Of a stretch of 64,000 bases of DNA, positions 1 to 64,000 are shown in pieces (within the stretch, counting starts at the first letter, position 1; every line of letters starts with the position of its first letter). Source of the DNA: a bacterium. Its GTDB lineage: Bacteria > Pseudomonadota > Alphaproteobacteria > Sphingomonadales > Sphingomonadaceae. The notes below the pieces were generated by a model. The model was not told where the DNA came from and did no database searches. It saw only the letters and a list, made by a program, of their open reading frames with translations. The stretch is from NCBI GenBank assembly GCA_030824575.1, contig JAVBXL010000020.1, positions 1 to 64,000 of the forward strand. The letters run 5' to 3'. The translations under genes were made by a program, and so were the position numbers.

Positions 1-386
1 CCCGCTTCATGCACCGCGTCGAGCGTGCAGTCGATCCAGGCGACGACATCGTCGAGGATCGGGGAGCCGTTGGCCGACACGCGATGGGCGATGCCGGCGA
101 ATTTGTCCGGGCCGGGACCGGCGATCTGTCGACAGAGCGGCTTCTGGTCGCTGGCGAGGACATTGACGCAGAATTTGCCGACCGCCTGGATGCGCGGCCA
201 GCTGGTCGAGCTTTTGGCGGGGAAGAAGGCGACCAGTGGTGGATCGAGCGAGACGGAGGTGAAGGAGCCGACCACCATCGCGGCGGGCGTCCCGTCCGCC
301 TCGACCGCGGTGACGACGCACACCCCGGTCGGATAATGGCCCAGCACCCGCCGGAAGGTCGCACTGTCGAAACTGGTTACGCTCAT
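1..386 (-). CDS. Flavin reductase family protein (DIM6/NTAB-like), 3' end truncated by window edge
   Basis: Minus-strand reading from ATG at 386 gives MSVTSFDSATFRRVLGHYPTGVCVVTAVEADGTPAAMVVGSFTSVSLDPPLVAFFPAKSSTSW..., typical of flavin reductases. Confidence 0.85.
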   Translation of the reverse strand, partial: MSVTSFDSATFRRVLGHYPTGVCVVTAVEADGTPAAMVVGSFTSVSLDPPLVAFFPAKSSTSWPRIQAVGKFCVNVLASDQKPLCRQIAGPGPDKFAGIAHRVSANGSPILDDVVAWIDCTLDAVHEA

Positions 387-443
387 AACTTGCTCCCGAT
401 GTGGTTCATGAAAAGCCTGCGCCATCACCGATGGCACGGGTGA

Positions 444-2729
444 TCAAAGGGCGACGCCGCCTGCCGCCAGCACCGCCAGGGTCAGCAGTTCGGACGCATT
501 GGACGACATGGTGGCGATCTGCACCGATTTTTCCATGCCGACCAGCACTGGCCCGATCATCGACGTGCCGCCCAGTTCGCGCAGCAGCTTGGCCGAGATA
601 TTGGCCGATTGCAGCCCCGGCATGACCAGGACGTTGGCCGGGCCGGACAGGCGGCTGAACGGATAATTTTTCATGACGGCGGGGTTGAGCGCGACGTCGG
701 CGGTCATTTCGCCCTCATATTCGAAATCGACAGCGCGTTCGTCGAGCAGCTTCACCGCGCCGCGCACATTTTCCAGGAAGGCGCCGGGCGGATTGCCGAA
801 ATTGGAATAGGAGAGGAAGGCGACGCGCGGATCGACCCCCATGCGGCGGGCGACCGCCACGGTGCCCTCCGCAATGTCGGCCAGTTCGCTGGCGGTGGGG
901 CGTTCGTTGACGGTGGTGTCGGCCAGGAACACGGTCTTGTCCTTGGCCACAATCACATGGATGCCGAAGGGGGTGCGGCCGACCGCCGGGTCCATCACCC
1001 GCTTCACTTCGCGCAGGGTCTGCGCATAGGGGCGGGTCATGCCGGTGATCATGGCATCGGCCACGCCCATCTTGACCAGCAACGTGCCGAAGATGTTGCG
1101 ATCGCGATTGACCATCCGCTCGCAATCGCGGCGCAGATAGCCGCGGCGCTGGAGGCGGTCGTAGAGCATGTCGACCATGTCGGGCACCAGCGGCGAATTG
1201 ACGCTGTTGTGCAGTTCGAAACTTTCAGGATCGCGGACGCCCAGTGCTTTCAGCTTTTCCACCACGTCGCCGCGGCCCACCAGCACCGGGATGCCATAGC
1301 CGAGGTCACGGAACTGGATCGCCGCGCGCAGCACCACTTCCTCCTCCGCTTCGGCGAAGACGACCCGCTTGGGATTGGCCTTGGCCACTTCATAGGCGGT
1401 AGTGAGGACGGTGGTGGTCGGGTTGAGCCGGGCCTTCAAGGACTGGCGATAGGCGGCCATGTCCGCAATCGGCTTTTGCGCGACGCCGGTTTCCATCGCC
1501 GCTTGCGCGACGGCGGCGGGCACCACTTCCATCAGGCGCGGGTCGAACGGCGCGGGGATGATATAGTCCGGCCCGAAACTGTGCGATCGGCCATAGGCCT
1601 TGGCCACTTCCTCCGGCACCTGTTCGCGCGCCAGATTGGCGATGGCGTGGGCGGCGGCCAGCTTCATCGCTTCATTGATGCCGGTCGCCCGCACGTCCAG
1701 CGCGCCGCGGAAGATGAAGGGGAAGCCCAGGACATTGTTGACCTGGTTGGGGAAATCCGACCGCCCGGTGGCGACGATCACGTCCGGGCGCACGGCATGG
1801 GCGTCGGGCGGCAGGATTTCGGGATCGGGATTGGCCATGGCGAAGATGATCGGCTTTGGCCCCATCGATTTGACCATATCCTGCGTCATCGCGCCCGCGA
1901 CCGACAGGCCCAGGAACACGTCCGCGCCCTTGACCGCTTCCGCCAGCGTCCGCGCGTCGGTGCGAACGGCATGGGCCGACTTCCACTGGTTCATGCCCTC
2001 GGTGCGGCCCTGGTAGATCACGCCCTTGCTGTCGCACATGATGACATTTTCATGGGGGACGCCCAGCGCCTTGATCAGTTCGGTGCAACTGATGGAGGCG
2101 GCGCCCGCGCCGTTCACCACCACCTTCATGTCCCTCATCTCGCGCCCGGTCAGCAGCGCGGCGTTGATGACGCCGGCGGCCGCGATGATCGCGGTGCCAT
2201 GCTGGTCGTCATGGAACACCGGGATGTTCATCCGCTCTTTCAGTGTCTGTTCGATGATGAAGCATTCAGGCGCCTTGATATCCTCAAGGTTGATGCCGCC
2301 GAAGGTCGGCTCCATCAGTTCGACCGCGTCGATGAAGCGATCGACATCCTCGGTCTTCAGCTCGATATCGATGCTGTCCACGTCGGCGAAGCGTTTGAAG
2401 AGGACCGCCTTGCCCTCCATCACCGGCTTGGACGCCAATGCGCCAAGATTGCCCAGCCCCAGGATCGCCGTGCCATTGGTGATCACCGCGACCAGATTGC
2501 CCTTGGCGGTATAATCATAGGCCTTGGCAGGATCTTTCGCGATCGCCAGCACCGGCACCGCGACGCCCGGCGAATAAGCGAGGCTCAGGTCGCGCTGGGT
2601 CGCCATCGGTTTCGACGCGATGATCTCGATCTTGCCGGGGCGTCCGGTCGAGTGGAAGAACAGCGCCTCGCGCTCGGAAAATTCCACATTCGATCTGTCG
2701 GACATCGTGGCACCCATATATTGGAACAA
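444..2729 (-). CDS. maeB: NADP-dependent malic enzyme (malic domain fused to phosphotransacetylase-like domain)
   Basis: 761 aa ORF; malic enzyme motifs (YSPGVAVPVLAIAKDP, FHDDQHGTA) and C-terminal PTA-like domain. Confidence 0.93.
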   Translation of the reverse strand: MFQYMGATMSDRSNVEFSEREALFFHSTGRPGKIEIIASKPMATQRDLSLAYSPGVAVPVLAIAKDPAKAYDYTAKGNLVAVITNGTAILGLGNLGALASKPVMEGKAVLFKRFADVDSIDIELKTEDVDRFIDAVELMEPTFGGINLEDIKAPECFIIEQTLKERMNIPVFHDDQHGTAIIAAAGVINAALLTGREMRDMKVVVNGAGAASISCTELIKALGVPHENVIMCDSKGVIYQGRTEGMNQWKSAHAVRTDARTLAEAVKGADVFLGLSVAGAMTQDMVKSMGPKPIIFAMANPDPEILPPDAHAVRPDVIVATGRSDFPNQVNNVLGFPFIFRGALDVRATGINEAMKLAAAHAIANLAREQVPEEVAKAYGRSHSFGPDYIIPAPFDPRLMEVVPAAVAQAAMETGVAQKPIADMAAYRQSLKARLNPTTTVLTTAYEVAKANPKRVVFAEAEEEVVLRAAIQFRDLGYGIPVLVGRGDVVEKLKALGVRDPESFELHNSVNSPLVPDMVDMLYDRLQRRGYLRRDCERMVNRDRNIFGTLLVKMGVADAMITGMTRPYAQTLREVKRVMDPAVGRTPFGIHVIVAKDKTVFLADTTVNERPTASELADIAEGTVAVARRMGVDPRVAFLSYSNFGNPPGAFLENVRGAVKLLDERAVDFEYEGEMTADVALNPAVMKNYPFSRLSGPANVLVMPGLQSANISAKLLRELGGTSMIGPVLVGMEKSVQIATMSSNASELLTLAVLAAGGVAL

Positions 2730-2842
2730 CAGGGCGGCCCTAGCGGTATCGTTATCCTGTGGGCAAGTGCGAGAAGCGCAATTTTACTGCGTTTGGGCGA
2801 AGCGCTGGTTTCGATGGGAGGATCACGCTATCGGCTTTGGCC

Positions 2843-5488
2843 ATGGCCCTTTCGACCGATACCGCCGCCCCGACGCCGATGATGGCGCAATATATGGCGC
2901 TCAAGCGCCAAGCGCAGGACTGCCTGCTCTTTTACCGCATGGGCGATTTCTTCGAGCTGTTCTTTGATGACGCGAAGATGGCCGCCGCGACGCTGGACAT
3001 CGCGCTGACAAGCCGGGGCGAACATGGCGGCGCGCCGATCCCGATGTGCGGCGTGCCGGTGCATAGCGCCGAGGGCTATCTGGCGCGCCTCATCAAGGGC
3101 GGGCATCGCGTCGCCATCGCCGAACAGACCGAGACGCCGGCGCAGGCCAAGGCGCGCGGGGGCAAGACATTGGTGGCGCGCGCGATCGTGCGCTACGTCA
3201 CTGCCGGCACGCTGACCGAGGAGACGCTGCTCGACAGTCGACGCGACAATATGCTTGTCGCGCTGGCGCAGGTTGGCGGAGACGGCGCGGGCGAGATCGG
3301 CATCGCCGCCGCCGATATTTCCACCGGCCGGTTCGAAACGATGACCTGCCCGATCGGCGACCTGCCCGCTGAACTGGCGCGGCTGCGGCCGAGCGAGGTG
3401 GTGGTAGCGGAGGGAACGGCGCTAGAGGTGGCGGATTGCCATCCGTTCGACCGCACGGCTTTTTCCAGTGCGCGGGCGGAGGATGCGTTGAAGCGGCTGT
3501 TCGGGGTCGCGACGCTGGACGGGTTCGGCCAGTTCGGTCGCGTGGAACTGGCGGCGATGGGCGGGCTAATCGCCTATCTCGATCATGCGGGCAAGGGCAC
3601 CCTGCCCTTCCTCGCGCCGCCGCTGCGCAAGACCACCGGCGGCCATGTGGCAATCGACGCAGCGACGCGCGAAAGCTTGGAGATCGTGGCGACCATGGCG
3701 GGCGCGCGGGCGGGCAGCCTGTTGGGCGCGATCGACCGGACGGTGACGGGCGCGGGCGCGCGGCTGCTGGGGCAGGATCTGTCCGCGCCGCTGATGGACC
3801 TAGCCACGATCGAGGCGCGGTTGGGGCTGGTGCAGCTCTTCCATGACGATGCGACGCTGCGCGACCAGCTGCGCGGCGCGCTGCGGGCGTTGCCGGACAT
3901 CGGCCGGGCGCTGGGGCGCGTGGCGGTAGGGCGCGGGTCGCCGCGTGATCTGGGGCAATTGCGTGATGGGCTGGGAGAAGCCCGGTTACTGCGCGAGCGG
4001 CTGGGGCGGATCGCCGAACCGCCGCTGTTGCTGGCGCGGATATTACCCGCGCTGGACGGGCATGGTGCGCTGGTCGATGCCTTGGCGCGTGCGCTGGTGC
4101 CCGCGCCGCCGACCGAGACGGCGAGCGGCGGCTATATCGCCGACGGCTATGATCCGGCGCTGGACGAGCTGCGCCGGATGGCCGGCGACGGCCGCCGCGC
4201 GATCGCCGCGCTGGAGGCGAAATATCGCGCGCAGACCGGCATTTCCGCGCTCAAGATCCGGCATAATGGCGTGCTGGGCTATCATGTCGAAGTGCCTGCG
4301 CGCGCCGCCGATACGTTGATGGCACCCGACAGCGGCTTTACCCATCGCCAGACGCTGGCCGGGGTGGTGCGCTTCAATTCGATCGACCTGCATGAGGAAG
4401 CCGGGCGCGTCGCGCAGGCGGGCGCTCATGCGCTGGTCGCCGAAGCCGCGCATCTGGAGGAGCTGATCGCCGCCGTGCTGGACCGCAAGGCGGACATCGC
4501 CCGCGCGGCCGAGGCGCTGGCGCGGTTGGATGTCGCTGCGTCGCTCGCCGAACGGGCGGCCGAGGGCGGGTGGCAGCGGCCGCATTTCGTTGCCGAGGAC
4601 GGCGCGGGTCCGTGCCTGGATATCGTCGGCGGGCGGCATCCAGTGGTAGAGGATGCGTTGCGGCGTGACGGCCAGCCCTTCGTCGCCAATGACTGCCGCT
4701 TGAGCGAGAGCGACCGGCTGTGGCTGGTCACCGGCCCGAATATGGGCGGTAAATCGACCTTCCTGCGGCAAAATGCGCTGATCGTCATATTGGCGCAGGC
4801 GGGTGGCTATGTCCCCGCGCAGTCCGCGACGCTGACTTTGGTGGATCGGCTGTTCAGCCGGGTCGGCGCATCGGACAATCTGGCGAAGGGGCGGTCGACC
4901 TTCATGGTCGAGATGGTCGAGACGGCCGCGATCCTGGCCCAAGCGACGCCGCGCAGCTTCGTCATCCTGGACGAAGTGGGGCGCGGCACGTCCACCTATG
5001 ACGGGTTGGCGCTCGCCTGGGCGGTGGTCGAGGCGGTGCATGAGGTCAATCGCTGCCGCTGCCTGTTCGCGACGCACTATCATGAGCTGACGCGGCTGGC
5101 CGAGACGCTGCCGTCCTTGTCGTTGCACCATGTCCGGGCGCGCGAGTGGAAGGGCGATCTGGTCCTGCTGCACGAACTGAGCGACGGGCCGGCCGATCGC
5201 AGCTATGGCCTGGCGGTCGCGCGGCTGGCGGGGCTGCCGCAACCGGTGTTGAAGCGCGCCAAGGACGTGCTGGCGCGACTGGAGGCAGGCAAGGCGAAGA
5301 CCGGCGGGATCGCGGCGGGACTGGACGACCTGCCGCTGTTCGCGGCGGTGGCGATGCAGGAAGAGGCCGCGCCCGACCCGCTGCTGGCGGCGATCGACGC
5401 GATTGATGCCGACGCCCTGTCCCCGCGTGAGGCGCTCGATCACATATATCGATTGAAACAACTGGCCGCTGAGCGGCGGCCCGACTAG
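2843..5488 (+). CDS. mutS: DNA mismatch repair protein MutS
   Basis: TGPNMGGKSTFLRQ Walker A, DEVGRGTSTYDG, N-terminal MMAQYMALKRQAQDCLLFYRMGDFFELFFDDA; ATG at 2843 preferred over 2759. Confidence 0.97.
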   Translation: MALSTDTAAPTPMMAQYMALKRQAQDCLLFYRMGDFFELFFDDAKMAAATLDIALTSRGEHGGAPIPMCGVPVHSAEGYLARLIKGGHRVAIAEQTETPAQAKARGGKTLVARAIVRYVTAGTLTEETLLDSRRDNMLVALAQVGGDGAGEIGIAAADISTGRFETMTCPIGDLPAELARLRPSEVVVAEGTALEVADCHPFDRTAFSSARAEDALKRLFGVATLDGFGQFGRVELAAMGGLIAYLDHAGKGTLPFLAPPLRKTTGGHVAIDAATRESLEIVATMAGARAGSLLGAIDRTVTGAGARLLGQDLSAPLMDLATIEARLGLVQLFHDDATLRDQLRGALRALPDIGRALGRVAVGRGSPRDLGQLRDGLGEARLLRERLGRIAEPPLLLARILPALDGHGALVDALARALVPAPPTETASGGYIADGYDPALDELRRMAGDGRRAIAALEAKYRAQTGISALKIRHNGVLGYHVEVPARAADTLMAPDSGFTHRQTLAGVVRFNSIDLHEEAGRVAQAGAHALVAEAAHLEELIAAVLDRKADIARAAEALARLDVAASLAERAAEGGWQRPHFVAEDGAGPCLDIVGGRHPVVEDALRRDGQPFVANDCRLSESDRLWLVTGPNMGGKSTFLRQNALIVILAQAGGYVPAQSATLTLVDRLFSRVGASDNLAKGRSTFMVEMVETAAILAQATPRSFVILDEVGRGTSTYDGLALAWAVVEAVHEVNRCRCLFATHYHELTRLAETLPSLSLHHVRAREWKGDLVLLHELSDGPADRSYGLAVARLAGLPQPVLKRAKDVLARLEAGKAKTGGIAAGLDDLPLFAAVAMQEEAAPDPLLAAIDAIDADALSPREALDHIYRLKQLAAERRPD

Positions 5489-5497
5489 AGACAGCAG

Positions 5498-8260
5498 ATG
5501 GTCATGCAGTTCCCCGCGCTGGGATCGCGCCGCGCGATTATCGACCGGCGCGCGATTTCCGACACGATCAACGCCCTGGCGATAGAGCATCGGGGCGATA
5601 GCACGCGGCTGCGCGCGGCCATCGTCAAGGAATTGAAGGCGGCGCTGGACGAAGGCCGGGCCGAAGTCGCCCGGCGGCTGGAGGCGAAGCCGACGCGCGG
5701 GCGCGAATCCGTGACCGCCTTCGCCTTCCTGATCGACCAGATTTTGCGCCTGCTCTACGATGCGACGACGCATCATCTCTATCCATCGGGCAATCGCAGC
5801 ACCGGCGAGCGGATCGCCCTGATCGCGGTCGGCGGCTATGGCCGGGGCGAAATGGCGCCGCACAGCGACGTCGATATCGGCTTCATCACCCCCTGGAAGC
5901 CGACCGGATGGACCGAGCAGGTGATCGAATCCATGCTCTATTCGCTGTGGGATCTGGGGCTGAAGGTCGGCCATAGCAGCCGGTCGATCGACGAGACGAT
6001 GCGCATGGCCAAGGCCGACCTGACGGTGCGCACGGCTTTGCTGGAGGCGCGCTATGTCTGGGGCGACAGGGCGCTGTATGAGGAAACGTCGGTCCGTTTC
6101 GACGCAGAGGTGATGCAGGGCAACGCCCGCGCCTTCGTGACCGAGAAATTGGTCGAGCGCGACGAGCGGCACAAGCGGATGGGCGACAGCCGCTATGTCG
6201 TGGAACCCAATGTGAAGGAAGGCAAAGGGGGTCTGCGCGACCTGCACACGCTCTTCTGGATCGGCAAATATGTGAACCGGGTGCGGTCGGTGGCCGAGCT
6301 GGTCGATGTCGGCTTGCTGACGCAACTGGAACTGCGCCAGTTCCAGAAGGCCGAGGATTTCCTGTGGGCGGTGCGATGCCACCTGCACACCATCACCGGG
6401 CGCGCCGAGGACCGGCTGACTTTCGACCTGCAACTGGAAACCGCGACGCGGATGCGCTTTACCGGGCGGGCCGGCCAGTCCGGGGTCGAACGGTTCATGC
6501 GCTATTATTTCCTCAACGCGAAGATCGTGGGTGACCTGACCGCCGTGTTCCTGGCGCATCTGGACGATCAGATGGCGGAAAAGGGGCGGCGCTATATCCC
6601 GGCGATTTTCCGCCGGCCCAAGAAGCTGGACGGCTTCGTGCTGGAGCGCGGGCGGCTGAGCCTGCCGAGCGACGATTTTTTCCAGGCGGACCCGGTGCGG
6701 CTGCTGGAGATATTCGCCGTCGCGGACAAGCATGGGTTGCAGATCCACCCCAGCGCCATTCGCGCGGCCAGCCGGGACGCTGGACTGATCAATGCGAAGA
6801 TCCGCAAGGATCCGCGCGCCAACGCCGCCTTTCTGGAGGTGCTGACGTCCCCGCGCGACCCCGAAACGGTGCTGCGCTGGATGAACGAATCATCGGTGTT
6901 CGGGCGTTTCGTTCCCGATTTCCGCCGCGTCGTGGCGCAGATGCAATTCGACATGTATCATCATTATACGGTCGACGAGCATACCATCCGCGCCGTCGGC
7001 CTGCTGTCGCGGATAGAGAAGGGCGAGTTGCCTCAGGATCATCCGCTGGCGACCGACCTGATGGGCAAGATCCTGTCCCGGCGCGTCCTCTACGTCTCCG
7101 TCCTGCTGCATGACATCGCCAAGGGGCGTGGCGGCGACCATAGCCTGCTGGGCGCGGAAGTGGCGGAGCATCTTTGCCCGCGGCTGGGGCTGACCCCGGC
7201 GGAGACGGAGACGGTCGCCTGGCTGGTGCGCTATCATCTGCTGATGTCGGCCACCGCCTTCAAACGCGACCTGTCCGACTATAAGACGATCCTCGATTTC
7301 GTCGATGTGGTGCAGAGCCCGGAGCGGCTGCGGCTGCTTCTGTGCCTGACGGTGGTGGACATTCGCGCGGTGGGACCGGGGGTGTGGAACAGCTGGAAAC
7401 GCCAGTTGCTGGGCGACCTGTATGACAGCGCCGAAGAATTGCTGCGGCTGGGCCACAAGCAGAAGGGGCGGAGCGAGCGGGTCATCGTGAAGCAGGAAAC
7501 GCTGCAACGGGCGCTGGGCATTGATGACGCGGCCTTCGCTGCGTTCAGCAAGCGGCTACCCGAATCCTACTGGATCGCCGAGCCGGACGACATCCTGTTC
7601 CACAATGCGCAGCATATATTGGCGGCGGGCGAATCGCCGCTGTCGATAGCCGCGCAATATTATCCGCAGCGCGGCGCGACGTTGGTGACGGTCTATGCCG
7701 CGGACCATCCGGGCCTCTTTTATCGTATCGCGGGCGCCATCCATCTGGCCGGCGGCAACATCATCGACGCGCGCATCCACACGACGCGGGATGGCGTGGC
7801 GATCGACAATTTCCTGGTGCAAGACCCGCTGGGCGGCGCGTTCCACAGCCCCGACCAGTTGCAGCGCATCCGCAACGCCATCGAAGATTCGCTGTCCAAC
7901 CGGCACCGGATGATCACCAAGCTGGCGGCGCGCCCCCTGCCCCGCACCCGCGCCGAAGCGTTCCGCATCGAACCCAATGTGCTGATCGATAACAAGGCGT
8001 CGAACCGCTTTACCGTCGTGGAGGTCAATGCGCGCGACCGGCCCGCACTCCTGTTCAGCCTGGCCAATGCGCTGTTCCAGTCGAAGGTCACGGTCCACAG
8101 CGCCCATGTCGCCACCTATGGCGAGCGGGCGGTCGATACATTCTATGTCACCGACCTGTTCGGCGGGAAGATCGAGAGCAAGGCGCGGTTGCAGACGCTG
8201 GAGCGGCGCTTGCTGGAGGCCGCGGGCGGCGAAGTGGGTGAGGCGCTGGAGCGGGCGTGA
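5498..8260 (+). CDS. glnD: [Protein-PII] uridylyltransferase
   Basis: 920 aa; nucleotidyltransferase (GGYGRGEMAPHSDVDIGF), HD domain and tandem ACT domains. Confidence 0.96.
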   Translation: MVMQFPALGSRRAIIDRRAISDTINALAIEHRGDSTRLRAAIVKELKAALDEGRAEVARRLEAKPTRGRESVTAFAFLIDQILRLLYDATTHHLYPSGNRSTGERIALIAVGGYGRGEMAPHSDVDIGFITPWKPTGWTEQVIESMLYSLWDLGLKVGHSSRSIDETMRMAKADLTVRTALLEARYVWGDRALYEETSVRFDAEVMQGNARAFVTEKLVERDERHKRMGDSRYVVEPNVKEGKGGLRDLHTLFWIGKYVNRVRSVAELVDVGLLTQLELRQFQKAEDFLWAVRCHLHTITGRAEDRLTFDLQLETATRMRFTGRAGQSGVERFMRYYFLNAKIVGDLTAVFLAHLDDQMAEKGRRYIPAIFRRPKKLDGFVLERGRLSLPSDDFFQADPVRLLEIFAVADKHGLQIHPSAIRAASRDAGLINAKIRKDPRANAAFLEVLTSPRDPETVLRWMNESSVFGRFVPDFRRVVAQMQFDMYHHYTVDEHTIRAVGLLSRIEKGELPQDHPLATDLMGKILSRRVLYVSVLLHDIAKGRGGDHSLLGAEVAEHLCPRLGLTPAETETVAWLVRYHLLMSATAFKRDLSDYKTILDFVDVVQSPERLRLLLCLTVVDIRAVGPGVWNSWKRQLLGDLYDSAEELLRLGHKQKGRSERVIVKQETLQRALGIDDAAFAAFSKRLPESYWIAEPDDILFHNAQHILAAGESPLSIAAQYYPQRGATLVTVYAADHPGLFYRIAGAIHLAGGNIIDARIHTTRDGVAIDNFLVQDPLGGAFHSPDQLQRIRNAIEDSLSNRHRMITKLAARPLPRTRAEAFRIEPNVLIDNKASNRFTVVEVNARDRPALLFSLANALFQSKVTVHSAHVATYGERAVDTFYVTDLFGGKIESKARLQTLERRLLEAAGGEVGEALERA

Positions 8261-8291
8261 GCGGCTCCGGCTGCAAAGGTCAGGCCTATCT

Positions 8292-8411
8292 CCGTTCGGG
8301 CTGAACCTGTCGCAGCCTTTTTCTTCTCTGCAATGCCGAAAGAAAGCCCCCTTCGACTGCCTGCCTGCGGCAGTCGCTCAGGACATGCTTCGACAGGCTC
8401 AGGGCGAGCGG
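8292..8411. repeat. Degenerate copy of interspersed inverted repeat (CCGTTCGGGCTGARCCTGTCG..../CTTCGACAGGCTCAGG)
   Basis: CCGTTCGGGCTGAACCTGTCGCAG (8292-8315) and CTTCGACAGGCTCAGGGCGAGCGG (8388-8411); compare copies at 35242-35331 and 63885-63963. Confidence 0.75.
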
Positions 8412-8433
8412 CTTTATGTTATGCTGCCGTGCT

Positions 8434-8937
8434 TTAGCGCACGATCTCCATCGCATCGCCCGGCGCGAGCAGCGGGAGCAGGCGGAGCATATCCGCCCGA
8501 TCCACCGCGACGCAGCCGGCGGTGGGGCGTCCTTCGGACAGATGGAAGAAGATGGCGCTCCCCTGCCCCGATACCGGCGGCGCGTCATTATGGCCCAGGA
8601 CGATTATGACGTCATAGGCATCGTCGCTGCGAATCATGCTTTCGGCGGAAAAGGCGCGCGGCAGGCGAACCGGGCGGTTATAGGCGGGATCGGCGATATC
8701 GTCCGACCAGCCGTCCTGCGCCCGTACCCAGCGCCAGGGGAGTCTTATACCGCTCGCCACGACCTTGCCGGGGCGCAGCAGGATGCCGCGGATCGGCCAG
8801 AGGCCGAGCGGGGTGCAGCCGTCGCCTTCCTGCTTGTCGGCGGCCGGGCAGGCACCGCCGCGGCCGATGGTGCAGGGCATTTCAAGATCGCCGAAGATCA
8901 GGCGGCCCGCGCCGCAATCAACGCGGAGAATATTCAT
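8434..8937 (-). CDS. L,D-transpeptidase family (YkuD-like) protein
   Basis: PTAGCVAVDRADMLRLLPLLAPGDAMEIVR catalytic-Cys region; likely start at MNILRVDCG (8937). Confidence 0.8.
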   Translation of the reverse strand: MNILRVDCGAGRLIFGDLEMPCTIGRGGACPAADKQEGDGCTPLGLWPIRGILLRPGKVVASGIRLPWRWVRAQDGWSDDIADPAYNRPVRLPRAFSAESMIRSDDAYDVIIVLGHNDAPPVSGQGSAIFFHLSEGRPTAGCVAVDRADMLRLLPLLAPGDAMEIVR

Positions 8938-8947
8938 GCCTCCGGGT

Positions 8948-10033
8948 TCACAGCTGATGGCCGGTGCGGTCGCGCTTGGTGGCGAGATAGCGTTCATTAT
9001 GCGGGTTGGTCGGCAGGATGATCGGCAGCCGCTCCATCACCGCGATACCCGCCGCTTCGAGTCCCGCGACCTTGTTCGGATTGTTGGTGAGCAAGCGCAC
9101 CGCGCTCACGCCAAGCAGGTCGAGCATCCGCGCCGCGACCGAAAAATCGCGCGCGTCGATGGCGAAACCGAGCCGGACATTGGCGTCAACCGTGTCGAAC
9201 CCCTGATCCTGCATCGCATAGGCGCGCAACTTGTTGACCAGGCCGATGCCGCGCCCTTCCTGACGGAGATAGAGAAGGATGCCCCAGGGCGCATCGGCGA
9301 TTTGGTGCAACGCTTCATGCAGTTGCGGGCCGCAATCGCATTTCAGGCTGCCCAGCACGTCACCGGTCAGACATTCGCTGTGCAGGCGGACGACCGGCGG
9401 CGAGGCATCGCGCTTGCCCACCACCAGCGCGACATGTTCGCGCGGTTCGTCCGGGCTGCGGAAGGCGATGATTTCGCCGCTCTCGCTGGCCGACACCGGC
9501 AGGCGCGCGCGGGTGGCGATGGCCAGGCGGGTAGCGTCGTCATAGGCCGCGATAGAGTCAGCACTCACTGTCGCTTCGACCGAAGCATCGCCTTCCGTCA
9601 GGAAATAGGCGGGCAGGATGCCGGCGAGGCGGGCGAGGCGCAGCGCCGCCTTGGCGGCTTGCGGCGCGGCCAGTGGCCGCGCGCGAAACGGTCCTTTAAG
9701 GGGCGACGCTAGGTCGAGCACCGGGTCGGAAATGGCGGTGGCGACATCGGCATCGATCCAGGGCGCGCGTTCGACCAGCACCGGCAGGTCGGGGTCGGCG
9801 GCGGCCAGCTGGTTGGCGAGCTTCAATGTTTCGGCGCGAGCGGCGGAAATGAGGATATCGGCCCGGCCGTGCGGGTCGAAGTCCGCCAGCGTCACCGCGT
9901 CGGCGCCCTCGATCGCCATCAATCGGATCGCACCGTCGGGCGCGGTCAGGCGGATCGCCCAGCCGCGGCGCAACGCGTCGATCGCGCGCGCGGCATCGCG
10001 TCCGTTGGCGCGTCCATTGCCTGGCCCCGGCAT
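8948..10033 (-). CDS. ribA: GTP cyclohydrolase II
   Basis: [40 protein letters not shown] motifs. Confidence 0.93.
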
Positions 10034-10839
10034 CAGAAGGCGAATTCGGTGATGATCGGAATATGGTCCGACGGCTTGATCCAGCTGCGCGCGGGTTCAA
10101 CCACGCGATGGCTGGTCGCTTTGTCCGCCACATCCTTCGTCATCCACATATGGTCGAGGCGGCGGCCGCGATCCGATTCCGCCCAGTCCTTCGCGCGATA
10201 GCTCCACCAGGTATAGAGGCGGGCAGGCGCAGGATGGAAATGGCGGCCGATATCGATCCAGTCGTTCGACGCCTGCAACCGGGCGAGGATGTCACATTCC
10301 CCCGGCGTGTGGCTGACGACGTTGAGCAACTGCTTGTGGCTCCAGACGTCGCATTCCAGCGGCGCGATGTTGAAGTCGCCGGTCAGGATTGCGGGCTGCT
10401 TGTCGAGCGCGGACGACCATTGGATCATCCGTTCGAGGAAATCCATCTTCTGACCGAATTTGGGGTTTAGCTCCCGATCGGGGATGTCGCCGCCCGCGGG
10501 GACATAGACATTTTCGATCCGCACGCCATTGTCGAGCCGCACGCCGACATGGCGCGCTTCGCCATTGGCCTGCCAGTCGAACCGGTCATCCTCATGCACG
10601 GGCACCTTGCTCATGATCGCGACGCCATGATGCATCCGCTGGCCGTTCAGCACCTGATGGACATAGCCCATGCGGCGGAACATTTCCGTCGGGAAAGTCT
10701 CGTTCACCACCTTGGTTTCCTGAAGACACAGGATGTCGGGGGATTCGAGCCGCAACAACTGTTCGACGATGTCGATGCGCGCGCGGACAGAGTTGATGTT
10801 CCAGGAGCAGATGGAGAGGGTGTCGGCCATGCCATCCAC
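10033..10839 (-). CDS. xth: Exodeoxyribonuclease III
   Basis: [46 protein letters not shown]. Confidence 0.95.
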
Positions 10840-10884
10840 CTAGGAGGCCACAGGCGGACACGCAAGCGGCTGAAAGGGTGCCGC

Positions 10885-11020
10885 ATAAAGTAAGACCCCC
10901 GCTCCGGGGGCGTGGAACGGGGGTCTCGATCGCGCCCTTGAAGCGCTTCGCGGCGAGAGAGTGGACCGGATAACAGGGGGGAAATCCCGGTTTGTCTCTC
11001 GCCTTGGGTCTTGATTAGCG
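10885..11020 (-). ncRNA. Candidate structured intergenic RNA (or xth leader) with own promoter-like element
   Basis: Minus strand TTGGCG-N17-TCATAT (11055-11027); GGCGAGAGA/TCTCTCGCC 9-bp arms (10952-10960/10995-11003) enclosing ACCGG/CCGGT; distal AGACCCCCG/CGGGGGTCT hairpin (10893-10901/10918-10926). Confidence 0.4.
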
Positions 11021-11107
11021 CCCGCCATATGAGCGGCAGATGAACAAAGCGCCAAGTTTTTCCATCCGTCCCGCGAGGCGCTCAGGCCACCTTGCGGCGC
11101 ATAGAAG

Positions 11108-11758
11108 TTAGCCGCCTGCCGACCGTCCCCTGGGTCGCGGATCGGTCCAACGGAAGGCGGAATCGGCCACCGGCGCGCCGTAGACATGGTTGCTCAGTCG
11201 CACCGCGGTGCGGTTATTCTGCGAATCGAGCGCCACCCAGCCATAAAGCTGAAGGCCTGCGGGACCGGATGCATTGCGTTTGAAAATCATTGTAAAGGTG
11301 CCATATTCAGGCCGCTTGGGGTCGCGCGCCTCAACGCTCAACACCGATGGATCGCCGGTCGGCACCACCTTCCCGAATTTCGACAAATCCTTACTCGGAT
11401 CGATGAGGACGCCCAACGGCGAATTGCCGATCGGCCAGCGTTGCACCTGCCGCACTTCATAATCGATCATGGTCAGCGCCTTGCCGTCACCCACGATCAG
11501 CAGCGGCACCCCCTTTTGATATTGGAAGCGGATCTTGCCCGGCTGCTTGAGGGTCAATTTACCGGTCAGGGTCTGGCCGCTGCGGTCGGTCTGGGTAAAA
11601 TCGGCGGTCAGGGTGGTGACGCCGCGAATATAGGCATTGACCTGGGTCAGGTCGGACGGGGCCTGCTGCGCGGCGACGGGCGCGGTCGGCACGATGACCG
11701 ACAGGGCGGCCGGCGCGGCGGCAAGGGCCAGGATCAGGGGCGCAAGGCTGCGCTGCAT
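11108..11758 (-). CDS. lolA: Outer-membrane lipoprotein carrier protein LolA family
   Basis: Signal peptide MQRSLAPLILALAAAPAAL; LTADFTQTDRSGQTLTGKLTLKQPGKIRFQYQKG. Confidence 0.85.
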   Translation of the reverse strand: MQRSLAPLILALAAAPAALSVIVPTAPVAAQQAPSDLTQVNAYIRGVTTLTADFTQTDRSGQTLTGKLTLKQPGKIRFQYQKGVPLLIVGDGKALTMIDYEVRQVQRWPIGNSPLGVLIDPSKDLSKFGKVVPTGDPSVLSVEARDPKRPEYGTFTMIFKRNASGPAGLQLYGWVALDSQNNRTAVRLSNHVYGAPVADSAFRWTDPRPRGRSAGG

Positions 11759-12000
11759 GGCGTTCAACTCCGGTTGTTCAGGGATATGCGGGGTAGAAGG
11801 TCGGGCTTGAACCCGCTGTGAACCCGGCTGTTCCGCAATAGCAAGCTTTGGAAGCGTGATGGGGGAGAGCATGTCGCAGACGGTCGGGACAGCTCCATCC
11901 CCCATGCTCCCGCCTCGCCCTGCCGGTCTGACCGGCGGCACCGCTCCAATTATGTTATCGGCGCGGCAGCAGCACGAACGGCCTAGACCGATTCGCGGAC

Positions 12001-12030
12001 AAAAAAAAGGGCCGATCCGAAGATCAGCCC
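12001..12030 (-). terminator. Rho-independent terminator, TTCG tetraloop plus T8
   Basis: GGGCTGATC TTCG GATCGGCCC TTTTTTTT on minus strand. Confidence 0.85.
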
Positions 12031-12135
12031 GAAAAGTTTTAGGAGAGGATGCCTGAAAGGCCCGATCTTATTGCCCGCTCCCGCTTCATGCTGCAAATGC
12101 GAAGGGCGTAAGAGCAATTGCACGATACGCAATCG
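12001..12135 (-). ncRNA. Candidate trans-acting sRNA copy 1 (anti-SD core, UUCG terminator, upstream palindrome)
   Basis: Minus strand: CGATTGC-N7-GCAATTG (12135-12115), N11, TTCGCATTTGC (12103-12093), 31 nt, core GCCTTTCAGGCATCCTCTCCTAAAACTT (12061-12034), hairpin GGGCTGATC-TTCG-GATCGGCCC then T8 (12030-12001). Same architecture as 19452-19579. Confidence 0.75.
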
Positions 12136-12153
12136 GCTTTGACGACGTTGGCA

Positions 12154-12564
12154 TCAAGCAAAAGCAAGACGACAGTTTCCAGTTCGATCCATAGTAAAAT
12201 CACACTTCTTCAGAATATCCATTCCTATCAGTGCACTAAAGTTTTCAGTCCCAGATAGAGATAGCCCGATGACTTCCTGAAAGATGAAAGGATAGGGCGA
12301 TTTCCAGCCGTCAGGATACACACCCATTCGGAACAGATAATGTTCGATGTGTGCCAGGCCATGTGCAGTCATGATAGGTCGTTTACCGACCGGCTGGAGG
12401 TCCAGCGATCGGGCAATATCTCCGTTGATACCGCTAACTGTTGCCCCAGTGTCTATCAGAGCGACCGCATCGACACTCGTCATGTCGGCAACATTGTCCG
12501 CACCAAGGATCTGGACGGGTAAAATTACCCGTCGACCGTTGTGCGTCCAATCAATTTGCCACAT
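12154..12564 (-). CDS. Retropepsin-like (clan AA) aspartic protease, single DTG
   Basis: MWQIDWTHNGRRVILPVQIL...VALIDTGATVSGINGDIARSLDLQPVGKRP...FSALIGMDILKKCDFTMDRTGNCRLAFA; ATG at 12564. Confidence 0.8.
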   Translation of the reverse strand: MWQIDWTHNGRRVILPVQILGADNVADMTSVDAVALIDTGATVSGINGDIARSLDLQPVGKRPIMTAHGLAHIEHYLFRMGVYPDGWKSPYPFIFQEVIGLSLSGTENFSALIGMDILKKCDFTMDRTGNCRLAFA

Positions 12565-12799
12565 GTGAGAAGAAGCCAAGATCGACCGGCTCTTCAATAA
12601 CTTCTTGAATGGAAAAAATACCATCGGGAAATTCGGTTTTCCCAAATCGGTAGGCAGTACCTGGTGCCTCAAAAAATCGCACCACGTGACGATTTTTCAA
12701 CAAGGCATATTGCCCTTTATGATGACTTAGAAACTGCGCCAGGTTCCGAGCGAAATAATCGTAATTCGCGTCGATCTCAGCGGCCAATGTCACGCTCAT
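12551..12799 (-). CDS. Small uncharacterised protein, DUF5678-like
   Basis: 82 aa (NYDYFARNLAQFLSHHKGQYALLKNRHVVRFFEAPGTAYRFGKTEFPDGIFSIQEVIEEPVDLGFFSHVAN); 3' end overlaps the protease start by 14 nt. Confidence 0.65.
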   Translation of the reverse strand: MSVTLAAEIDANYDYFARNLAQFLSHHKGQYALLKNRHVVRFFEAPGTAYRFGKTEFPDGIFSIQEVIEEPVDLGFFSHVAN

Positions 12800-12902
12800 G
12801 GCTTTCCCCTAACACCCCACCCAACGTAGCATTTCGGCGGAAGCTAGAAAGCTGTGCCAAAAGCAATTGCGACAAACTGAATCTTTTACGAGTCGAACCG
12901 AA

Positions 12903-15230
12903 CTAGAGCGGATTGCCGTTCTCGTCGCGCAGCACTTCGCGGCGGCCGACATGGTTGGGCGGGCCGACCAGCCCTTCCTCCTCCATCTTCTCGATCAGGC
13001 GGGCGGCGCTGTTATAGCCGACGCGGAGTTGGCGTTGCAGCCAGCTGGTCGACGCCTTCTGATTTTCGAACACCAGTTGGCACGCTTTGCGGAACAGCTG
13101 CGCGTCCGGGCTGTCGTCGCCCAGATCGACGCCGTCGAGGGCGAAGCTGCCCTCCTCCGGTTCTTCGGTCACGGCCTGGATATAGTCGGGCTGGCCCTGC
13201 GCGCGCCAATGGTCGGCGACCACGCGCACTTCATCGTCGGACACGAAGGGACCATGAACGCGGGTCAGCCCCTTGCCGCCATGCATGTAGAGCATGTCGC
13301 CCTTGCCCAGCAGCTGTTCGGCGCCCTGTTCGCCCAGGATGGTGCGGCTGTCGATCTTGCTGGTGACGAAGAAGCTGATGCGGGTCGGCAGGTTCGCCTT
13401 GATGACGCCGGTGATGACGTCGACCGAGGGGCGCTGGGTCGCGAGGATCAGGTGGATGCCGGCCGCGCGCGCTTTCTGCGCGAGCCGCTGGATCAGAAAT
13501 TCGACTTCCTTGCCCGCGGTCATCATCAGGTCGGCGAGTTCGTCCACCACCACCACGATCTGCGGCAGCGGCTGAAAATCGAGCTGCTCCTCCTCATAGA
13601 TGGGCTTGCCGTTTTCGGGGTCGTAGCCGGTCTGGACCCGCCTGCCGAGCGGCTTGCCCTTGGCCTTCGCCGCGCGGACCTTCTCGTTATAATTGGCCAG
13701 GTTGCGGACCGAGATGGACGCCATCATGCGATAGCGATCCTCCATCTGCTCGACCGCCCATTTGAGCGCCCGGATCGCTTTGGCCGGTTCGGTGACAACG
13801 GGCGAGAGCAGATGCGGGATGTCGTCATAGGTCGACAGCTCCAGCATCTTGGGATCGATCATGATGAGTCGCAATTGGTCCGGCGTCATGCGGTAGAGCA
13901 AAGACAGGATCATGGCATTGAGGCCCACCGACTTGCCCGACCCGGTGGTGCCCGCGATCAGCAGATGGGGCATGGGGGCGAGGTCGGCGATGATCGGTTC
14001 GCCCGAGATATTCTTGCCCAGGATGATCGGCAGGGTCGCTTCCTGCATGAATTGTTCGGATGTGATGAGTTCGCGGAACGACACACCCTCGCGATGAGCA
14101 TTGGGCAGTTCGATGCCGATCACGGTGCGGCCGGGAATCGTCGCGACGCGAGCTGACAGCGCCGACATATTGCGGGCGATATCGTCGGCCAGCGCAATCA
14201 CGCGGCTTGCCTTGATGCCGGGCGCGGGTTCCAGTTCATACATGGTGACGACCGGGCCGGGGCGGACTTCGACGATATTGCCCTTCACATGGAAATCATC
14301 GAGCACCGATTCGAGCAGGCGGGCGTTCCGCTCCAGCGCGGCCTTGTCGATCTTGCCGCCCTGGTTGGCTGGCACGGGGTTGAGCAGGTCGGGCGAGGGC
14401 AGCGAACTGTGCCCGAACAGATCGTCCTGGCTGATGGGTGCCATGGCGCGCTGCACCGGCGCGGGCTTGGGCGACTGGATGGTGATGGGCGGCTTGGGTT
14501 CGTGCGACACCTGCTTGCGCGGGGCGATGACGCGCCCGGCCAGTTCGTCCTCCGCATCATCGTCGGCATCGACCGCAGCGACAGGGCCGGCAAAACCGAG
14601 CGTCGGACGCGGCAGAGCAAGCTTGGGCAAGGATGGCCGACGCAACGCGATGATCGGCTTTTCCAGCGCCAGGCTGCGATAGCAGGCGAACAGGCCCGCA
14701 ATCAGCGCGCCAACGATGAGGATGCCCGTGATCCAGGGCGCGGCGGCGGGCGCCTGCGCGGTCAGGCTGGCAATGCCCTTGGCGACGACCAGGCCGATCA
14801 CCCCGCCCCAGCCTGCGGGCAGGCCGACCAGCGGCGCGCTTTGGAACAAGGCGAGCGCAATGCCGATCAGGGCGATGCCGAACAGGCATTTGCCGAACTG
14901 GCCCTTCCATTCGCGCATATCCTGGTCGCCCCACATACGACGGGCGGTGACCGCCATCAGCGGCAGGATGAGGGCCACGGGCACGCCCAGCAGCCAGAGC
15001 AGGAAATCGGCGGTCCAGGCACCGGGCGACTGCATGATATTGGCGACATGATCGCCCGCGACGGTGTTCATCGACGGGTCGCTGGGCGTATAGCTGAGCA
15101 GCGCCAGCGCCAGGAACAGAGTCGCCAGGACGAGCGTGATCGCGCCGATCAGCGCGCCGCTGCGCATGAGGCTGCGCTTCAACATTTCGCGCCATTCCGG
15201 CGTGCGTTTCACGGTGCGGCCGACGGCCAT
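12903..15230 (-). CDS. ftsK: DNA translocase FtsK
   Basis: HLLIAGTTGSGKSVGLNAMILSLLYR, VVVDELADLMM, TQRPSVDVITG, gamma domain at C-terminus. Confidence 0.95.
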   Translation of the reverse strand: MAVGRTVKRTPEWREMLKRSLMRSGALIGAITLVLATLFLALALLSYTPSDPSMNTVAGDHVANIMQSPGAWTADFLLWLLGVPVALILPLMAVTARRMWGDQDMREWKGQFGKCLFGIALIGIALALFQSAPLVGLPAGWGGVIGLVVAKGIASLTAQAPAAAPWITGILIVGALIAGLFACYRSLALEKPIIALRRPSLPKLALPRPTLGFAGPVAAVDADDDAEDELAGRVIAPRKQVSHEPKPPITIQSPKPAPVQRAMAPISQDDLFGHSSLPSPDLLNPVPANQGGKIDKAALERNARLLESVLDDFHVKGNIVEVRPGPVVTMYELEPAPGIKASRVIALADDIARNMSALSARVATIPGRTVIGIELPNAHREGVSFRELITSEQFMQEATLPIILGKNISGEPIIADLAPMPHLLIAGTTGSGKSVGLNAMILSLLYRMTPDQLRLIMIDPKMLELSTYDDIPHLLSPVVTEPAKAIRALKWAVEQMEDRYRMMASISVRNLANYNEKVRAAKAKGKPLGRRVQTGYDPENGKPIYEEEQLDFQPLPQIVVVVDELADLMMTAGKEVEFLIQRLAQKARAAGIHLILATQRPSVDVITGVIKANLPTRISFFVTSKIDSRTILGEQGAEQLLGKGDMLYMHGGKGLTRVHGPFVSDDEVRVVADHWRAQGQPDYIQAVTEEPEEGSFALDGVDLGDDSPDAQLFRKACQLVFENQKASTSWLQRQLRVGYNSAARLIEKMEEEGLVGPPNHVGRREVLRDENGNPL

Positions 15231-15328
15231 AATCCTGCTTGTCCCCCAAATGTTCCGTTTCGGCACAATGCGCCAAGGGGGGAGTCCCGGTCAAGAGCGC
15301 GACCGATCGGCTCGTCCCGCGCGCCCGA

Positions 15329-15811
15329 TCAGAGCGCGGCGAGCGCCGTCAGCGTATCGCCATCGACCCGCTGCACCGTCCATTCGTCCATCGCCGTCGC
15401 GCCGAGCGACTGGTAGAAGGCGATGGCCGGGGCGTTCCAGTCGAGCACCGACCATTCGAGCCGGGCGCAATCGCGTTCGATCGCCAGTTGCGCCAGACGG
15501 GCGAGCAAGGCCTTGCCCGCGCCCAGTCCGCGCGCATCCGGCAGGACGAACAGATCTTCCAGATAGACGCCCGGCCGCGCTTCGAAGGTGGAGAAATTGT
15601 GGAAGAAGAGGGCAAAGCCAACCGCCCTGCCGGCATGCTCCGCGATCAGCACTTCCGCCATCGGCCGCGGGCCGAACAAATAGCGGACGAGCGTGGCGCG
15701 GTCCGCCTTCACCGCATGGGCGAGCCGTTCATAGTCGGCCAGCGCCAGAATGAAGTCATGGATGATCCCGATATCGCCGGCCTGCGCGTCGCGAATGATG
15801 ATGTCCGTCAT
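15329..15811 (-). CDS. GNAT family N-acetyltransferase
   Basis: IRDAQAGDIGIIHDFILALADYERL...LEDLFVLPDARGLGAGKALLARLAQLAIERDCARLEWSVLDWN. Confidence 0.9.
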   Translation of the reverse strand: MTDIIIRDAQAGDIGIIHDFILALADYERLAHAVKADRATLVRYLFGPRPMAEVLIAEHAGRAVGFALFFHNFSTFEARPGVYLEDLFVLPDARGLGAGKALLARLAQLAIERDCARLEWSVLDWNAPAIAFYQSLGATAMDEWTVQRVDGDTLTALAAL

Positions 15812-16710
15812 GCCGTTCCCGCTTCCACATGGGCTACATTGGCCCCTTTACTGCGCGCGGCGATAAGACAGCCGGCGACGATGAGCAATGCGCCCGCCAC
15901 CGTGGTCAGGGTCAATCGTTCGCCGAACGCCAGCCAGCCCATCAGCGCCGCCCAGAAAAACGCGCTATATTCGACCGGAATCAGCCGCTGCGCCTCCGCC
16001 CGTGCATAGGCCCAGGCGAGCGCGGCGAGCGAGGTGAAGGCGAGGCCGGCAGCGAGCAGCACCAGCGGAATCGCAGAACGATCGGGCAGCACAGCCCAGG
16101 CCGGCGCGCCCAGCACAAAGACGCCGAGCATGACGATATGCTGGAAGAAGGCGACCTCGATCGGCGAAGCGCGCTGCGCCTGCTGCCGCTGGAGGATGAG
16201 GTTCCAGGCGAAGAGAACGGCCGATCCCAGCACCGCGCCCGCGCCCAGCAGCGCGTCGGCGTCATAGCGCCCCTGCAACCGCCCCGACAGGATCACGCCC
16301 ACACCGACCAGCCCCAGCAGCGAGGCCCCGATCGCCTGCCGCCCGACCGTCTCGCCCAGAAGAAGAGCGGCGAGATAGAGGGCGATCAGCGGGGCGATGA
16401 AGGACAGCGCGATCGCTTCGGCAAGCGGCATCCGCATCAGCGCCCAGAAGAAGAGCGACGCCATCAGCGCCACGACCGAGCCGCGCAGCAGGTGCAGGCG
16501 CAGCACGGCGCGATCCGGCCAGCGCTGGCGGGTGAGCAGCATCAGCGTCAGGCCAAGCAGGCTACCCGCGACGGCACGCCAGAGAAGGGCGTTATAGAGG
16601 CCGATGGCAAGGCTGAGCCCTTTCATCGCGGCGTCCATCACCGAAAACAGCGCGACGCCGACGCAGCAGACGGCAAAGGGAATAGCGAATCCGCCGGGCA
16701 TGGTGCGCAA
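15808..16710 (-). CDS. DMT/EamA family transporter
   Basis: About 10 hydrophobic segments; EamA-like pattern. Confidence 0.85.
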   Translation of the reverse strand: MRTMPGGFAIPFAVCCVGVALFSVMDAAMKGLSLAIGLYNALLWRAVAGSLLGLTLMLLTRQRWPDRAVLRLHLLRGSVVALMASLFFWALMRMPLAEAIALSFIAPLIALYLAALLLGETVGRQAIGASLLGLVGVGVILSGRLQGRYDADALLGAGAVLGSAVLFAWNLILQRQQAQRASPIEVAFFQHIVMLGVFVLGAPAWAVLPDRSAIPLVLLAAGLAFTSLAALAWAYARAEAQRLIPVEYSAFFWAALMGWLAFGERLTLTTVAGALLIVAGCLIAARSKGANVAHVEAGTA

Positions 16711-16724
16711 CGGAATCGCTCCGC

Positions 16725-17885
16725 CTACGCCGCCGCTTCCGCCTTGCCCGCGTCGGTCATGTCGGCTTCGGCCTTGGCCGCCTCTATCTCCGCCGCCTTG
16801 GCTTCGACCAGGCGAACGATATGGTCGACCATGCCTTCGTCCTGAATCACATGGTCGGTGATGCCGGACAGATAGACCATATGCTTGCCAGCCCCACCGC
16901 CGGTCAGGCCGATATCGGTTTCGCGTGCTTCGCCGGGGCCATTGACGACGCAGCCCAGTACGGAGAGCGAGAGCGGTGTATGGATATGCTGGAGCCGTTC
17001 TTCCAGAGCCTGCACGGTGCGGATGACGTCGAAGCCCTGGCGCGCGCAGGACGGGCAGGAAATGACCTTCACGCCGCGGGTACGGATGCCGAGCGATTTG
17101 AGGATTTCATAGCCGACCCGCACTTCCTCTTCGGGTTCGGCGGAGAGAGAGACGCGGATCGTGTCGCCGATTCCGGCCCAGAGCAGGTTGCCGATGCCGA
17201 TCGCGCTTTTCACCGTGCCGCCGATCAAGCCGCCCGCTTCGGTAATGCCCAGATGCAGCGGGCAATCGACCGCGTCGGCGAGCTGCATATAGGCGGCAAC
17301 CGCGAGGAAGACGTCGCTAGCCTTCACCGCGACCTTATATTCGTGAAAATCCTGGTCCTGTAGCAGCTTGATATGGTCGAGTGCGGATTCGACCAGCGCT
17401 TCGGGGCAAGGCTCGCCATATTTTTCGAGCAGATCCTTCTCAAGCGACCCGGCATTGACGCCGATGCGGATCGAGCAGCCATTGGCCTTGGCCGCATCGA
17501 CCACTTCCTTGACCCGCTTTTCCGACCCGATATTACCAGGGTTGATGCGCAGGCAGGCGGCACCCGCATCGGCCGCTTCCAGCGCGCGCTTATAATGGAA
17601 ATGGATGTCGGCGACGATCGGGACGCGGACGGCGCGGACGATCTGTTTCAGGGCCGCGGTCGATTCCTCGTCGGGGCAGGACACGCGGATGATATCGACG
17701 CCCGCTTCCTCGCAACGGCGGATCTGGTCGATCGTGCCCTTTATATCGTGAGTCAGCGTGTTGGTCATGGTCTGAACCGTGACCGGCGCGTCGCCACCCA
17801 CGGGGACATTGCCGACCATGATCTGACGCGACTGCCGCCGCGCTATGTCACGCCAGGGGCGCAGGCCGGGATTATGATCGGACAT
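16725..17885 (-). CDS. ispG: 4-hydroxy-3-methylbut-2-enyl-diphosphate synthase
   Basis: [62 protein letters not shown]. Confidence 0.96.
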
Positions 17886-17889
17886 GTAA

Positions 17890-17916
17890 AGAGGCTCCGT
17901 AAGCTACAGAGCCTCT
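17890..17916. terminator. Inverted repeat between fadL 3' side of ispG start and fadL stop
   Basis: AGAGGCTC-N11-GAGCCTCT perfect 8-bp arms (17890-17897/17909-17916). Confidence 0.5.
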
Positions 17917-17936
17917 ATAGGGATGTTTGGTGACGG

Positions 17937-19241
17937 TTAGAAGCGCAGCGTCGCGGATGCCGCAACCTGATCCGCATTGCCGCTGGTTTGCGCCAGCGTC
18001 GTCGCTGTGACGGTGGCGGGCGAGGGGAAATAGCTGTCCGGGCGGATGATATTCGCCTTTTCCACGAAGGTATGGGCGTAGCTGAGGTTCAGCGCGAAGG
18101 CGTCCGACATGTTCCAGGTCGCGCCGCCGGTCAGCCAGACGCGGTCGCCATCGGGGACACGGGTGGTCAGGTGCTGCGGATTGGTCGGCGAACGGTCGAA
18201 CATAGTGCCGGCGCGCACGGTGAAGGCCGGGCTGACATCATATTCGCCGCCGACGCTGACCGAATAGCTATCCCGGTAGTCCAGTTCCTTGTTCGTCGTG
18301 CCCGCGGCGGAAGTAACGGCAATTCCCTTGAACTTCGACCAATTATACCATTTGCCGGTAACCATCGCGCGCAGTTGCGGCGTCAGCTTGTGCATCATGG
18401 AGACGGTGACGATATCGGGCAATTCCAGCGGCGCGGTGGCAGCAAATTCGCCATTGCCCGCGGCGACCGGCCCGACCAGGCCCGACACGATCTGCGTGCC
18501 GGCCAGCGTGTGGCTGACGCCGGAGCGATAATGGACGCCCCAATTGGTGTCACCGGTGGTGTAGAACAGGCCCGCATTCCAGCCGATCGACCAGTCGTCG
18601 CCCTTCAGGCTGGCGAAGCCATCCGTCGTGACCAAGGGCGAGAGCTGCGGCACGGCGTTGGTCAACGTCGCCTTCACATATTGCACGTCCACACCGCCGC
18701 CGATCGACAGGCTGTCAGTCAGCTTATAGGCGGCGGACGGCTGGATATTGTAGGTTTTAAGGTCGGTGTAGAGCGAATCGTAGCGACCGAAGAAGCCGTC
18801 ATCATATTCCAGCTTCAGGCCGAAGGGCGCGTTGACGCCCAGGCCGACCCAGAGCCGGTCGCTGACCTGCGCGCTGGCGTAGAAGCTGGGAATCGGAATG
18901 ACGCTTTCGAACGGATTGCCGCCGTCATTGCCGCCGACCGGGACCGACAGGGGCGATCCGGGGATAGTGCGGCGGGTGCCGCGATTGGTCTGGTGCGCCG
19001 ACGCGAACAGCGCGACGCCACCGACCGAGGTCTGGATGCCCGACAACTGCGTCATCGCGGCTGGATTGAAATAGATAGTGGACGGATCATCCCCGGCTGC
19101 CGCGCCGCCGGACAGGGCGCGTCCGGTTTCCTTGGGCGATTGTTCCTGCAGGTAGAAGCCGCCGGCAAAGGCCGGGGTCGCGGACGCCAATATGGCGCCG
19201 GTCAGGAAAAGAGCGGAGAAATGGCGACCGCGAAGCAACAT
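17937..19241 (-). CDS. OmpP1/FadL/TodX family outer-membrane transporter
   Basis: Signal peptide; GGFYLQEQSPKETGRALSGGAAAGDDPSTIYFNPAAMTQLSG; beta-barrel C-terminus ending in F. Confidence 0.92.
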   Translation of the reverse strand: MLLRGRHFSALFLTGAILASATPAFAGGFYLQEQSPKETGRALSGGAAAGDDPSTIYFNPAAMTQLSGIQTSVGGVALFASAHQTNRGTRRTIPGSPLSVPVGGNDGGNPFESVIPIPSFYASAQVSDRLWVGLGVNAPFGLKLEYDDGFFGRYDSLYTDLKTYNIQPSAAYKLTDSLSIGGGVDVQYVKATLTNAVPQLSPLVTTDGFASLKGDDWSIGWNAGLFYTTGDTNWGVHYRSGVSHTLAGTQIVSGLVGPVAAGNGEFAATAPLELPDIVTVSMMHKLTPQLRAMVTGKWYNWSKFKGIAVTSAAGTTNKELDYRDSYSVSVGGEYDVSPAFTVRAGTMFDRSPTNPQHLTTRVPDGDRVWLTGGATWNMSDAFALNLSYAHTFVEKANIIRPDSYFPSPATVTATTLAQTSGNADQVAASATLRF

Positions 19242-19451
19242 GGCAGATCCTCTACTGGACATGATATTGGCCTTGATCGGTGGCGTTCGAACGCCCGACC
19301 GGCTGTTTGGACGCAGCCCGATTATCAGGATTGTGGTTAAATTCCAGTGAGCGGATCGCCCGATTCATCGCATTTCCGCGGCTATGGGCGCATGCGGGAT
19401 GGCAAAACGCTACGGCAACAGGGCAGGACGGGGACCGGATCAAGACGAAAA

Positions 19452-19579
19452 AAAAGCCGCCCCGAAGGACGGCCTTGAAGTTTTAGGAGAGGATGCCTGA
19501 AAGGCGGGTTCCTTTTGCGGTGCAGCGCAGAGTGTCGCAAATGCGAAACATGGAGGGACGATTGCGTTTCCTGCAATCG
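19452..19579 (-). ncRNA. Candidate trans-acting sRNA copy 2 (paralogue of 12001-12135)
   Basis: Minus strand: CGATTGC-N7-GCAATCG (19579-19559), N11, TTCGCATTTGC (19547-19537), 31 nt, identical 28-nt core (19505-19478), hairpin GGCCGTCC-TTCG-GGGCGGC with T8. Confidence 0.78.
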
Positions 19580-19666
19580 TTATCTGGAGCTATGCTTTCC
19601 GTAAGGGAAAGTAGCGAGAGAAAACGGATTAACGATACCAAAGTATAAGAGGGATACAGGCGTTTT

Positions 19667-21043
19667 TCAGGCCGACATTGCTCGGCTGACGCCCGAATCG
19701 GCCAGTTGCGCATCCATTTGCGCGATTAGGCGCGCCAGTCCCGCCTCGTCGGCCGATTCGGCACGCGCCACCAAAGCCGCTTCGGTATTGGATGCCCGCA
19801 GCAACCACCAGCCATCAGCAGTACGGACCCGCGCGCCGTCGATGGCGCAAATATCGGTGCCCGCGGCTTGCAGCCGGGCGAGGATATCGGCGATCACCGC
19901 GAACTTCCGCGCTTCGGCCACCGGGAAACGCCATTCGGGGGTGATGCTGCTGGTCGGCATCGCGTCACGCAGCGCGGTCAGGCTTTGTCCCAACGATCCG
20001 ACGGCGCGAATCAGCCGGACGGCGGCGTAAAGACCGTCGTCATAGCCGGGATAATCGTCGGCGAAAAAGAGATGCCCGGTGGTTTCGCCGCCCAGCGGGC
20101 TGCCAATCTGCTTCATTCTGGACTTGATATGGCTGTGGCCAGTCTTCCACATCTCGGGTCGTCCGCCCAGCATCGCAATGCGATCGAAGACGGTCTGGCT
20201 GGCCTTCACATCCGCCACGATCGGCGCGCCGGGCCGCTTTTCAAGCACGACCTGCGCGAAGAGTCCGAGCAGCTGATCGCCCGCGATCGTCCGGCCCAGC
20301 CCGTCGATTACGCCGATCCGGTCGCCGTCGCCATCGAAAGCCACACCGAAATCGAGTTGCTTGGCAAGGACGAGCGCGCGCAGATCGGCCAGATTCCGTT
20401 CCTGGGAAGGATCGGGATGATGGTTGGGAAAATGGCCGTCTATATCGGTGAAGAGCAGATGATGCTCACCGGGGAGCAGTTGCGTCAGGCGCTCCACCAC
20501 AGGTCCAGCGGCACCATTGCCCGCATCCCAGCCGATGCGACAGGCCGGGCCGTCGAACCCCTGCATCAGGCGCGCGACATAGGCGTCCATGATGGCTATC
20601 GTTTCGACCGCGCCTGTGCCCTGCTCCCAGACGCCCGCCGCGGCCATGACGCCCAGGCGCTGGATATCGTCCCCGAAAAAGGGGGCATGACGGTGGACCA
20701 GTTTGAAGCCATTCTGGTCGCCGGGATTGTGGCTGCCGGTTATCTGGATGCCGCCATCCACATCGCCGGTCGCTTCGGCATGATATAGCATCGGCGTCGG
20801 GCCAAGGCCGATGCGCAGCACATCGATCCCGGTGGCGGTCAATCCATCGACCAGCGCGCTTTCCAGCATCGGCGAACTCAGCCGACCGTCATAGCCGACC
20901 GCGATACGTCGGCCCCCGGCGCGGGCGACGATCGTGCCGAAACTGCGCCCCAGCGCCCAGGCGTCAGCCGCGTGTAGCGTATCGCCCACCCTGCCGCGCA
21001 GATCATAGTCGCGCAGCAGTGTGGGATCGAACCGGTGGGTCAA
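19667..21043 (-). CDS. Phosphomannomutase/phosphoglucomutase
   Basis: YDLRGRVGDTL, GIQITGSHNP, DGDGDRIGVID, GGETTGHLFF. Confidence 0.93.
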   Translation of the reverse strand: MTHRFDPTLLRDYDLRGRVGDTLHAADAWALGRSFGTIVARAGGRRIAVGYDGRLSSPMLESALVDGLTATGIDVLRIGLGPTPMLYHAEATGDVDGGIQITGSHNPGDQNGFKLVHRHAPFFGDDIQRLGVMAAAGVWEQGTGAVETIAIMDAYVARLMQGFDGPACRIGWDAGNGAAGPVVERLTQLLPGEHHLLFTDIDGHFPNHHPDPSQERNLADLRALVLAKQLDFGVAFDGDGDRIGVIDGLGRTIAGDQLLGLFAQVVLEKRPGAPIVADVKASQTVFDRIAMLGGRPEMWKTGHSHIKSRMKQIGSPLGGETTGHLFFADDYPGYDDGLYAAVRLIRAVGSLGQSLTALRDAMPTSSITPEWRFPVAEARKFAVIADILARLQAAGTDICAIDGARVRTADGWWLLRASNTEAALVARAESADEAGLARLIAQMDAQLADSGVSRAMSA

Positions 21044-21474
21044 AGCTGCGTCTGGTCGTCGAGCAGCAGGTCGCGCGCGGCGTTGATCTGGGCGGCGAGC
21101 GCCTCCGTCCCGCCCTTGTCGGGATGGACCGAGGCGATCAGGCGACGATGGGCGGCGCGGATGGTGCCGGCGTCGGCATCGGGCGCTACGCCCAGCAGCG
21201 CGCGCGCCTTGGCCACGTCATCGGCAGGCGGCGGCGCAACAGGAGCGGTGGGGCGCTTGCGACCTTTTGCTTTCCTATTGCCCTGTTTGGCGAAGAACAG
21301 CGCCGCGCCGATCAACAGCGGCGCGCCGATCACCGGCTTGCCCTTGGCCGCCAGCACCGCGCCCACCAGCGCCACGCCCAATGCCATGCCATCTTTTGCC
21401 GTCATGCGTTGCAGCTTTCCCGTCCAGATCAGCCAGATCGCAAGCGCTGCGATGAGGAGTGACAGCACGCCCAT
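21040..21474 (-). CDS. Membrane-anchored DnaJ-domain protein
   Basis: N-terminal TM segments; C-terminal ALLGVAPDADAGTIRAAHRRLIASVHPDKGGTEALAAQINAARDLLL. Confidence 0.85.
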   Translation of the reverse strand: MGVLSLLIAALAIWLIWTGKLQRMTAKDGMALGVALVGAVLAAKGKPVIGAPLLIGAALFFAKQGNRKAKGRKRPTAPVAPPPADDVAKARALLGVAPDADAGTIRAAHRRLIASVHPDKGGTEALAAQINAARDLLLDDQTQL

Positions 21475-22280
21475 CAGGCCGCGCCGAGCATGTCCATCGA
21501 CGCTACGCCATCGCGCGTCGGCAGGGCCAGGCCCGACACCATCTCCCGCAATTCCTGGCGCGCGGCGATATGGCTTACCCCCAATTCACCCAGATGCCCC
21601 TTGTCGAGCAGGGTGAGGCCGGAGGGGAAGAGTTCGCGGAAGATCACGCGCTCCGACAGGCCGGGTATCACGCGGAAGCCGACCCGGCGGGACAGTTCCA
21701 TCAGCGCGTCGCCGACCCGCTTCTTGTTGCGCGCGTCATGATGCTGGACGCGGTTGCGCAGCACCACCCAATCGATCGCCACGCCATCGACCTTCGCCCG
21801 CGTCTTGCGCGCTTCGAAGATGAGTTCGGAATAGAAGGACAGGCGGCGCACCTTGAAGGTTTCCGGATCGACCTGGCCGATCAGGTCGAAATCGACGAAA
21901 CTGTCGTTCATCGGCGTGACCAGCGTGTTGGCATGGGGCGCCAGATGCCGGGCGAAGACGTCGTCGCGACCGGGCGTATCAACCACCAGGAAATCCTTGT
22001 CCGCGGCCAGGGTCACCACCTGGTCGTCCAGCGCGGCGATGCTGTCGCCGGTGAAGACGGCGAAATCGGGCGTGGGCAATTCGATGCTGCGGCGACGCGC
22101 GGTATCGAGCCGGTTTTCCATATAGCGCGTCACGGTCCGCTGGCGCGGATCGAGGTCGATCATGCCGACGCGATGCCCCAGCGCGCTAAGCGCAATGGCG
22201 GTGTGGACCGCCGTGGTCGACTTGCCGGTGCCGCCCTTTTCATTGGCGAAGACGATGAGATGCGGCTGCGGATTCGCCAT
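21474..22280 (-). CDS. mipZ: Division-plane positioning ATPase MipZ
   Basis: IVFANEKGGTGKSTTAVHTAIAL deviant Walker A; LVVDTPGRDD; family-typical C-terminus. Confidence 0.92.
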   Translation of the reverse strand: MANPQPHLIVFANEKGGTGKSTTAVHTAIALSALGHRVGMIDLDPRQRTVTRYMENRLDTARRRSIELPTPDFAVFTGDSIAALDDQVVTLAADKDFLVVDTPGRDDVFARHLAPHANTLVTPMNDSFVDFDLIGQVDPETFKVRRLSFYSELIFEARKTRAKVDGVAIDWVVLRNRVQHHDARNKKRVGDALMELSRRVGFRVIPGLSERVIFRELFPSGLTLLDKGHLGELGVSHIAARQELREMVSGLALPTRDGVASMDMLGAA

Positions 22281-22387
22281 TGGCCCCAGATAACCCCGTT
22301 GATTGTCGCAATGTTTGTTGACGGTCGCGCCGGCACGAGCCTAGCAGGACAGCTATATTCAAAGCCCTTATCGGAGCCGTTCCTTCC

Positions 22388-23233
22388 GTGCAAACGCTGC
22401 GTGACCTGCCCGCCCTTCGTGCCGCCGTCGATGCGCTGAAAAGCGATGGAAAACCGCTGGTATTGGTGCCCACCATGGGCGCGCTGCATGACGGACATAT
22501 GGCGTTGGTGGAAGAAGCGCGGCGGCACGGCCGGCATGTCGTCGTGTCGATCTTCGTCAATCCGCGCCAGTTCGGGCCGAACGAGGATCTGGACGCCTAT
22601 CCCCGGCGCGAGGCGAAGGATGCGCAGATGCTGGCCGCGGCGGGCGTGGACATCCTCTGGATGCCGCCCGTCGACGTCATGTATCCGGCCGGCTATGCCA
22701 CCAATATCGGCGTGTCGGGCGTGAGCGAAGGGCTGGACGGCGCAGCGCGACCGGGCCATTTCGACGGCGTATCGACCGTCGTCGCCAAGCTGTTCAACCA
22801 GGTGCGACCAGACGTCGCGATCTTTGGCGAGAAGGATTATCAGCAGCTGGCGGTGATCCGCCGCATGGTGATCGACCTCAACCAGGGAATCGAGATACTG
22901 GGCATGCCGACCCAGCGGGCCGAGGACGGCCTCGCCCTCTCCTCGCGCAACGCATATCTCAGCGAAGAGGAGCGCAAGGCGGCATTAGCCCTGCCCCGCG
23001 CCTTGGGTGAAGCGAAGCGGCAGATCGAGAAGGGCGAGCCGGTCGAAGGGGCGCTGGCCAAGGCGATTGCGACGCTGGCAGCGCATGGCTTCGACCCGAT
23101 CGATTATGTCACGCTGTGCGACGCAGCGACGCTCGCACCGATGACGGTGCTGGATCGGCCGGCGCGGCTGCTGGGCGCGGCAAAACTGGGCAAGACCCGT
23201 CTGATCGACAATATTTCGGTCGATCCGGCCTGA
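22388..23233 (+). CDS. panC: Pantoate--beta-alanine ligase (GTG start)
   Basis: LVPTMGALHDGHMALVEEARR, SIFVNPRQFGPNEDLDAYPR, FGEKDYQQLAVIRRMV. Confidence 0.95.
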   Translation: MQTLRDLPALRAAVDALKSDGKPLVLVPTMGALHDGHMALVEEARRHGRHVVVSIFVNPRQFGPNEDLDAYPRREAKDAQMLAAAGVDILWMPPVDVMYPAGYATNIGVSGVSEGLDGAARPGHFDGVSTVVAKLFNQVRPDVAIFGEKDYQQLAVIRRMVIDLNQGIEILGMPTQRAEDGLALSSRNAYLSEEERKAALALPRALGEAKRQIEKGEPVEGALAKAIATLAAHGFDPIDYVTLCDAATLAPMTVLDRPARLLGAAKLGKTRLIDNISVDPA

Positions 23234-23236
23234 TCG

Positions 23237-23365
23237 TCAGGCCATTCGCCGCCAAAGGATGCAGGCGGCGATAAACAGGCCGATCACCGCCCAGCCCTCC
23301 CATGTCCGCGGGCCATAGCCCCAGCCGATGCGCTTGGGACCGAACCATATGCGGGGATCGTTCAT
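23237..23365 (-). CDS. Short single-TM hypothetical protein (42 aa)
   Basis: MNDPRIWFGPKRIGWGYGPRTWEGWAVIGLFIAACILWRRMA. Confidence 0.6.
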   Translation of the reverse strand: MNDPRIWFGPKRIGWGYGPRTWEGWAVIGLFIAACILWRRMA

Positions 23366-23566
23366 CGGACCTGCTCCATCGCTAAGTCTTAACTTCGCAC
23401 TTTTCCCGCCGATTCTGACATTTCGTTGCGTCGGCGTGATCCTATCGGACATGCACGCCCGAAGAATAGCAAGAGCGTCCGGTGTAGGACAGCCTGTTCC
23501 CGCGCAGGCGGGAATCCATTCTTACGGTCAGGACCAGGCTTCGGCCTGCGCAGGAGCCCGATGCGC

Positions 23567-24007
23567 CTAGAAAGGCTTCACGATCACGGCGATGACGATG
23601 ACCGCGGCGGCGATGCCGGGGATTTCGTTCATCATGCGCAACTGCTTGTCGCCAAGCGGGCGAAGGCCCCGCGCCAGCTTCTTCGTATAGCCCGCGATCC
23701 AGCCATGATAGCCCGACAGACCGAGCACGAAGAGCAGTTTCAGGTGAAACCAGCCGAAATGCCATGCGCCGATCTCCACCATCAGCATCAGGCCAAATAG
23801 CCAGACAAGGACCAGCGAGGGATTGAGGATGATCTTGAGCAGCCGCCCTTCCCGCTCGATCCATTTCAGATCCTCGGGCGATCCGGGCACGGTTTCCTGA
23901 TGATAGACGAAGAAGCGCGGCATCATGAACAGCCCCGCCATCAGGAAGATGACGAAGATGACATGGGCGGCCTTCACCCAGAGATAGGCGGCACCGAGAT
24001 AGGCCAT
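23567..24007 (-). CDS. hemJ: CopD/HemJ family membrane protein (protoporphyrinogen IX oxidase-like)
   Basis: MAYLGAAYLWVKAAHVIFVIFLMAGLFMMPRFFVYHQE...GWIAGYTKKLARG; located next to hemE. Confidence 0.88.
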   Translation of the reverse strand: MAYLGAAYLWVKAAHVIFVIFLMAGLFMMPRFFVYHQETVPGSPEDLKWIEREGRLLKIILNPSLVLVWLFGLMLMVEIGAWHFGWFHLKLLFVLGLSGYHGWIAGYTKKLARGLRPLGDKQLRMMNEIPGIAAAVIVIAVIVKPF

Positions 24008-24032
24008 CAGACGGAAACTCCCTTAAGCGGAT

Positions 24033-25091
24033 TCATGCTCCTCGCACATAGCTAATGAGCGCTTCGACATGCGCAATGGGGGTATCGGGCAAAATGCCAT
24101 GGCCCAGATTCATGATATGCGGCCGGTCGGCGAAGGCGGCACGGATCCTGTCGACCGCCTCCTCCACCGCGCGGCCGCCCGCGATCAGCGCCAGTGGATC
24201 GAGATTGCCCTGGACCGGCATACCTTGCGGCAACGCCTGGTTCGCCCAGTGCGGATCGATGGTTTCATCGACGCCGACCGCATCGACGCCGGTCTGCGCG
24301 GCATAGTCGGCGAGCTTCGCGCCCGCGCCCTTGGGGAAGCCGATAATGGGAATGGTCGAATGCAGCGCCTTCAAACGCGCGACGATCATCTTGTTGGGTT
24401 CGATCACCCAACGCTGGAACTGCGCTGGCGACAGACTGCCGGCCCAGCTGTCGAACAGTTGGACGGCTTCGACGCCCGCGTCGATCTGGCCACACAGATA
24501 CATGACGGTCGCATCGACGATCGCGTCGATCAACGCGGCGAAGCGATCGGGCTCGTTATAGGCCATGCGGCGGGCAAGGCCATGGTCCTTGCTGCCCTGC
24601 CCCGCCACCATATAGGTCGCAACGGTCCAGGGACTGCCCGCAAAGCCCAGGAAGGTGACCGAAGGGTCCAGCGCCGCCTTCACCTGCCGCACCGTCTCGT
24701 AGACCGCCTCGAAGCGGCTGAAATCGGGTGTCAACGCCGACAGGTCGGTTTCGGCAAGGATCGGGGCGAGGCGCGGGCCTTCGCCGGTCTCGAACCAGAG
24801 ATGCTGGCCCATGGCGTAGGGGACGATCAAAATGTCGGAAAACAGGATCGCGCCGTCGAAGCCGAAGCGGCGGAGCGGCTGGAGCGTCACTTCAGCGGCG
24901 GCTGGGCTGTCATAGACGAGTTCGAGGAACCCGCCCTTGTCCGCCCGCAGCGCGCGATATTCGGGCAGATAGCGGCCCGCCTGGCGCATCAGCCACAGCG
25001 GCGGGACGGCGGGGCGTTCGCCCTTGAGAACGGCCATGAGCGGCTTGAGGAGCGACGGATCGGGACGGTCGCTCGGCGCGTCGGGGCTCAT
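24033..25091 (-). CDS. hemE: Uroporphyrinogen decarboxylase
   Basis: PPLWLMRQAGRYLPEYRALR, SDILIVPYAMGQ, FAGSPWTVATYMV, GHGILPDTP. Confidence 0.97.
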   Translation of the reverse strand: MSPDAPSDRPDPSLLKPLMAVLKGERPAVPPLWLMRQAGRYLPEYRALRADKGGFLELVYDSPAAAEVTLQPLRRFGFDGAILFSDILIVPYAMGQHLWFETGEGPRLAPILAETDLSALTPDFSRFEAVYETVRQVKAALDPSVTFLGFAGSPWTVATYMVAGQGSKDHGLARRMAYNEPDRFAALIDAIVDATVMYLCGQIDAGVEAVQLFDSWAGSLSPAQFQRWVIEPNKMIVARLKALHSTIPIIGFPKGAGAKLADYAAQTGVDAVGVDETIDPHWANQALPQGMPVQGNLDPLALIAGGRAVEEAVDRIRAAFADRPHIMNLGHGILPDTPIAHVEALISYVRGA

Positions 25092-25376
25092 CTATAGTCT
25101 CTCTTATATTAAGATTCAAAAGGGATGATGGAGATAGTAGGGCGGTTGGCAGCGGGGTTTATGCGTTGCGCCCGGATTTGCCAACAGCTTGACTCCTTTC
25201 CTCCGCGCTTCGCCGTCCGAGTCACCATGTTCATCCACGCTATCCACAGGCTGTGGATGAAATTATGGGTCTGTTGGGGGCCTGTGGATAAGATTCCCGG
25301 CTCCGGGAATGGCGGAAAGGCGGGTTTTTATCCCCTATTTCATCCCTTGCTTTATCCACAGCCTGCCCACAGAGAT
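25092..25376. other. oriC: Putative chromosomal origin of replication (oriC)
   Basis: Between hemE and PPSR gene; DnaA-box-like 9-mers CTATCCACA (25240-25248), TGTGGATGA (25252-25260), TGTGGATAA (25283-25291), TTATCCACA (25352-25360), TCATCCACG (25231-25239); AT-rich tract 25092-25125; four GANTC sites. Confidence 0.88.
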
Positions 25377-26210
25377 ATGCCCATGGCGCGCATCCATCTC
25401 CATCTCCTGTCTGACTCCACCGGCGAAACGCTGGAGAATATCGCCAAGGCGGCGATCGGCCTGTTCGAAAATGTCGAGGCGATCCGGCATTTCTGGCCGA
25501 TGGTGCGGTCCGATGTCCATCTCGACCGGATCATGGAGGAGATCAGCGCCAATCCCGGCCTCGTCCTCTTCACCCTGACCAATCACCCCTTGCGCAAGCG
25601 ACTGGAGACGCGCTGCCGCGCGCTCGGCCTGCCCCATGTCGCGGCGCTCGACAGCGTGGCGGACGCCCTGTCCAACATATTGGGGCAGGAAACGCGGACC
25701 CGGCCGGGGCGCAAACATATATTGGACGAAGCCTATTTCGCCCGGATCGAGGCGATCCAGTTCACGATCGCCCATGACGATGGCGTAGGGCATGAAAATT
25801 GGGAGGAGGCCGACATCGTGCTGGCCGGGGTGTCGCGCGCGTCCAAGACGCCGACGTCGATCTATCTCGCCAATCGCGGCTACAAGACCGCCAATATCCC
25901 GCTGGTCCCGGAATCGCCGCCACCGCGCAACCTCTATAGCCTAAAGCATCCCATGGTCGTCGGGCTGACCGTCAGCCCCGAACGGCTGATTCAGATCCGG
26001 CGTAACCGGCTGCTCTCGCTCAACCAGGCGCCCGAAACCGCCTATGTCGACAATGAGAAGGTGCAGGAGGAACTGGCCTTCGCTCGCCGCATGTTCGCCG
26101 ACAATGGATGGCCGGTGATCGACATGACAAGGCGGTCGATCGAGGAGGCGGCCGCGGCGATCATCAACCTGTTCAACGACCGCGAACTGGCCGAAGGCGT
26201 AGAGGCATGA
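25377..26210 (+). CDS. ppsR: Pyruvate, water dikinase regulatory protein / PPSR (DUF299)
   Basis: IHLHLLSDSTGETLENIAKAAI, ADIVLAGVSRASKTPTSIYLANRGYKTANIPLV; ATG at 25377 or 25383. Confidence 0.92.
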   Translation: MPMARIHLHLLSDSTGETLENIAKAAIGLFENVEAIRHFWPMVRSDVHLDRIMEEISANPGLVLFTLTNHPLRKRLETRCRALGLPHVAALDSVADALSNILGQETRTRPGRKHILDEAYFARIEAIQFTIAHDDGVGHENWEEADIVLAGVSRASKTPTSIYLANRGYKTANIPLVPESPPPRNLYSLKHPMVVGLTVSPERLIQIRRNRLLSLNQAPETAYVDNEKVQEELAFARRMFADNGWPVIDMTRRSIEEAAAAIINLFNDRELAEGVEA

Positions 26211-26812
26211 TCGTCCTCGCTTCCCAAAGCGCGAGCCGCAAGGCGATGTTGACCGCGGCGCAGGTGCCGTTTGAAACCCTCTCGCCCGGCGTCGATGAGG
26301 AGGCCGCCAAGGAAGCCCTGCGCGCCGACGGACTGGACGCGCGCGCGCTGGCCGATGCGCTGGCGGAGCTGAAGGCGCTCAAAGTGTCGCGCCGGGTGCC
26401 GGGCGCGCTGGTGCTGGGCTGCGACCAAACGCTGAGTATCGGCGATGGCGAGGATCGCGGAGAGATGGTCGACAAGGCGGTCGATCGCGCCGATGCGGCA
26501 CGGATATTGAAGCTGTTGTCCGGCCGGGTGCATCATCTTCATAGCGCGGCGGTGATCGTGCTGAACGGCGAGCCGATCTGGCGCCATGTCGAACGGGTGC
26601 GGATGACGGTGCGGCCCTTGTCCGACACCTTCATCGCTTCCTATCTCGATGCGGACTGGGACAACCTTCGCTGGTGCGTGGGCTGCTACCGGATCGAGGG
26701 GCCGGGCGCGCAATTGTTCAGCAAGGTCGAGGGCAGTCAATTCGCGATTCAGGGGCTGCCGTTGCTGCCGCTGCTTGACTTTCTGCGCGTGCGCGGCGTT
26801 TTGGCGGCATGA
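26207..26812 (+). CDS. maf: Maf-like nucleoside triphosphate pyrophosphatase
   Basis: MIVLASQSASRKAMLTAAQVPF; overlaps upstream stop (ATGA). Confidence 0.9.
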   Translation: MIVLASQSASRKAMLTAAQVPFETLSPGVDEEAAKEALRADGLDARALADALAELKALKVSRRVPGALVLGCDQTLSIGDGEDRGEMVDKAVDRADAARILKLLSGRVHHLHSAAVIVLNGEPIWRHVERVRMTVRPLSDTFIASYLDADWDNLRWCVGCYRIEGPGAQLFSKVEGSQFAIQGLPLLPLLDFLRVRGVLAA

Positions 26813-27633
26813 GCGACGCCCTCCCCTATGCCGAAGTGATCGGTGATCCGATCGACCACAGCAAATCGCCCCTGATCCACAATTTCTGGCTGAACGCGCT
26901 GGATATCGAGGCGGAATATAAGAAAACCCATGTGACCCCGCAGGGGCTGGCCGCCTATTTCCTGATGCGGCGGAGCGATCCCGACTGGCTGGGCTGCAAT
27001 GTCACCATTCCGCACAAGATCGCGGTGATGGACTATGTTGACGATCCGGGCGGCGTGCGCGAGCGGATTGGTGCGGTCAACACCATCGCCAGCGAAACCG
27101 GCGGGCCGCTGATCGGCACCAATACCGATGCGGGCGGCTTCCTTCAGCCGCTGCTGCGCGACAAGTGGAAGGGGCAGAGCGCGGTGATCGTCGGATCGGG
27201 CGGCGCGGCGCGCGCCATCCTGTTCGCGCTGTCCAGCCTGGGCGTGCCCGACATCACCATCATGGCGCGCGACGTGGCCAAGGCGCAGGCGCTGCTGAGC
27301 CGCAGCGGCACGCCCGGCCGGGCGATCGGGCTGGGTGCCGCGCTGCCGGCCGCCGACCTGCTGGTCAATTCGACATCGCTCGGCATGATCGGCCAGCCGG
27401 TGCTGGACCTGGACCTTGCCCCGTTGGCGGAGGGTGCGACCGTCTATGACATCGTCTATGCGCCGCTGGACACCGGACTGCTCAAGGCTGCGAAGGCGCG
27501 GGGCCTCAAGACGCTCGATGGCCTGGAAATGCTGATCGGCCAGGCGGCGCTGGCGTTCGACATTTTCTTCGATGCGCAGGCGCCCCGCGACCTGGACGCG
27601 GAATTGCGCGCGCTGCTGCTCGCGGGGGACTGA
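26809..27633 (+). CDS. aroE: Shikimate dehydrogenase
   Basis: VIGDPIDHSKSPLIHNFW, NVTIPHK, NTDAGGFL, GSGGAARAI. Confidence 0.95.
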   Translation: MSDALPYAEVIGDPIDHSKSPLIHNFWLNALDIEAEYKKTHVTPQGLAAYFLMRRSDPDWLGCNVTIPHKIAVMDYVDDPGGVRERIGAVNTIASETGGPLIGTNTDAGGFLQPLLRDKWKGQSAVIVGSGGAARAILFALSSLGVPDITIMARDVAKAQALLSRSGTPGRAIGLGAALPAADLLVNSTSLGMIGQPVLDLDLAPLAEGATVYDIVYAPLDTGLLKAAKARGLKTLDGLEMLIGQAALAFDIFFDAQAPRDLDAELRALLLAGD

Positions 27634-28226
27634 TGAAAGTCTATGGCCTGACCGGATCGATCGGGATGGGCAAGTCGGCGGTCGCGGCGATGCTGCGGCG
27701 CGAAGGCGTGCCGTTGTTCGATGCCGATGCCCAGGTTCATCTGTTACAGGGACCGGACGGCGCGCTGCTGCCGGCGATCGAGGCGCGCTTTCCCGGCACC
27801 ACCGGGCCGAAAGGCGTGGACCGGGCCAAGCTCGGCGCAGCGGTGTTCGGCCATCCCCAGGAACGCCGGGCGCTGGAGGCGATCGTCCATCCCGCGGTGC
27901 AGGATGCGCGGCGGATGTTCCTGCGCAGGCACCGATCGCGGAAATTCGTCGTCCTCGACATCCCGCTCTTGTTCGAAACCCATGGCCACAGGCGACTGGA
28001 CGGGGTCATCGTCGTGACCGCGCCAGCATGGCAACAGCGCAAGCGCGTGCTGGCGCGACCCGGCATGACGGCGACGAAATTCCGCCAGATCGTCCATCTG
28101 CAAACCCCCGATGCGGAAAAGCGGCGACGGGGCGACTATATCATCCACACCGGCACAACCTTTGCCGATACGCGTGCGCAGGTGCGCCGTCTGGTCGCTT
28201 GCCTTGGCGCGCAGACAGGTCGATAA
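27633..28226 (+). CDS. coaE: Dephospho-CoA kinase
   Basis: YGLTGSIGMGKSAVAAML, FDADAQVH, VLDIPLLFET. Confidence 0.95.
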   Translation: MKVYGLTGSIGMGKSAVAAMLRREGVPLFDADAQVHLLQGPDGALLPAIEARFPGTTGPKGVDRAKLGAAVFGHPQERRALEAIVHPAVQDARRMFLRRHRSRKFVVLDIPLLFETHGHRRLDGVIVVTAPAWQQRKRVLARPGMTATKFRQIVHLQTPDAEKRRRGDYIIHTGTTFADTRAQVRRLVACLGAQTGR

Positions 28227-28259
28227 GGGTTGGCCCACAGAGTCGAAACGAAGAGGGCG

Positions 28260-28952
28260 ATGCGCGAGATCATTTTCGATACCGAAACGACAGGATTCGA
28301 TCCGGCATCCGGCGACAGGATGGTCGAGATCGGCTGCATCGAACTGATCAACCGGGTGCCATCCGGTCGCACCTTCCACGCTTATTATAATCCGCAGCGT
28401 GACATGCCCGCCGCCGCTGAAGCGGTGCATGGCCTGTCGACTCATTTCCTGTCGGACAAGCCGTTATTTCATACCGGCGCGGCCGACCTGCTCGCCTTTC
28501 TGGAGGACAGCCCGCTGGTCGCGCATAATGCGCGGTTCGACTTCGGATTCCTCAATCATGAATTGCGGCGGTGCGGCCATCCCAACGTGTCGCTGGACCG
28601 GATGATCGACACGGTGGCGATCGCCCGCACGCTGCATCCTGGTGCCAAGCACAGCCTGGACGCGCTCTGCACCCGATACGGCATCGATCGCAGCCATCGC
28701 GTCAAACATGGCGCGCTGCTCGACGCCGAATTGCTGGCGCAGCTTTATATCGAACTGACCGGCGGCCGTCAGATCGGCCTGGGTCTGGCACAGGAGGAGG
28801 ATAAAGAGATCGTCGGGGTGGAACTGTCGGCTGGCGCCGTGGTTCGCCCTGTTCGTCCTGCGCGCATCTTCACAGCCAGCGCGCAGGAGTTGGAGCGGCA
28901 TGGCGCGTTCATCGCGACGCTCACCAAGCCGCTCTGGCTGGAGGAGGCATGA
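28260..28952 (+). CDS. dnaQ: DNA polymerase III subunit epsilon
   Basis: MREIIFDTETTGFDPASGDRMVEIGCIELI, VAHNARFDFGFLNHEL, KHGALLDAELLAQLY. Confidence 0.96.
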   Translation: MREIIFDTETTGFDPASGDRMVEIGCIELINRVPSGRTFHAYYNPQRDMPAAAEAVHGLSTHFLSDKPLFHTGAADLLAFLEDSPLVAHNARFDFGFLNHELRRCGHPNVSLDRMIDTVAIARTLHPGAKHSLDALCTRYGIDRSHRVKHGALLDAELLAQLYIELTGGRQIGLGLAQEEDKEIVGVELSAGAVVRPVRPARIFTASAQELERHGAFIATLTKPLWLEEA

Positions 28953-29038
28953 GACAAGCCGGTCGTTGACCGGTCCCCATGGCTCCAGACCAACCGGGCC
29001 GTCGTCCTGGCGATCCGGCAAGAACAAGGAGAAGATAT

Positions 29039-29635
29039 ATGGACATTCGCATTTCCGGGCATCAGGTCGAGACGGGTGAGGCGCTCAAGAGCCATGTCAC
29101 CGACCGTTTGGAGGCCATGGCCGAGAAATATTTCTCCCGCACGATTTCCGCTCAGGTGACTTTTCGCAAGGCACCGCATGGCGCGTTCCACTGCGATATC
29201 GTGTGCCATGTGATGACCGGCCTGATCCTGAAGGGGGCCGGCGAAGCGCAGGAGGCGCATCCATCCTTCGATCAGGCGTCCGAACGGATCGAAAAGCAGC
29301 TGCGCCGCTATATGCGCCGCCTCAAGGACCGCAGCAGCCAGGCGGCCGCCGCAGAAGCGCAGCGGACGAACGGCTATAGCGTCGATGATATCGACGGTGC
29401 TGGCTACACCATCTTCGCCAGCAACCAGGAGGATGAGGAAGAGGCCGCTGACGCCCCGCTGATCGTCGCGGAAACCCGTGTTGACATTCCAGAAGCCAGC
29501 GTGTCGGACGCGGTGATGATGCTGGACTTGCGCAATACCAATGCGCTGTTGTTTCTCAACGCCGGCACATCGGCCTATAATATGGTCTATCGTCGGCATG
29601 ACGGCACCATTGGTTGGGTAGAACCCCGTGGCTGA
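29039..29635 (+). CDS. hpf: Ribosome hibernation-promoting factor (long form)
   Basis: MDIRISGHQVETGEALKSHVTDRLEAMAEKYF; C-terminal DIPEASVSDAVMMLDLRNTNALLFLNAGTSAYNMVYRRHDGTIGWVEPR. Confidence 0.94.
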   Translation: MDIRISGHQVETGEALKSHVTDRLEAMAEKYFSRTISAQVTFRKAPHGAFHCDIVCHVMTGLILKGAGEAQEAHPSFDQASERIEKQLRRYMRRLKDRSSQAAAAEAQRTNGYSVDDIDGAGYTIFASNQEDEEEAADAPLIVAETRVDIPEASVSDAVMMLDLRNTNALLFLNAGTSAYNMVYRRHDGTIGWVEPRG

Positions 29636-29678
29636 TGCCACGGGTGGTGGTTGGGTCGATCCACGCGGTTGATCCTGC

Positions 29679-29733
29679 GCCCGGCCCCGGCCGCCTGTTG
29701 ACCTGATGGTGCGGGCGGCTTATGGGGCCGGGC
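29679..29733 (+). terminator. Long GC-rich stem-loop between hpf and ptsN
   Basis: GCCCGGCCCC (29679-29688)/GGGGCCGGGC (29724-29733) with inner GCCGCC/GGCGGC; followed by TTTCATT. Confidence 0.6.
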
Positions 29734-29794
29734 TTTCATTGTCCGAGGAAAGCGCGAAGACTGTGCCGCGCGGCTCGGCCGTTTCGGATTGACC

Positions 29795-30262
29795 ATGGTT
29801 CATTTCAACGACATCGTTTCGGCCGAAGCGCTCGCCACGGGCCTTTCGGCCAACGGCAAGAAGCAATTATTCCAGAAGATCGCCGCGCTGGCCGCCTGCG
29901 CCTATGATCTGGACGCCGACGAGGTCGGTGACGCCTTGTTCGAACGGGAGCGGCTGGGATCGACCGGCTTTGGCGGCGGCGTCGCCATTCCCCATGCCAA
30001 GATTGCGGGCCTGTCGAAAATGTGCGGCGTGGTCGTGCTGCTCGACCCGGCGGTGCCGTTCGACGCGGTGGACGACGCGCCGGTGGACGTCGTCTTCGCC
30101 CTGCTGTCGCCGGTGGATAGCGGCGCGGAGCATTTGAAGACGCTGGCGCGGGTATCGCGTTATCTGCGCGATGAGGGCCAGGTCACCCGGCTGCGCGGCG
30201 CACAGTCGACCGGGGCGCTCCACGCGCTGCTGGCGGGCGGCGAGGCGCGTGACGCTGCCTGA
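29795..30262 (+). CDS. ptsN: PTS IIA-like nitrogen regulatory protein
   Basis: GLGSTGFGGGVAIPHAKIAGLSKMCGVVVLL EIIA phosphorylation-site region (IPHAK). Confidence 0.92.
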   Translation: MVHFNDIVSAEALATGLSANGKKQLFQKIAALAACAYDLDADEVGDALFERERLGSTGFGGGVAIPHAKIAGLSKMCGVVVLLDPAVPFDAVDDAPVDVVFALLSPVDSGAEHLKTLARVSRYLRDEGQVTRLRGAQSTGALHALLAGGEARDAA

Positions 30263-30725
30263 AACGACGCCCGGTGCCGGCGCGAGCGGCGAAACCGCGC
30301 ATTTCCGCGCGCTGGAGAATCTCTACCGCTCCGCGCCGATCAATCGGCTGTTCCGGTCCGACCTGACGATCAGTGAACCGGGCCGGTCGGTGATCGACTT
30401 CGATGTCGATGAAAGCCAGTTCCACGCCGCGGGCGCGGTGCATGGCACGGTCTATTTCAAGATGCTGGACGATGCGGCCTTCTATGCCGCCAACAGCCTG
30501 GTCAGCGATCGCTTCCTGCTGACCACCGCCTTCAACCTGCTCTTCACCCGGCCGATCGCGCCGGGCCGGATTCGCGCCGAGGGCCGCTGGATCAGCGGCA
30601 AGCGACGGGTCTATGTCGCCGAAGCGAGCCTGATCGATGCGGACGGCGAAGAGGTTGGGCGTGGCACCGGCACTTTCATGCGATCGCAATTTCCGCTCTC
30701 TTCGCTGCCTGGCTATGGCGCCTGA
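30249..30725 (+). CDS. PaaI-family hotdog thioesterase (GTG start)
   Basis: VDESQFHAAGAVHGTVYFKMLDDAAFYAANSLV... hotdog fold pattern. Confidence 0.85.
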   Translation: MTLPETTPGAGASGETAHFRALENLYRSAPINRLFRSDLTISEPGRSVIDFDVDESQFHAAGAVHGTVYFKMLDDAAFYAANSLVSDRFLLTTAFNLLFTRPIAPGRIRAEGRWISGKRRVYVAEASLIDADGEEVGRGTGTFMRSQFPLSSLPGYGA

Positions 30726-31062
30726 GGCCCGGCTCACCAGCGCGATGCTGGTGGGCGCGTTGCGGCGGCGGGTCGCGGCTGCTGGCGGTTTCGCCACGAT
30801 CCTGGTCAAGGGCGACGAGATCAGCGGCGTGATTCTGGTCCAGGCGCTTGAAAAAGGACGCGGATCGGGTCTTTTCGAACGGGTGTCGAACTTTGCTGGG
30901 GGTCATGCGTTAATGCGCTGTGGTCCTTCGGTCGAAGAGGGGCCGGAGGCGCTTGCTCACTATGTAGCGCGCCGGCGCAAGTCGGACCCCGACCTGTGGA
31001 TAATCGAACTCGACATCGCGGAAGCGGAACGGTTTGCCGTGGAAACACTCTGCGATCGTTGA
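30715..31062 (+). CDS. DUF1491 family protein
   Basis: MAPEARLTSAMLVGALRRRVAAAGGFATILVKGDEISGVILVQ. Confidence 0.8.
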   Translation: MAPEARLTSAMLVGALRRRVAAAGGFATILVKGDEISGVILVQALEKGRGSGLFERVSNFAGGHALMRCGPSVEEGPEALAHYVARRRKSDPDLWIIELDIAEAERFAVETLCDR

Positions 31063-31230
31063 CTCATCGCAATGGTTTCGGCACAGGCCCCCCACGCCAA
31101 CGCGCAGGTTGCCGAATTCGCCCATTGGGGGGCGGGGCCGGTAAACACGCAGACGGGGGGCGGCCGAACGTCATAGAATATGCGTTGAAAACGACGTTTC
31201 TGGCCAATAACCGCATGTTTTTGAGTAATA

Positions 31231-31896
31231 ATGAGTTTTCGTCTGAAAGCTGCCATCGCCGCAGCCTTTGCCCTGTCCGCCGCTGCTGCGGTCACGGCGT
31301 CCGACATGTCGATCGCGGGCGAATCGATCGCCACGGCCACCTCTCTCCCCCAGACGTTTCCGCAAACGTCGCCGACTGGCGCGCAATCCGCCGTCATTTT
31401 CGCCGCGCCGCGTGAAATTACGCAGCCGCTGGCATCGGCTACAAAAGCCGACCCCGATTTTTCTGATGTATCCGACGCGCAGGCAACCAGCCTCGCTGCT
31501 CTGGTCGACGCCCAAGGCGCGCCTGAGGAGCTGGACGGCGACATGCATTGCCTCGCCGGTGCGGTCTATTTCGAATCCAAGGGTGAAAGCCTGGAAGGCC
31601 AGTTGGCCGTCGCGCGCGTCATCATCAACCGCGCCAGGTCTGGCCGTTTCGCCGACAGCCTGTGCGGCGTCGTCTATCAGCCCAGCCAGTTCAGCTTCGT
31701 GCGCGGCCACTCGATCCCGGCCGTGCGCGCCGACAGCCGTAGCTGGCGCGAAGCCGTCGCCATCGCCCAGATCGCGATGAACGACAGCTGGGACAGCCGG
31801 GCGGAAGGCGCGCTCTTCTTCCACGCCCGCCGCGTATCGCCGGGCTGGGGCAAGGCCAAGCTGGCGATGATCGACAATCACATCTTCTATCGTTGA
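31231..31896 (+). CDS. SleB-like cell wall hydrolase
   Basis: CLAGAVYFESKGESLEGQLAVARVIINRARSGRFADSLCGVVYQPSQFSF. Confidence 0.9.
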   Translation: MSFRLKAAIAAAFALSAAAAVTASDMSIAGESIATATSLPQTFPQTSPTGAQSAVIFAAPREITQPLASATKADPDFSDVSDAQATSLAALVDAQGAPEELDGDMHCLAGAVYFESKGESLEGQLAVARVIINRARSGRFADSLCGVVYQPSQFSFVRGHSIPAVRADSRSWREAVAIAQIAMNDSWDSRAEGALFFHARRVSPGWGKAKLAMIDNHIFYR

Positions 31897-31940
31897 GGTC
31901 GGGCGCGGGGAACGCGCCGGTTCGCTTTGGCGAGACTTTC

Positions 31941-31972
31941 AGGCCGATTCGGTTCATCCGAATCGGCCTTTT
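31941..31972 (+). terminator. Rho-independent terminator downstream of the SleB-like gene
   Basis: Perfect 12-bp stem AGGCCGATTCGG-TTCAT-CCGAATCGGCCT followed by TTTC. Confidence 0.85.
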
Positions 31973-32004
31973 CATGTGTTCCTGTCTTGTTCTAAGGTGA
32001 CAGG

Positions 32005-32499
32005 ATGAGTAGCGCCCCTATCGATACCTGTTCGCCGCTGACCGACGGCACCGCTTTGGCGGTGGCGCGGGGCACGCTGCGCCTGTTCTTCCGCCACGAC
32101 ATGAGCGGGATATTGGAAGTGCCGCTGCCCAATGGACGCCGCGCCGACATCATGGCGATCGACGGTGCCGGGCGGCTGACCATCGTGGAGATCAAGTGCA
32201 GCCGGGCGGATTTGCTGGGCGACATGAAATGGCCCGACTATTTCGATTATTGCGACCGCTTCTTCTGGGCGGTGCCGGCGGGATTCGACCTTGCCCCGTT
32301 CGAGAGCGAAGCGTTGTGGCCGACGCGCACCGGGTTGATCGTCGCGGACCAATATGACGCCGAACTGGTGCGCCCGGCCCCGGTGGAGCCGCTGGCGGCG
32401 GCGCGGCGCAAGGCAGAGACGCTCCGCTTCGCCCGGCGCGCCGCCCGGCGGTTGACGGCGCTCAGCGACCCGGACCATGTTACGGAACTGGGCTGGTAA
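32005..32499 (+). CDS. MmcB family DNA repair protein
   Basis: GRRADIMAIDGAGRLTIVEIKCSRADLLGDMKWPDYFDYCDRFFWAVP nuclease-like fold. Confidence 0.85.
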   Translation: MSSAPIDTCSPLTDGTALAVARGTLRLFFRHDMSGILEVPLPNGRRADIMAIDGAGRLTIVEIKCSRADLLGDMKWPDYFDYCDRFFWAVPAGFDLAPFESEALWPTRTGLIVADQYDAELVRPAPVEPLAAARRKAETLRFARRAARRLTALSDPDHVTELGW

Positions 32500-32517
32500 G
32501 TCGTCAAGCAGCGTTGA

Positions 32518-33129
32518 TTAAAACACCGGTCCCTGCACCGGCCCCTTGGGCGCGGCGGCGGGTTTGGCGGCGTCGAGCGCTTCGGTGAGGCCCGGCGTGC
32601 GGCCGTCGCGCTTGGCATAGTCGCGGGCGGACATACCGGCCATGGTATCGCGCTTTTCCGGGTTCGCGCCCTGCGCCACCAGCAGGCGGACCAGACCGAC
32701 GTCGCGCAGCTGCACGGCGCGGATTAGCGGAGTTTCACCGCTGTCGTTCACCTTGTCGACCTGCGCCTTGTAAGCGAGCAGCGTGCGCGCGCCTTCCTCG
32801 AACCGGCCCTGCACCGCATCCATCAGCGGGGTGTTGCCGTCATTGTCGGTCAGGTTCGGATTGGCGCCCTTGGCCAGCAGGAAGGTCAGCCAGGTCGCAT
32901 CGCGCCGGGCAACGATGATATGCAGCGCATTTTCGCCGGTGGACACGTCGCGGCTGTTGATGACGGTGGAGCCGGGCTTCTGGATCAGGTCGGTGACCTT
33001 CTCCCCATCCTTGTCCTTCACCGCCTTCAGGAAGTTGTAACTGTCGGAAAATTGCGCCTGTGCGGGGCCAGGGACCAGCAGCGCCAGCGCCATCGAACCC
33101 AGCAATGTGGAAATCAGCTTCGTCTTCAT
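32518..33129 (-). CDS. Exported ankyrin-repeat protein
   Basis: Signal peptide MKTKLISTLLGSMALALLVPGPAQA; ankyrin repeats (GNTPLMDAVQGRFEEGARTLLAY, GETPLIRAVQLRDVGLVRLLVAQGANPE). Confidence 0.85.
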   Translation of the reverse strand: MKTKLISTLLGSMALALLVPGPAQAQFSDSYNFLKAVKDKDGEKVTDLIQKPGSTVINSRDVSTGENALHIIVARRDATWLTFLLAKGANPNLTDNDGNTPLMDAVQGRFEEGARTLLAYKAQVDKVNDSGETPLIRAVQLRDVGLVRLLVAQGANPEKRDTMAGMSARDYAKRDGRTPGLTEALDAAKPAAAPKGPVQGPVF

Positions 33130-33186
33130 CTTGGCGCCCCGTTGCATTTGCAAATCGCGTCCTAGCAGGGCATGGCTGGCCATGCC

Positions 33187-33840
33187 ATGAACAAAGACGC
33201 CGCGCGCTCCATCCTGCCTTCCATTGCCCTGCCCTTCCTCGCGTTGCTGGCTGCCTGCAATATGGGGGCGGGCGGGAACGCATCAAGCGGCGACAGCGAA
33301 CAGGGCGAATTGATCGGCGCGCGGATCGGCGCGCCCTTCACCCTGACCAATCAGGACGGCAAGCCGACCCGGTGGGATGATTATAAGGGCCAGTATCGGC
33401 TGGTCTATTTCGGCTACACCTATTGCCCGGACGTCTGCCCGGTCGACCTGCAACGGATCATGCAGGGCTTTGCCCAGTTCGAGAAGGCCAAGCCGGCGCT
33501 GGCCGCCAAGGTGCAGCCGATGCTGATCAGCGTCGATCCGCAGCGTGATACGCCCGCTGTGCTGAAATCCTATGTCGCCGCCTTCCACCCGCGGCTGATC
33601 GGCCTCACTGGCACGAAGGACCAGATCGCCAAGGTCGCCAAGGATTTCGTGGTGATCTACAATCCCGAAAAGTCTGATGGCGCGACCGATTATATGGTCA
33701 GCCACAGCCGCACGCCCTATCTGTTCGACGGCGAGGGCAAGCCGGTGGCGCTGGTGCCGGTGGACGATCCCGCCACAGCGGACGTGGACGAAGGCGCGCC
33801 GGACAAGGTGCTGGCGTTCCTGGAAAAATGGGTCAAGTGA
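33187..33840 (+). CDS. SCO family protein (copper/thioredoxin-like lipoprotein)
   Basis: Lipobox LLAAC; YFGYTYCPDVCPVDLQRI. Confidence 0.93.
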   Translation: MNKDAARSILPSIALPFLALLAACNMGAGGNASSGDSEQGELIGARIGAPFTLTNQDGKPTRWDDYKGQYRLVYFGYTYCPDVCPVDLQRIMQGFAQFEKAKPALAAKVQPMLISVDPQRDTPAVLKSYVAAFHPRLIGLTGTKDQIAKVAKDFVVIYNPEKSDGATDYMVSHSRTPYLFDGEGKPVALVPVDDPATADVDEGAPDKVLAFLEKWVK

Positions 33841-34265
33841 CGAACTTCTGGGAAAAACCCCTCGACAAGCTCGACAAGGTCGAGTGGGAAGCGCTGTGCG
33901 ACGGCTGCGGCAAATGTTGCCTGCACAAGGCGGAGGATGAGGAGACGGGACGGATCTATCCGACCAACGTCGCCTGCCGCCTGCTCGACCGGCAGAGCGG
34001 ACAGTGCAGCAATTACAAGGATCGGCGCAAATTCGTCCCAGATTGCGTGCGGCTGACCCCGGCGAAGGTCAGGCAGATCGGCTGGCTGCCCAGGACATGC
34101 GCCTACCGGCTGCGCGAAGAGGGATTGCCGCTGCCCGATTGGCATTATCTGATCTGCGGCGACCGGGAAGCGGTGCATCGCGCGCAGGAATCGGTGCGTG
34201 GCTGGACCATCGCGGAGGCCGATGCGGGCGATTGGGAAAATCATCTTGTCGACCGCGAAATCTGA
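33828..34265 (+). CDS. YcgN family cysteine cluster protein
   Basis: WEALCDGCGKCCLHKAEDEETG...CRLLDRQSGQCSNYKDR. Confidence 0.92.
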   Translation: MGQVTNFWEKPLDKLDKVEWEALCDGCGKCCLHKAEDEETGRIYPTNVACRLLDRQSGQCSNYKDRRKFVPDCVRLTPAKVRQIGWLPRTCAYRLREEGLPLPDWHYLICGDREAVHRAQESVRGWTIAEADAGDWENHLVDREI

Positions 34266-34962
34266 TCCTGACGTAGCGATCCTGATCGACGGCGTGGCGA
34301 TGCCGGTGCTGGTGCGCCGGTCGGCGAGGGCGCGGGCCTATCGGCTGACGATCGACAGCACGCGCGGCGCGCTGCGTCTGTCGCTACCGACGCGCGCGAA
34401 CCTGAAGAAGGCGCTCGGCTGGGCGCAGGATCATGAAGGCTGGGTGCGCGCGCAGATGGCCAAGCAGCCCGCCATCACCCGACTGGACCATGGCGCGGTC
34501 TTCCCGCTGGAGGGGCGCGAGGTGACGATCCATTGGGTCGAGGGCACGACCCGCACGATCAAACTGGAGGGCGACCGGCTGTTGCTGGGCGGCGCAGCGG
34601 AATCGGTGGGCGCGCGCGTGCAGCGCTGGCTCGTCAACCGCGCCAAAGCGGTGCTGGAGACGGAAAGTCATGCCATGGCGCATGACCATGGCCTGATCGT
34701 CGCATCGGTCGGCGTCGGCGACACGCGCAGCCGCTGGGGCAGTTGCGCCTCGTCCGGGGCGATCCGCTATAGCTGGCGGCTGATCCTGGCCCCGCCGGAG
34801 GTGCGCCGGGCGACCGTCGCGCATGAACTGGCGCATCTGCTGCACATGGATCACAGCCCCGCCTTTCACGCGGCCCATGCGCGCATCTATGGCGCCGATC
34901 CGCGCCCCGCGCGGGCATGGCTGCGGGCGCATGGCGCGGGCCTGCACCGCTATCGGGGCTGA
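34222..34962 (+). CDS. M48/YgjP-type metallopeptidase (DUF45)
   Basis: RWGSCASSGAIRYSWRLILAPPEVRRATVAHELAHLLHMDHSPAF (HELAH zinc motif). Confidence 0.92.
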   Translation: MRAIGKIILSTAKSDPDVAILIDGVAMPVLVRRSARARAYRLTIDSTRGALRLSLPTRANLKKALGWAQDHEGWVRAQMAKQPAITRLDHGAVFPLEGREVTIHWVEGTTRTIKLEGDRLLLGGAAESVGARVQRWLVNRAKAVLETESHAMAHDHGLIVASVGVGDTRSRWGSCASSGAIRYSWRLILAPPEVRRATVAHELAHLLHMDHSPAFHAAHARIYGADPRPARAWLRAHGAGLHRYRG

Positions 34963-34965
34963 GGC

Positions 34966-35226
34966 ATGGCGCGGCGGAAACGCATTCTGACCGCCACGAT
35001 GGCGGACGGCTATGTCAAGACGATCGGGCCGACGGCTGATCCCTTCACCCATTATTGGCGGATCGTCGCGGTGCTGGACAATGGCAAGACCGAAGTCTTC
35101 TGGGGCCATGTACGCTCGCTGGCGGAGGCGAAGAAGAAGCGCGCGGCCGCAGCGGACGGGGCGAAGATGCGCGGGTGGAAGCGGTACGACTTCGAGATTG
35201 CGGAACTGGTGGAGACGCAGGCTTGA
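34966..35226 (+). CDS. Hypothetical protein (86 aa)
   Basis: Compact ORF directly after the metallopeptidase; DPFTHYWRIVAVLDNGKTEVFWGHVRSLAEAKKKR. Confidence 0.7.
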   Translation: MARRKRILTATMADGYVKTIGPTADPFTHYWRIVAVLDNGKTEVFWGHVRSLAEAKKKRAAAADGAKMRGWKRYDFEIAELVETQA

Positions 35227-35241
35227 CCTGAAACACAACAA

Positions 35242-35331
35242 CCGTTCGGGCTGAGCCTGTCGAAGGGCTGTCCTTCTTAACCAACGTCTCGGCAGAAAAG
35301 TGCGGGGCTTCGACAGGCTCAGCCCGAACGG
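35242..35331. repeat. Interspersed inverted repeat, perfect 24-bp arms
   Basis: CCGTTCGGGCTGAGCCTGTCGAAG (35242-35265) and its exact reverse complement (35308-35331). Confidence 0.95.
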
Positions 35332-35347
35332 CATTTATTATGTGCTC

Positions 35348-36187
35348 TTAGCGTCGGTGCGGCCAAACACCGGACTCGTCACCGGCGCAATTATGCGCGC
35401 CATCGCGCAGATGCGGCAGGCCGCATGTCCGGCAGGTGACATAGTCGCCCGGTTTCAGCCCATGGCCGACCGCAACCCGTTCGTCGAACACATAGCAGTC
35501 GCCCTGCCAGCGGCTCTCGGCCTCCGGCACCTCCTCCAGATAGCGCAAGATACCGCCCCTGAGGTGATAGACGTCATCGAACCCGCGCGCCTTGACCAGC
35601 GCGGTAGATTTTTCGCAGCGTATGCCGCCGGTGCAGAACATCGCGATCTTGGGTGCGCGGCCCTGTGCTTTCAGGTCGGCGGCGAAGGCGTCGAACCATT
35701 CGGGAAATTCGCGGAAGGAGCGGGTTTCCGGGTCGATCGCCCCTGCGAACGTGCCCACCGCCACCTCATAGGCGTTGCGCGTGTCGATGACGACCGTGTC
35801 GGGATCGGCGATCAGCGCGTTCCATTCGACAGGGTCGAGATGGGTGCCGGCCTGGCTCGCCGGGTCGAGATCGCCTACGCCCAGCGTCACGATTTCCGCC
35901 TTCACCTTCACCTTCATCCGGGCGAAGGGCGCGGCGTCGGCCCAGGAATATTTGACATCGACGTCGGCGCAGCCTGGCAGAGCGCGGATATGGGCGACCA
36001 GCGCGGCGACCGCATCGGCATCACCCGCGACGGTGCCGTTGATCCCCTCCCCCGCCAGGATCAGCGTGCCGCACATGCCCAGATCGGCGCAGCGCGCGCG
36101 CAGGTCGACGGCGATCGCATCCGGGTCGGGAAAGCGGGCGAAACAATAGAGGGCGGCAACGGTGTAGGCGGGCGGACTTGCGGACAT
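35348..36187 (-). CDS. trhO: Rhodanese-related tRNA uridine(34) hydroxylase TrhO
   Basis: GTLILAGEGINGTVAG, VIDTRNAYEVAVGTFAGAIDPET, MFCTGGIRCEKSTALV, C-terminal Cys cluster. Confidence 0.93.
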   Translation of the reverse strand: MSASPPAYTVAALYCFARFPDPDAIAVDLRARCADLGMCGTLILAGEGINGTVAGDADAVAALVAHIRALPGCADVDVKYSWADAAPFARMKVKVKAEIVTLGVGDLDPASQAGTHLDPVEWNALIADPDTVVIDTRNAYEVAVGTFAGAIDPETRSFREFPEWFDAFAADLKAQGRAPKIAMFCTGGIRCEKSTALVKARGFDDVYHLRGGILRYLEEVPEAESRWQGDCYVFDERVAVGHGLKPGDYVTCRTCGLPHLRDGAHNCAGDESGVWPHRR

Positions 36188-36253
36188 GACCAGCGCCTAT
36201 AGGGCTTTGCGCGCCCTCTTGAAAGCCGGGGCGTTGAGGCGCATAGCCGGGCG

Positions 36254-36913
36254 ATGGTTCCCCTTTCGTTCGCAGGTCATGCCTTCATGGCCCTGCCCGA
36301 GGCCGCGCTTTATTGGCCGGCGCAGCGGGCGCTGCTGGTCGCCGACCTGCATTTCGAAAAGGCAAGCTGGTATGCCCGCTTCGGCCAGTTCTTGCCGCCG
36401 CATGACAGCGAAGCGACGCTGGACGTGATCGAGGCGCTGGTGGCGCGCACCGGGGCGCAGGCGGTCTGGTCGCTGGGGGACAGCTTCCATGACGCCGATG
36501 GCGCCGCCCGGCTGGACCCGCGGGCCAGGGATCGATTATTTTCCCTTACGGAAAGGCTGGACTGGATCTGGATTACCGGCAATCATGACGTCGGTGTCGC
36601 GACCATGCCCGGCGGAAAACGGGTGGCAGAGGCGCAGGTCGAGGGGATCTGGTTGCGGCATGAGGCGGAGGCGGACGATCCGCGCCCCGAAATATCCGGC
36701 CACTTCCACCCCAAGCTACGCCTCTCGCTGCGCGGTCGGCATGTGTCGCGGCGATGCTTCGTGGGGTCGGCGACTAAGCTGATCCTGCCTGCGCTGGGCG
36801 CGCTGACAGGGGGACTGGATGCCGGTCATGGAGAGATTCGCCGCGCCGTGGGGCCGGGAGCGGCCGCTCTGGTGCCGGTCGCGGACCGATTATTGCGCTT
36901 TCCCTTATCGTAA
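36254..36913 (+). CDS. pdeM: Ligase-associated DNA damage response endonuclease PdeM (metallophosphoesterase)
   Basis: LYWPAQRALLVADLHFEKASWYARFGQFLPPHDSEATL, SLGDSFHD, GNHD, SGHFHPK. Confidence 0.88.
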   Translation: MVPLSFAGHAFMALPEAALYWPAQRALLVADLHFEKASWYARFGQFLPPHDSEATLDVIEALVARTGAQAVWSLGDSFHDADGAARLDPRARDRLFSLTERLDWIWITGNHDVGVATMPGGKRVAEAQVEGIWLRHEAEADDPRPEISGHFHPKLRLSLRGRHVSRRCFVGSATKLILPALGALTGGLDAGHGEIRRAVGPGAAALVPVADRLLRFPLS

Positions 36914-36943
36914 GGCGACGTTACGGAAAGCAGATGTTAAGCC

Positions 36944-36959
36944 GTTGCCTATAGGCAAC
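36944..36959. promoter_or_regulatory. 16-bp perfect palindrome upstream of the TonB-dependent receptor
   Basis: GTTGCCTATAGGCAAC. Confidence 0.5.
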
Positions 36960-37102
36960 AGAGCCGGATCATTCGGTCGTCAGCTGCGCCAAAAGGCGCA
37001 GAAAAGCTGGGCTCTATTGCCTTCGCCCTGCTGTGGCCGCATAATCACCCACAGTTCCGACGCGGCGAAAAGTCGCGCGGACCAGGAGAGGATTAGCCAA
37101 TC

Positions 37103-39925
37103 ATGACAGACAAGAATCTCTGGGCATCTGCCGCCATCGTCGCGCTGGCCATGAGTGCGGTCGCGGGCGCATCCGCCGCGCAAGCACAGGATGGAACGCA
37201 GGACGGCGTAGCGCCGCAACCAGTCGCCGACGATATGGGCGCCAACATCATCGTTACCGCCACCCGCCGTGCCAGCCCCTTGTCCGACGTGCCGATCGCG
37301 GTGTCGGCCGTGGGCGCGGCCGCCATGCAGAATAGCGGCGCGAGCGATATCCGCACGCTGAACCAGTTGGCCCCTTCCCTGCTCGTGTCCTCCACCGGGT
37401 CCGAAGCCAATGCGTCGGCGCGTATCCGCGGCATTGGTACGGTGGGCGATAATCCGGGGCTGGAAAGCTCGGTCGCGGTGTTCATCGACGGCGTCTATCG
37501 CTCGCGCACCGGGTCGGGCCTCAACGAACTGGGCGAGATCGAGCGGGTCGAGGTGCTGCGCGGGCCGCAGGGCACGCTGTTCGGCCGCAATGCGTCGGCG
37601 GGCCTGATCAACATCATCAGCAAGGCACCGGAAAACACCTTCCATGCCAAGGGTGAGATCACCTATGGCAATTATGATTATTGGCGGCTGTCGGGCCGCG
37701 TCACCGGGCCGATCGCCGATGGCATCGCGCTCAGTCTGGACGGCGTCTGGTCCAAGCGCGACGGCTTTTACAAGCTGGTCGATGGCACGGGCGCAACCGT
37801 CGGCGACACCAATGACCGTGACCGCTATTTCGTGCGCGGCCAGGCGCTGATCGAACCCAATGACGCGCTCTCCATCCGGCTGATCGGCGATTACACCAAT
37901 CGCGACGAAAGCTGCTGCGGCGCGGCCTATATCGAATCGCGCGAGCGGCGACCCGCAGCCGGCGGCGGCTATACCGACGCGCCGTTCAATCGCATCGCTG
38001 CGATCCTGGCGGGCCAGGGCAGCGTCATCCCGGCCGATCCCTATGATCGCGAACTCGCCACCACGCCGGGCCGCGACTATGTCAGCAAGCTCAAGGATTG
38101 GGGCGTTTCGGGCGAGATCAATTATAATTTCGGCGGCGCCAAGCTGACCAGCATCACCGCCTATCGCGATTACAAATCCCGCGACTATGGCGATTATGAC
38201 TATAATCGCGCCGACCTGCTATACCGCGATCCCAACACCTATCGCCAGTTCAAGACCTTCACGCAGGAATTGCGGCTTCAGGGGTCGGCTTTCGCCGATA
38301 AGCTCGACTGGCTAGTCGGCGGCTATTACGCCAATGAACGGCTGACGTTGCAGGATAATATCCGTTTCGGCGCGGACTATGGGCGCTTTGCGGCCTGTCG
38401 CCTGATGGCGGGGGCAAGCCTGAACAGCAATTTCACCGCCCCGCAACTCGCCGCCTGTGGCAGCGGCCTCGCCACCCAGCCGCTCATCAGCGGTACGCAG
38501 GCGAACCTCAACGCCGGGCTGACCGCCGCGCTGATCGCGCGTGGCGTGCCGGCAGCGATCGCGGCGGCGCAGGCCGGGGCGATCTCCACCGGGCTGGGCA
38601 ACGGCCTGCGTGCGCTGTCGGCGATTCCGTCGGGCACCGGCGACGTCGCGTCGCTCTACCGCCAGAAGAGCGAGAACTGGGCGCTCTTCACGCACAATAT
38701 CGTCCACATCACCAACCGGCTCGATCTGACCCTGGGCCTGCGCTACACCCATGAAAGCAAGCGCTTCTCGTCCGATTTCAACAACAACAACGCGACCTGC
38801 GCGGCGTTGCAGGCGTCCGGCCTGCCCGGCATCGCCACCAATCCGGCGCTGGGCAGCGCGGCGACGCTGGCGGGCGGCATCCTGACGCTGGGGTGCCTGG
38901 GCAATGCGTCCACCGGCCTCAATGCGCTCGACCTGAACGACAAGATCAGCGATGGCGAATTTTCCGGTACGGCGGTGCTGTCGTGGAAGCCGATCGACGA
39001 ACTGCTGCTCTATGGCAGCTATTCGAAGGGCTATAAGGCGGGCGGCTATAATCTGGATCGTTTCCAGCTGGGATCGACGGGTCTGAACGCCATTCCCGCC
39101 GTCTTTTCGCCGCGCACCAATGCCGACGTCGCCAGCCTGCGCTTCGCCGCGGAAAAAGTGGATTCGTTTGAGGTCGGCCTGAAATTTGCGCAGCCCAAAT
39201 GGAGCGTGAACATCGCCGCCTTCCGGCAGGAGTTCAAGAATTTCCAGCTGAACACGTTCAACGGCACCAGCTTCGTCGTCCAGAATATCAATGGCTGCGA
39301 CAGCGCGCTCAGCGCTGCGCGGACCTGCGACAGCGGCGACGTTGGCCCCGGCCTGATCAGCCAGGGCGTGGAGCTGGAAGCATCGGTGACCCCGGCGCGC
39401 AACTTCCGCGTGTCCGGCGGCGCAACCTATGCCCGTGCCAAATTCGCCAACCGGCTGGTCGGCAGCGGCAACGGCGCTGTGCCGCTCGACCCCGCGCTGT
39501 TCCTGTTGCCCGGATCGATCAACAGTAACGCACCGCAACTGGTCACGACCGCCAGTATGGCCTGGACCCCGGACATCGGCGCATCGGGCCTGTCGGCGCT
39601 TTTCTACGTCGATGGCCGCATGACCAGCGACTATAATACCGGGTCCGACCTGTTCCCTGAAAAGCGGCAGGACGGCTATGCCATCGTCAACGCCCGCGTC
39701 GGTATTCGTGGGCCGGACCAGCGCTGGGCGGTGGAGTTCTGGGGCCAGAATATCTTCAACCAGAATTATACCCAGGTCGCCTTCTCCAGCCCGCTCCAGT
39801 CGAGCAGCCCCGGCACGTCGACCACTGGCCAGTTCGGCCAAGGCGCGCCAATGGCGAATCAGCTGATCTCCGCTTATCTGGCCGAACCGCGCACCTATGG
39901 CATTACCCTGCGCGGGAGTTTCTAG
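37103..39925 (+). CDS. TonB-dependent receptor
   Basis: Signal peptide, NIIVTATRRASPLSDVPIAVSAV plug motif, C-terminal EPRTYGITLRGSF; SD AGGAGAGG at 37084. Confidence 0.95.
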   Translation: MTDKNLWASAAIVALAMSAVAGASAAQAQDGTQDGVAPQPVADDMGANIIVTATRRASPLSDVPIAVSAVGAAAMQNSGASDIRTLNQLAPSLLVSSTGSEANASARIRGIGTVGDNPGLESSVAVFIDGVYRSRTGSGLNELGEIERVEVLRGPQGTLFGRNASAGLINIISKAPENTFHAKGEITYGNYDYWRLSGRVTGPIADGIALSLDGVWSKRDGFYKLVDGTGATVGDTNDRDRYFVRGQALIEPNDALSIRLIGDYTNRDESCCGAAYIESRERRPAAGGGYTDAPFNRIAAILAGQGSVIPADPYDRELATTPGRDYVSKLKDWGVSGEINYNFGGAKLTSITAYRDYKSRDYGDYDYNRADLLYRDPNTYRQFKTFTQELRLQGSAFADKLDWLVGGYYANERLTLQDNIRFGADYGRFAACRLMAGASLNSNFTAPQLAACGSGLATQPLISGTQANLNAGLTAALIARGVPAAIAAAQAGAISTGLGNGLRALSAIPSGTGDVASLYRQKSENWALFTHNIVHITNRLDLTLGLRYTHESKRFSSDFNNNNATCAALQASGLPGIATNPALGSAATLAGGILTLGCLGNASTGLNALDLNDKISDGEFSGTAVLSWKPIDELLLYGSYSKGYKAGGYNLDRFQLGSTGLNAIPAVFSPRTNADVASLRFAAEKVDSFEVGLKFAQPKWSVNIAAFRQEFKNFQLNTFNGTSFVVQNINGCDSALSAARTCDSGDVGPGLISQGVELEASVTPARNFRVSGGATYARAKFANRLVGSGNGAVPLDPALFLLPGSINSNAPQLVTTASMAWTPDIGASGLSALFYVDGRMTSDYNTGSDLFPEKRQDGYAIVNARVGIRGPDQRWAVEFWGQNIFNQNYTQVAFSSPLQSSSPGTSTTGQFGQGAPMANQLISAYLAEPRTYGITLRGSF

Positions 39926-40656
39926 GCGCGGGAGTTTCTGAGCATCCCTCTCCCGCTCGCCGGTACGGGGCGAGCGGGAGAAGGTCTTTCCCCGAACAGG
40001 GCAGTCCCGACACGGATATCGGTCGCGCCCAACATGATCGCGGTTTCATAATCGCCCGACATGCCCATGGAGAGGCGATCCAGCCCCTCCTCCCGCGCGA
40101 TCTTCGCCAATAGCGCGAAGAAGGGCGCTGCCTCGATATCGGCCGGCGGGACGCACATCAGGCCCAAAACAGGGATATCGGCGCCGCGCGCCGCGGCGAT
40201 CAGCGAAGGCAGATCGGCTATGGCGCAGCCGCCCTTCTGCTCTTCCGCGCCGATATTGACCTGGATGAAGCAGGGGACGCGCCTGTCCGCGCCGTCCATT
40301 GCCTTGGCCAGCGCGGTCAGCAGCGAGGGGCGGTCGAGGCTGTGGATGACGTCGAACAGCGCGACCGCATCGGCCGCCTTGTTCGATTGAAGCTGGCCGA
40401 CCAGATGCAGTGCGACGCCGGAAAATTCGTCGCGCAGCGCAGGCCATTTCTCCTGCGCTTCCTGCACCCGATTTTCGCCGAACGCACGTTGCCCGGCATG
40501 GAGCAGCGGGCGGATCGTGTCGGCGTCGTGCGTCTTCGATACCGCGATCAGGTTGATGTCGTCGGCGGTCCGCTGCGTCAGGCGGGCGGCGCGGTCGATG
40601 CTGTCGCGCAGGGTGGCGAGGCGCTGGGTTGCTTCGATTAGGCTGTCTGTGGTCAT
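39922..40656 (-). CDS. YggS family PLP-binding protein
   Basis: INLIAVSKTHDADTIRPLLHAGQRAFGENRVQEAQEKWPAL, MGMSGDYETAIMLGATDIRVGTALFG. Confidence 0.93.
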   Translation of the reverse strand: MTTDSLIEATQRLATLRDSIDRAARLTQRTADDINLIAVSKTHDADTIRPLLHAGQRAFGENRVQEAQEKWPALRDEFSGVALHLVGQLQSNKAADAVALFDVIHSLDRPSLLTALAKAMDGADRRVPCFIQVNIGAEEQKGGCAIADLPSLIAAARGADIPVLGLMCVPPADIEAAPFFALLAKIAREEGLDRLSMGMSGDYETAIMLGATDIRVGTALFGERPSPARPVPASGRGMLRNSRA

Positions 40657-40679
40657 GCGCGCTGCTATAGGCGAAGGCC

Positions 40680-41234
40680 ATGGATCGTCGCCACCGCAAA
40701 AAACTGCCTGCCCTGTGGCTGATGACCGACGAGCGGGTCGATGCGGCGGCGTTGCTGGCGGCGGCTGTGCGCCTGCCCAAGGGGCGCGGCGGCATCGTCT
40801 TTCGCCATTACCGCACCGAACCGGCGGCACGGCGCGCGCTGTTTATGGCGTTGCGGGCGATCGCGTGGCGACGACGGCTGGTGCTGTTGCTCGCCGGTTC
40901 GGCGCGGGACGCGGCGGCGTGGCGGGCCGATGGCGTGCATGGGCGGGACGGGCGTCGTACGGTCTGGCCGCTAATACGCAGCCGCGCCGTGCATGATGCG
41001 CGCGAGGCCGTAGCGGCGCGGCGGGCCGGGGCAGACATATGTTTCGTTTCGCCCCTCTTCCCGACCCGATCGCATCCGGGCGCTGATGCTTTGGGGCGAT
41101 TGCCCTTTGCCGCGCTGGCAAGGCAGGTGGATGCCCCGGTGATGGCGCTGGGCGGCGTGCGCCGAAAGCACCGGCCTATGCTGGGCGGGATCGGTGCGGA
41201 CGGCTGGGCGGCGATCGACGGGCTGACGGGTTAG
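40680..41234 (+). CDS. Degenerate thiamine phosphate synthase-like (ThiE/TenI fold) protein
   Basis: GADICFVSPLFPTRSHPGADALG and VMALGGVR motifs; canonical N-terminal substrate motifs weak. Confidence 0.7.
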   Translation: MDRRHRKKLPALWLMTDERVDAAALLAAAVRLPKGRGGIVFRHYRTEPAARRALFMALRAIAWRRRLVLLLAGSARDAAAWRADGVHGRDGRRTVWPLIRSRAVHDAREAVAARRAGADICFVSPLFPTRSHPGADALGRLPFAALARQVDAPVMALGGVRRKHRPMLGGIGADGWAAIDGLTG

Positions 41235-41239
41235 AGCCG

Positions 41240-41331
41240 CGTGCTCCTGCGAAGGCGGGAACCTAGACTAGTTCGGACGATGCGGTGATGCGCAACGGTG
41301 GAACTGGGTTCCCGCCTCCGCGGGAACACGG
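41240..41331. repeat. Interspersed imperfect inverted repeat, second family
   Basis: gtgctcctgcgaaggcgggaacc ... ggttcccgcctccgcgggaacac; related single arm at 23487-23516. Confidence 0.8.
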
Positions 41332-41332
41332 G

Positions 41333-42010
41333 TCAATTCCAGTCAACGCGCGTCCAGCCGCGCTCCGCCGCCAGCCTGGCCAGCGGCTTATGCGGGTTGG
41401 AGGCGAAGGCGATATCCGCAAATTCCAGCATCGGCGCGTCGGACACATGGTCGGAATAGGCGCGGATATGCGCTTGGCCACGGTCGATCGCCTGCGACGC
41501 CATCCACGCCTTGATCATCCGCAGCTTGCCGGTGTCGTAGCAATTTTCGCCGGCGATTCTGGCGCGGACATAGCGCAGATCCTGGCTGAGATGATCGGTG
41601 GCGATCACCGCGTCGAAGCCCAGCCGCCGCGCGATCGGCTCGACATAGAGTCGGTAGGAGGCGGTGGCGAGCACAAGCGTATAGCCATTGGCCCGGTCCT
41701 GCGCGATCTGCGCCACCGCGCCGGCGCGCAGGTTGCGCGCGATCACCCGGTCGGCATAGCTTTCGATATGGGGCATGAGTTTCGCGCGTTCGACGTTGAA
41801 ACCGATCATCAGCGCCTGATTATATTCCTTGAGCCGCTGGCGGCTGACCAGCTTCACCACATAGGCCAGCATGAGCAGGATGACGCAGGGGAAAAGCACC
41901 AACCGCCAGGGCGCCATATGCCCCGCCACATGGATCAGGAAGCCGGTATAGGTGCCGCTGAAGGTCACCGTGCGGTCCATATCGTAGATGGCCAACTTGT
42001 GCGTCGTCAT
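41333..42010 (-). CDS. HAD-IB family phosphatase
   Basis: LAIYDMDRTVTFSGTYTGFLIHV, LVLATASYRLYVEPIARRLGFDAVIATD, AYSDHVSDAPMLEFA. Confidence 0.88.
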   Translation of the reverse strand: MTTHKLAIYDMDRTVTFSGTYTGFLIHVAGHMAPWRLVLFPCVILLMLAYVVKLVSRQRLKEYNQALMIGFNVERAKLMPHIESYADRVIARNLRAGAVAQIAQDRANGYTLVLATASYRLYVEPIARRLGFDAVIATDHLSQDLRYVRARIAGENCYDTGKLRMIKAWMASQAIDRGQAHIRAYSDHVSDAPMLEFADIAFASNPHKPLARLAAERGWTRVDWN

Positions 42011-42108
42011 GCCGTATCCGAAACTTTTACCGTTACCCTTCGTTCTGGCTTGCGGATGGGCCGTTTCGGCTTGCCGTGCAACCGATAATGGACCAGTAAT
42101 CCCATCGC

Positions 42109-43218
42109 ATGAACAAAGCCGCCGAACTAGTCGAGGAACAGCGCGACGGCAGCAATGTGGTCCGGCTTTCCGGGTCGCTCGCGATCGCCTCCCTGGGCGA
42201 TCTGCCGAACCAACTGGATGCCATACAGGGTCCGGTCGGCGCGATCGACCTGTCCGCCGTCGATCATATGGACACAATCGGTGCCTGGACCGTGCATCGC
42301 ACGACCAAGCGTCTGGGCTGTGATGTCACCGGCGCCAGCGACGATGCCCGCCGCCTGATCGATGCGGTCGGTGAACTGGATGAGCCGGTGCCGATCAGGC
42401 CCGATCATATCCATCCATTGCGCCGCGTCGTCGGCCAGATCGGCGAGGCGGTGATCGCTTCGGGCGCGACCCTGATGGGGCTGCTCGGCTTTTTCGGTGC
42501 CACACTGATCGCGACATGGAGCGTGATCCGCCATCCGCATCGTTTCCGCATCAATGCGGTGGTGCAGCGGTTCGAGGTGGTCGGCGTGTCGGCGCTGGGC
42601 ATTATCGGCCTGATGAGTTTTCTGATAGGCATCGTCATCGCCCAGCAGGGATCGGTGCAGCTGCGCCAGTTCGGCATGGAGATGCTGACGATCAACCTGG
42701 TGGGCCGCCTGACTTTCCGCGAACTGGGCGTGCTGATGACCGCAATCATGGTCGCGGGCCGATCCGGCTCTGCCTTTGCCGCGCAATTGGGCACGATGAA
42801 GCTGACCGAAGAGGTCGACGCGATGCGCACCATCGGCGTGTCGCCGATGGAGGCGCTGGTGCTGCCCCGCACCCTCGCCGTCGTCATCATGATGCCGCTG
42901 CTGGGCTTTTACGCATCAGTAATGGCGGTGATCGGTGGCGGCTTCCTGTGCGCGATCGCGCTAGAAATCCCGCCCATCACCTTCGTCCAGCGGCTGCGCG
43001 AAGTCGTGCCGATCACCGACCTGTGGGTCGGCCTGATCAAGGCACCGGTGTTCGGCGTCATCATCGCGCTGTCGGGCTGCTACCAGGGGATGCAGGTCAA
43101 GGGCAATGCCGAGGAAGTCGGCCTACGCACCACCGCGGCCGTGGTGCAGGCGATCTTCATGGTCATCGTAATCGACGCCTTCTTTGCGGTCTTCTTTACC
43201 TGGGTGGGCTGGAACTGA
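42109..43218 (+). CDS. mlaE: MlaE family lipid ABC transporter permease with N-terminal STAS-like domain
   Basis: LVGRLTFRELGVLMTAIMVAGRSGSAFAAQLGTMKLTEEVDAMRTIGVSPMEALVLPR. Confidence 0.93.
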   Translation: MNKAAELVEEQRDGSNVVRLSGSLAIASLGDLPNQLDAIQGPVGAIDLSAVDHMDTIGAWTVHRTTKRLGCDVTGASDDARRLIDAVGELDEPVPIRPDHIHPLRRVVGQIGEAVIASGATLMGLLGFFGATLIATWSVIRHPHRFRINAVVQRFEVVGVSALGIIGLMSFLIGIVIAQQGSVQLRQFGMEMLTINLVGRLTFRELGVLMTAIMVAGRSGSAFAAQLGTMKLTEEVDAMRTIGVSPMEALVLPRTLAVVIMMPLLGFYASVMAVIGGGFLCAIALEIPPITFVQRLREVVPITDLWVGLIKAPVFGVIIALSGCYQGMQVKGNAEEVGLRTTAAVVQAIFMVIVIDAFFAVFFTWVGWN

Positions 43219-44102
43219 TGAGCGAGCAGGACATCGCCCAAGCCGAGGAACAGCGTATCGACGAAGCGGTTCAGACCGCCGACATCGCGATTTCGGTGCG
43301 CGGTCTGCGCAACAGTTTCGGCGACCAGCTGATCCATGACGGGCTGGACCTGGACGTGCGCAAGGGCGAGATATTGGGCGTGGTCGGCGGGTCCGGCACC
43401 GGCAAGTCGGTGCTGATGCGCTCGATCATCGGCCTCCAGACGCCTGATGAGGGGGAAATTCACGTCTTCGGCGAGTCCATGGTCGGACGGTCGGATGATG
43501 AGGCGCTGGCGATCCGCAAGCGCTGGGGCGTGTTGTTTCAGGGCGGCGCGTTGTTTTCGACGCTGACCGTGGCCGAAAATGTCGAAGTGCCGATCCGCGA
43601 ATATTATCCCAATATCGGGCCGCAGCTGCGCGACGAGATTGCCGCTTACAAGATTCGTATGACCGGCTTGCCGACCGAGGCCGGTCCCAAATATCCGTCC
43701 GAACTATCCGGCGGCATGAAGAAGCGCGCTGGCCTCGCCCGCGCGCTGGCGCTGGACCCGGACCTGCTGTTCCTGGATGAGCCGACTGCCGGTCTCGACC
43801 CCATCGGTGCGGCCGCGTTTGACGACCAGACGCGCAAATTGCAGCAGACGCTGGGCCTGACGGTATTCCTCATCACCCATGATCTCGATACGCTCTATTC
43901 GATCTGTGACCGGGTGGCGGTGCTGGCGGACAAAAAGGTGACGGCGGTCGGCACGATCGACGAACTGCTGGCGACCGACCATCCCTGGATACAGGAATAT
44001 TTCAACGGCCCGCGCGGCCGGGCTGCGACGGCGGCCGTGTCGCGTCATAAGGACCGCGAACAGACACAGGCGGCGCAGAGTCCGTCGGACGGAAGGCGAT
44101 AG
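43218..44102 (+). CDS. mlaF: MlaF-type ABC transporter ATP-binding protein
   Basis: GVVGGSGTGKSVLMRSIIGL, ELSGGMKKRAGLARALALDPDLLFLDEPTAGLDP; ATG at 43218 overlaps mlaE stop. Confidence 0.93.
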   Translation: MSEQDIAQAEEQRIDEAVQTADIAISVRGLRNSFGDQLIHDGLDLDVRKGEILGVVGGSGTGKSVLMRSIIGLQTPDEGEIHVFGESMVGRSDDEALAIRKRWGVLFQGGALFSTLTVAENVEVPIREYYPNIGPQLRDEIAAYKIRMTGLPTEAGPKYPSELSGGMKKRAGLARALALDPDLLFLDEPTAGLDPIGAAAFDDQTRKLQQTLGLTVFLITHDLDTLYSICDRVAVLADKKVTAVGTIDELLATDHPWIQEYFNGPRGRAATAAVSRHKDREQTQAAQSPSDGRR

Positions 44103-44105
44103 GAT

Positions 44106-45068
44106 ATGGAAACCCGCTCCAATCATGTGCTGGTCGGTGCAGTCACGTTGCTGCTGCTGGCTGCGATCATGGCCGCCGCTTTCTGGTTTTCGCGCATTTC
44201 CGATGGCGAGAACAGGGAGTTCGACATCTTCTTCAAACAGTCGGTCAGCGGCCTCGCCAAGGGGTCCAGCGTCAATTACGCGGGCGTCCCATCGGGCAAG
44301 GTCGAAAATATCGAACTGTGGAAGCAAGATCCCAGTTTCGTGAAAGTCCGCATTTCGGTGAAGGACGGCACCCCGGTCCTGCAAGGCACGACCGCGACCA
44401 TCGCGGGCGTCGGCTTTACCGGCGTCAGCGAAGTGGTGCTGGACGGTGCGGTCAAGGGCGCGCCGCCGATCGCCTGCCCAGTCAATAATGTCCGGGCCAC
44501 CTGTCCCGACGGCGTGCCGGTGATCCCGACCAAGCCCGGCGCGCTGGGCGAACTGCTCAATAATGCGCCGCAGTTGCTGGAGCGGATTTCGACGCTGACG
44601 GAACGCCTGACCGAATTGCTGAACGACAAGAATCAGCAGTCGATCGCGGGTATCCTGGCCAATGTCGAGCGGGTGTCGGGCGCGCTGGCCGATCGCAGCC
44701 CCGAAATCGCCGCTACCCTGGCCGAAGCGCGGATTGCGGTGCAGCGCACCGGCGTTGCGATCGAACAGATCGGCAAACTGGCCGCGACGACCGATTCGAT
44801 GCTGACCGAGGAAGGCAAGCCGCTGATGAGCGATCTGCGCAAGAGCGTGCAGGCCGCCACCCGCAGCATCGAGACGTTGGACAAGACCATCGGTGAGGCG
44901 CAGCCGGGCGTGAAGGCGTTCAGCACCCAAACCATGCCGGAGGTCAACCAGTTGGTCCGTGACCTGCGCGAAATGTCGCGCTCCTTCCGCGGCGTCGCGG
45001 AAAAGCTCGACCAGCAGGGCGCCGGGTCGCTGGTCGGATCGCCCAAGCTGCCGGACTATAAGCCATGA
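44106..45068 (+). CDS. mlaD: MlaD/MCE family protein
   Basis: N-terminal TM, FFKQSVSGLAKGSSVNYAGVPSGKVENIEL MCE domain. Confidence 0.92.
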   Translation: METRSNHVLVGAVTLLLLAAIMAAAFWFSRISDGENREFDIFFKQSVSGLAKGSSVNYAGVPSGKVENIELWKQDPSFVKVRISVKDGTPVLQGTTATIAGVGFTGVSEVVLDGAVKGAPPIACPVNNVRATCPDGVPVIPTKPGALGELLNNAPQLLERISTLTERLTELLNDKNQQSIAGILANVERVSGALADRSPEIAATLAEARIAVQRTGVAIEQIGKLAATTDSMLTEEGKPLMSDLRKSVQAATRSIETLDKTIGEAQPGVKAFSTQTMPEVNQLVRDLREMSRSFRGVAEKLDQQGAGSLVGSPKLPDYKP

Positions 45069-45715
45069 TGATGAGAGAGATGCGGACCATGTTCCATGTG
45101 AAACACCCCGGCGTGTCGCGCAAAGGCGCGCTGGCCGCGCTAACCGCCGCCGTCCTGCTGTCGGGCTGCGTATCCTTTGGCGCCAAGCCGCCGGCGCAAC
45201 TGCTGACGCTCGATGCGGCGCAGAAGGTGCCGTCGGGCGCCGCGCGGGTGGCCGGTGGCGGGCGCACGCTGATCGTGACCGATCCAGACGCGCCCAAGAT
45301 GCTGGATACGGTGCGGGTGCCGGTGCAACTGGGGCCGACCTCCGTCGCCTATGTGACCAAGGTGCAGTGGGCCGACACGCCCCGCCATCTGTTCCGTGGC
45401 CTGCTGGCCGAAACCATTTCCGCGACGACCGATCGGGTGGTGCTGGATTCGGGGCAGTTTTCCGGTGATGGCGGCCAGCGCCTGAGTGGCGAACTGGTCG
45501 CCTTCGGTATTGATGCGGCGAGCAACAGCGCCGTCGTCACCTATGACGCGGTGCTGACCACCCCCAATGGCGTCGCGCTGGCGCGGCAGCGTTTCACCGC
45601 CAGCCAGCCTGTGAGCGGTAAGATCGAGGCCGGGACGATCGGTTTGCCGATCAATGTTGCGGCGAACAAGGTGGCGGCTGACGTCGCCGCCTGGGCCGCG
45701 GCGGTGAAGAACTGA
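45065..45715 (+). CDS. ABC-type transport auxiliary lipoprotein
   Basis: Lipobox LLSGCVSFG; follows mlaEFD; start codon uncertain (several in-frame ATGs). Confidence 0.85.
   Translation: MMMREMRTMFHVKHPGVSRKGALAALTAAVLLSGCVSFGAKPPAQLLTLDAAQKVPSGAARVAGGGRTLIVTDPDAPKMLDTVRVPVQLGPTSVAYVTKVQWADTPRHLFRGLLAETISATTDRVVLDSGQFSGDGGQRLSGELVAFGIDAASNSAVVTYDAVLTTPNGVALARQRFTASQPVSGKIEAGTIGLPINVAANKVAADVAAWAAAVKN
45090..45105. promoter_or_regulatory. parS: parS-like site (two mismatches to TGTTTCACGTGAAACA)
   Basis: TGTTCCATGTGAAACA, inside the lipoprotein 5' coding region. Confidence 0.7.
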
Positions 45716-45724
45716 CGCACTAAA

Positions 45725-45751
45725 GGTTCGCTTCGCGCCACGAAGCGAACC
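45725..45751. terminator. Stem-loop between convergent genes
   Basis: GGTTCGCTTCG-CGCCA-CGAAGCGAACC, perfect 11-bp stem. Confidence 0.75.
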
Positions 45752-45763
45752 GCTGTCGGCTGC

Positions 45764-48364
45764 TTATTCCAGGCTCTTGCCCGCCTGTTCGGTCACGTCC
45801 TTGGACAGCCCCGGTTGCGCCAGGATGCGTTGCAGTTCCGCCCGCATCAGCGCGGCGCGCCCTTCCTCAAACCGCTTCCAGCGCCCCAGCGGCGGCACCA
45901 GTTTCGCGGCCGTCTGCGGATTGAGCCTGTCGAGCGCGATGATGCAGTCGGCGAGCAGGCGATAGCCCTTGCCGGACTTGTGATGGAAACCCCATTGATT
46001 GCCCGCGAACGCGCCGAACAGCGACCGCACCCGATTGGGATTGGCAAGTGTGAAATCCTTGTGCTGGCTCAGTTGCGCGACCAGTTCCACCGTATCGGGA
46101 TGCAGCGCGAACGCTTGGGTCTGGAACCATTTGTCGAGCGTCAGCGCATCGGCGGCATAGCGATTGTAGAAGATGTCGAGCGCCGCCTCGCGCTCCGGGC
46201 TGGTGCCATTGGCAAGCGTGCCTAGCGCCGCCTGACGCTCGGTCATGTTGTCGGCCTCGCTAAACTGGGCGAAGGCGATGGCAGGGCCATCCTGCGCGCC
46301 AGACGCCACCAGATAATGAAGCGCCGCGTTGCGCAGCTTGCGGGCACCCTTGGCGGCCGGAGAGAGGGAGAAGGCGTTCGCCTTGGTCCGCGCATGAATG
46401 TCGCGCCACAGCGGCTCCAGCGCGGTGCCGATCCGCTGTTGCAGCGCATCGCGCACGACATGGATCGCGTCGGGATCAACCAGGCGCATCTGGTCGCCCA
46501 GATAGGCTTCGCTGGGCAGGCGGATCGCTTCTGCGACAAAGGCGGGGTCCAGCAGCGGATCGGTGATGATATTGCGCACCGCGTCGATCACCGCCGCGTC
46601 GTCCGTGGCGTGGCCCGCGATGCGGCCGACCAGCACATTGACCATCAACTGCTGCATCGCCTCATAGCGGGCGAAAGGATCGTCATCATGCGCTGACAGG
46701 AAAGCGAGATCATCCTGGCTGCGGTTGGTTTCCACGATCACCGGGGCGGAAAAGCCGCGGTTGATCGACAGGATGGGCGCGGCGGGAAAATCGGTGAAAG
46801 TGAAGCTCTGCTTGTCCTCCGTCAGCATCAGCAGTTCATCACCGCGATGCTGCCCGGTGACGGGATCGAACAGGGCGGTGCGCAGCGGGATCGCCATCGG
46901 CTGTTTGTCGGTCTGGCCCGGCGTCGGCGGCATCGTCTGCTCCAGCGTCAGTGTGACGCTCTGGCTCACCGCGTCATGGCTGATGAGAGCGCGGACATGG
47001 GGCGTGCCGGCCTGCTCATACCAGCGGCGGAACTGGCTGAGGTCGATGCCCCCGCCCTCCTCCATCGCCAGCACGAAATCTTCGCAGGTAGCGGCCTGCC
47101 CGTCATGCCGGTCGAAATAGAGATCGGTGCCGGCGCGAAACCGCTCCGCGCCCAGCATCAGCGCCATCATGCGGATCAGTTCCGCGCCCTTATTATAGAT
47201 GGTAGCCGTGTAGAAGTTACTGATTTCCATATAAGATTCGGGTCGAACCGGGTGGGCGAGCGGGCCGCTATCCTCCGGAAACTGGCCGGCGCGCAGGATG
47301 CGCACATCCTCGATCCGCTTGACTGCATGGCTGCCCATGTCGGCGGAGAAATTCTGATCGCGAAAGACGGTGAAGCCTTCCTTGAGGCTCAATTGGAACC
47401 AGTCGCGGCAGGTGACGCGATTACCCGACCAGTTATGGAAATATTCATGCGCCACCACGCCCTCTACCCCGTCATAGTCGACGTCGGTCGCGGTTTCGGG
47501 ATCGGCCAAAATATAGCGCGAATTGAAGATGTTGAGGCCCTTATTCTCCATCGCGCCGAAATTGAAGTCGGCCACGGCGACGATGTTGAACACGTCCAGA
47601 TCATATTCGCGGCCATAGACGCGCTCGTCCCAGGCCATGCTGTTCTTGAGCGCCTGCATCGCATGATCGGTTCGGGCAAGATCGGCTTCGCGCACCCAGA
47701 TACCGAGTTGCACCTCGCGCCCGCTCATCGTCACGAAACGGTCGGCATTGCAGGCCAAATCGCCGGCGACCAGCGCGAAGAGATAGCAAGGCTTGGGGAA
47801 GGGATCGTTCCAGCGCGCCCAGTGGCGACCTTCGGCCAGGTCGCCCTGTTCGATCGGGTCGCCATTGGCGAGCAGGATCGGAAAACGCGCCTTGTCCGCT
47901 TCCATCCGCACGCTGTAGCGCGACAATATGTCGGGGCGATCGGGGAAGAAGGTGATGCGGCGAAAGCCCTCCGCCTCGCATTGGGTACAGAGCAGACCGC
48001 CGCTGGCATAAAGACCCATCAGCTTGCTATTGCCCTCCGGCGACAGCTCCACCAGCGTTTCGACGCTGTGCGCGCCGTCGGGCAGCGCGATGATGAGCGC
48101 GCCGGCCTCCAGATGCCATTCGTCCTGTGCAAGTGGCCGACCATCGACGCAAACGGCCAGCGGCACGATGCCTTCGCCGTCGAGGCGCAGAGGCCGGTCA
48201 TGATCGCCGTTGCGCGTGACCGACAATGTCGCGCGTACCCTGGATAGCGAGGGATCGAGATCGAAGTCGAGTGTGACGTCGGGCACCAGCCAGTCGGGCG
48301 GACGATAGTCCACCCGGCGAATGATGGTGGGCGCAGCGGCGTGGGTGGATATCATGTCGGCCAT
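45764..48364 (-). CDS. pepN: Aminopeptidase N
   Basis: GAMENKGLNIFNSRYILA, VVAHEYFHNWSGNRVTCRDWFQLSLKEG. Confidence 0.97.
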   Translation of the reverse strand: MADMISTHAAAPTIIRRVDYRPPDWLVPDVTLDFDLDPSLSRVRATLSVTRNGDHDRPLRLDGEGIVPLAVCVDGRPLAQDEWHLEAGALIIALPDGAHSVETLVELSPEGNSKLMGLYASGGLLCTQCEAEGFRRITFFPDRPDILSRYSVRMEADKARFPILLANGDPIEQGDLAEGRHWARWNDPFPKPCYLFALVAGDLACNADRFVTMSGREVQLGIWVREADLARTDHAMQALKNSMAWDERVYGREYDLDVFNIVAVADFNFGAMENKGLNIFNSRYILADPETATDVDYDGVEGVVAHEYFHNWSGNRVTCRDWFQLSLKEGFTVFRDQNFSADMGSHAVKRIEDVRILRAGQFPEDSGPLAHPVRPESYMEISNFYTATIYNKGAELIRMMALMLGAERFRAGTDLYFDRHDGQAATCEDFVLAMEEGGGIDLSQFRRWYEQAGTPHVRALISHDAVSQSVTLTLEQTMPPTPGQTDKQPMAIPLRTALFDPVTGQHRGDELLMLTEDKQSFTFTDFPAAPILSINRGFSAPVIVETNRSQDDLAFLSAHDDDPFARYEAMQQLMVNVLVGRIAGHATDDAAVIDAVRNIITDPLLDPAFVAEAIRLPSEAYLGDQMRLVDPDAIHVVRDALQQRIGTALEPLWRDIHARTKANAFSLSPAAKGARKLRNAALHYLVASGAQDGPAIAFAQFSEADNMTERQAALGTLANGTSPEREAALDIFYNRYAADALTLDKWFQTQAFALHPDTVELVAQLSQHKDFTLANPNRVRSLFGAFAGNQWGFHHKSGKGYRLLADCIIALDRLNPQTAAKLVPPLGRWKRFEEGRAALMRAELQRILAQPGLSKDVTEQAGKSLE

Positions 48365-48481
48365 CCCTCCAATCTAAGGAGCGGGGGATGAAAAGACCAG
48401 CGGGCTTTACGGCCAGATAACCCAGACCCTCTCGAACGTCGCCGTTATGCGGCGCGACGAGTGGGGTTGGCGGGCTATGCC

Positions 48482-49408
48482 TTAGATGCGCTCGCCCGAC
48501 AGGCGCTGGCACAGCATGTCCAACTGGTCGAGGTTGGAATAGCGCAACGCCAACGTGCCGCCGGTCGATGCGCCCTCATGCGCGATTTCGACCTTCAGGC
48601 CCAATATGTCCGCCAGATGCTGCTCCAGCGCGGCGATATCGGGATCTTTGTCGCCCGTGCCGACGCTGCGTTTGGCCGCGGGTGCCTCGACGCCGGTCTT
48701 CACCCGACGCACCAGTTTTTCAGTGTCGCGGACCGACAGGCCCTTATCCTCGATCTGCCGCGCCAGCGCTTCGCAATCGGGCAGGCCGATCAGGGCGCGC
48801 GCGTGGCCCATGCTGATCCGGCTTTCCATCACCTGCTGCTGCACTGTTTGCGGCAGTTCGAGCAGGCGCATCAGATTGGCGACATGGCTGCGCGATTTGC
48901 CGACGATACGACCCAGCGCGTCCTGGCTATGGTGAAATTCGGCGATCAGCTTGCGATAGGCTTCCGCCTCTTCGATCGGGTTGAGATCCTCGCGCTGGAT
49001 ATTTTCGATCAGCGCGATTTCGAGCGTTTCCTGCTCATCGAAATCGCGCACAATTGCGGGAATGCGATGCATCTGCGCCCGCTGCGCCGCGCGCCAGCGG
49101 CGTTCGCCCGCGATGATCTGGAACCCGCCGCCATGGGGGCGCACGATGATCGGCTGGATCACGCCGCGCTTGGCAATGCTCTCGGCCAGTTCCTGCATCG
49201 CGCCTTCGTCGAAATGGCGACGCGGCTGTTCGGGATGGGGCTGGATCAGAGATACTTCGATACTCTGCACCGCCTTGCCGTTGGCGGGTATGGCGCTGGG
49301 CGACACCGGCTCCTCGCGCGCGACATCCCCCAACAGGGCAGACAGCCCGCGGCCCAGACCATGGGGGCGCTTGGCGATCTTGGGCTTGTCGGTCGTTTCG
49401 TCGCTCAA
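48482..49408 (-). CDS. parB: Chromosome partitioning protein ParB (TTG start overlapping parA stop)
   Basis: [65 protein letters not shown] overlap at 49405-49408. Confidence 0.95.
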
Positions 49409-50187
49409 GCGGCAACCTCCTGTCGGGGCAGGCGCGCGATCAGTTCGCGCGCCAGACGCATATAGGCTTCGGACCCCGAACAGCGGAAGTCGTAAATGAG
49501 CGCCGGCACGCCATGACTGGGCGCTTCGGACAGACGGACGTTGCGCGGGATGACGGTGGAGAAGACGAGATCGCCGAGGCACGCGCGCACATCGTCGGCC
49601 ACCTGGTCGGTCAGGCGATTGCGGCGATCATACATGGTCAGCGCCACACCCATGATCGACAGGCCGGGGTTGAAGCGGCCGCGGATACGCTCGACCGTCT
49701 GGAGCAGTTGCGAGAGGCCTTCGAGCGCGAAAAATTCGCACTGGAGGGGCACCAGCAGATATTGCGCGCCGACCATTGCGTTGATGGTCAGCAGGCCCAA
49801 GGACGGCGGGCAATCGATCAGGCAGATGTCCCAACGACCCGGCTGCGCTTCGGCCAGCACGCGCTCCAGCCTGTGGGTGCGCTGCTCATATTCGATCAGT
49901 TCGATTTCGCAGCCCGACAAATCCTGCGTCGCGGGAACCAGATCCAGCTTGGGAACGCGGGTGGCGACAACGGCGTCGTCCAGCGCGCAATTGCCGACCA
50001 GAAGGTCATAGCTGGACTGGGCGCGATCGGCATGGCCGACCCCCAGCCCGGTGGAGGCATTACCCTGCGGATCGAGATCGACCAACAATACGCGCAGCCC
50101 CGTGGCGGCCAGACCGGTCGCGAGATTGATCGCGGTGGTGGTCTTGCCCACGCCGCCCTTCTGATTGGCGATGGCGATGCGGATCAT
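49405..50187 (-). CDS. parA: Chromosome partitioning ATPase ParA
   Basis: [43 protein letters not shown]. Confidence 0.97.
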
Positions 50188-50825
50188 CCTCGGCCTTTCC
50201 TTTTGGCGGGCTTTACGGCGTGGGCCACGATGATGGCGCTATCGCCATCCGTTACGCTGGGTTCCACGTGAAACACACCTTGCCATGCCGGACGCGCCGC
50301 CTCCAGTTCATTTTGCGCATTTCGTCCCTTGGGCAGCACCCAGAGGCTCTTTTTATCCGAAAGATGCAGCGCCGATTCGAACAGCTTCGGCAGAGGGGCA
50401 TAGGCGCGGGCACTGATGACGGCGGCCTGCGCGGGCGGCGCCATTTCGACGCGGCCGCCAAAAACGCGGGCATAGGGCAGTTCCAATTGGGCGATCACGC
50501 TGTCCAGAAAATCGATCCGCTTGCGCCGGGATTCGACCATCATCACCGGGCGATCGGACAGGCAGGCGAGCACGATGCCCGGCAGGCCAGCGCCCGATCC
50601 AAGATCGATCCAGTCCCCCTCGCCCGCTTGCTTGGCATGGAGAAGCAATTGCGCAGAATCGACGATATGGCGCGCCCAGACATGAGGACGGGTCGATTCC
50701 GCGATCAGATTCTGTTCGTCCATGGCGGACAGCAGAATGGCGACATAGCGCTCCAGCCTGCCCCATGTTTCACGTGAAACATCGCAATGCGCCGTCAGCC
50801 AGGCGCGAGCTTCCTCTTCGGTCAC
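50184..50825 (-). CDS. rsmG: 16S rRNA (guanine527-N7)-methyltransferase
   Basis: [33 protein letters not shown]. Confidence 0.96.
50261..50274. promoter_or_regulatory. parS: parS-like site
   Basis: GTTCCACGTGAAAC (one mismatch to the symmetric 14-mer) in rsmG 3' region. Confidence 0.85.
50766..50781. promoter_or_regulatory. parS: parS site, perfect 16-bp palindrome
   Basis: TGTTTCACGTGAAACA, inside rsmG 5' region (encodes the VSRET stretch). Confidence 0.95.
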
Positions 50826-52672
50826 GCAGCCACCCGGCGGACATGCACCAGGATCGCCGCCAGCGCCGCCGGGGTGATGCCGCGGATGCGACCGGCGGCG
50901 GCCAGCGTGTCGGGACGGGCGGCGTCAAGGCGCTCGATCATCTCGGTAGAAAGGCCGCCGATGGTACGGAAATCGAAATCGGCCGGGATGATGACCCGTT
51001 CGTTGCGGCGCAGTTCGGCAATCTCGCTATCCTGTCGTTGCAGATAGGGGGCGTAATGGGCGTCCTCCAATATTTCGTCACGCAGGTCGGCGGGCGCGTC
51101 GCGCAATGCTGGGGCAAGCGCGCACAGCAACGCCCGATCGACTTCGGGGAAGCGCGCCCAGTCAAACAGGCTACGCCGTGCGCCGTCCTGCCGGACCATC
51201 GCGCCCGCACGCGCCATCTCACTGGCGGTCCTGGGCTGGGCCAGGTCTGCCTCGATCGCGGCGCGCTGAGTCTCACGCTCCGCCAATCGGGCAGCGCGAT
51301 CCGCACCGATCACGCCATGGGCAAGACCGATCGGACCCAGCCGCGTTTCCGCATTGTCGGCACGCAGCCGCAGCCGATATTCGGCGCGGGCGGTGAGCAT
51401 CCGATAGGGTTCGGTTACACCCTGCAAAACGAGGTCGTCGATCATGACGCCGATATAGCTACTGGCCCGATCGAGGATCATCGGCGCTTCGCCACGCGCA
51501 CGAGCAGCGGCATTGATGCCGGCGACCAGCCCTTGCGCCGCCGCCTCCTCATAGCCAGTCGTGCCATTGATTTGCCCGGCGCAGAAGAGGCCGGTCAGTT
51601 GTCGGACTTCCAGCGTGGAATCGAGCGCGCGCGGATCGACATGGTCATATTCGACCGCATAGCCCGGTACGGCAATCTCGACCTGTTCTAGCCCCGGCAT
51701 CGATCGCACCATGGCGATCTGCACGTCGGTCGGCAGGGAGGTGCTGATCCCGTTGGGATAGACCATCGGATCGTCCAGCCCCTCCGGCTCCAGAAAAATC
51801 TGATGGCCGTCGCGATCGCCAAAGCGCACGACCTTGTCCTCGATCGACGGGCAATAGCGCGGTCCCCGCCCCTCGATCGCCCCGCTGAACAAGGGCGACC
51901 GGTCCATGCCATCGCGAATGATCGCATGGGTGGCGTCATTGGTGCGGGTGATGGCGCAGGCGAGTTGTGGCAGGACGCGGCCAGACGAGAGCGGGGACAT
52001 GGTCCACCCCTCGCCGTCGGACGGCTGCGTTTCCAGACGCGCCCAATCGATGGTGCGGCCATCGAGGCGAGGCGGCGTGCCCGTCTTAAGCCGCGCGATC
52101 GGCAGCCCCAGTGCGCGCAACTGCACGCCCAGCGCGCTGGCGGCGCGTTCGCCGATCCGGCCGCCGGTTTCGCGCTCATCGCCACGGAAGAGCTTACCGC
52201 CAAGGAAGGTGCCGGTCGCCAGCACCACCGCCGGCGCAGCGATGGTGCGGCCATCGGCCAGCGCCACACCGGCGATCGCGTCCCCGTCGATCAGCAAGGC
52301 TTCGGCTTCGCCCTCGACAATCTCCAGCCTAGTTTGGGCATCAAGCATCTGGTGGATGGCGGCTCGGTAGCGTTTACGGTCGGCCTGCACGCGCGGCCCC
52401 TGAACGGCGGCACCCTTGCTGCTGTTGAGCATCCGATAATGGATGGCGGCGGCGTCGGCCGCGCGCGCGATCAGCCCATCGAGCGCATCGACTTCGCGCA
52501 CCAGATGGCCTTTGCCCAACCCTCCGATTGCCGGGTTGCAGGACATGGCGCCCACGGTGTCGCGGGCGAAGGTGAGCAGCGCGACTGACGCGCCCTTGCG
52601 CGCCGCCGCAGCGGCGGCCTCACAGCCGGCATGGCCGCCGCCGACCACAATCACATCATAGCGTATTTGCAT
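50822..52672 (-). CDS. mnmG: tRNA uridine-5-carboxymethylaminomethyl modification enzyme MnmG
   Basis: [46 protein letters not shown]. Confidence 0.97.
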
Positions 52673-52712
52673 GGCCGCCCCTTATCAGAATGAGGGGGGT
52701 GGGGTCAAAAGC

Positions 52713-52726
52713 GTTCCACGTGGAAC
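52713..52726. promoter_or_regulatory. parS: parS-like site, symmetric variant
   Basis: GTTCCACGTGGAAC perfect 14-bp palindrome between mnmE and mnmG. Confidence 0.85.
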
Positions 52727-52731
52727 ATGCA

Positions 52732-54024
52732 TCATTTGCCGATGCAGAAACCCGAAAAGAGACGGTCGAGCATATCTTCGGTCCCCGCCTGCCCGGTCAG
52801 CGCATCAATGGTGCGGCGGGCCTGGCGCAAATCTTCAGCGATGACGAGCAAATCGGCGGTCGCGCCAGCCGCTGCAAGATGCGCGTACAACTGTCCAACT
52901 TGCTGTCTCTGGCGCGCGTGCAGGGCATAGTCGCCCTCCCCCGGCAGCAGCGCCGCCGCCCGGTCTTGAAGCGTAGCAACCAACCTGTCCATGCCTTCGC
53001 CGGTGCGGACGGACAGGCGCAGGCCGGGACGATCAGGATCGCTACGGTCGGACTGGGCGGCAATCAACAGGGCATCGGCGCGGGGCAGTTCAGCCGCGTC
53101 GCCCAGCCACAGGACGATGTCGGCGGCCTCCAGCGCGGCGAGGGCGCGATCGATGCCGATCGCCTCGATCGCATCATCCGTCTCGCCGCGCAGGCCAGCG
53201 GTGTCGGTGAAGAGGAAGGCGGTGCCCCCGATCGCGGCCGGCACTTCGATCCGGTCGCGGGTGGTGCCGGCGATATCGGATACGATCGCTGCCTCGCGCC
53301 CGACCAGCGCATTGAGCAGGGTCGATTTGCCGGCATTGGGTGGCCCTGCCAGCACGACGCGGATGCCGCCACGCAACCGCTCTGCCGAGGGCGCGGCGAG
53401 AATGGCGGCGACGTCTTGCGCCAGTGCGGCGATCCCCGCGCCGATCCGCGTTTCGATCGCGGCGTCGGGCACATCATCTTCGTCGGAGAAATCGAGCGCC
53501 GCCTCGGCCATGGCGGACAGGTCGAGCAAGCCGAGCCGCCAGCCGTCGATGCGGCGGGAAAAATGCCCCTCCGCCATCAATAAGGCGGCGCGACGCTGCC
53601 CCTGGGTTTCGGCGGCGAGCAGGTCGGACAGGCCCTCTACCGCGTTCAGGTCCATGCGGCCATGGACGAAGGCGCGGCGAGTAAACTCCCCCGCCTCCGC
53701 CCGGCGTAATCCAGGCATGGCACCCAGGGCATCTTCGACGGCAGCCACCACGGCGCGACCGCCATGGCAATGGAGTTCGGCCATATCCTCGCCCGTGACA
53801 GTCGAAGGACCGGGCATCCACAGCAGCAGCGCGCGGTCGAGCGGCGCATCGTCGCGCGGGTCTTTCAGCAGCGCCAGGCTGGCGGTGCGTGGTGGTGGCA
53901 GGCGACGCGCCAGGGCATTAACCGCGGGTCCCGCCTGCATCCCGCTTATCCGTATGACCGCAATCCCCGCCGGCGGCGCACCGCTCGACAGGGCAAAGAT
54001 CGTGTCGCCGTCGGAACCGGGCAC
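52732..54024 (-). CDS. mnmE: tRNA modification GTPase MnmE
   Basis: FALSSGAPPAGIAVIRISG; GPPNAGKSTLLNALVGREAAIVSDIAGTTRD; C-terminal FCIGK. Confidence 0.97.
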   Translation of the reverse strand: MPGSDGDTIFALSSGAPPAGIAVIRISGMQAGPAVNALARRLPPPRTASLALLKDPRDDAPLDRALLLWMPGPSTVTGEDMAELHCHGGRAVVAAVEDALGAMPGLRRAEAGEFTRRAFVHGRMDLNAVEGLSDLLAAETQGQRRAALLMAEGHFSRRIDGWRLGLLDLSAMAEAALDFSDEDDVPDAAIETRIGAGIAALAQDVAAILAAPSAERLRGGIRVVLAGPPNAGKSTLLNALVGREAAIVSDIAGTTRDRIEVPAAIGGTAFLFTDTAGLRGETDDAIEAIGIDRALAALEAADIVLWLGDAAELPRADALLIAAQSDRSDPDRPGLRLSVRTGEGMDRLVATLQDRAAALLPGEGDYALHARQRQQVGQLYAHLAAAGATADLLVIAEDLRQARRTIDALTGQAGTEDMLDRLFSGFCIGK

Positions 54025-54028
54025 AGGT

Positions 54029-54277
54029 CTATTTCTTGTCGCCGCCGGACATGCCCGCCAGGCCCATATTCATCATCTGCTGGAACAGGCGCATCCCTGC
54101 ATCGCCCATGGGTGAGAAGCTCTTGAACAGTGTTTCCATCTGCTCGACATTGGCGACGCCGTCGAAGCCGTCGAGCATCGTCTTGATATATTTGTCATGG
54201 ATGGGGGTGACGTCAGGCAGGCCCAAAAAGGAGCGCGCCTCAGCAGGCGTGCAGTCTACGTCGACGGTAACCTTCAT
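54029..54277 (-). CDS. DUF6489-like small protein
   Basis: MKVTVDVDCTPAEARSFLGLPDVTPIHDKYIKTMLDGFDGVANVEQMETLFKSFSPMGDAGMRLFQQM. Confidence 0.75.
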   Translation of the reverse strand: MKVTVDVDCTPAEARSFLGLPDVTPIHDKYIKTMLDGFDGVANVEQMETLFKSFSPMGDAGMRLFQQMMNMGLAGMSGGDKK

Positions 54278-54430
54278 GTCGCTGCCCTTCCCTTCGGCCT
54301 TTGCATGCTATGCCCTCCGTCATGCCGCAATTGCCCGCATCAACGCAAATTTTTAAACGCGACAGGCAGTTGCGCCCCGGTTGGGATCGGCCAATATGCG
54401 CTCCATTCTCATAGCGACAAGGATATCGGC

Positions 54431-55129
54431 ATGGGCGACTTCACTTCTATCACGACCCTGGACGGCGACGGGCAGTTCGACGCCTATGTGGCTAAACCTG
54501 AGGAGGAGGCGAGCGCGGCGATCATCGTCATCCAGGAAATTTTCGGCGTGAACGACGGCATTCGCGCCAAATGCGATAGCTGGGCGAAGGCCGGCTATGT
54601 CGCCTATGCGCCCGACCTGTTCTGGCGGATTGCGCCGCATGTCGAATTGGACGCCGACGTGCCGGAGGACTTTCAGACCGCAATCGGCCTGATGCAGAAG
54701 CTCAACCAGGATCAGGCCATCCGCGATATCGAGGCGACGATCAAGGCGGCGCGCGCCGCGGCGGGCGGCGGCAAGGTCGGGCTGGTCGGCTATTGCCTGG
54801 GCGGGCGGCTGGCCTTCATGAGCGCCTGCCGCACCGATGGCGATGCGTTCGTCGGCTATTATGGCGTCGGCATCGACGGCCTGCTGGGCGAACAGCATGC
54901 GATCGGCAAGCCGGTGCTGCTGCATGTGCCGACCGCCGACCATTTCGTCCTGCCCGACGCGCAGACGGCGATGCATGAAGGACTGGCCGACAACCGCCAT
55001 GTCACGCTGTATGACTATGAGGGGCTGGATCATGGCTTCGCCGCGGAAATGGGCCAGCGTCGCGACGCAGCCGGCGCGGAACTGGCGGACGGCCGCACCG
55101 CCGATTTCTTCGCCGAGCATCTCGCCTGA
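54431..55129 (+). CDS. Dienelactone hydrolase family protein
   Basis: AAIIVIQEIFGVNDGIRAKCDSWAKAGYVAYAPDLFWR; GLVGYCLGGRLAFMSA. Confidence 0.93.
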   Translation: MGDFTSITTLDGDGQFDAYVAKPEEEASAAIIVIQEIFGVNDGIRAKCDSWAKAGYVAYAPDLFWRIAPHVELDADVPEDFQTAIGLMQKLNQDQAIRDIEATIKAARAAAGGGKVGLVGYCLGGRLAFMSACRTDGDAFVGYYGVGIDGLLGEQHAIGKPVLLHVPTADHFVLPDAQTAMHEGLADNRHVTLYDYEGLDHGFAAEMGQRRDAAGAELADGRTADFFAEHLA

Positions 55130-56097
55130 TGGGCGGCGCATGGCGCATGGTCGCCCGCAGCCATGGCGGGCCGGAGGTGATCGCGCGTGAGGATTTCGAT
55201 CCCGGCGCGCCGGGTGAAGGTGAGCTGCTGATCGCGCAGGATGCGGTCGGCCTCAATTTCATCGACACCTATTATCGCACCGGCCTCTATCCCGCGCCCC
55301 TGCCCACCCCCTTGGGATCGGAGGGCGCAGGCCGGGTCGCGGTGGTCGGGCCGGCCGTTACCGGCTTTGCGGTCGGCGATGTCGTAGCCTGCGCCAGCGG
55401 GCTGGGGTCTTACGCCACTCACCGGATCGTTGCGGCGGATAAGGTCGTGCGGATTCCCGATGGCGTCTCGACGCAGGACGCGGCGGCGATGATGCTCAAG
55501 GGCATGACCGCCTGCTATCTGGCCGAAGACACGATCGCACTCCAGGCGGGACAGGTCGCGCTGGTCCATGCCGCAGCCGGGGGCGTCGGCTCTGTCCTCG
55601 TCCCCTGGCTGCGCGACAAGGGCGTGATCGTGATCGCTCATTGCGGATCGGTGGAAAAAGCGGCGCGCGTCGAGGCGGACCACAGCCTGCACGGTTCGTT
55701 CGATGACCTGGCCGCGACCGTGCGTGACCTCACCGGCGGCCAGGGTGTGGACGTGGTCTATGATGGGGTCGGCAAGGATAGCTGGACCGCCTCACTCGCC
55801 AGCCTCAAGCGGCGCGGGCTGATGGTCAGCTATGGCAATGCATCGGGCGCTGTGCCGCCGGTCAGCCTGCTGGACCTCAGCCGGGGCGGTTCGCTCTACG
55901 TCACCCGCCCGACCCTGTTTGATTATATCGCGACGCCAGAGTCACTGGCGCATACCGCCGATCGCCTGTTTGATCGGATGCGGCGCGGCGTGGTCAAGGC
56001 GGTGATCGGCCAGCGCTTCGCCTTGGCGGACGCGGCGGAGGCGCATCGCGCGCTGGAGGCGCGGCAGACGACCGGGGCGACGGTGCTGATCCCCTAG
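55129..56097 (+). CDS. Quinone oxidoreductase (zinc-independent MDR family)
   Basis: GLNFIDTYYRTGLYPAPLPTPLGSEGAGRV; VHAAAGGVGSVLVPW. Confidence 0.93.
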   Translation: MGGAWRMVARSHGGPEVIAREDFDPGAPGEGELLIAQDAVGLNFIDTYYRTGLYPAPLPTPLGSEGAGRVAVVGPAVTGFAVGDVVACASGLGSYATHRIVAADKVVRIPDGVSTQDAAAMMLKGMTACYLAEDTIALQAGQVALVHAAAGGVGSVLVPWLRDKGVIVIAHCGSVEKAARVEADHSLHGSFDDLAATVRDLTGGQGVDVVYDGVGKDSWTASLASLKRRGLMVSYGNASGAVPPVSLLDLSRGGSLYVTRPTLFDYIATPESLAHTADRLFDRMRRGVVKAVIGQRFALADAAEAHRALEARQTTGATVLIP

Positions 56098-56143
56098 AGC
56101 ACAAGAACAAGCCGTTCGCTCGAAACGAACGGCTATTGTGTAG

Positions 56144-56185
56144 AAAAAAAAGGGGCCGAACCTGTCCGGTTCCGCCCCTTTTTTT
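56144..56185. terminator. Bidirectional intrinsic terminator between convergent genes
   Basis: A8-GGGGCCGAACCTGTCCGGTTCCGCCCC-T7; additional stem AGCCGTTCG/CGAACGGCT at 56110-56134. Confidence 0.92.
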
Positions 56186-56199
56186 GCGCGTCAGGCCGG

Positions 56200-56922
56200 T
56201 CAGCCGAACAGCGTCAATATCCCGACCTGATGGTCGACAAAGCCTTCATAGATCATTTTTACCGCGACATAGACGATGACCGCGAGGCCGATATAGGCGA
56301 TCCAGCGGAACCGCTCGATATATTTGGCGATGATGTTGGCGGCGATGCCCATCAGCGCGACCGACAGGATCAGCCCGATGATGAGAATGCCCGGATGATC
56401 CTTCGCGGCACCCGCGACGGCCAGAACATTGTCCAGGCTCATGCTGACATCGGCAACGGCGACGGCCCAGGCAGCGGCGGCGAAGCTCTTGGCCGGGCGC
56501 AGGCCCGACACATCGTCGTCGCTGGTGTCGCCCGGCGTGTCCCCGCCCCGCTTGGGGTGCAATTCGCGCCACATCTTGAAACTGACCCACAGCAGCAGCA
56601 GGCCGCCCGCCAGGATCAGGCCGACAATCTGCATCAACTGGCTGACCACCAGCGCAAAAGCGATGCGCAGGACCAGCGCGGCGATGATGCCGATCAGGAT
56701 CACCTTCTGACGCTGGGCGGCCGGAAGCCCCGCCGCCAGCGCGCCGACGACGATCGCATTGTCGCCGGCCAGAAGAATGTCGATCATCAGCACCTGGCCA
56801 AAGGCGGCCAGCGCGCTGGGCGATGTTATATTGCTGAAATCATTGACGATGTGCTGCCAGATATCGGCAGGAGAGCCGAGGCCCTGGGCCGCGGCGGCGG
56901 CGGTGGCGAGGAGGTCGATCAT
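56200..56922 (-). CDS. TerC family integral membrane protein
   Basis: QVLMIDILLAGDNAIVVGALAAGLP; VADVSMSLDNVLAVAGAA. Confidence 0.93.
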   Translation of the reverse strand: MIDLLATAAAAAQGLGSPADIWQHIVNDFSNITSPSALAAFGQVLMIDILLAGDNAIVVGALAAGLPAAQRQKVILIGIIAALVLRIAFALVVSQLMQIVGLILAGGLLLLWVSFKMWRELHPKRGGDTPGDTSDDDVSGLRPAKSFAAAAWAVAVADVSMSLDNVLAVAGAAKDHPGILIIGLILSVALMGIAANIIAKYIERFRWIAYIGLAVIVYVAVKMIYEGFVDHQVGILTLFG

Positions 56923-57041
56923 GGCGGCCTGCTAACATCCCTGTCTGTAGGAAAGGAGAAAGCCGGACCATATACATGGCCCGGCTCTCCCGGCAAAATT
57001 TATGATGGATCTGCGCGCGACCGGAAGGATCGCGGCACCCC

Positions 57042-58298
57042 TTACTGGTTCATCGAATCGAAGAAATCTTCGTTGGTCTTGCTGTCCTTCATCTTGTCCA
57101 GCAGGAACTCCATGGCGTCGATCGTGCCCATCTGCATCAGGATGCGGCGCAGCACCCACATCTTGCTGAGCTTGGCCTTGTCGACCAGCAACTCTTCCTT
57201 GCGGGTGCCGGACTTGCCGACATCCAGCGCCGGGAAGATGCGCTTGTCGGCGACCTTGCGGTCCAGCACGATTTCCGAATTGCCGGTGCCCTTGAACTCT
57301 TCGAAGATAACTTCGTCCATCCGGCTGCCCGTGTCGATCAGCGCGGTGGCGATGATGGAGAGCGAACCGCCCTCCTCGATGTTACGCGCCGCGCCGAAAA
57401 AGCGCTTGGGCCGTTGGAGCGCATTGGCGTCCACGCCGCCGGTCAGCACCTTCCCCGAAGACGGGACGACGGTGTTGTAGGCGCGGCCAAGGCGGGTGAT
57501 CGAATCGAGCAGGATGACGACATCCTTCTTATGCTCGACCAGCCGCTTGGCCTTTTCGATCACCATTTCGGCGACTGCGACGTGGCGGGTGGCAGGCTCG
57601 TCGAAGGTGGAGGAGACGACCTCGCCCTTCACGCTGCGCTGCATGTCGGTGACTTCTTCCGGCCGCTCGTCGATCAGCAGCACGATCAGGAAGACTTCGG
57701 GATGGTTGTCGGTGATGGCCTTGGCCATATTCTGTAGCATCACCGTCTTGCCGACGCGGGGCGGCGCGACGATCAGCGTGCGCTGGCCCTTGCCCTGCGG
57801 CGATACGATGTCGATGACGCGGGCCGACTTGTCCTTCTGGGTGGGGTCGTAGGGGTCGAGCGTCAGCTTGGACTCGGGATAGAGCGGCGTCAGATTGTCG
57901 AAGTTCACGCGATGGCGGACCACATCGGGATCGTCGAAATTGACGGTATTGAGCTTCACCAGCGCGAAATAGCGCTCGCCATCCTTGGGCGCGCGGATTT
58001 CGCCATCAACCGTGTCGCCGGTGCGCAGGCCAAAGCGGCGGACCTGGTTGGGCGAGACATAGATGTCGTCGGGACCGGCCAGGAAGTTCGCTTCCGGGCT
58101 GCGCAGAAAGCCGAAGCCGTCGGGTAGCACCTCGATCGTGCCCTCGCCCATGATCTGTTCGCCATTTTCCGCCTCGGCCTTCAGGATCGCAAACATCAGA
58201 TCCTGCTTGCGCAGCGTCGATGCGCTTTCGACGCCCAACTCTTCGGCCATGGTGACCAAATCTGCGGGCGCTGTTTTTTTAAGATCCTTGAGATGCAT
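57042..58298 (-). CDS. rho: Transcription termination factor Rho
   Basis: [49 protein letters not shown]. Confidence 0.98.
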
Positions 58299-58564
58299 TG
58301 CGAATCGGTCCGATGGCGAGAGGGTGAAATAGGGCAGAAAAAGGAAGGATTGCGAACCAGGCAGGACGCCGGTCGAGTCCCGCTCTGAATGGACGGGAGA
58401 TATAATTTGGCGTGTAGCGATCCGCCCATGGGCAAGTCAAGGCATGACAGCAAGCCGCAGCGGCGGAAAATCGCCTTTTCACCGCAATCTGCGCCGGGCG
58501 GTGGCGCTGGTGCGACCATGGCCTTCCATGGTATAAGCGCCGCATAAAATGGAAGGATGAGGAT

Positions 58565-59557
58565 ATGGGACGGCTCCCTCTCTGCGTGAGGGCGTTGCTG
58601 GGGTTTGCACTGGCGATCGGTGGTCCTGCCCTTGCGGCCCAGGATGCACCGCTGCCTGCCCCTTCGATCCTCGATCCCGACGTACCGCCGGCGGTGGTTC
58701 AAACCGGTCCCGCGCTGGACGAGCGGGTGACCATCCCGATCTCGATCGACGGCAAGGGGCCGTGGAACTTCATCATCGATACTGGATCACAGCGTACTGT
58801 CATCGCGCGCGACCTGGCCCAGAAACTGGCGCTGTCGCCGCGTGCCAATGTCACGATCATCAGCATGACTGGCCGGTCCGAAGCCGGAACGGTCGCGGTG
58901 CCGCGGCTGGGCTTCGGCGGCGGGACGATCGACGATATCGAAGCGCCAGTGCTGGAGGGCGTGGATCTGGGCGCGCCGGGTCTGCTGGGGCTGGACAGCC
59001 TGCACGGTAAGCGGCTGACACTGAATTTCCGCACCGGGCGGATGGAAATCGGCAGCAGCAACCCGCGCCGCCGCCTGTCGGCCGATCCCGATACCATCGT
59101 GGTCGAGGCGCGGCGCAAGCGTGGCCAGCTGATCCTGCTCGATTCCGACGTCAACGGCATGCGGGTCAACGTCATGCTCGATACCGGCACTAATTTCAGC
59201 ATCGGCAACATCGCGCTGCGCGACAAGCTGGTGGCGAAGAAGCGCGCCCCGGCGATGCTGACGGCGGCGCTGACCAGCGTCACCGGCGGCACGCTGACGG
59301 GACAGGTCGGACGGATCAAGTCGGTGCGCATGGGGCGCGTCAACCTGACCGAGGTGCCGGTGCTGTTCGCCGACGCCAGCCCCTTTGCCGAACTGGGGAT
59401 GCAGGACAAGCCGGCGCTGTTGCTTGGCATCAGCGCGCTACGGATTTTCGACCGGGTGGCGATCGATTTCGGCCGGGGGAGGGTCGACTTCCTGCTGCCC
59501 GACGGCAGCGCGCTGGAAAAGACCCACTTCGCCGCGAATGACGAGGTGAAGGGTTAG
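58565..59557 (+). CDS. Exported double-domain retropepsin-like aspartic protease
   Basis: Signal peptide; two DTG signatures: WNFIIDTGSQRTVIARDLA and VNVMLDTGTNFSIGNIAL. Confidence 0.85.
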   Translation: MGRLPLCVRALLGFALAIGGPALAAQDAPLPAPSILDPDVPPAVVQTGPALDERVTIPISIDGKGPWNFIIDTGSQRTVIARDLAQKLALSPRANVTIISMTGRSEAGTVAVPRLGFGGGTIDDIEAPVLEGVDLGAPGLLGLDSLHGKRLTLNFRTGRMEIGSSNPRRRLSADPDTIVVEARRKRGQLILLDSDVNGMRVNVMLDTGTNFSIGNIALRDKLVAKKRAPAMLTAALTSVTGGTLTGQVGRIKSVRMGRVNLTEVPVLFADASPFAELGMQDKPALLLGISALRIFDRVAIDFGRGRVDFLLPDGSALEKTHFAANDEVKG

Positions 59558-59562
59558 GGCGA

Positions 59563-61686
59563 CTAAGGATTGGGCGTCGGCCTCTGCTGACGCTGGCGGT
59601 CGCGGCCCAGCACATTGTCGATCCATTGCTGGTCGATGCGCGGCGGTTGTGGCCGGTCCTGCTGGGGCCGGTCTTCGGGATCGACTTCCATCTGCGGATC
59701 GTCGCTGTCAGGGTCCGAAGACCGCACGCGGGGGCGTTCGATCGGCAGGCCGTTTTCGTCGACCAGCATGCCGCCGCCCGTGCCGCCATCCACGCCCCCA
59801 CCCATCCCATTGTCGGGGCTGCCATAATAGGCCTCGTCGTCCGGCTCCAGCTGCCATTCGGGCAATGTCACTTGGGTTTCGAACTGCTCCACCGGGCGCT
59901 TGGACACGGCCACCTTCATATAATCGGCGAAGGCATGGGCCGGCGCACGGCCGCCTTGCAGGCCACCCACGGACTTGGCGTCGTCGCGGCCCATCCACAC
60001 ACCGGTCGTGATGCCGCTGGAAAAGCCCAGAAAATAGCCATCCTTGTTGCTGGTCGTGGTGCCGGTCTTGCCCGCCACCGGGCGGCCGATCTGCGCGGCC
60101 TTGCCGGTGCCGGTGCTGACCGCGGTCTGCATCAGGTCGGTCATGCCGGCGGCGACCCAGGGGGCTACCAGCACGCGGCTGGTGTCGTCCTGATGGCTGT
60201 AGAGCAACCGGCCGTCGGCGGTCGTGACCTTGGTGATACCATAGGGCGTAACCGCAATGCCCTTGCGTGCGATCGAAGCGGCGGCGCGGGTCATGTCGAT
60301 CAGGCGGACGTCCGACGTGCCCAGCACCATCGAAGGGTGGGTATTGACCGGGGTCGTCACGCCAAAGCGGCGCGCCATGTCGGCGACGGTCGGGAAACCG
60401 ACCTCCACGCCCAGCTTCGCCGCGACCGTGTTGATCGAATAGGCGAAGGCGGTACGAATATCGATGTCGCCGGAAAAACGCCCCGAACTGTTACGCGGCG
60501 ACCAGCCGTTGATCGTCACCGGCTCGTCGGTCACGCCGGTATCGGGCGTGTAGCCCGACTCCAGCGCCGCCATATAGACGAAGATCTTCCAGGCCGATCC
60601 AGGCTGGCGCGTTGCGGTGGTGGCGCGGTTGTAATTGGACGTCACATAATCCAGCCCGCCGACCATCGCGCGCACCGCCCCGTCGCGGTCCAGGCTGACC
60701 AGCGCGCCCTGCGTCCCCGACGGCACATTGGCCTGGATCGCCGCAGTCGCCGCTTTCTGCATGCCAAGGTCGATGGTGGTATAGACCTCCAGCGGCTCGT
60801 TGGGCTCGTCGATCAGCAGGTCGAGCTGGGGCAGCGCCCAGTCGGTGAAATAGCGCACGCTGTTCTGCGGCGCTTCGGGGGCCAGCTTGACGCTCTGGAT
60901 ATCGGCATCCGCCCGCTGCGAGGCGGAAATCACGCCATTTTCCTGCATCAGGTCCAGCACCACCCCGGCGCGGCCGATTGCCGCGTCCGCGTCGGCGGTG
61001 GGGGAATAGCTGGACGGGGCTTTGACCAGCCCGGCGACGATCGCGGCTTCGGGCAGGCTGAGCGCTACAGCGGGATGGCCGAAAAATTTGCGACTGGCCG
61101 CGTCGATGCCATAGGCGCCGCCGCCGAAATAGACTTTGTTGAGGTAGAGTTCGAGGATCTGCCGCTTGGAGAATTTCCGCTCCAGCGCCAGCGCCAGCAC
61201 CATTTCGCGGATCTTGCGGCCGAAACTATAGCTGTTGTTGAGGAAGATGTTGCGCGTCACCTGCTGGGTGATGGTCGATGCGCCCTGCAAGCGCCTGCCC
61301 TTGCCGCGATTTTCGATCGCGACCCAGGCGGCGCGCGCCATGCCGATCGGATCGACGCCGGGATGCAGGTAAAAACGTTTGTCCTCGGTCGATACCATGG
61401 CATCGACCATGACCTGCGGAATCTGGTCATAGGCCATCCATTGGCCAAAGCTTGGCCCCAAGGACACGATCACGCTGCCGTCGGCGGCATGAACGCGGAT
61501 CATCTGGCCATTGGGGGAGGATTTCAGGCTGTCATAACTGGGCAGCGACTGCATCGCGATCACCACCGCGATCACCACGGCCAGCAGGCCCGCCACCGCC
61601 GTCGCGAGGCCGATCTTCAGCCCGCGCAGCATCCATGTCTTCGCGCGGCCACGCGGCGCGCCCTTGCTCTTGCCTGATCCTGCCAT
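59563..61686 (-). CDS. PBP1A-family bifunctional penicillin-binding protein
   Basis: VSTEDKRFYLHPGVDPIGMARA glycosyltransferase; TTRQPGSAWKIFVYMAALESGYTP and GKTGTTTSNKDGYFLGFS transpeptidase. Confidence 0.95.
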   Translation of the reverse strand: MAGSGKSKGAPRGRAKTWMLRGLKIGLATAVAGLLAVVIAVVIAMQSLPSYDSLKSSPNGQMIRVHAADGSVIVSLGPSFGQWMAYDQIPQVMVDAMVSTEDKRFYLHPGVDPIGMARAAWVAIENRGKGRRLQGASTITQQVTRNIFLNNSYSFGRKIREMVLALALERKFSKRQILELYLNKVYFGGGAYGIDAASRKFFGHPAVALSLPEAAIVAGLVKAPSSYSPTADADAAIGRAGVVLDLMQENGVISASQRADADIQSVKLAPEAPQNSVRYFTDWALPQLDLLIDEPNEPLEVYTTIDLGMQKAATAAIQANVPSGTQGALVSLDRDGAVRAMVGGLDYVTSNYNRATTATRQPGSAWKIFVYMAALESGYTPDTGVTDEPVTINGWSPRNSSGRFSGDIDIRTAFAYSINTVAAKLGVEVGFPTVADMARRFGVTTPVNTHPSMVLGTSDVRLIDMTRAAASIARKGIAVTPYGITKVTTADGRLLYSHQDDTSRVLVAPWVAAGMTDLMQTAVSTGTGKAAQIGRPVAGKTGTTTSNKDGYFLGFSSGITTGVWMGRDDAKSVGGLQGGRAPAHAFADYMKVAVSKRPVEQFETQVTLPEWQLEPDDEAYYGSPDNGMGGGVDGGTGGGMLVDENGLPIERPRVRSSDPDSDDPQMEVDPEDRPQQDRPQPPRIDQQWIDNVLGRDRQRQQRPTPNP

Positions 61687-61896
61687 CTGTGCCGCCCCGG
61701 ATACGCGCTAATCCCGGCCCCTGCCAGCGCAAATCATGCGCCCGGCGTGGAAAAAGACCGTCGCGCCTTCCATGGGGATCGGCGCTTTACCGGGGATGAA
61801 TAAGAGAAACCCCGTTCGCTTCGAGCGAAGTCGAGAAGCGTCTAACGCCGCGCTCGTGTTTCTCGAATTCGTTCAAAACGAACGGAGTAAAGGGGC

Positions 61897-62301
61897 TTAC
61901 GCCTCGTCGTCGCGCGGCTTGAAGTCCAGGCTGGCGCTGTTCATGCAATAACGTAGCCCATTGACGCCGGGACCATCGGGGAAGACATGGCCCAAATGCC
62001 CTTCGCAGGTGGCGCAGCGGACTTCGGTGCGCACCATGCCATGGCTTGCGTCACGAATTTCCTCGACCGCGTCGCTATCGACCGGTGCGGTGAAGCTGGG
62101 CCAGCCAGACCCGCTGTCATATTTCTCGCCCGCGTCGAACAATTCCGCGCCGCAACCGGCGCAATAATAGACGCCGTCGGCCTTGTTGCCGTTATAGGGA
62201 CCGGTAAAGGCCCGCTCCGTGCCCGCTTCGCGCAGCACATGATATTGTTCGGGGGAAAGGCGGTTGCGCCATTCGGCGTCGCTCAGGTTCAGCTTGTCCA
62301 T
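61897..62301 (-). CDS. msrB: Peptide-methionine (R)-S-oxide reductase
   Basis: [56 protein letters not shown]. Confidence 0.96.
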
Positions 62302-62332
62302 GACCGCAATATGGCCTTGCCGGACATAGGGT

Positions 62333-63373
62333 TCAAGTCCGCTCGCGCGCCGCCTGCCGCGCGATCGTCAGCAATTCGTGGCGGACCATCAGGTCGCCCA
62401 GCCCCCGGCCCGACCGGGTCGCGCGCTCCGCTTCTAGCAGGCGTTGGAGCACGCGAGCGATGCCCGGCGCATCCCATTGCCGCACCTGGCGCGACACCAG
62501 CCCCTTTTCCTTCCAGAACACCGCCTTGCCCGCCGCCTCGACCGCGCCGTCCAGCCGGCCGCTCGCGTCGAAATCCGTGCGGATATTGGCGATCAGCATC
62601 GCCCGGTTGAGCAGAGGGCGAATGACCGAGGCCATGGCCGTGCCGGTTTCGTTCAGGCTGGTCAGTTCCCGGTGCATGGCTTTGAGGTCGCCACCCAGCA
62701 CGGCGTTGACCAGCGGGCCGACCTCCGTATCAGGATTATCGGCCGACAACGCATCGAGCGCTTCGGCCGTCGCCTCGCGCGGGCGGTCAGGGGCGGCGTC
62801 AAGATAGAGGATCAGCTTTTCGATCTCACCGGTCATCAGCGCGCGGTCGCCATTGGCCAGGTCGACGATGCGGCGGGCAAGGTCGGAGGGCAGGCGCAGC
62901 CCGCCGTCGCGCGCGATGCCGACGGCGATCTGTTCCGATTCGCGCGCATCGGGCTGGTAGGATATGCACGCCATCACCGCCTTGTGATCCAGCGCCAGCT
63001 TGACCAGCTTCGACGTCGCTTTCAGCGCGCCTGCGACAGCGATCACCGGGTTGCCGGCGGCCTGCGCCTCCAGCAGGGCGGTCAGCGCCGGCACCGATTC
63101 CTCGCCCATGCCGCTGACCCGAATCCAGCGCTTGTCGCCGAACATGGAAAAGGACGCCGCTTCATCGGACAGCCGGGCGGGATCGTCCTTCAATGTCGCC
63201 CCGTCCAGGTCGATGCGTTCGGCCTGCGGTCCCATGGCGCGCTCCAGCCGCTTCGCCAGCGACTGGCTGCCCGCTTCGTCCGGGCCGTAGAGCAGGAAGA
63301 AGCGGATATCGGCCGAGGCGCCCTGACCCGGCGCGTCGAGCGCCCGTTCGATCTGGCCGCGATTGGCCTTCAA
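62333..63373 (-). CDS. holA: DNA polymerase III subunit delta
   Basis: [24 protein letters not shown]; position next to lptE; family-like C-terminus. Confidence 0.92.
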
Positions 63374-63870
63374 GGATTGGCGGCCTTGCGCGAATAAAGC
63401 GCCAGCCGGGTGACGATCTGGTCCGCCACCGTCTGCGACAGCCGTTCCAGCGCCGTGTCTTCGGCCGCGATCGTGGCATATTCGCTCGACGTCACGTCGA
63501 TGCCCGCGTCCGATCCGGCGGTATCGTCCAGCAATTGCGCGCCGGTGGTTTCATCAACGAGTTGATACCGGGCACGTAAAGTGCGGCGCTCGCGCGTGAT
63601 CGCGGCGTCGGATCGCAGGCCAAAGCCGCTGATGTCGTCGTCCAGCTTCACCACCAGCTTGTAGCGCGGGCCGCTGCCGCTGCGCATCGCCGACAGCCGG
63701 TCGTTGAGCGCATTGCGCACCAGCCAGCCGCCCTTGCCCTCAATCGGTTCGACCGTGACATTGCCCAGCGCCTGCGCCACCGGGCCCTGCCCGCCCCCGC
63801 CATAGACCGGGCGCAGACCGCAAGCGGTGAGGGAGGCAAGGGCGATCAAGAGCAGTGGCCAAGGCTTCAT
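63370..63870 (-). CDS. lptE: LPS-assembly lipoprotein LptE
   Basis: Lipobox LTACGLRPVYGGG; follows the window-edge leuS-like end and precedes holA. Confidence 0.88.
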   Translation of the reverse strand: MKPWPLLLIALASLTACGLRPVYGGGGQGPVAQALGNVTVEPIEGKGGWLVRNALNDRLSAMRSGSGPRYKLVVKLDDDISGFGLRSDAAITRERRTLRARYQLVDETTGAQLLDDTAGSDAGIDVTSSEYATIAAEDTALERLSQTVADQIVTRLALYSRKAANP

Positions 63871-63884
63871 GCGAACCTCCATAA

Positions 63885-63963
63885 CCGTTCGCCCTGAGCC
63901 TGTCGAAGGGCTTTCCTTGCTTTTCAGGAAGAAGCGGGCCTTCGACAGGCTCCGGCCGAACGG
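63885..63963. repeat. Interspersed inverted repeat, third copy
   Basis: CCGTTCGCCCTGAGCCTGTCGAAG (63885-63908) / CTTCGACAGGCTCCGGCCGAACGG (63940-63963). Confidence 0.9.
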
Positions 63964-63970
63964 CGTTTTG

Positions 63971-64000
63971 TTAGATGACCAGGTTTACCAGCCGATCGGG
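63971..64000 (-). CDS. leuS: 3' end of a gene cut by the window edge, probably leucyl-tRNA synthetase
   Basis: Only ...PDRLVNLVI* visible; inferred from the common leuS-lptE-holA order. Confidence 0.45.
   Translation of the reverse strand, partial: PDRLVNLVI

Follow-up and report, generated by a model that had tools for sequence, protein, structure and literature searches.

We identified two loci in the window (the whole 64,000-nt stretch of Sphingobium DNA analyzed here) that are likely to be genes for SuhB/MmgR sRNAs of about 60 nt, two of seven siblings with the same seed, which would repress TonB-receptor and catabolic genes via GGAGAGGA with the help of Hfq. A covariance-model search against Rfam matched both sites to RF00519 (suhB/MmgR, alpha-R8) with 58.2 and 46.7 bits, above the gathering score of 41 bits, so the family suspected in a sequence-only reading of this DNA was the right one. 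That reading also described a paralogous locus with two copies. The shared core holds, but the genome has seven siblings with this core rather than two.

The 28-nt core GCCTTTCAGGCATCCTCTCCTAAAACTT occupies 12061-12034 on the minus strand, and a sequence search bore out its exact second occurrence at 19505-19478 on the same strand, as read earlier. By our own estimate, an exact 28-nt repeat would be expected by chance in 64 kb with a probability of ~1e-7. The two loci comprise the following features:

12001..12061, minus strand: predicted sRNA copy 1 (61 nt); RF00519 58.2 bits, fold z -4.3
12034..12061, minus strand: invariant 28-nt core of copy 1, including the hairpin GCCUUUCAGGC (12061-12051); from sequence and alignment
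12041..12050, minus strand: copy 1 seed AUCCUCUCCU, anti-Shine-Dalgarno and single-stranded; from sequence and fold
12001..12030, minus strand: copy 1 intrinsic terminator with a 9-bp stem, TTCG loop and T8; stems of 8-11 bp in 32/32 aligned copies
19448..19505, minus strand: predicted sRNA copy 2 (58 nt), with the same core at 19505-19478; RF00519 46.7 bits, fold z -4.1

Copy 1 reads from a 5′ hairpin through the seed and a U-rich linker into the intrinsic terminator, with its 5′ end placed according to a -10-like element. The RNA at 12061-12001 folds with -21.7 kcal/mol (z = -4.3 relative to shuffled sequences). Both predicted RNAs (61 and 58 nt) have a small 5′ hairpin, the open stretch AUCCUCUCCUAAAACUU and a terminator, with z near -4, and both cores precede a stem-loop and T8. 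The terminator at 12030-12001 is as textbook as it had first appeared. The predicted length of copy 1, 61 nt, is that published for SuhB in Sphingopyxis granuli. The site had been placed between lolA and ftsK. The lolA side is correct, but a 172-aa ORF with weak similarity to aspartyl proteases (12154-12672, minus strand) separates the RNA from ftsK here. In S. psychrophilum, where this ORF is absent, the RNA directly follows the ftsK stop.

The genome (4.94 Mb on 223 contigs, to be read with caution given a contamination estimate of 8.9%) belongs to Sphingobium, and its nearest named relatives are Sphingobium psychrophilum and S. cupriresistens. It contains eight RF00519 copies above the cut-off, seven with exactly the same core. 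The eighth, the C110 sibling, adjoins the SapC gene (sapC) and carries the canonical alpha-R8 seed TCTCCTCCCTGAACC. All 61 of the 61 sampled Sphingobium genomes have 3-11 copies. Elsewhere in an order-wide sample of 151 genomes we found 0-5 copies, mostly 1-3, in a search that scored fewer candidates per genome than the Sphingobium search. We also found the sRNA, mostly in unannotated stretches, on 58 sphingomonad plasmids (e.g., NZ_CP005087.1 and NZ_CP016453.1), of which 26 are predicted to be conjugative. Carriage by phages was considered and rejected, as the phages searched gave no match.

The window RNAs have the alpha-R8 layout of a weak 5′ hairpin, a single-stranded CU-rich core and a Rho-independent terminator. 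The 10-nt core described as common to alpha-R8 RNAs, UUUCCUCCCU, is missing, and the window core is AUCCUCUCCU. Given this difference, we assign them to a variant subfamily of the known RF00519 family. They lie on the CU-rich side of the pairing and are distinct from CrfA-type RNAs, whose GA-rich stem-loop is complementary to the alpha-R8 core. In alpha-R8, one copy is usually, though not obligatorily, linked to an FGase gene (PMC12559287). Neither window copy has this linkage, one being near lolA and the other between genes for a phosphomannomutase and a FadL-type protein; the neighbor of the canonical copy is sapC.

Both window positions are syntenic in most named Sphingobium genomes (named lolA loci L060-L099). 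The alignments, with the window's own sequences included, comprise 32 sequences for copy 1 and 40 for copy 2. The hairpin and seed are invariant across these copies, and the terminators drift yet always form a stem of 7-11 bp with paired substitutions. Applied to a mixed paralogue alignment, RNAalifold recovered no more than the 5′ hairpin, as terminator lengths vary, and each sequence was folded singly instead. A small peptide encoded on the plus strand (AGGAGAGG-ATG-CCT...) had been named beforehand as the explanation of the conservation that would count against an sRNA, and this strand does read as a Shine-Dalgarno sequence followed by ATG. However, the frame closes at widely differing lengths, the two ortholog sets show 29 and 23 variants of residues 5-12, and it is the minus strand that agrees with the pairing and promoter boxes. 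As its frame varies so strongly in length and residues, the peptide does not explain the conservation, and we rejected it as highly improbable.

The sequence-only reading pointed to a complementary TonB-receptor leader in the same window. This leader reads AGGAGAGGATTAG at 37084-37096 on the plus strand, 6 nt ahead of the receptor ATG at 37103, and includes AGGAGAGGAT, which complements the seed perfectly over 10 nt:

37103..39925, plus strand: TonB-dependent receptor, predicted target; Plug domain
37084..37093, plus strand: predicted target site AGGAGAGGAT in the receptor leader; leader conservation, duplex -22.5 kcal/mol
36921..36929, plus strand: TTACGGAAA element upstream of the receptor; in 29/30 orthologues at <=1 mismatch, background 5/895

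Among 29 aligned Sphingobium receptor leaders, 28 have AGGAGAGGA and the remaining one reads AGGAGAGAAA; the site stays while neighboring bases change. In several smaller Sphingobium genomes (G041:C28, G053:C12 and G059:C3), an sRNA copy is located ~1 kb from the orthologue of this receptor.

We collected the leaders of 943 genes from ~1.1 Mb of the genome, along with further receptor starts. GGAGAGGA occurs in 19 of the 943 leaders, which makes it the commonest of 52 8-mers of the same composition. The next independent 8-mer, AGGGAGGA (9 leaders), complements the canonical seed of the eighth copy. According to Pfam, the GGAGAGGA leaders mostly belong to catabolic or uptake genes. They include genes for two Rieske oxygenases, two P450s, a ferredoxin, aldehyde and short-chain dehydrogenases, a GH43 protein, an arabinofuranosidase, a carotenoid-cleavage-type oxygenase, an MFS transporter and TonB receptors, whereas ten random control genes had more mixed functions. 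Across the genome, exact 10-nt matches to the seed complement show no clear enrichment, with 22 sites (seven of which are the sRNA genes) versus 13 for a reversed control. TonB receptors as a specifically enriched class were dropped, as anti-Shine-Dalgarno and permuted-seed controls scored equally well. Separately, short, perfect palindromes of the form ATCCTCTCC...GGAGAGGAT, containing seed and target sequence, occur at G000:C97:9197-9220 and, within a long frame (L015), at G000:C52:18349; they are possibly a palindromic repeat element.

The seed itself differs across the order. In families other than that of the window, the copies read GGGCGTTTCCTCCCTGAAC or close variants, which is the canonical alpha-R8 core (PMC12559287). 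In the window's family, Sphingomonadaceae as judged by its named relatives, almost every copy has GGCATCCTCTCC instead, and a few genomes, including the window's own, also retain a canonical copy. The change from UUUCCUCCCU to AUCCUCUCC in effect inserts one U into the CU core. From these sequences, it seems that the seed changed in a duplicate and that this duplicate multiplied into the predominant form in Sphingomonadaceae. In the 151 genomes, we counted leader motifs as motif + N3-12 + ATG. The counts for GGAGAGGA, AGGGAGGA and the neutral comparator GGAGGAGA are 1048, 490 and 722 in the window's family and 712, 810 and 736 in the other families. GGAGAGGA exceeds AGGGAGGA in 58/66 genomes of the window's family versus 32/85 others (AUC 0.83; genus-level p 2e-6, although the shift is that of one clade and one event, so that p-values overstate the evidence). 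One genus, g6 (G095, G141, G159, G179 and G182), is an exception, with more AGGGAGGA than GGAGAGGA leaders despite sRNA copies with the switched seed.

An anti-Shine-Dalgarno repressor, as first proposed, is supported by the invariant single-stranded seed, the conserved receptor leader, the over-representation in leaders and the studied relatives SuhB and SisA. The proposal was incomplete in that this seed differs from the canonical alpha-R8 seed. Each sRNA of ~60 nt would expose the seed AUCCUCUCC between a small 5′ hairpin and a U-rich stretch that leads into the intrinsic terminator. Together with Hfq, the seed would pair with GGAGAGGA Shine-Dalgarno sites of genes for alternative carbon sources, and their covering would keep TonB-receptor and catabolic genes from being translated as long as preferred carbon is at hand. 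By analogy, this covering most likely resembles the action of SisA and that reported for SuhB on thnR. Some co-regulation of the siblings may follow from their common promoter boxes, and copy 2 may in addition be linked to polyhydroxybutyrate status through a PhaR-type box.

Alternatively, the sRNAs could be genuine alpha-R8 members with few true targets, and GGAGAGGA in leaders a lineage-wide Shine-Dalgarno preference rather than the outcome of selection for pairing. In its favor, TonB receptors can be told apart from other genes with any CU-rich anti-Shine-Dalgarno sequence, the shift in leaders maps to one clade and is thus a single event, and g6 departs from it. Yet GGAGAGGA is a poorer Shine-Dalgarno sequence than AGGAGG-type words and still ranks first among the 8-mers of its composition, its matches are mostly at catabolic genes, GGAGGAGA shifts much less across genomes, and the receptor site is kept amid changing neighbors. 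We consider this alternative unlikely, though it deserves serious attention. It is considerably less probable still that the siblings are mainly decoys, or under a CrfA-like sponge, with indirect effects on targets. A precedent is CrfA, which sequesters SisA-D in Caulobacter (PMC12559287). Here, however, the search for a complementary RNA that stands alone and has a terminator gave none, the exact 10-mer sites in the genome and the 9-mer sites in intergenic regions (1.1 Mb) being otherwise accounted for. With no candidate among these exact sites, which a shorter match would escape, we rejected such a sponge. We favor direct repression of TonB-receptor and catabolic genes by the siblings.

Several known systems resemble the one proposed here. 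SuhB of Sphingopyxis granuli TFA represses thnR in an Hfq-dependent manner in carbon catabolite repression (PMC6563040) and shares the Rfam name, the 61 nt length and a sphingomonad host with the window RNAs. It was described as one sRNA, whereas there are seven same-core siblings here, and seed identity between the two is assumed. The Caulobacter crescentus RNAs SisA-D (PMC12559287) share the covariance family, the order of hairpin, seed and terminator, an anti-Shine-Dalgarno seed and TonB receptors among the targets. However, those four siblings have the seed UUUCCUCCCU, upstream regions without a common motif and the sponge CrfA to counteract them, whereas the window siblings have the seed AUCCUCUCC, common promoter boxes and no sponge that we could find. 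MmgR of Sinorhizobium meliloti, also RF00519, is associated with Hfq and repressed by AniA/PhaR through a YGCRNYGCR-type site (PMC7143759, PMC12542648), and such repression is possible for copy 2. In contrast to the siblings here, MmgR is a single copy with a phasin and PHB phenotype and no direct mRNA target known. The Vibrio Qrr RNAs (as described in PMC12559287) are likewise several dispersed, co-regulated siblings with one seed, but they belong to an unrelated family and act in quorum sensing.

The siblings share an upstream order of GATTGC-N7-GCAATC (box 1), TTCGCAnTTGC (box 2) and a -10-like element. The corresponding features in the window are:

12116..12134, minus strand: copy 1 promoter box 1, GATTGC-N7-GCAATT; alignment
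12092..12103, minus strand: copy 1 promoter box 2, TTCGCATTTGCA; alignment
12068..12073, minus strand: copy 1 putative -10-like CAATAA, 18 nt after the -35-like TTTGCA (12097-12092); not a consensus sigma-70 match
19596..19604, minus strand: TTACGGAAA element of copy 2, common to the TonB-receptor promoter; alignment
19560..19578, minus strand: copy 2 promoter box 1, GATTGCAGGAAACGCAATC; alignment and genome scan
19536..19547, minus strand: copy 2 promoter box 2, TTCGCATTTGCG; alignment and genome scan
19516..19524, minus strand: PhaR/AniA-type palindrome TGCACCGCA (YGCRNYGCR) upstream of copy 2; orthologue conservation

Among 61 copies of the family, 44 have box 1 and 49 have box 2, at fixed positions, and neither was found in 28 copies of other families. 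Genome-wide, four of the seven strict box-1 sites and five of the nine box-2 sites are at these sRNAs. A box-2 palindrome, TTCGCAATTGCG, is also present ~107-131 nt upstream of hfq in 25/25 Sphingobium (L365-L389; one with a mismatch in the second half), in most of them between a -35-like TGGACG and a -10-like TAGGAT. Box 2 was absent upstream of hfq at five loci of other families.

YGCRNYGCR adjoins the -10 element in 34/40 orthologues of copy 2 versus 0/32 of copy 1 (background 3%). This sequence forms the core of the motif reported for PhaR/AniA in S. meliloti, a species in which mmgR is under repression by PhaR (PMC12542648). The PhaR/AniA operator palindrome is thus present as a predicted site in the promoter of copy 2 only. 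We rejected boxes 1 and 2 as PhaR sites, as their GC spacings (N7 and N4) differ from the reported GC-N3-GC, and only the third box of copy 2 fits. Polyhydroxybutyrate granules sequester PhaR, so the copy-2 box would fit a rise in suhB transcription brought about by granules. Such a rise was reported in Sphingopyxis (PMC6563040).

Tentatively, and at somewhat less than even probability, we suggest that the alpha-R8 seed gave way to another in a duplicated branch within Sphingomonadaceae and that many Shine-Dalgarno sites of carbon-use genes shifted with it, that the siblings and hfq share an operator, and that a PhaR-type site on some siblings couples them to polyhydroxybutyrate storage. The switch from UUUCCUCCCU to AUCCUCUCC with leader motifs shifting along is apparently new. 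We found no prior report of the seed change or of the promoter element shared with hfq in the searchable literature, which leaves out most subscription journals, and an earlier description is possible. How an sRNA seed changes when it already has multiple targets is an open question in RNA evolution. As both seed forms occur in one genome and the matching leader motifs differ in abundance, the change is directly testable here. In Sphingobium, a major pollutant degrader, the siblings seem to restrain catabolic genes in general. If true, the link between hfq, its client sRNAs and the PhaR-type box would join a storage polymer, the RNA chaperone and catabolite repression.

Box-2 palindromes were also detected upstream of a TonB receptor (L153, G000:C184:4163) and a release-factor-2-like gene (L154, G000:C192:2445). 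The Hfq of Sphingobium is itself a tandem protein, as a single frame of ~170 aa (L365, G000:C16:11708-12151) holds two Hfq-like repeats, whereas one copy matches in other families.

Follow-up and report, generated by a model that had tools for sequence, protein, structure and literature searches.

Two described systems place a LysR-type regulator next to the gene of the small RNA (sRNA) that it controls. The gene of the LysR regulator GcvA in enterobacteria is divergent from that of the sRNA it activates, the Hfq sRNA GcvB (PMC1557403), and in rhizobia, Agrobacterium and Brucella the LysR regulator LsrB/VtlR is encoded beside the gene of the Hfq sRNA AbcR1, which it activates (PMC8844928). For the alpha-r8 siblings SisA-D of Caulobacter crescentus, no common conserved promoter motif was reported (PMC12559287). 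In Sphingopyxis granuli TFA, SuhB mediates catabolite repression, and SuhB control was described only as growth-rate dependent, with no transcriptional regulator of this repression reported (PMC6563040).

Here we describe a promoter module that precedes both suhB/mmgR (alpha-r8) sRNA genes in a 64,000-nt stretch of DNA from a member of the Sphingomonadaceae (the window). As judged from its sequence, the module is one promoter switch common to this suhB pair and about 80 related RNA genes in the family, and we are all but certain that it is a conserved, functional promoter-operator. In our reading it is, with good probability, a LysR-type-activated promoter: a GcvA-like LysR protein would bind it and activate all suhB copies. 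We found no description of the module or of its LysR gene in the open-access papers examined, and an earlier mention of the upstream motif elsewhere is possible. The protein most likely to work the switch is a previously unrecognised LysR-type regulator, whose gene usually lies beside one of these RNA genes.

Two suhB promoters in the window

The first-pass annotation had claimed that both sRNA genes are preceded, at exactly the same distance, by an inverted repeat and a promoter-like element, and direct reading of the two copies, both on the (-) strand, confirmed this arrangement with identical spacing. The palindrome of copy 1, CGATTGC-gtatcgt-GCAATTG (12115..12135), and that of copy 2, CGATTGC-aggaaac-GCAATCG (19559..19579), each with 7-bp arms, are separated by 11 nt from TTCGCATTTGC (12093..12103 and 19537..19547, respectively). 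The N7 and the 11-nt fillers have diverged between the copies, as had also been noted. The motif as first written was real, but its conserved core turned out to be slightly smaller, namely TTGC-N7-GCAA-N14-TTCGCAYTTGC, which is followed in both copies by 34 nt to TTTCAGGC. When up to 3 mismatches were allowed, the joint 18-base pattern was expected 0.11 times per window, compared to the two occurrences observed, each with 0 mismatches.

Both downstream RNAs matched Rfam family RF00519 above its gathering cut-off of 41 bits, copy 1 at 12068-11994 with 58.2 bits and a fold z of -3.4, and copy 2 at 19512-19440 with 46.7 bits and a fold z of -3.1. With the G of GCCTTTCAGG as the first base and the last T of the T-run as the end, the predicted sRNA is 61 nt long in copy 1 (12001..12061, (-)) and 58 nt in copy 2 (19448..19505, (-), placed by the Rfam match and the fold), and the same distance is about 60 nt in Sphingopyxis sequences. 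SuhB of S. granuli TFA is reported to be 61 nt long (PMC6563040). We infer that transcription starts at the G of GCCTTTCAGG, which would place TTGC at -35 to -32, the -10 element at -12 to -7 and the centre of the palindrome at -64. The putative -10 element of copy 1 is CAATAA (12068..12073), located 17 nt from TTGCAG and assigned by its position and by the gCAtA that the family consensus shows there; that of copy 2 is CAAAAG (19512..19517), assigned by position.

T-N11-A symmetry is a hallmark of LysR recognition sites, and the LysR recognition box is usually centred near -65. TTGC-N7-GCAA is a T-N11-A inverted repeat, and its centre at -64 from the putative start fits a LysR-regulated promoter. 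The palindrome would then be a LysR-type recognition box, with its core at 12132-12118 in copy 1 (centre 12125, about -64) and its centre at 19569 in copy 2 (about -64), and the TTGC of TTCGCATTTGC (12096-12093 and 19540-19537) would serve as the -35 element, fused to TTCGCA as the proposed activator-proximal contact.

The module in the genome and across the family

RF00519 matched eight places in the genome, and seven of the eight, the bona fide suhB copies, have a common mature sequence, TTTCAGGCATCCTCTCC. The palindrome is present in each of them, either exact or with one mismatch in its 8-base core, and so is TTCGCAYTTGC; the spacing between the two elements is 14 nt in six copies and 13 nt in the copy on contig C94, and the distance from TTCGCAYTTGC to TTTCAGGC is 34 nt in every one. 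Some of the copies outside the window could derive from a second strain, because the assembly is rated 8.9% contaminated. The eighth match (C110:14327-14404, L013; 41.0 bits) differs in its core (TCCTCCCTGAACC), lacks the module and was treated as a different alpha-r8-like lineage rather than as bona fide suhB. This second lineage (TCCTCCCTGAACCTTGGCC) was also seen without the module at four other Sphingomonadaceae loci (L144, L147, L151 and L152).

The genome-wide search indicated that the palindrome is not randomly scattered, since its perfect 7-bp-arm form is nearly confined to suhB promoters, which account for four of its five occurrences (reversed control, 0). The fifth, CGATTGC-N7-GCAATCG at C168:26739-26759 (L004), lies upstream of a DUF4170 gene. 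It lacks TTCGCAYTTGC, resembles a hairpin-like repeat directly after the stop codon of the preceding gene and has a perfect core in only 6 of 16 same-genus genomes; the DUF4170 gene was therefore rejected as a regulon member and is probably unrelated.

Across 61 Sphingomonadaceae genomes, sampled at one per genus, RF00519 was present in 52. A set of 76 distinct sphingomonad suhB promoters from ~50 genera gave the consensus TTGCa.....tGCAac......t.....tTTCGCAcTTGCa.aA, plus a -10-like gCAtA. The columns of TTCGCA and TTGC were near-invariant, with information near 2 bits each, and those of the palindrome carried 1.0-1.5 bits. At the set spacing, the palindrome was retained with at least 7/8 bases in 65 of the 76 promoters. 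When the register was shifted as a control, with positions taken relative to an anchor set 55 nt before CCTCTCC, at least 7/8 bases were recovered in 57 promoters at offset 0, in 8 at offset -1 (some of these being copies that have one more base downstream) and in 0-4 at other offsets, nearly all of them giving 0-2. A few suhB copies had no palindrome (L023, L024, L029), and two Sphingopyxis suhB promoters carry the module.

Searched as a 40-mer pattern, the exact module was present in 196 of 301 Sphingomonadaceae genomes, compared to 0 for the reversed pattern, and a search through 85,000 prokaryote species gave at least 118 stretches with the exact module. The titles of 80 of the matches listed were nearly all those of sphingomonads, the remainder being broad labels (Alphaproteobacteria, Proteobacteria). 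Outside the family, RF00519 matched in 61 of 113 genomes, and TTGC-N7-GCAA was absent from the 29 best suhB promoters examined there. The recurrence of the module at every bona fide suhB gene in this genome and throughout the family supports the earlier proposal that a dedicated regulator site and a promoter element co-regulate these RNAs.

A LysR-type candidate regulator and its alternatives

No LysR gene adjoins either suhB copy in the window. Elsewhere in the genome, a LysR gene (C94:42276-43151) is divergent from the suhB copy at C94:42017-42092. Its product contains the HTH_1 (PF00126, 2.3e-17) and LysR_substrate (PF03466, 7.7e-31) domains, and its best-scoring model is GcvA, at 201.5 bits, below the 288 bits of the GcvA equivalog (NF008352). 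In 20 of the 61 sampled family genomes, this one with its C94 copy included, the gene lies next to suhB and is transcribed divergently from it, and the usual order where the two adjoin places suhB between the LysR gene and a CDC48-type ATPase gene. In the Erythrobacter-like clade, a CoA-transferase gene occupies the place of the LysR gene, which is found elsewhere.

With cut-offs of at least 370 bits for the LysR ortholog and at least 40 bits for suhB, the ortholog was found in 48/48 genomes with suhB and in 0/13 of the others. In ~28 of the 48, about half, the LysR gene is unlinked to suhB, yet retained. The Fisher p of 1.5e-13 for this co-occurrence is overstated, because the pattern follows phylogeny and needs only about 2 independent changes of label on a 30-genome FtsK tree. 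Among the 113 genomes outside Sphingomonadaceae, none gave a match to this LysR protein at 1e-50. One unlinked LysR gene (L099) has a perfect box of its own 27 nt upstream of its start, and no clear box was seen upstream of the unlinked LysR genes in about 10 examined.

A second arrangement was found in genus g6, where three species carry the exact module (L373, L374, L375), directly followed by a diverged alpha-r8-like RNA with the core CGATCCTCCCCAAGGATT. These RNAs scored 35.3 and 29.0 bits against RF00519 in two of the species, and no match was reported in the third. A LysR homolog with 36% identity and the same MRRLPP start adjoins the module RNA in all three, oriented tail to tail (convergent) with it, unlike the divergent arrangement elsewhere. 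The link between LysR and the module thus held in a test that could have failed. The sampled g6 member, G005, has an alpha-r8-like RNA without the module and gave no LysR match at 1e-50, a threshold that so diverged a homolog could escape.

We consider the LysR protein very probably the regulator of the module, and it is likely to activate rather than repress suhB, because the palindrome lies at -64 and a contact block adjoins the -35 element. In the mechanism that we propose, the GcvA-like regulator encoded on C94 would bind its recognition box, TTGC-N7-GCAA, whose centre is at about -64. It would contact TTCGCA, which directly precedes the -35 TTGC, as the site of activation, and would recruit RNA polymerase to this promoter, whose -10 is weak; all dispersed suhB copies, the window pair included, would be switched on together.

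Alternatively, the module could be a real operator and promoter that is served by another protein encoded elsewhere, of the TetR, GntR, Lrp or response-regulator type, with the adjacency of LysR reflecting old gene order. Inverted repeats of such size are bound by many regulator families, and the LysR gene is unlinked in half of the genomes. Nevertheless, the geometry of arms and spacer, the centre at -64 and the divergently oriented gene are all as expected for LysR. The gene also persists in genomes in which it is unlinked, is missing from those without suhB and lies next to the RNA once more in the second arrangement of g6, which makes a different regulator unlikely. It is very doubtful that TTCGCAYTTGC and the -10 element form an alternative-sigma promoter, with the common control coming from the sigma factor and the palindrome acting as a minor modulator: TTCGCAYTTGC is indeed the most conserved block, above the palindrome, but TTGC-N17-CANANA fits a weak vegetative promoter and the palindrome is conserved at a fixed phase.

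AniA/PhaR and NtrC, the two proteins suggested by the first-pass annotation, did not fit the architecture of the palindrome. NtrC sites have the form TGC-N11-GCA and act on sigma-54 promoters. The palindrome has GC-N7-GC, and inspection by eye found no sigma-54 GG-N10-GC (-24/-12), the -24 place being CC in copy 1 and lacking GG in copy 2. AniA/PhaR at the palindrome would be a repressor of suhB under low PHB, by analogy with S. meliloti, where AniA binds and represses the mmgR promoter (PMC12542648), and PhaR is encoded in this genome. We regard this reading as highly improbable, since the palindrome is GC-N7-GC and the S. meliloti PhaR motif, NYGCRNYGCRN, has a GC-N3-GC core (PMC12542648), and since the PhaR-like core YGCRNYGCR lies elsewhere: in 22 of the 76 family promoters it takes a constant position between -35 and -10, and it also occurs in many outgroup promoters that have no palindrome. 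In the window this core is represented by TGCGCTGCA in copy 2 (19521..19529, (-)) and has no match in copy 1. PhaR may act via this separate downstream motif near the -10 element in some suhB copies; it is plausible that repression by PhaR came first and that the LysR box was added in the sphingomonads.

Other transcription units and known systems

Among the matches listed, the 118 stretches contain 122 exact modules, of which 103 are followed by suhB and the other 19 by other plausible transcription units. Eight of the 19 precede an ORF for a 26-27-residue hydrophobic protein, four precede UrcA-size secreted proteins, those tested matching TIGR04433, and the last seven stand before an RNA-like unit that has CTCCTCTCTCCC as well as a strong terminator. 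The CU-rich RNA-like unit matched no Rfam family, and its loci (L165:292, L184:3530, L215:5052, L230, L233:2687, L268 and L280) belong largely to Sphingorhabdus-type genomes. The hydrophobic microproteins, encoded at L176:2510, L179:4126(-), L216:2085, L217:220(-), L282:2199 and L296:1024 (e.g. MRSIANHMLPIIIAAGVSGLMFTATLF), had no Pfam or NCBIfam match. UrcA (TIGR04433) secreted proteins were observed behind the module at L170:4726, L190, L193, L282-L285 and L295, often in tandem with a 27-aa ORF.

In the genome studied here, the module occurs three times in a degenerate form, with 3 mismatches and the palindrome perfect, ahead of two near-identical 27-aa ORFs and of a secreted protein of 95 aa; at 3 mismatches the reversed control also gave 3 matches, and these targets are therefore provisional. 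The two microprotein loci, C167:21639 and C189:4369 (sequence MRQAFQGAVLAVAVGVQMLTFYSVLYA), are near-identical and lie on different contigs, of which C189 may belong to a second strain (8.9% contamination). We dismiss as next to impossible that the similarity of the modules is a remnant of recent sRNA gene duplication, not selected as a promoter, because, although the suhB copies are paralogs, N7, N14 and N34 have fully diverged with their lengths kept and the module also stands before unrelated genes (UrcA, the 27-aa proteins and another RNA).

Whether one LysR regulator governs a family-wide regulon of RNAs and microproteins is, in our view, evenly balanced; such a regulon would bring alpha-r8 siblings, the CU-rich sRNA, UrcA proteins and 27-residue single-span microproteins under one rigid 40-bp module and would link carbon-status riboregulation with an envelope response. 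The signal for the LysR protein may be growth rate or carbon status, as suggested by analogy with S. granuli (PMC6563040). The candidate LysR protein, together with a defined box, turns the question of how carbon or growth status is sensed and SuhB driven into one that can be tested directly. A single control over multicopy sRNA siblings would extend through a whole bacterial family, and the findings point to microproteins that have been overlooked and a so far undescribed RNA in the same regulon.

The arrangement resembles GcvA-GcvB, in that GcvA is the model that gives the LysR protein its highest score (201.5 bits) and the LysR gene is divergent from suhB. It differs in a score under the GcvA cut-off (288 bits), in the sRNA, which is suhB/alpha-r8 instead of GcvB, and in a single regulator that would serve several suhB copies at dispersed sites and whose gene is unlinked in roughly half of the genomes. 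LsrB/VtlR-AbcR1 also has an alphaproteobacterial LysR encoded beside an sRNA gene, but its sRNA belongs to a family other than suhB. MmgR of S. meliloti, which is controlled by AniA/PhaR and NtrC, shares the RF00519 family and, in some sphingomonad copies, the PhaR-like motif near -10, whereas it is a single copy there and the palindrome is absent from the 29 promoters examined outside Sphingomonadaceae. C. crescentus resembles the sphingomonads in having multiple alpha-r8 siblings in one genome, SisA-D, which are reported to lack a common promoter motif (PMC12559287), the opposite of the sphingomonad suhB copies. SuhB of S. granuli TFA is the same sRNA in the same bacterial family, and the module is present in two Sphingopyxis suhB promoters.
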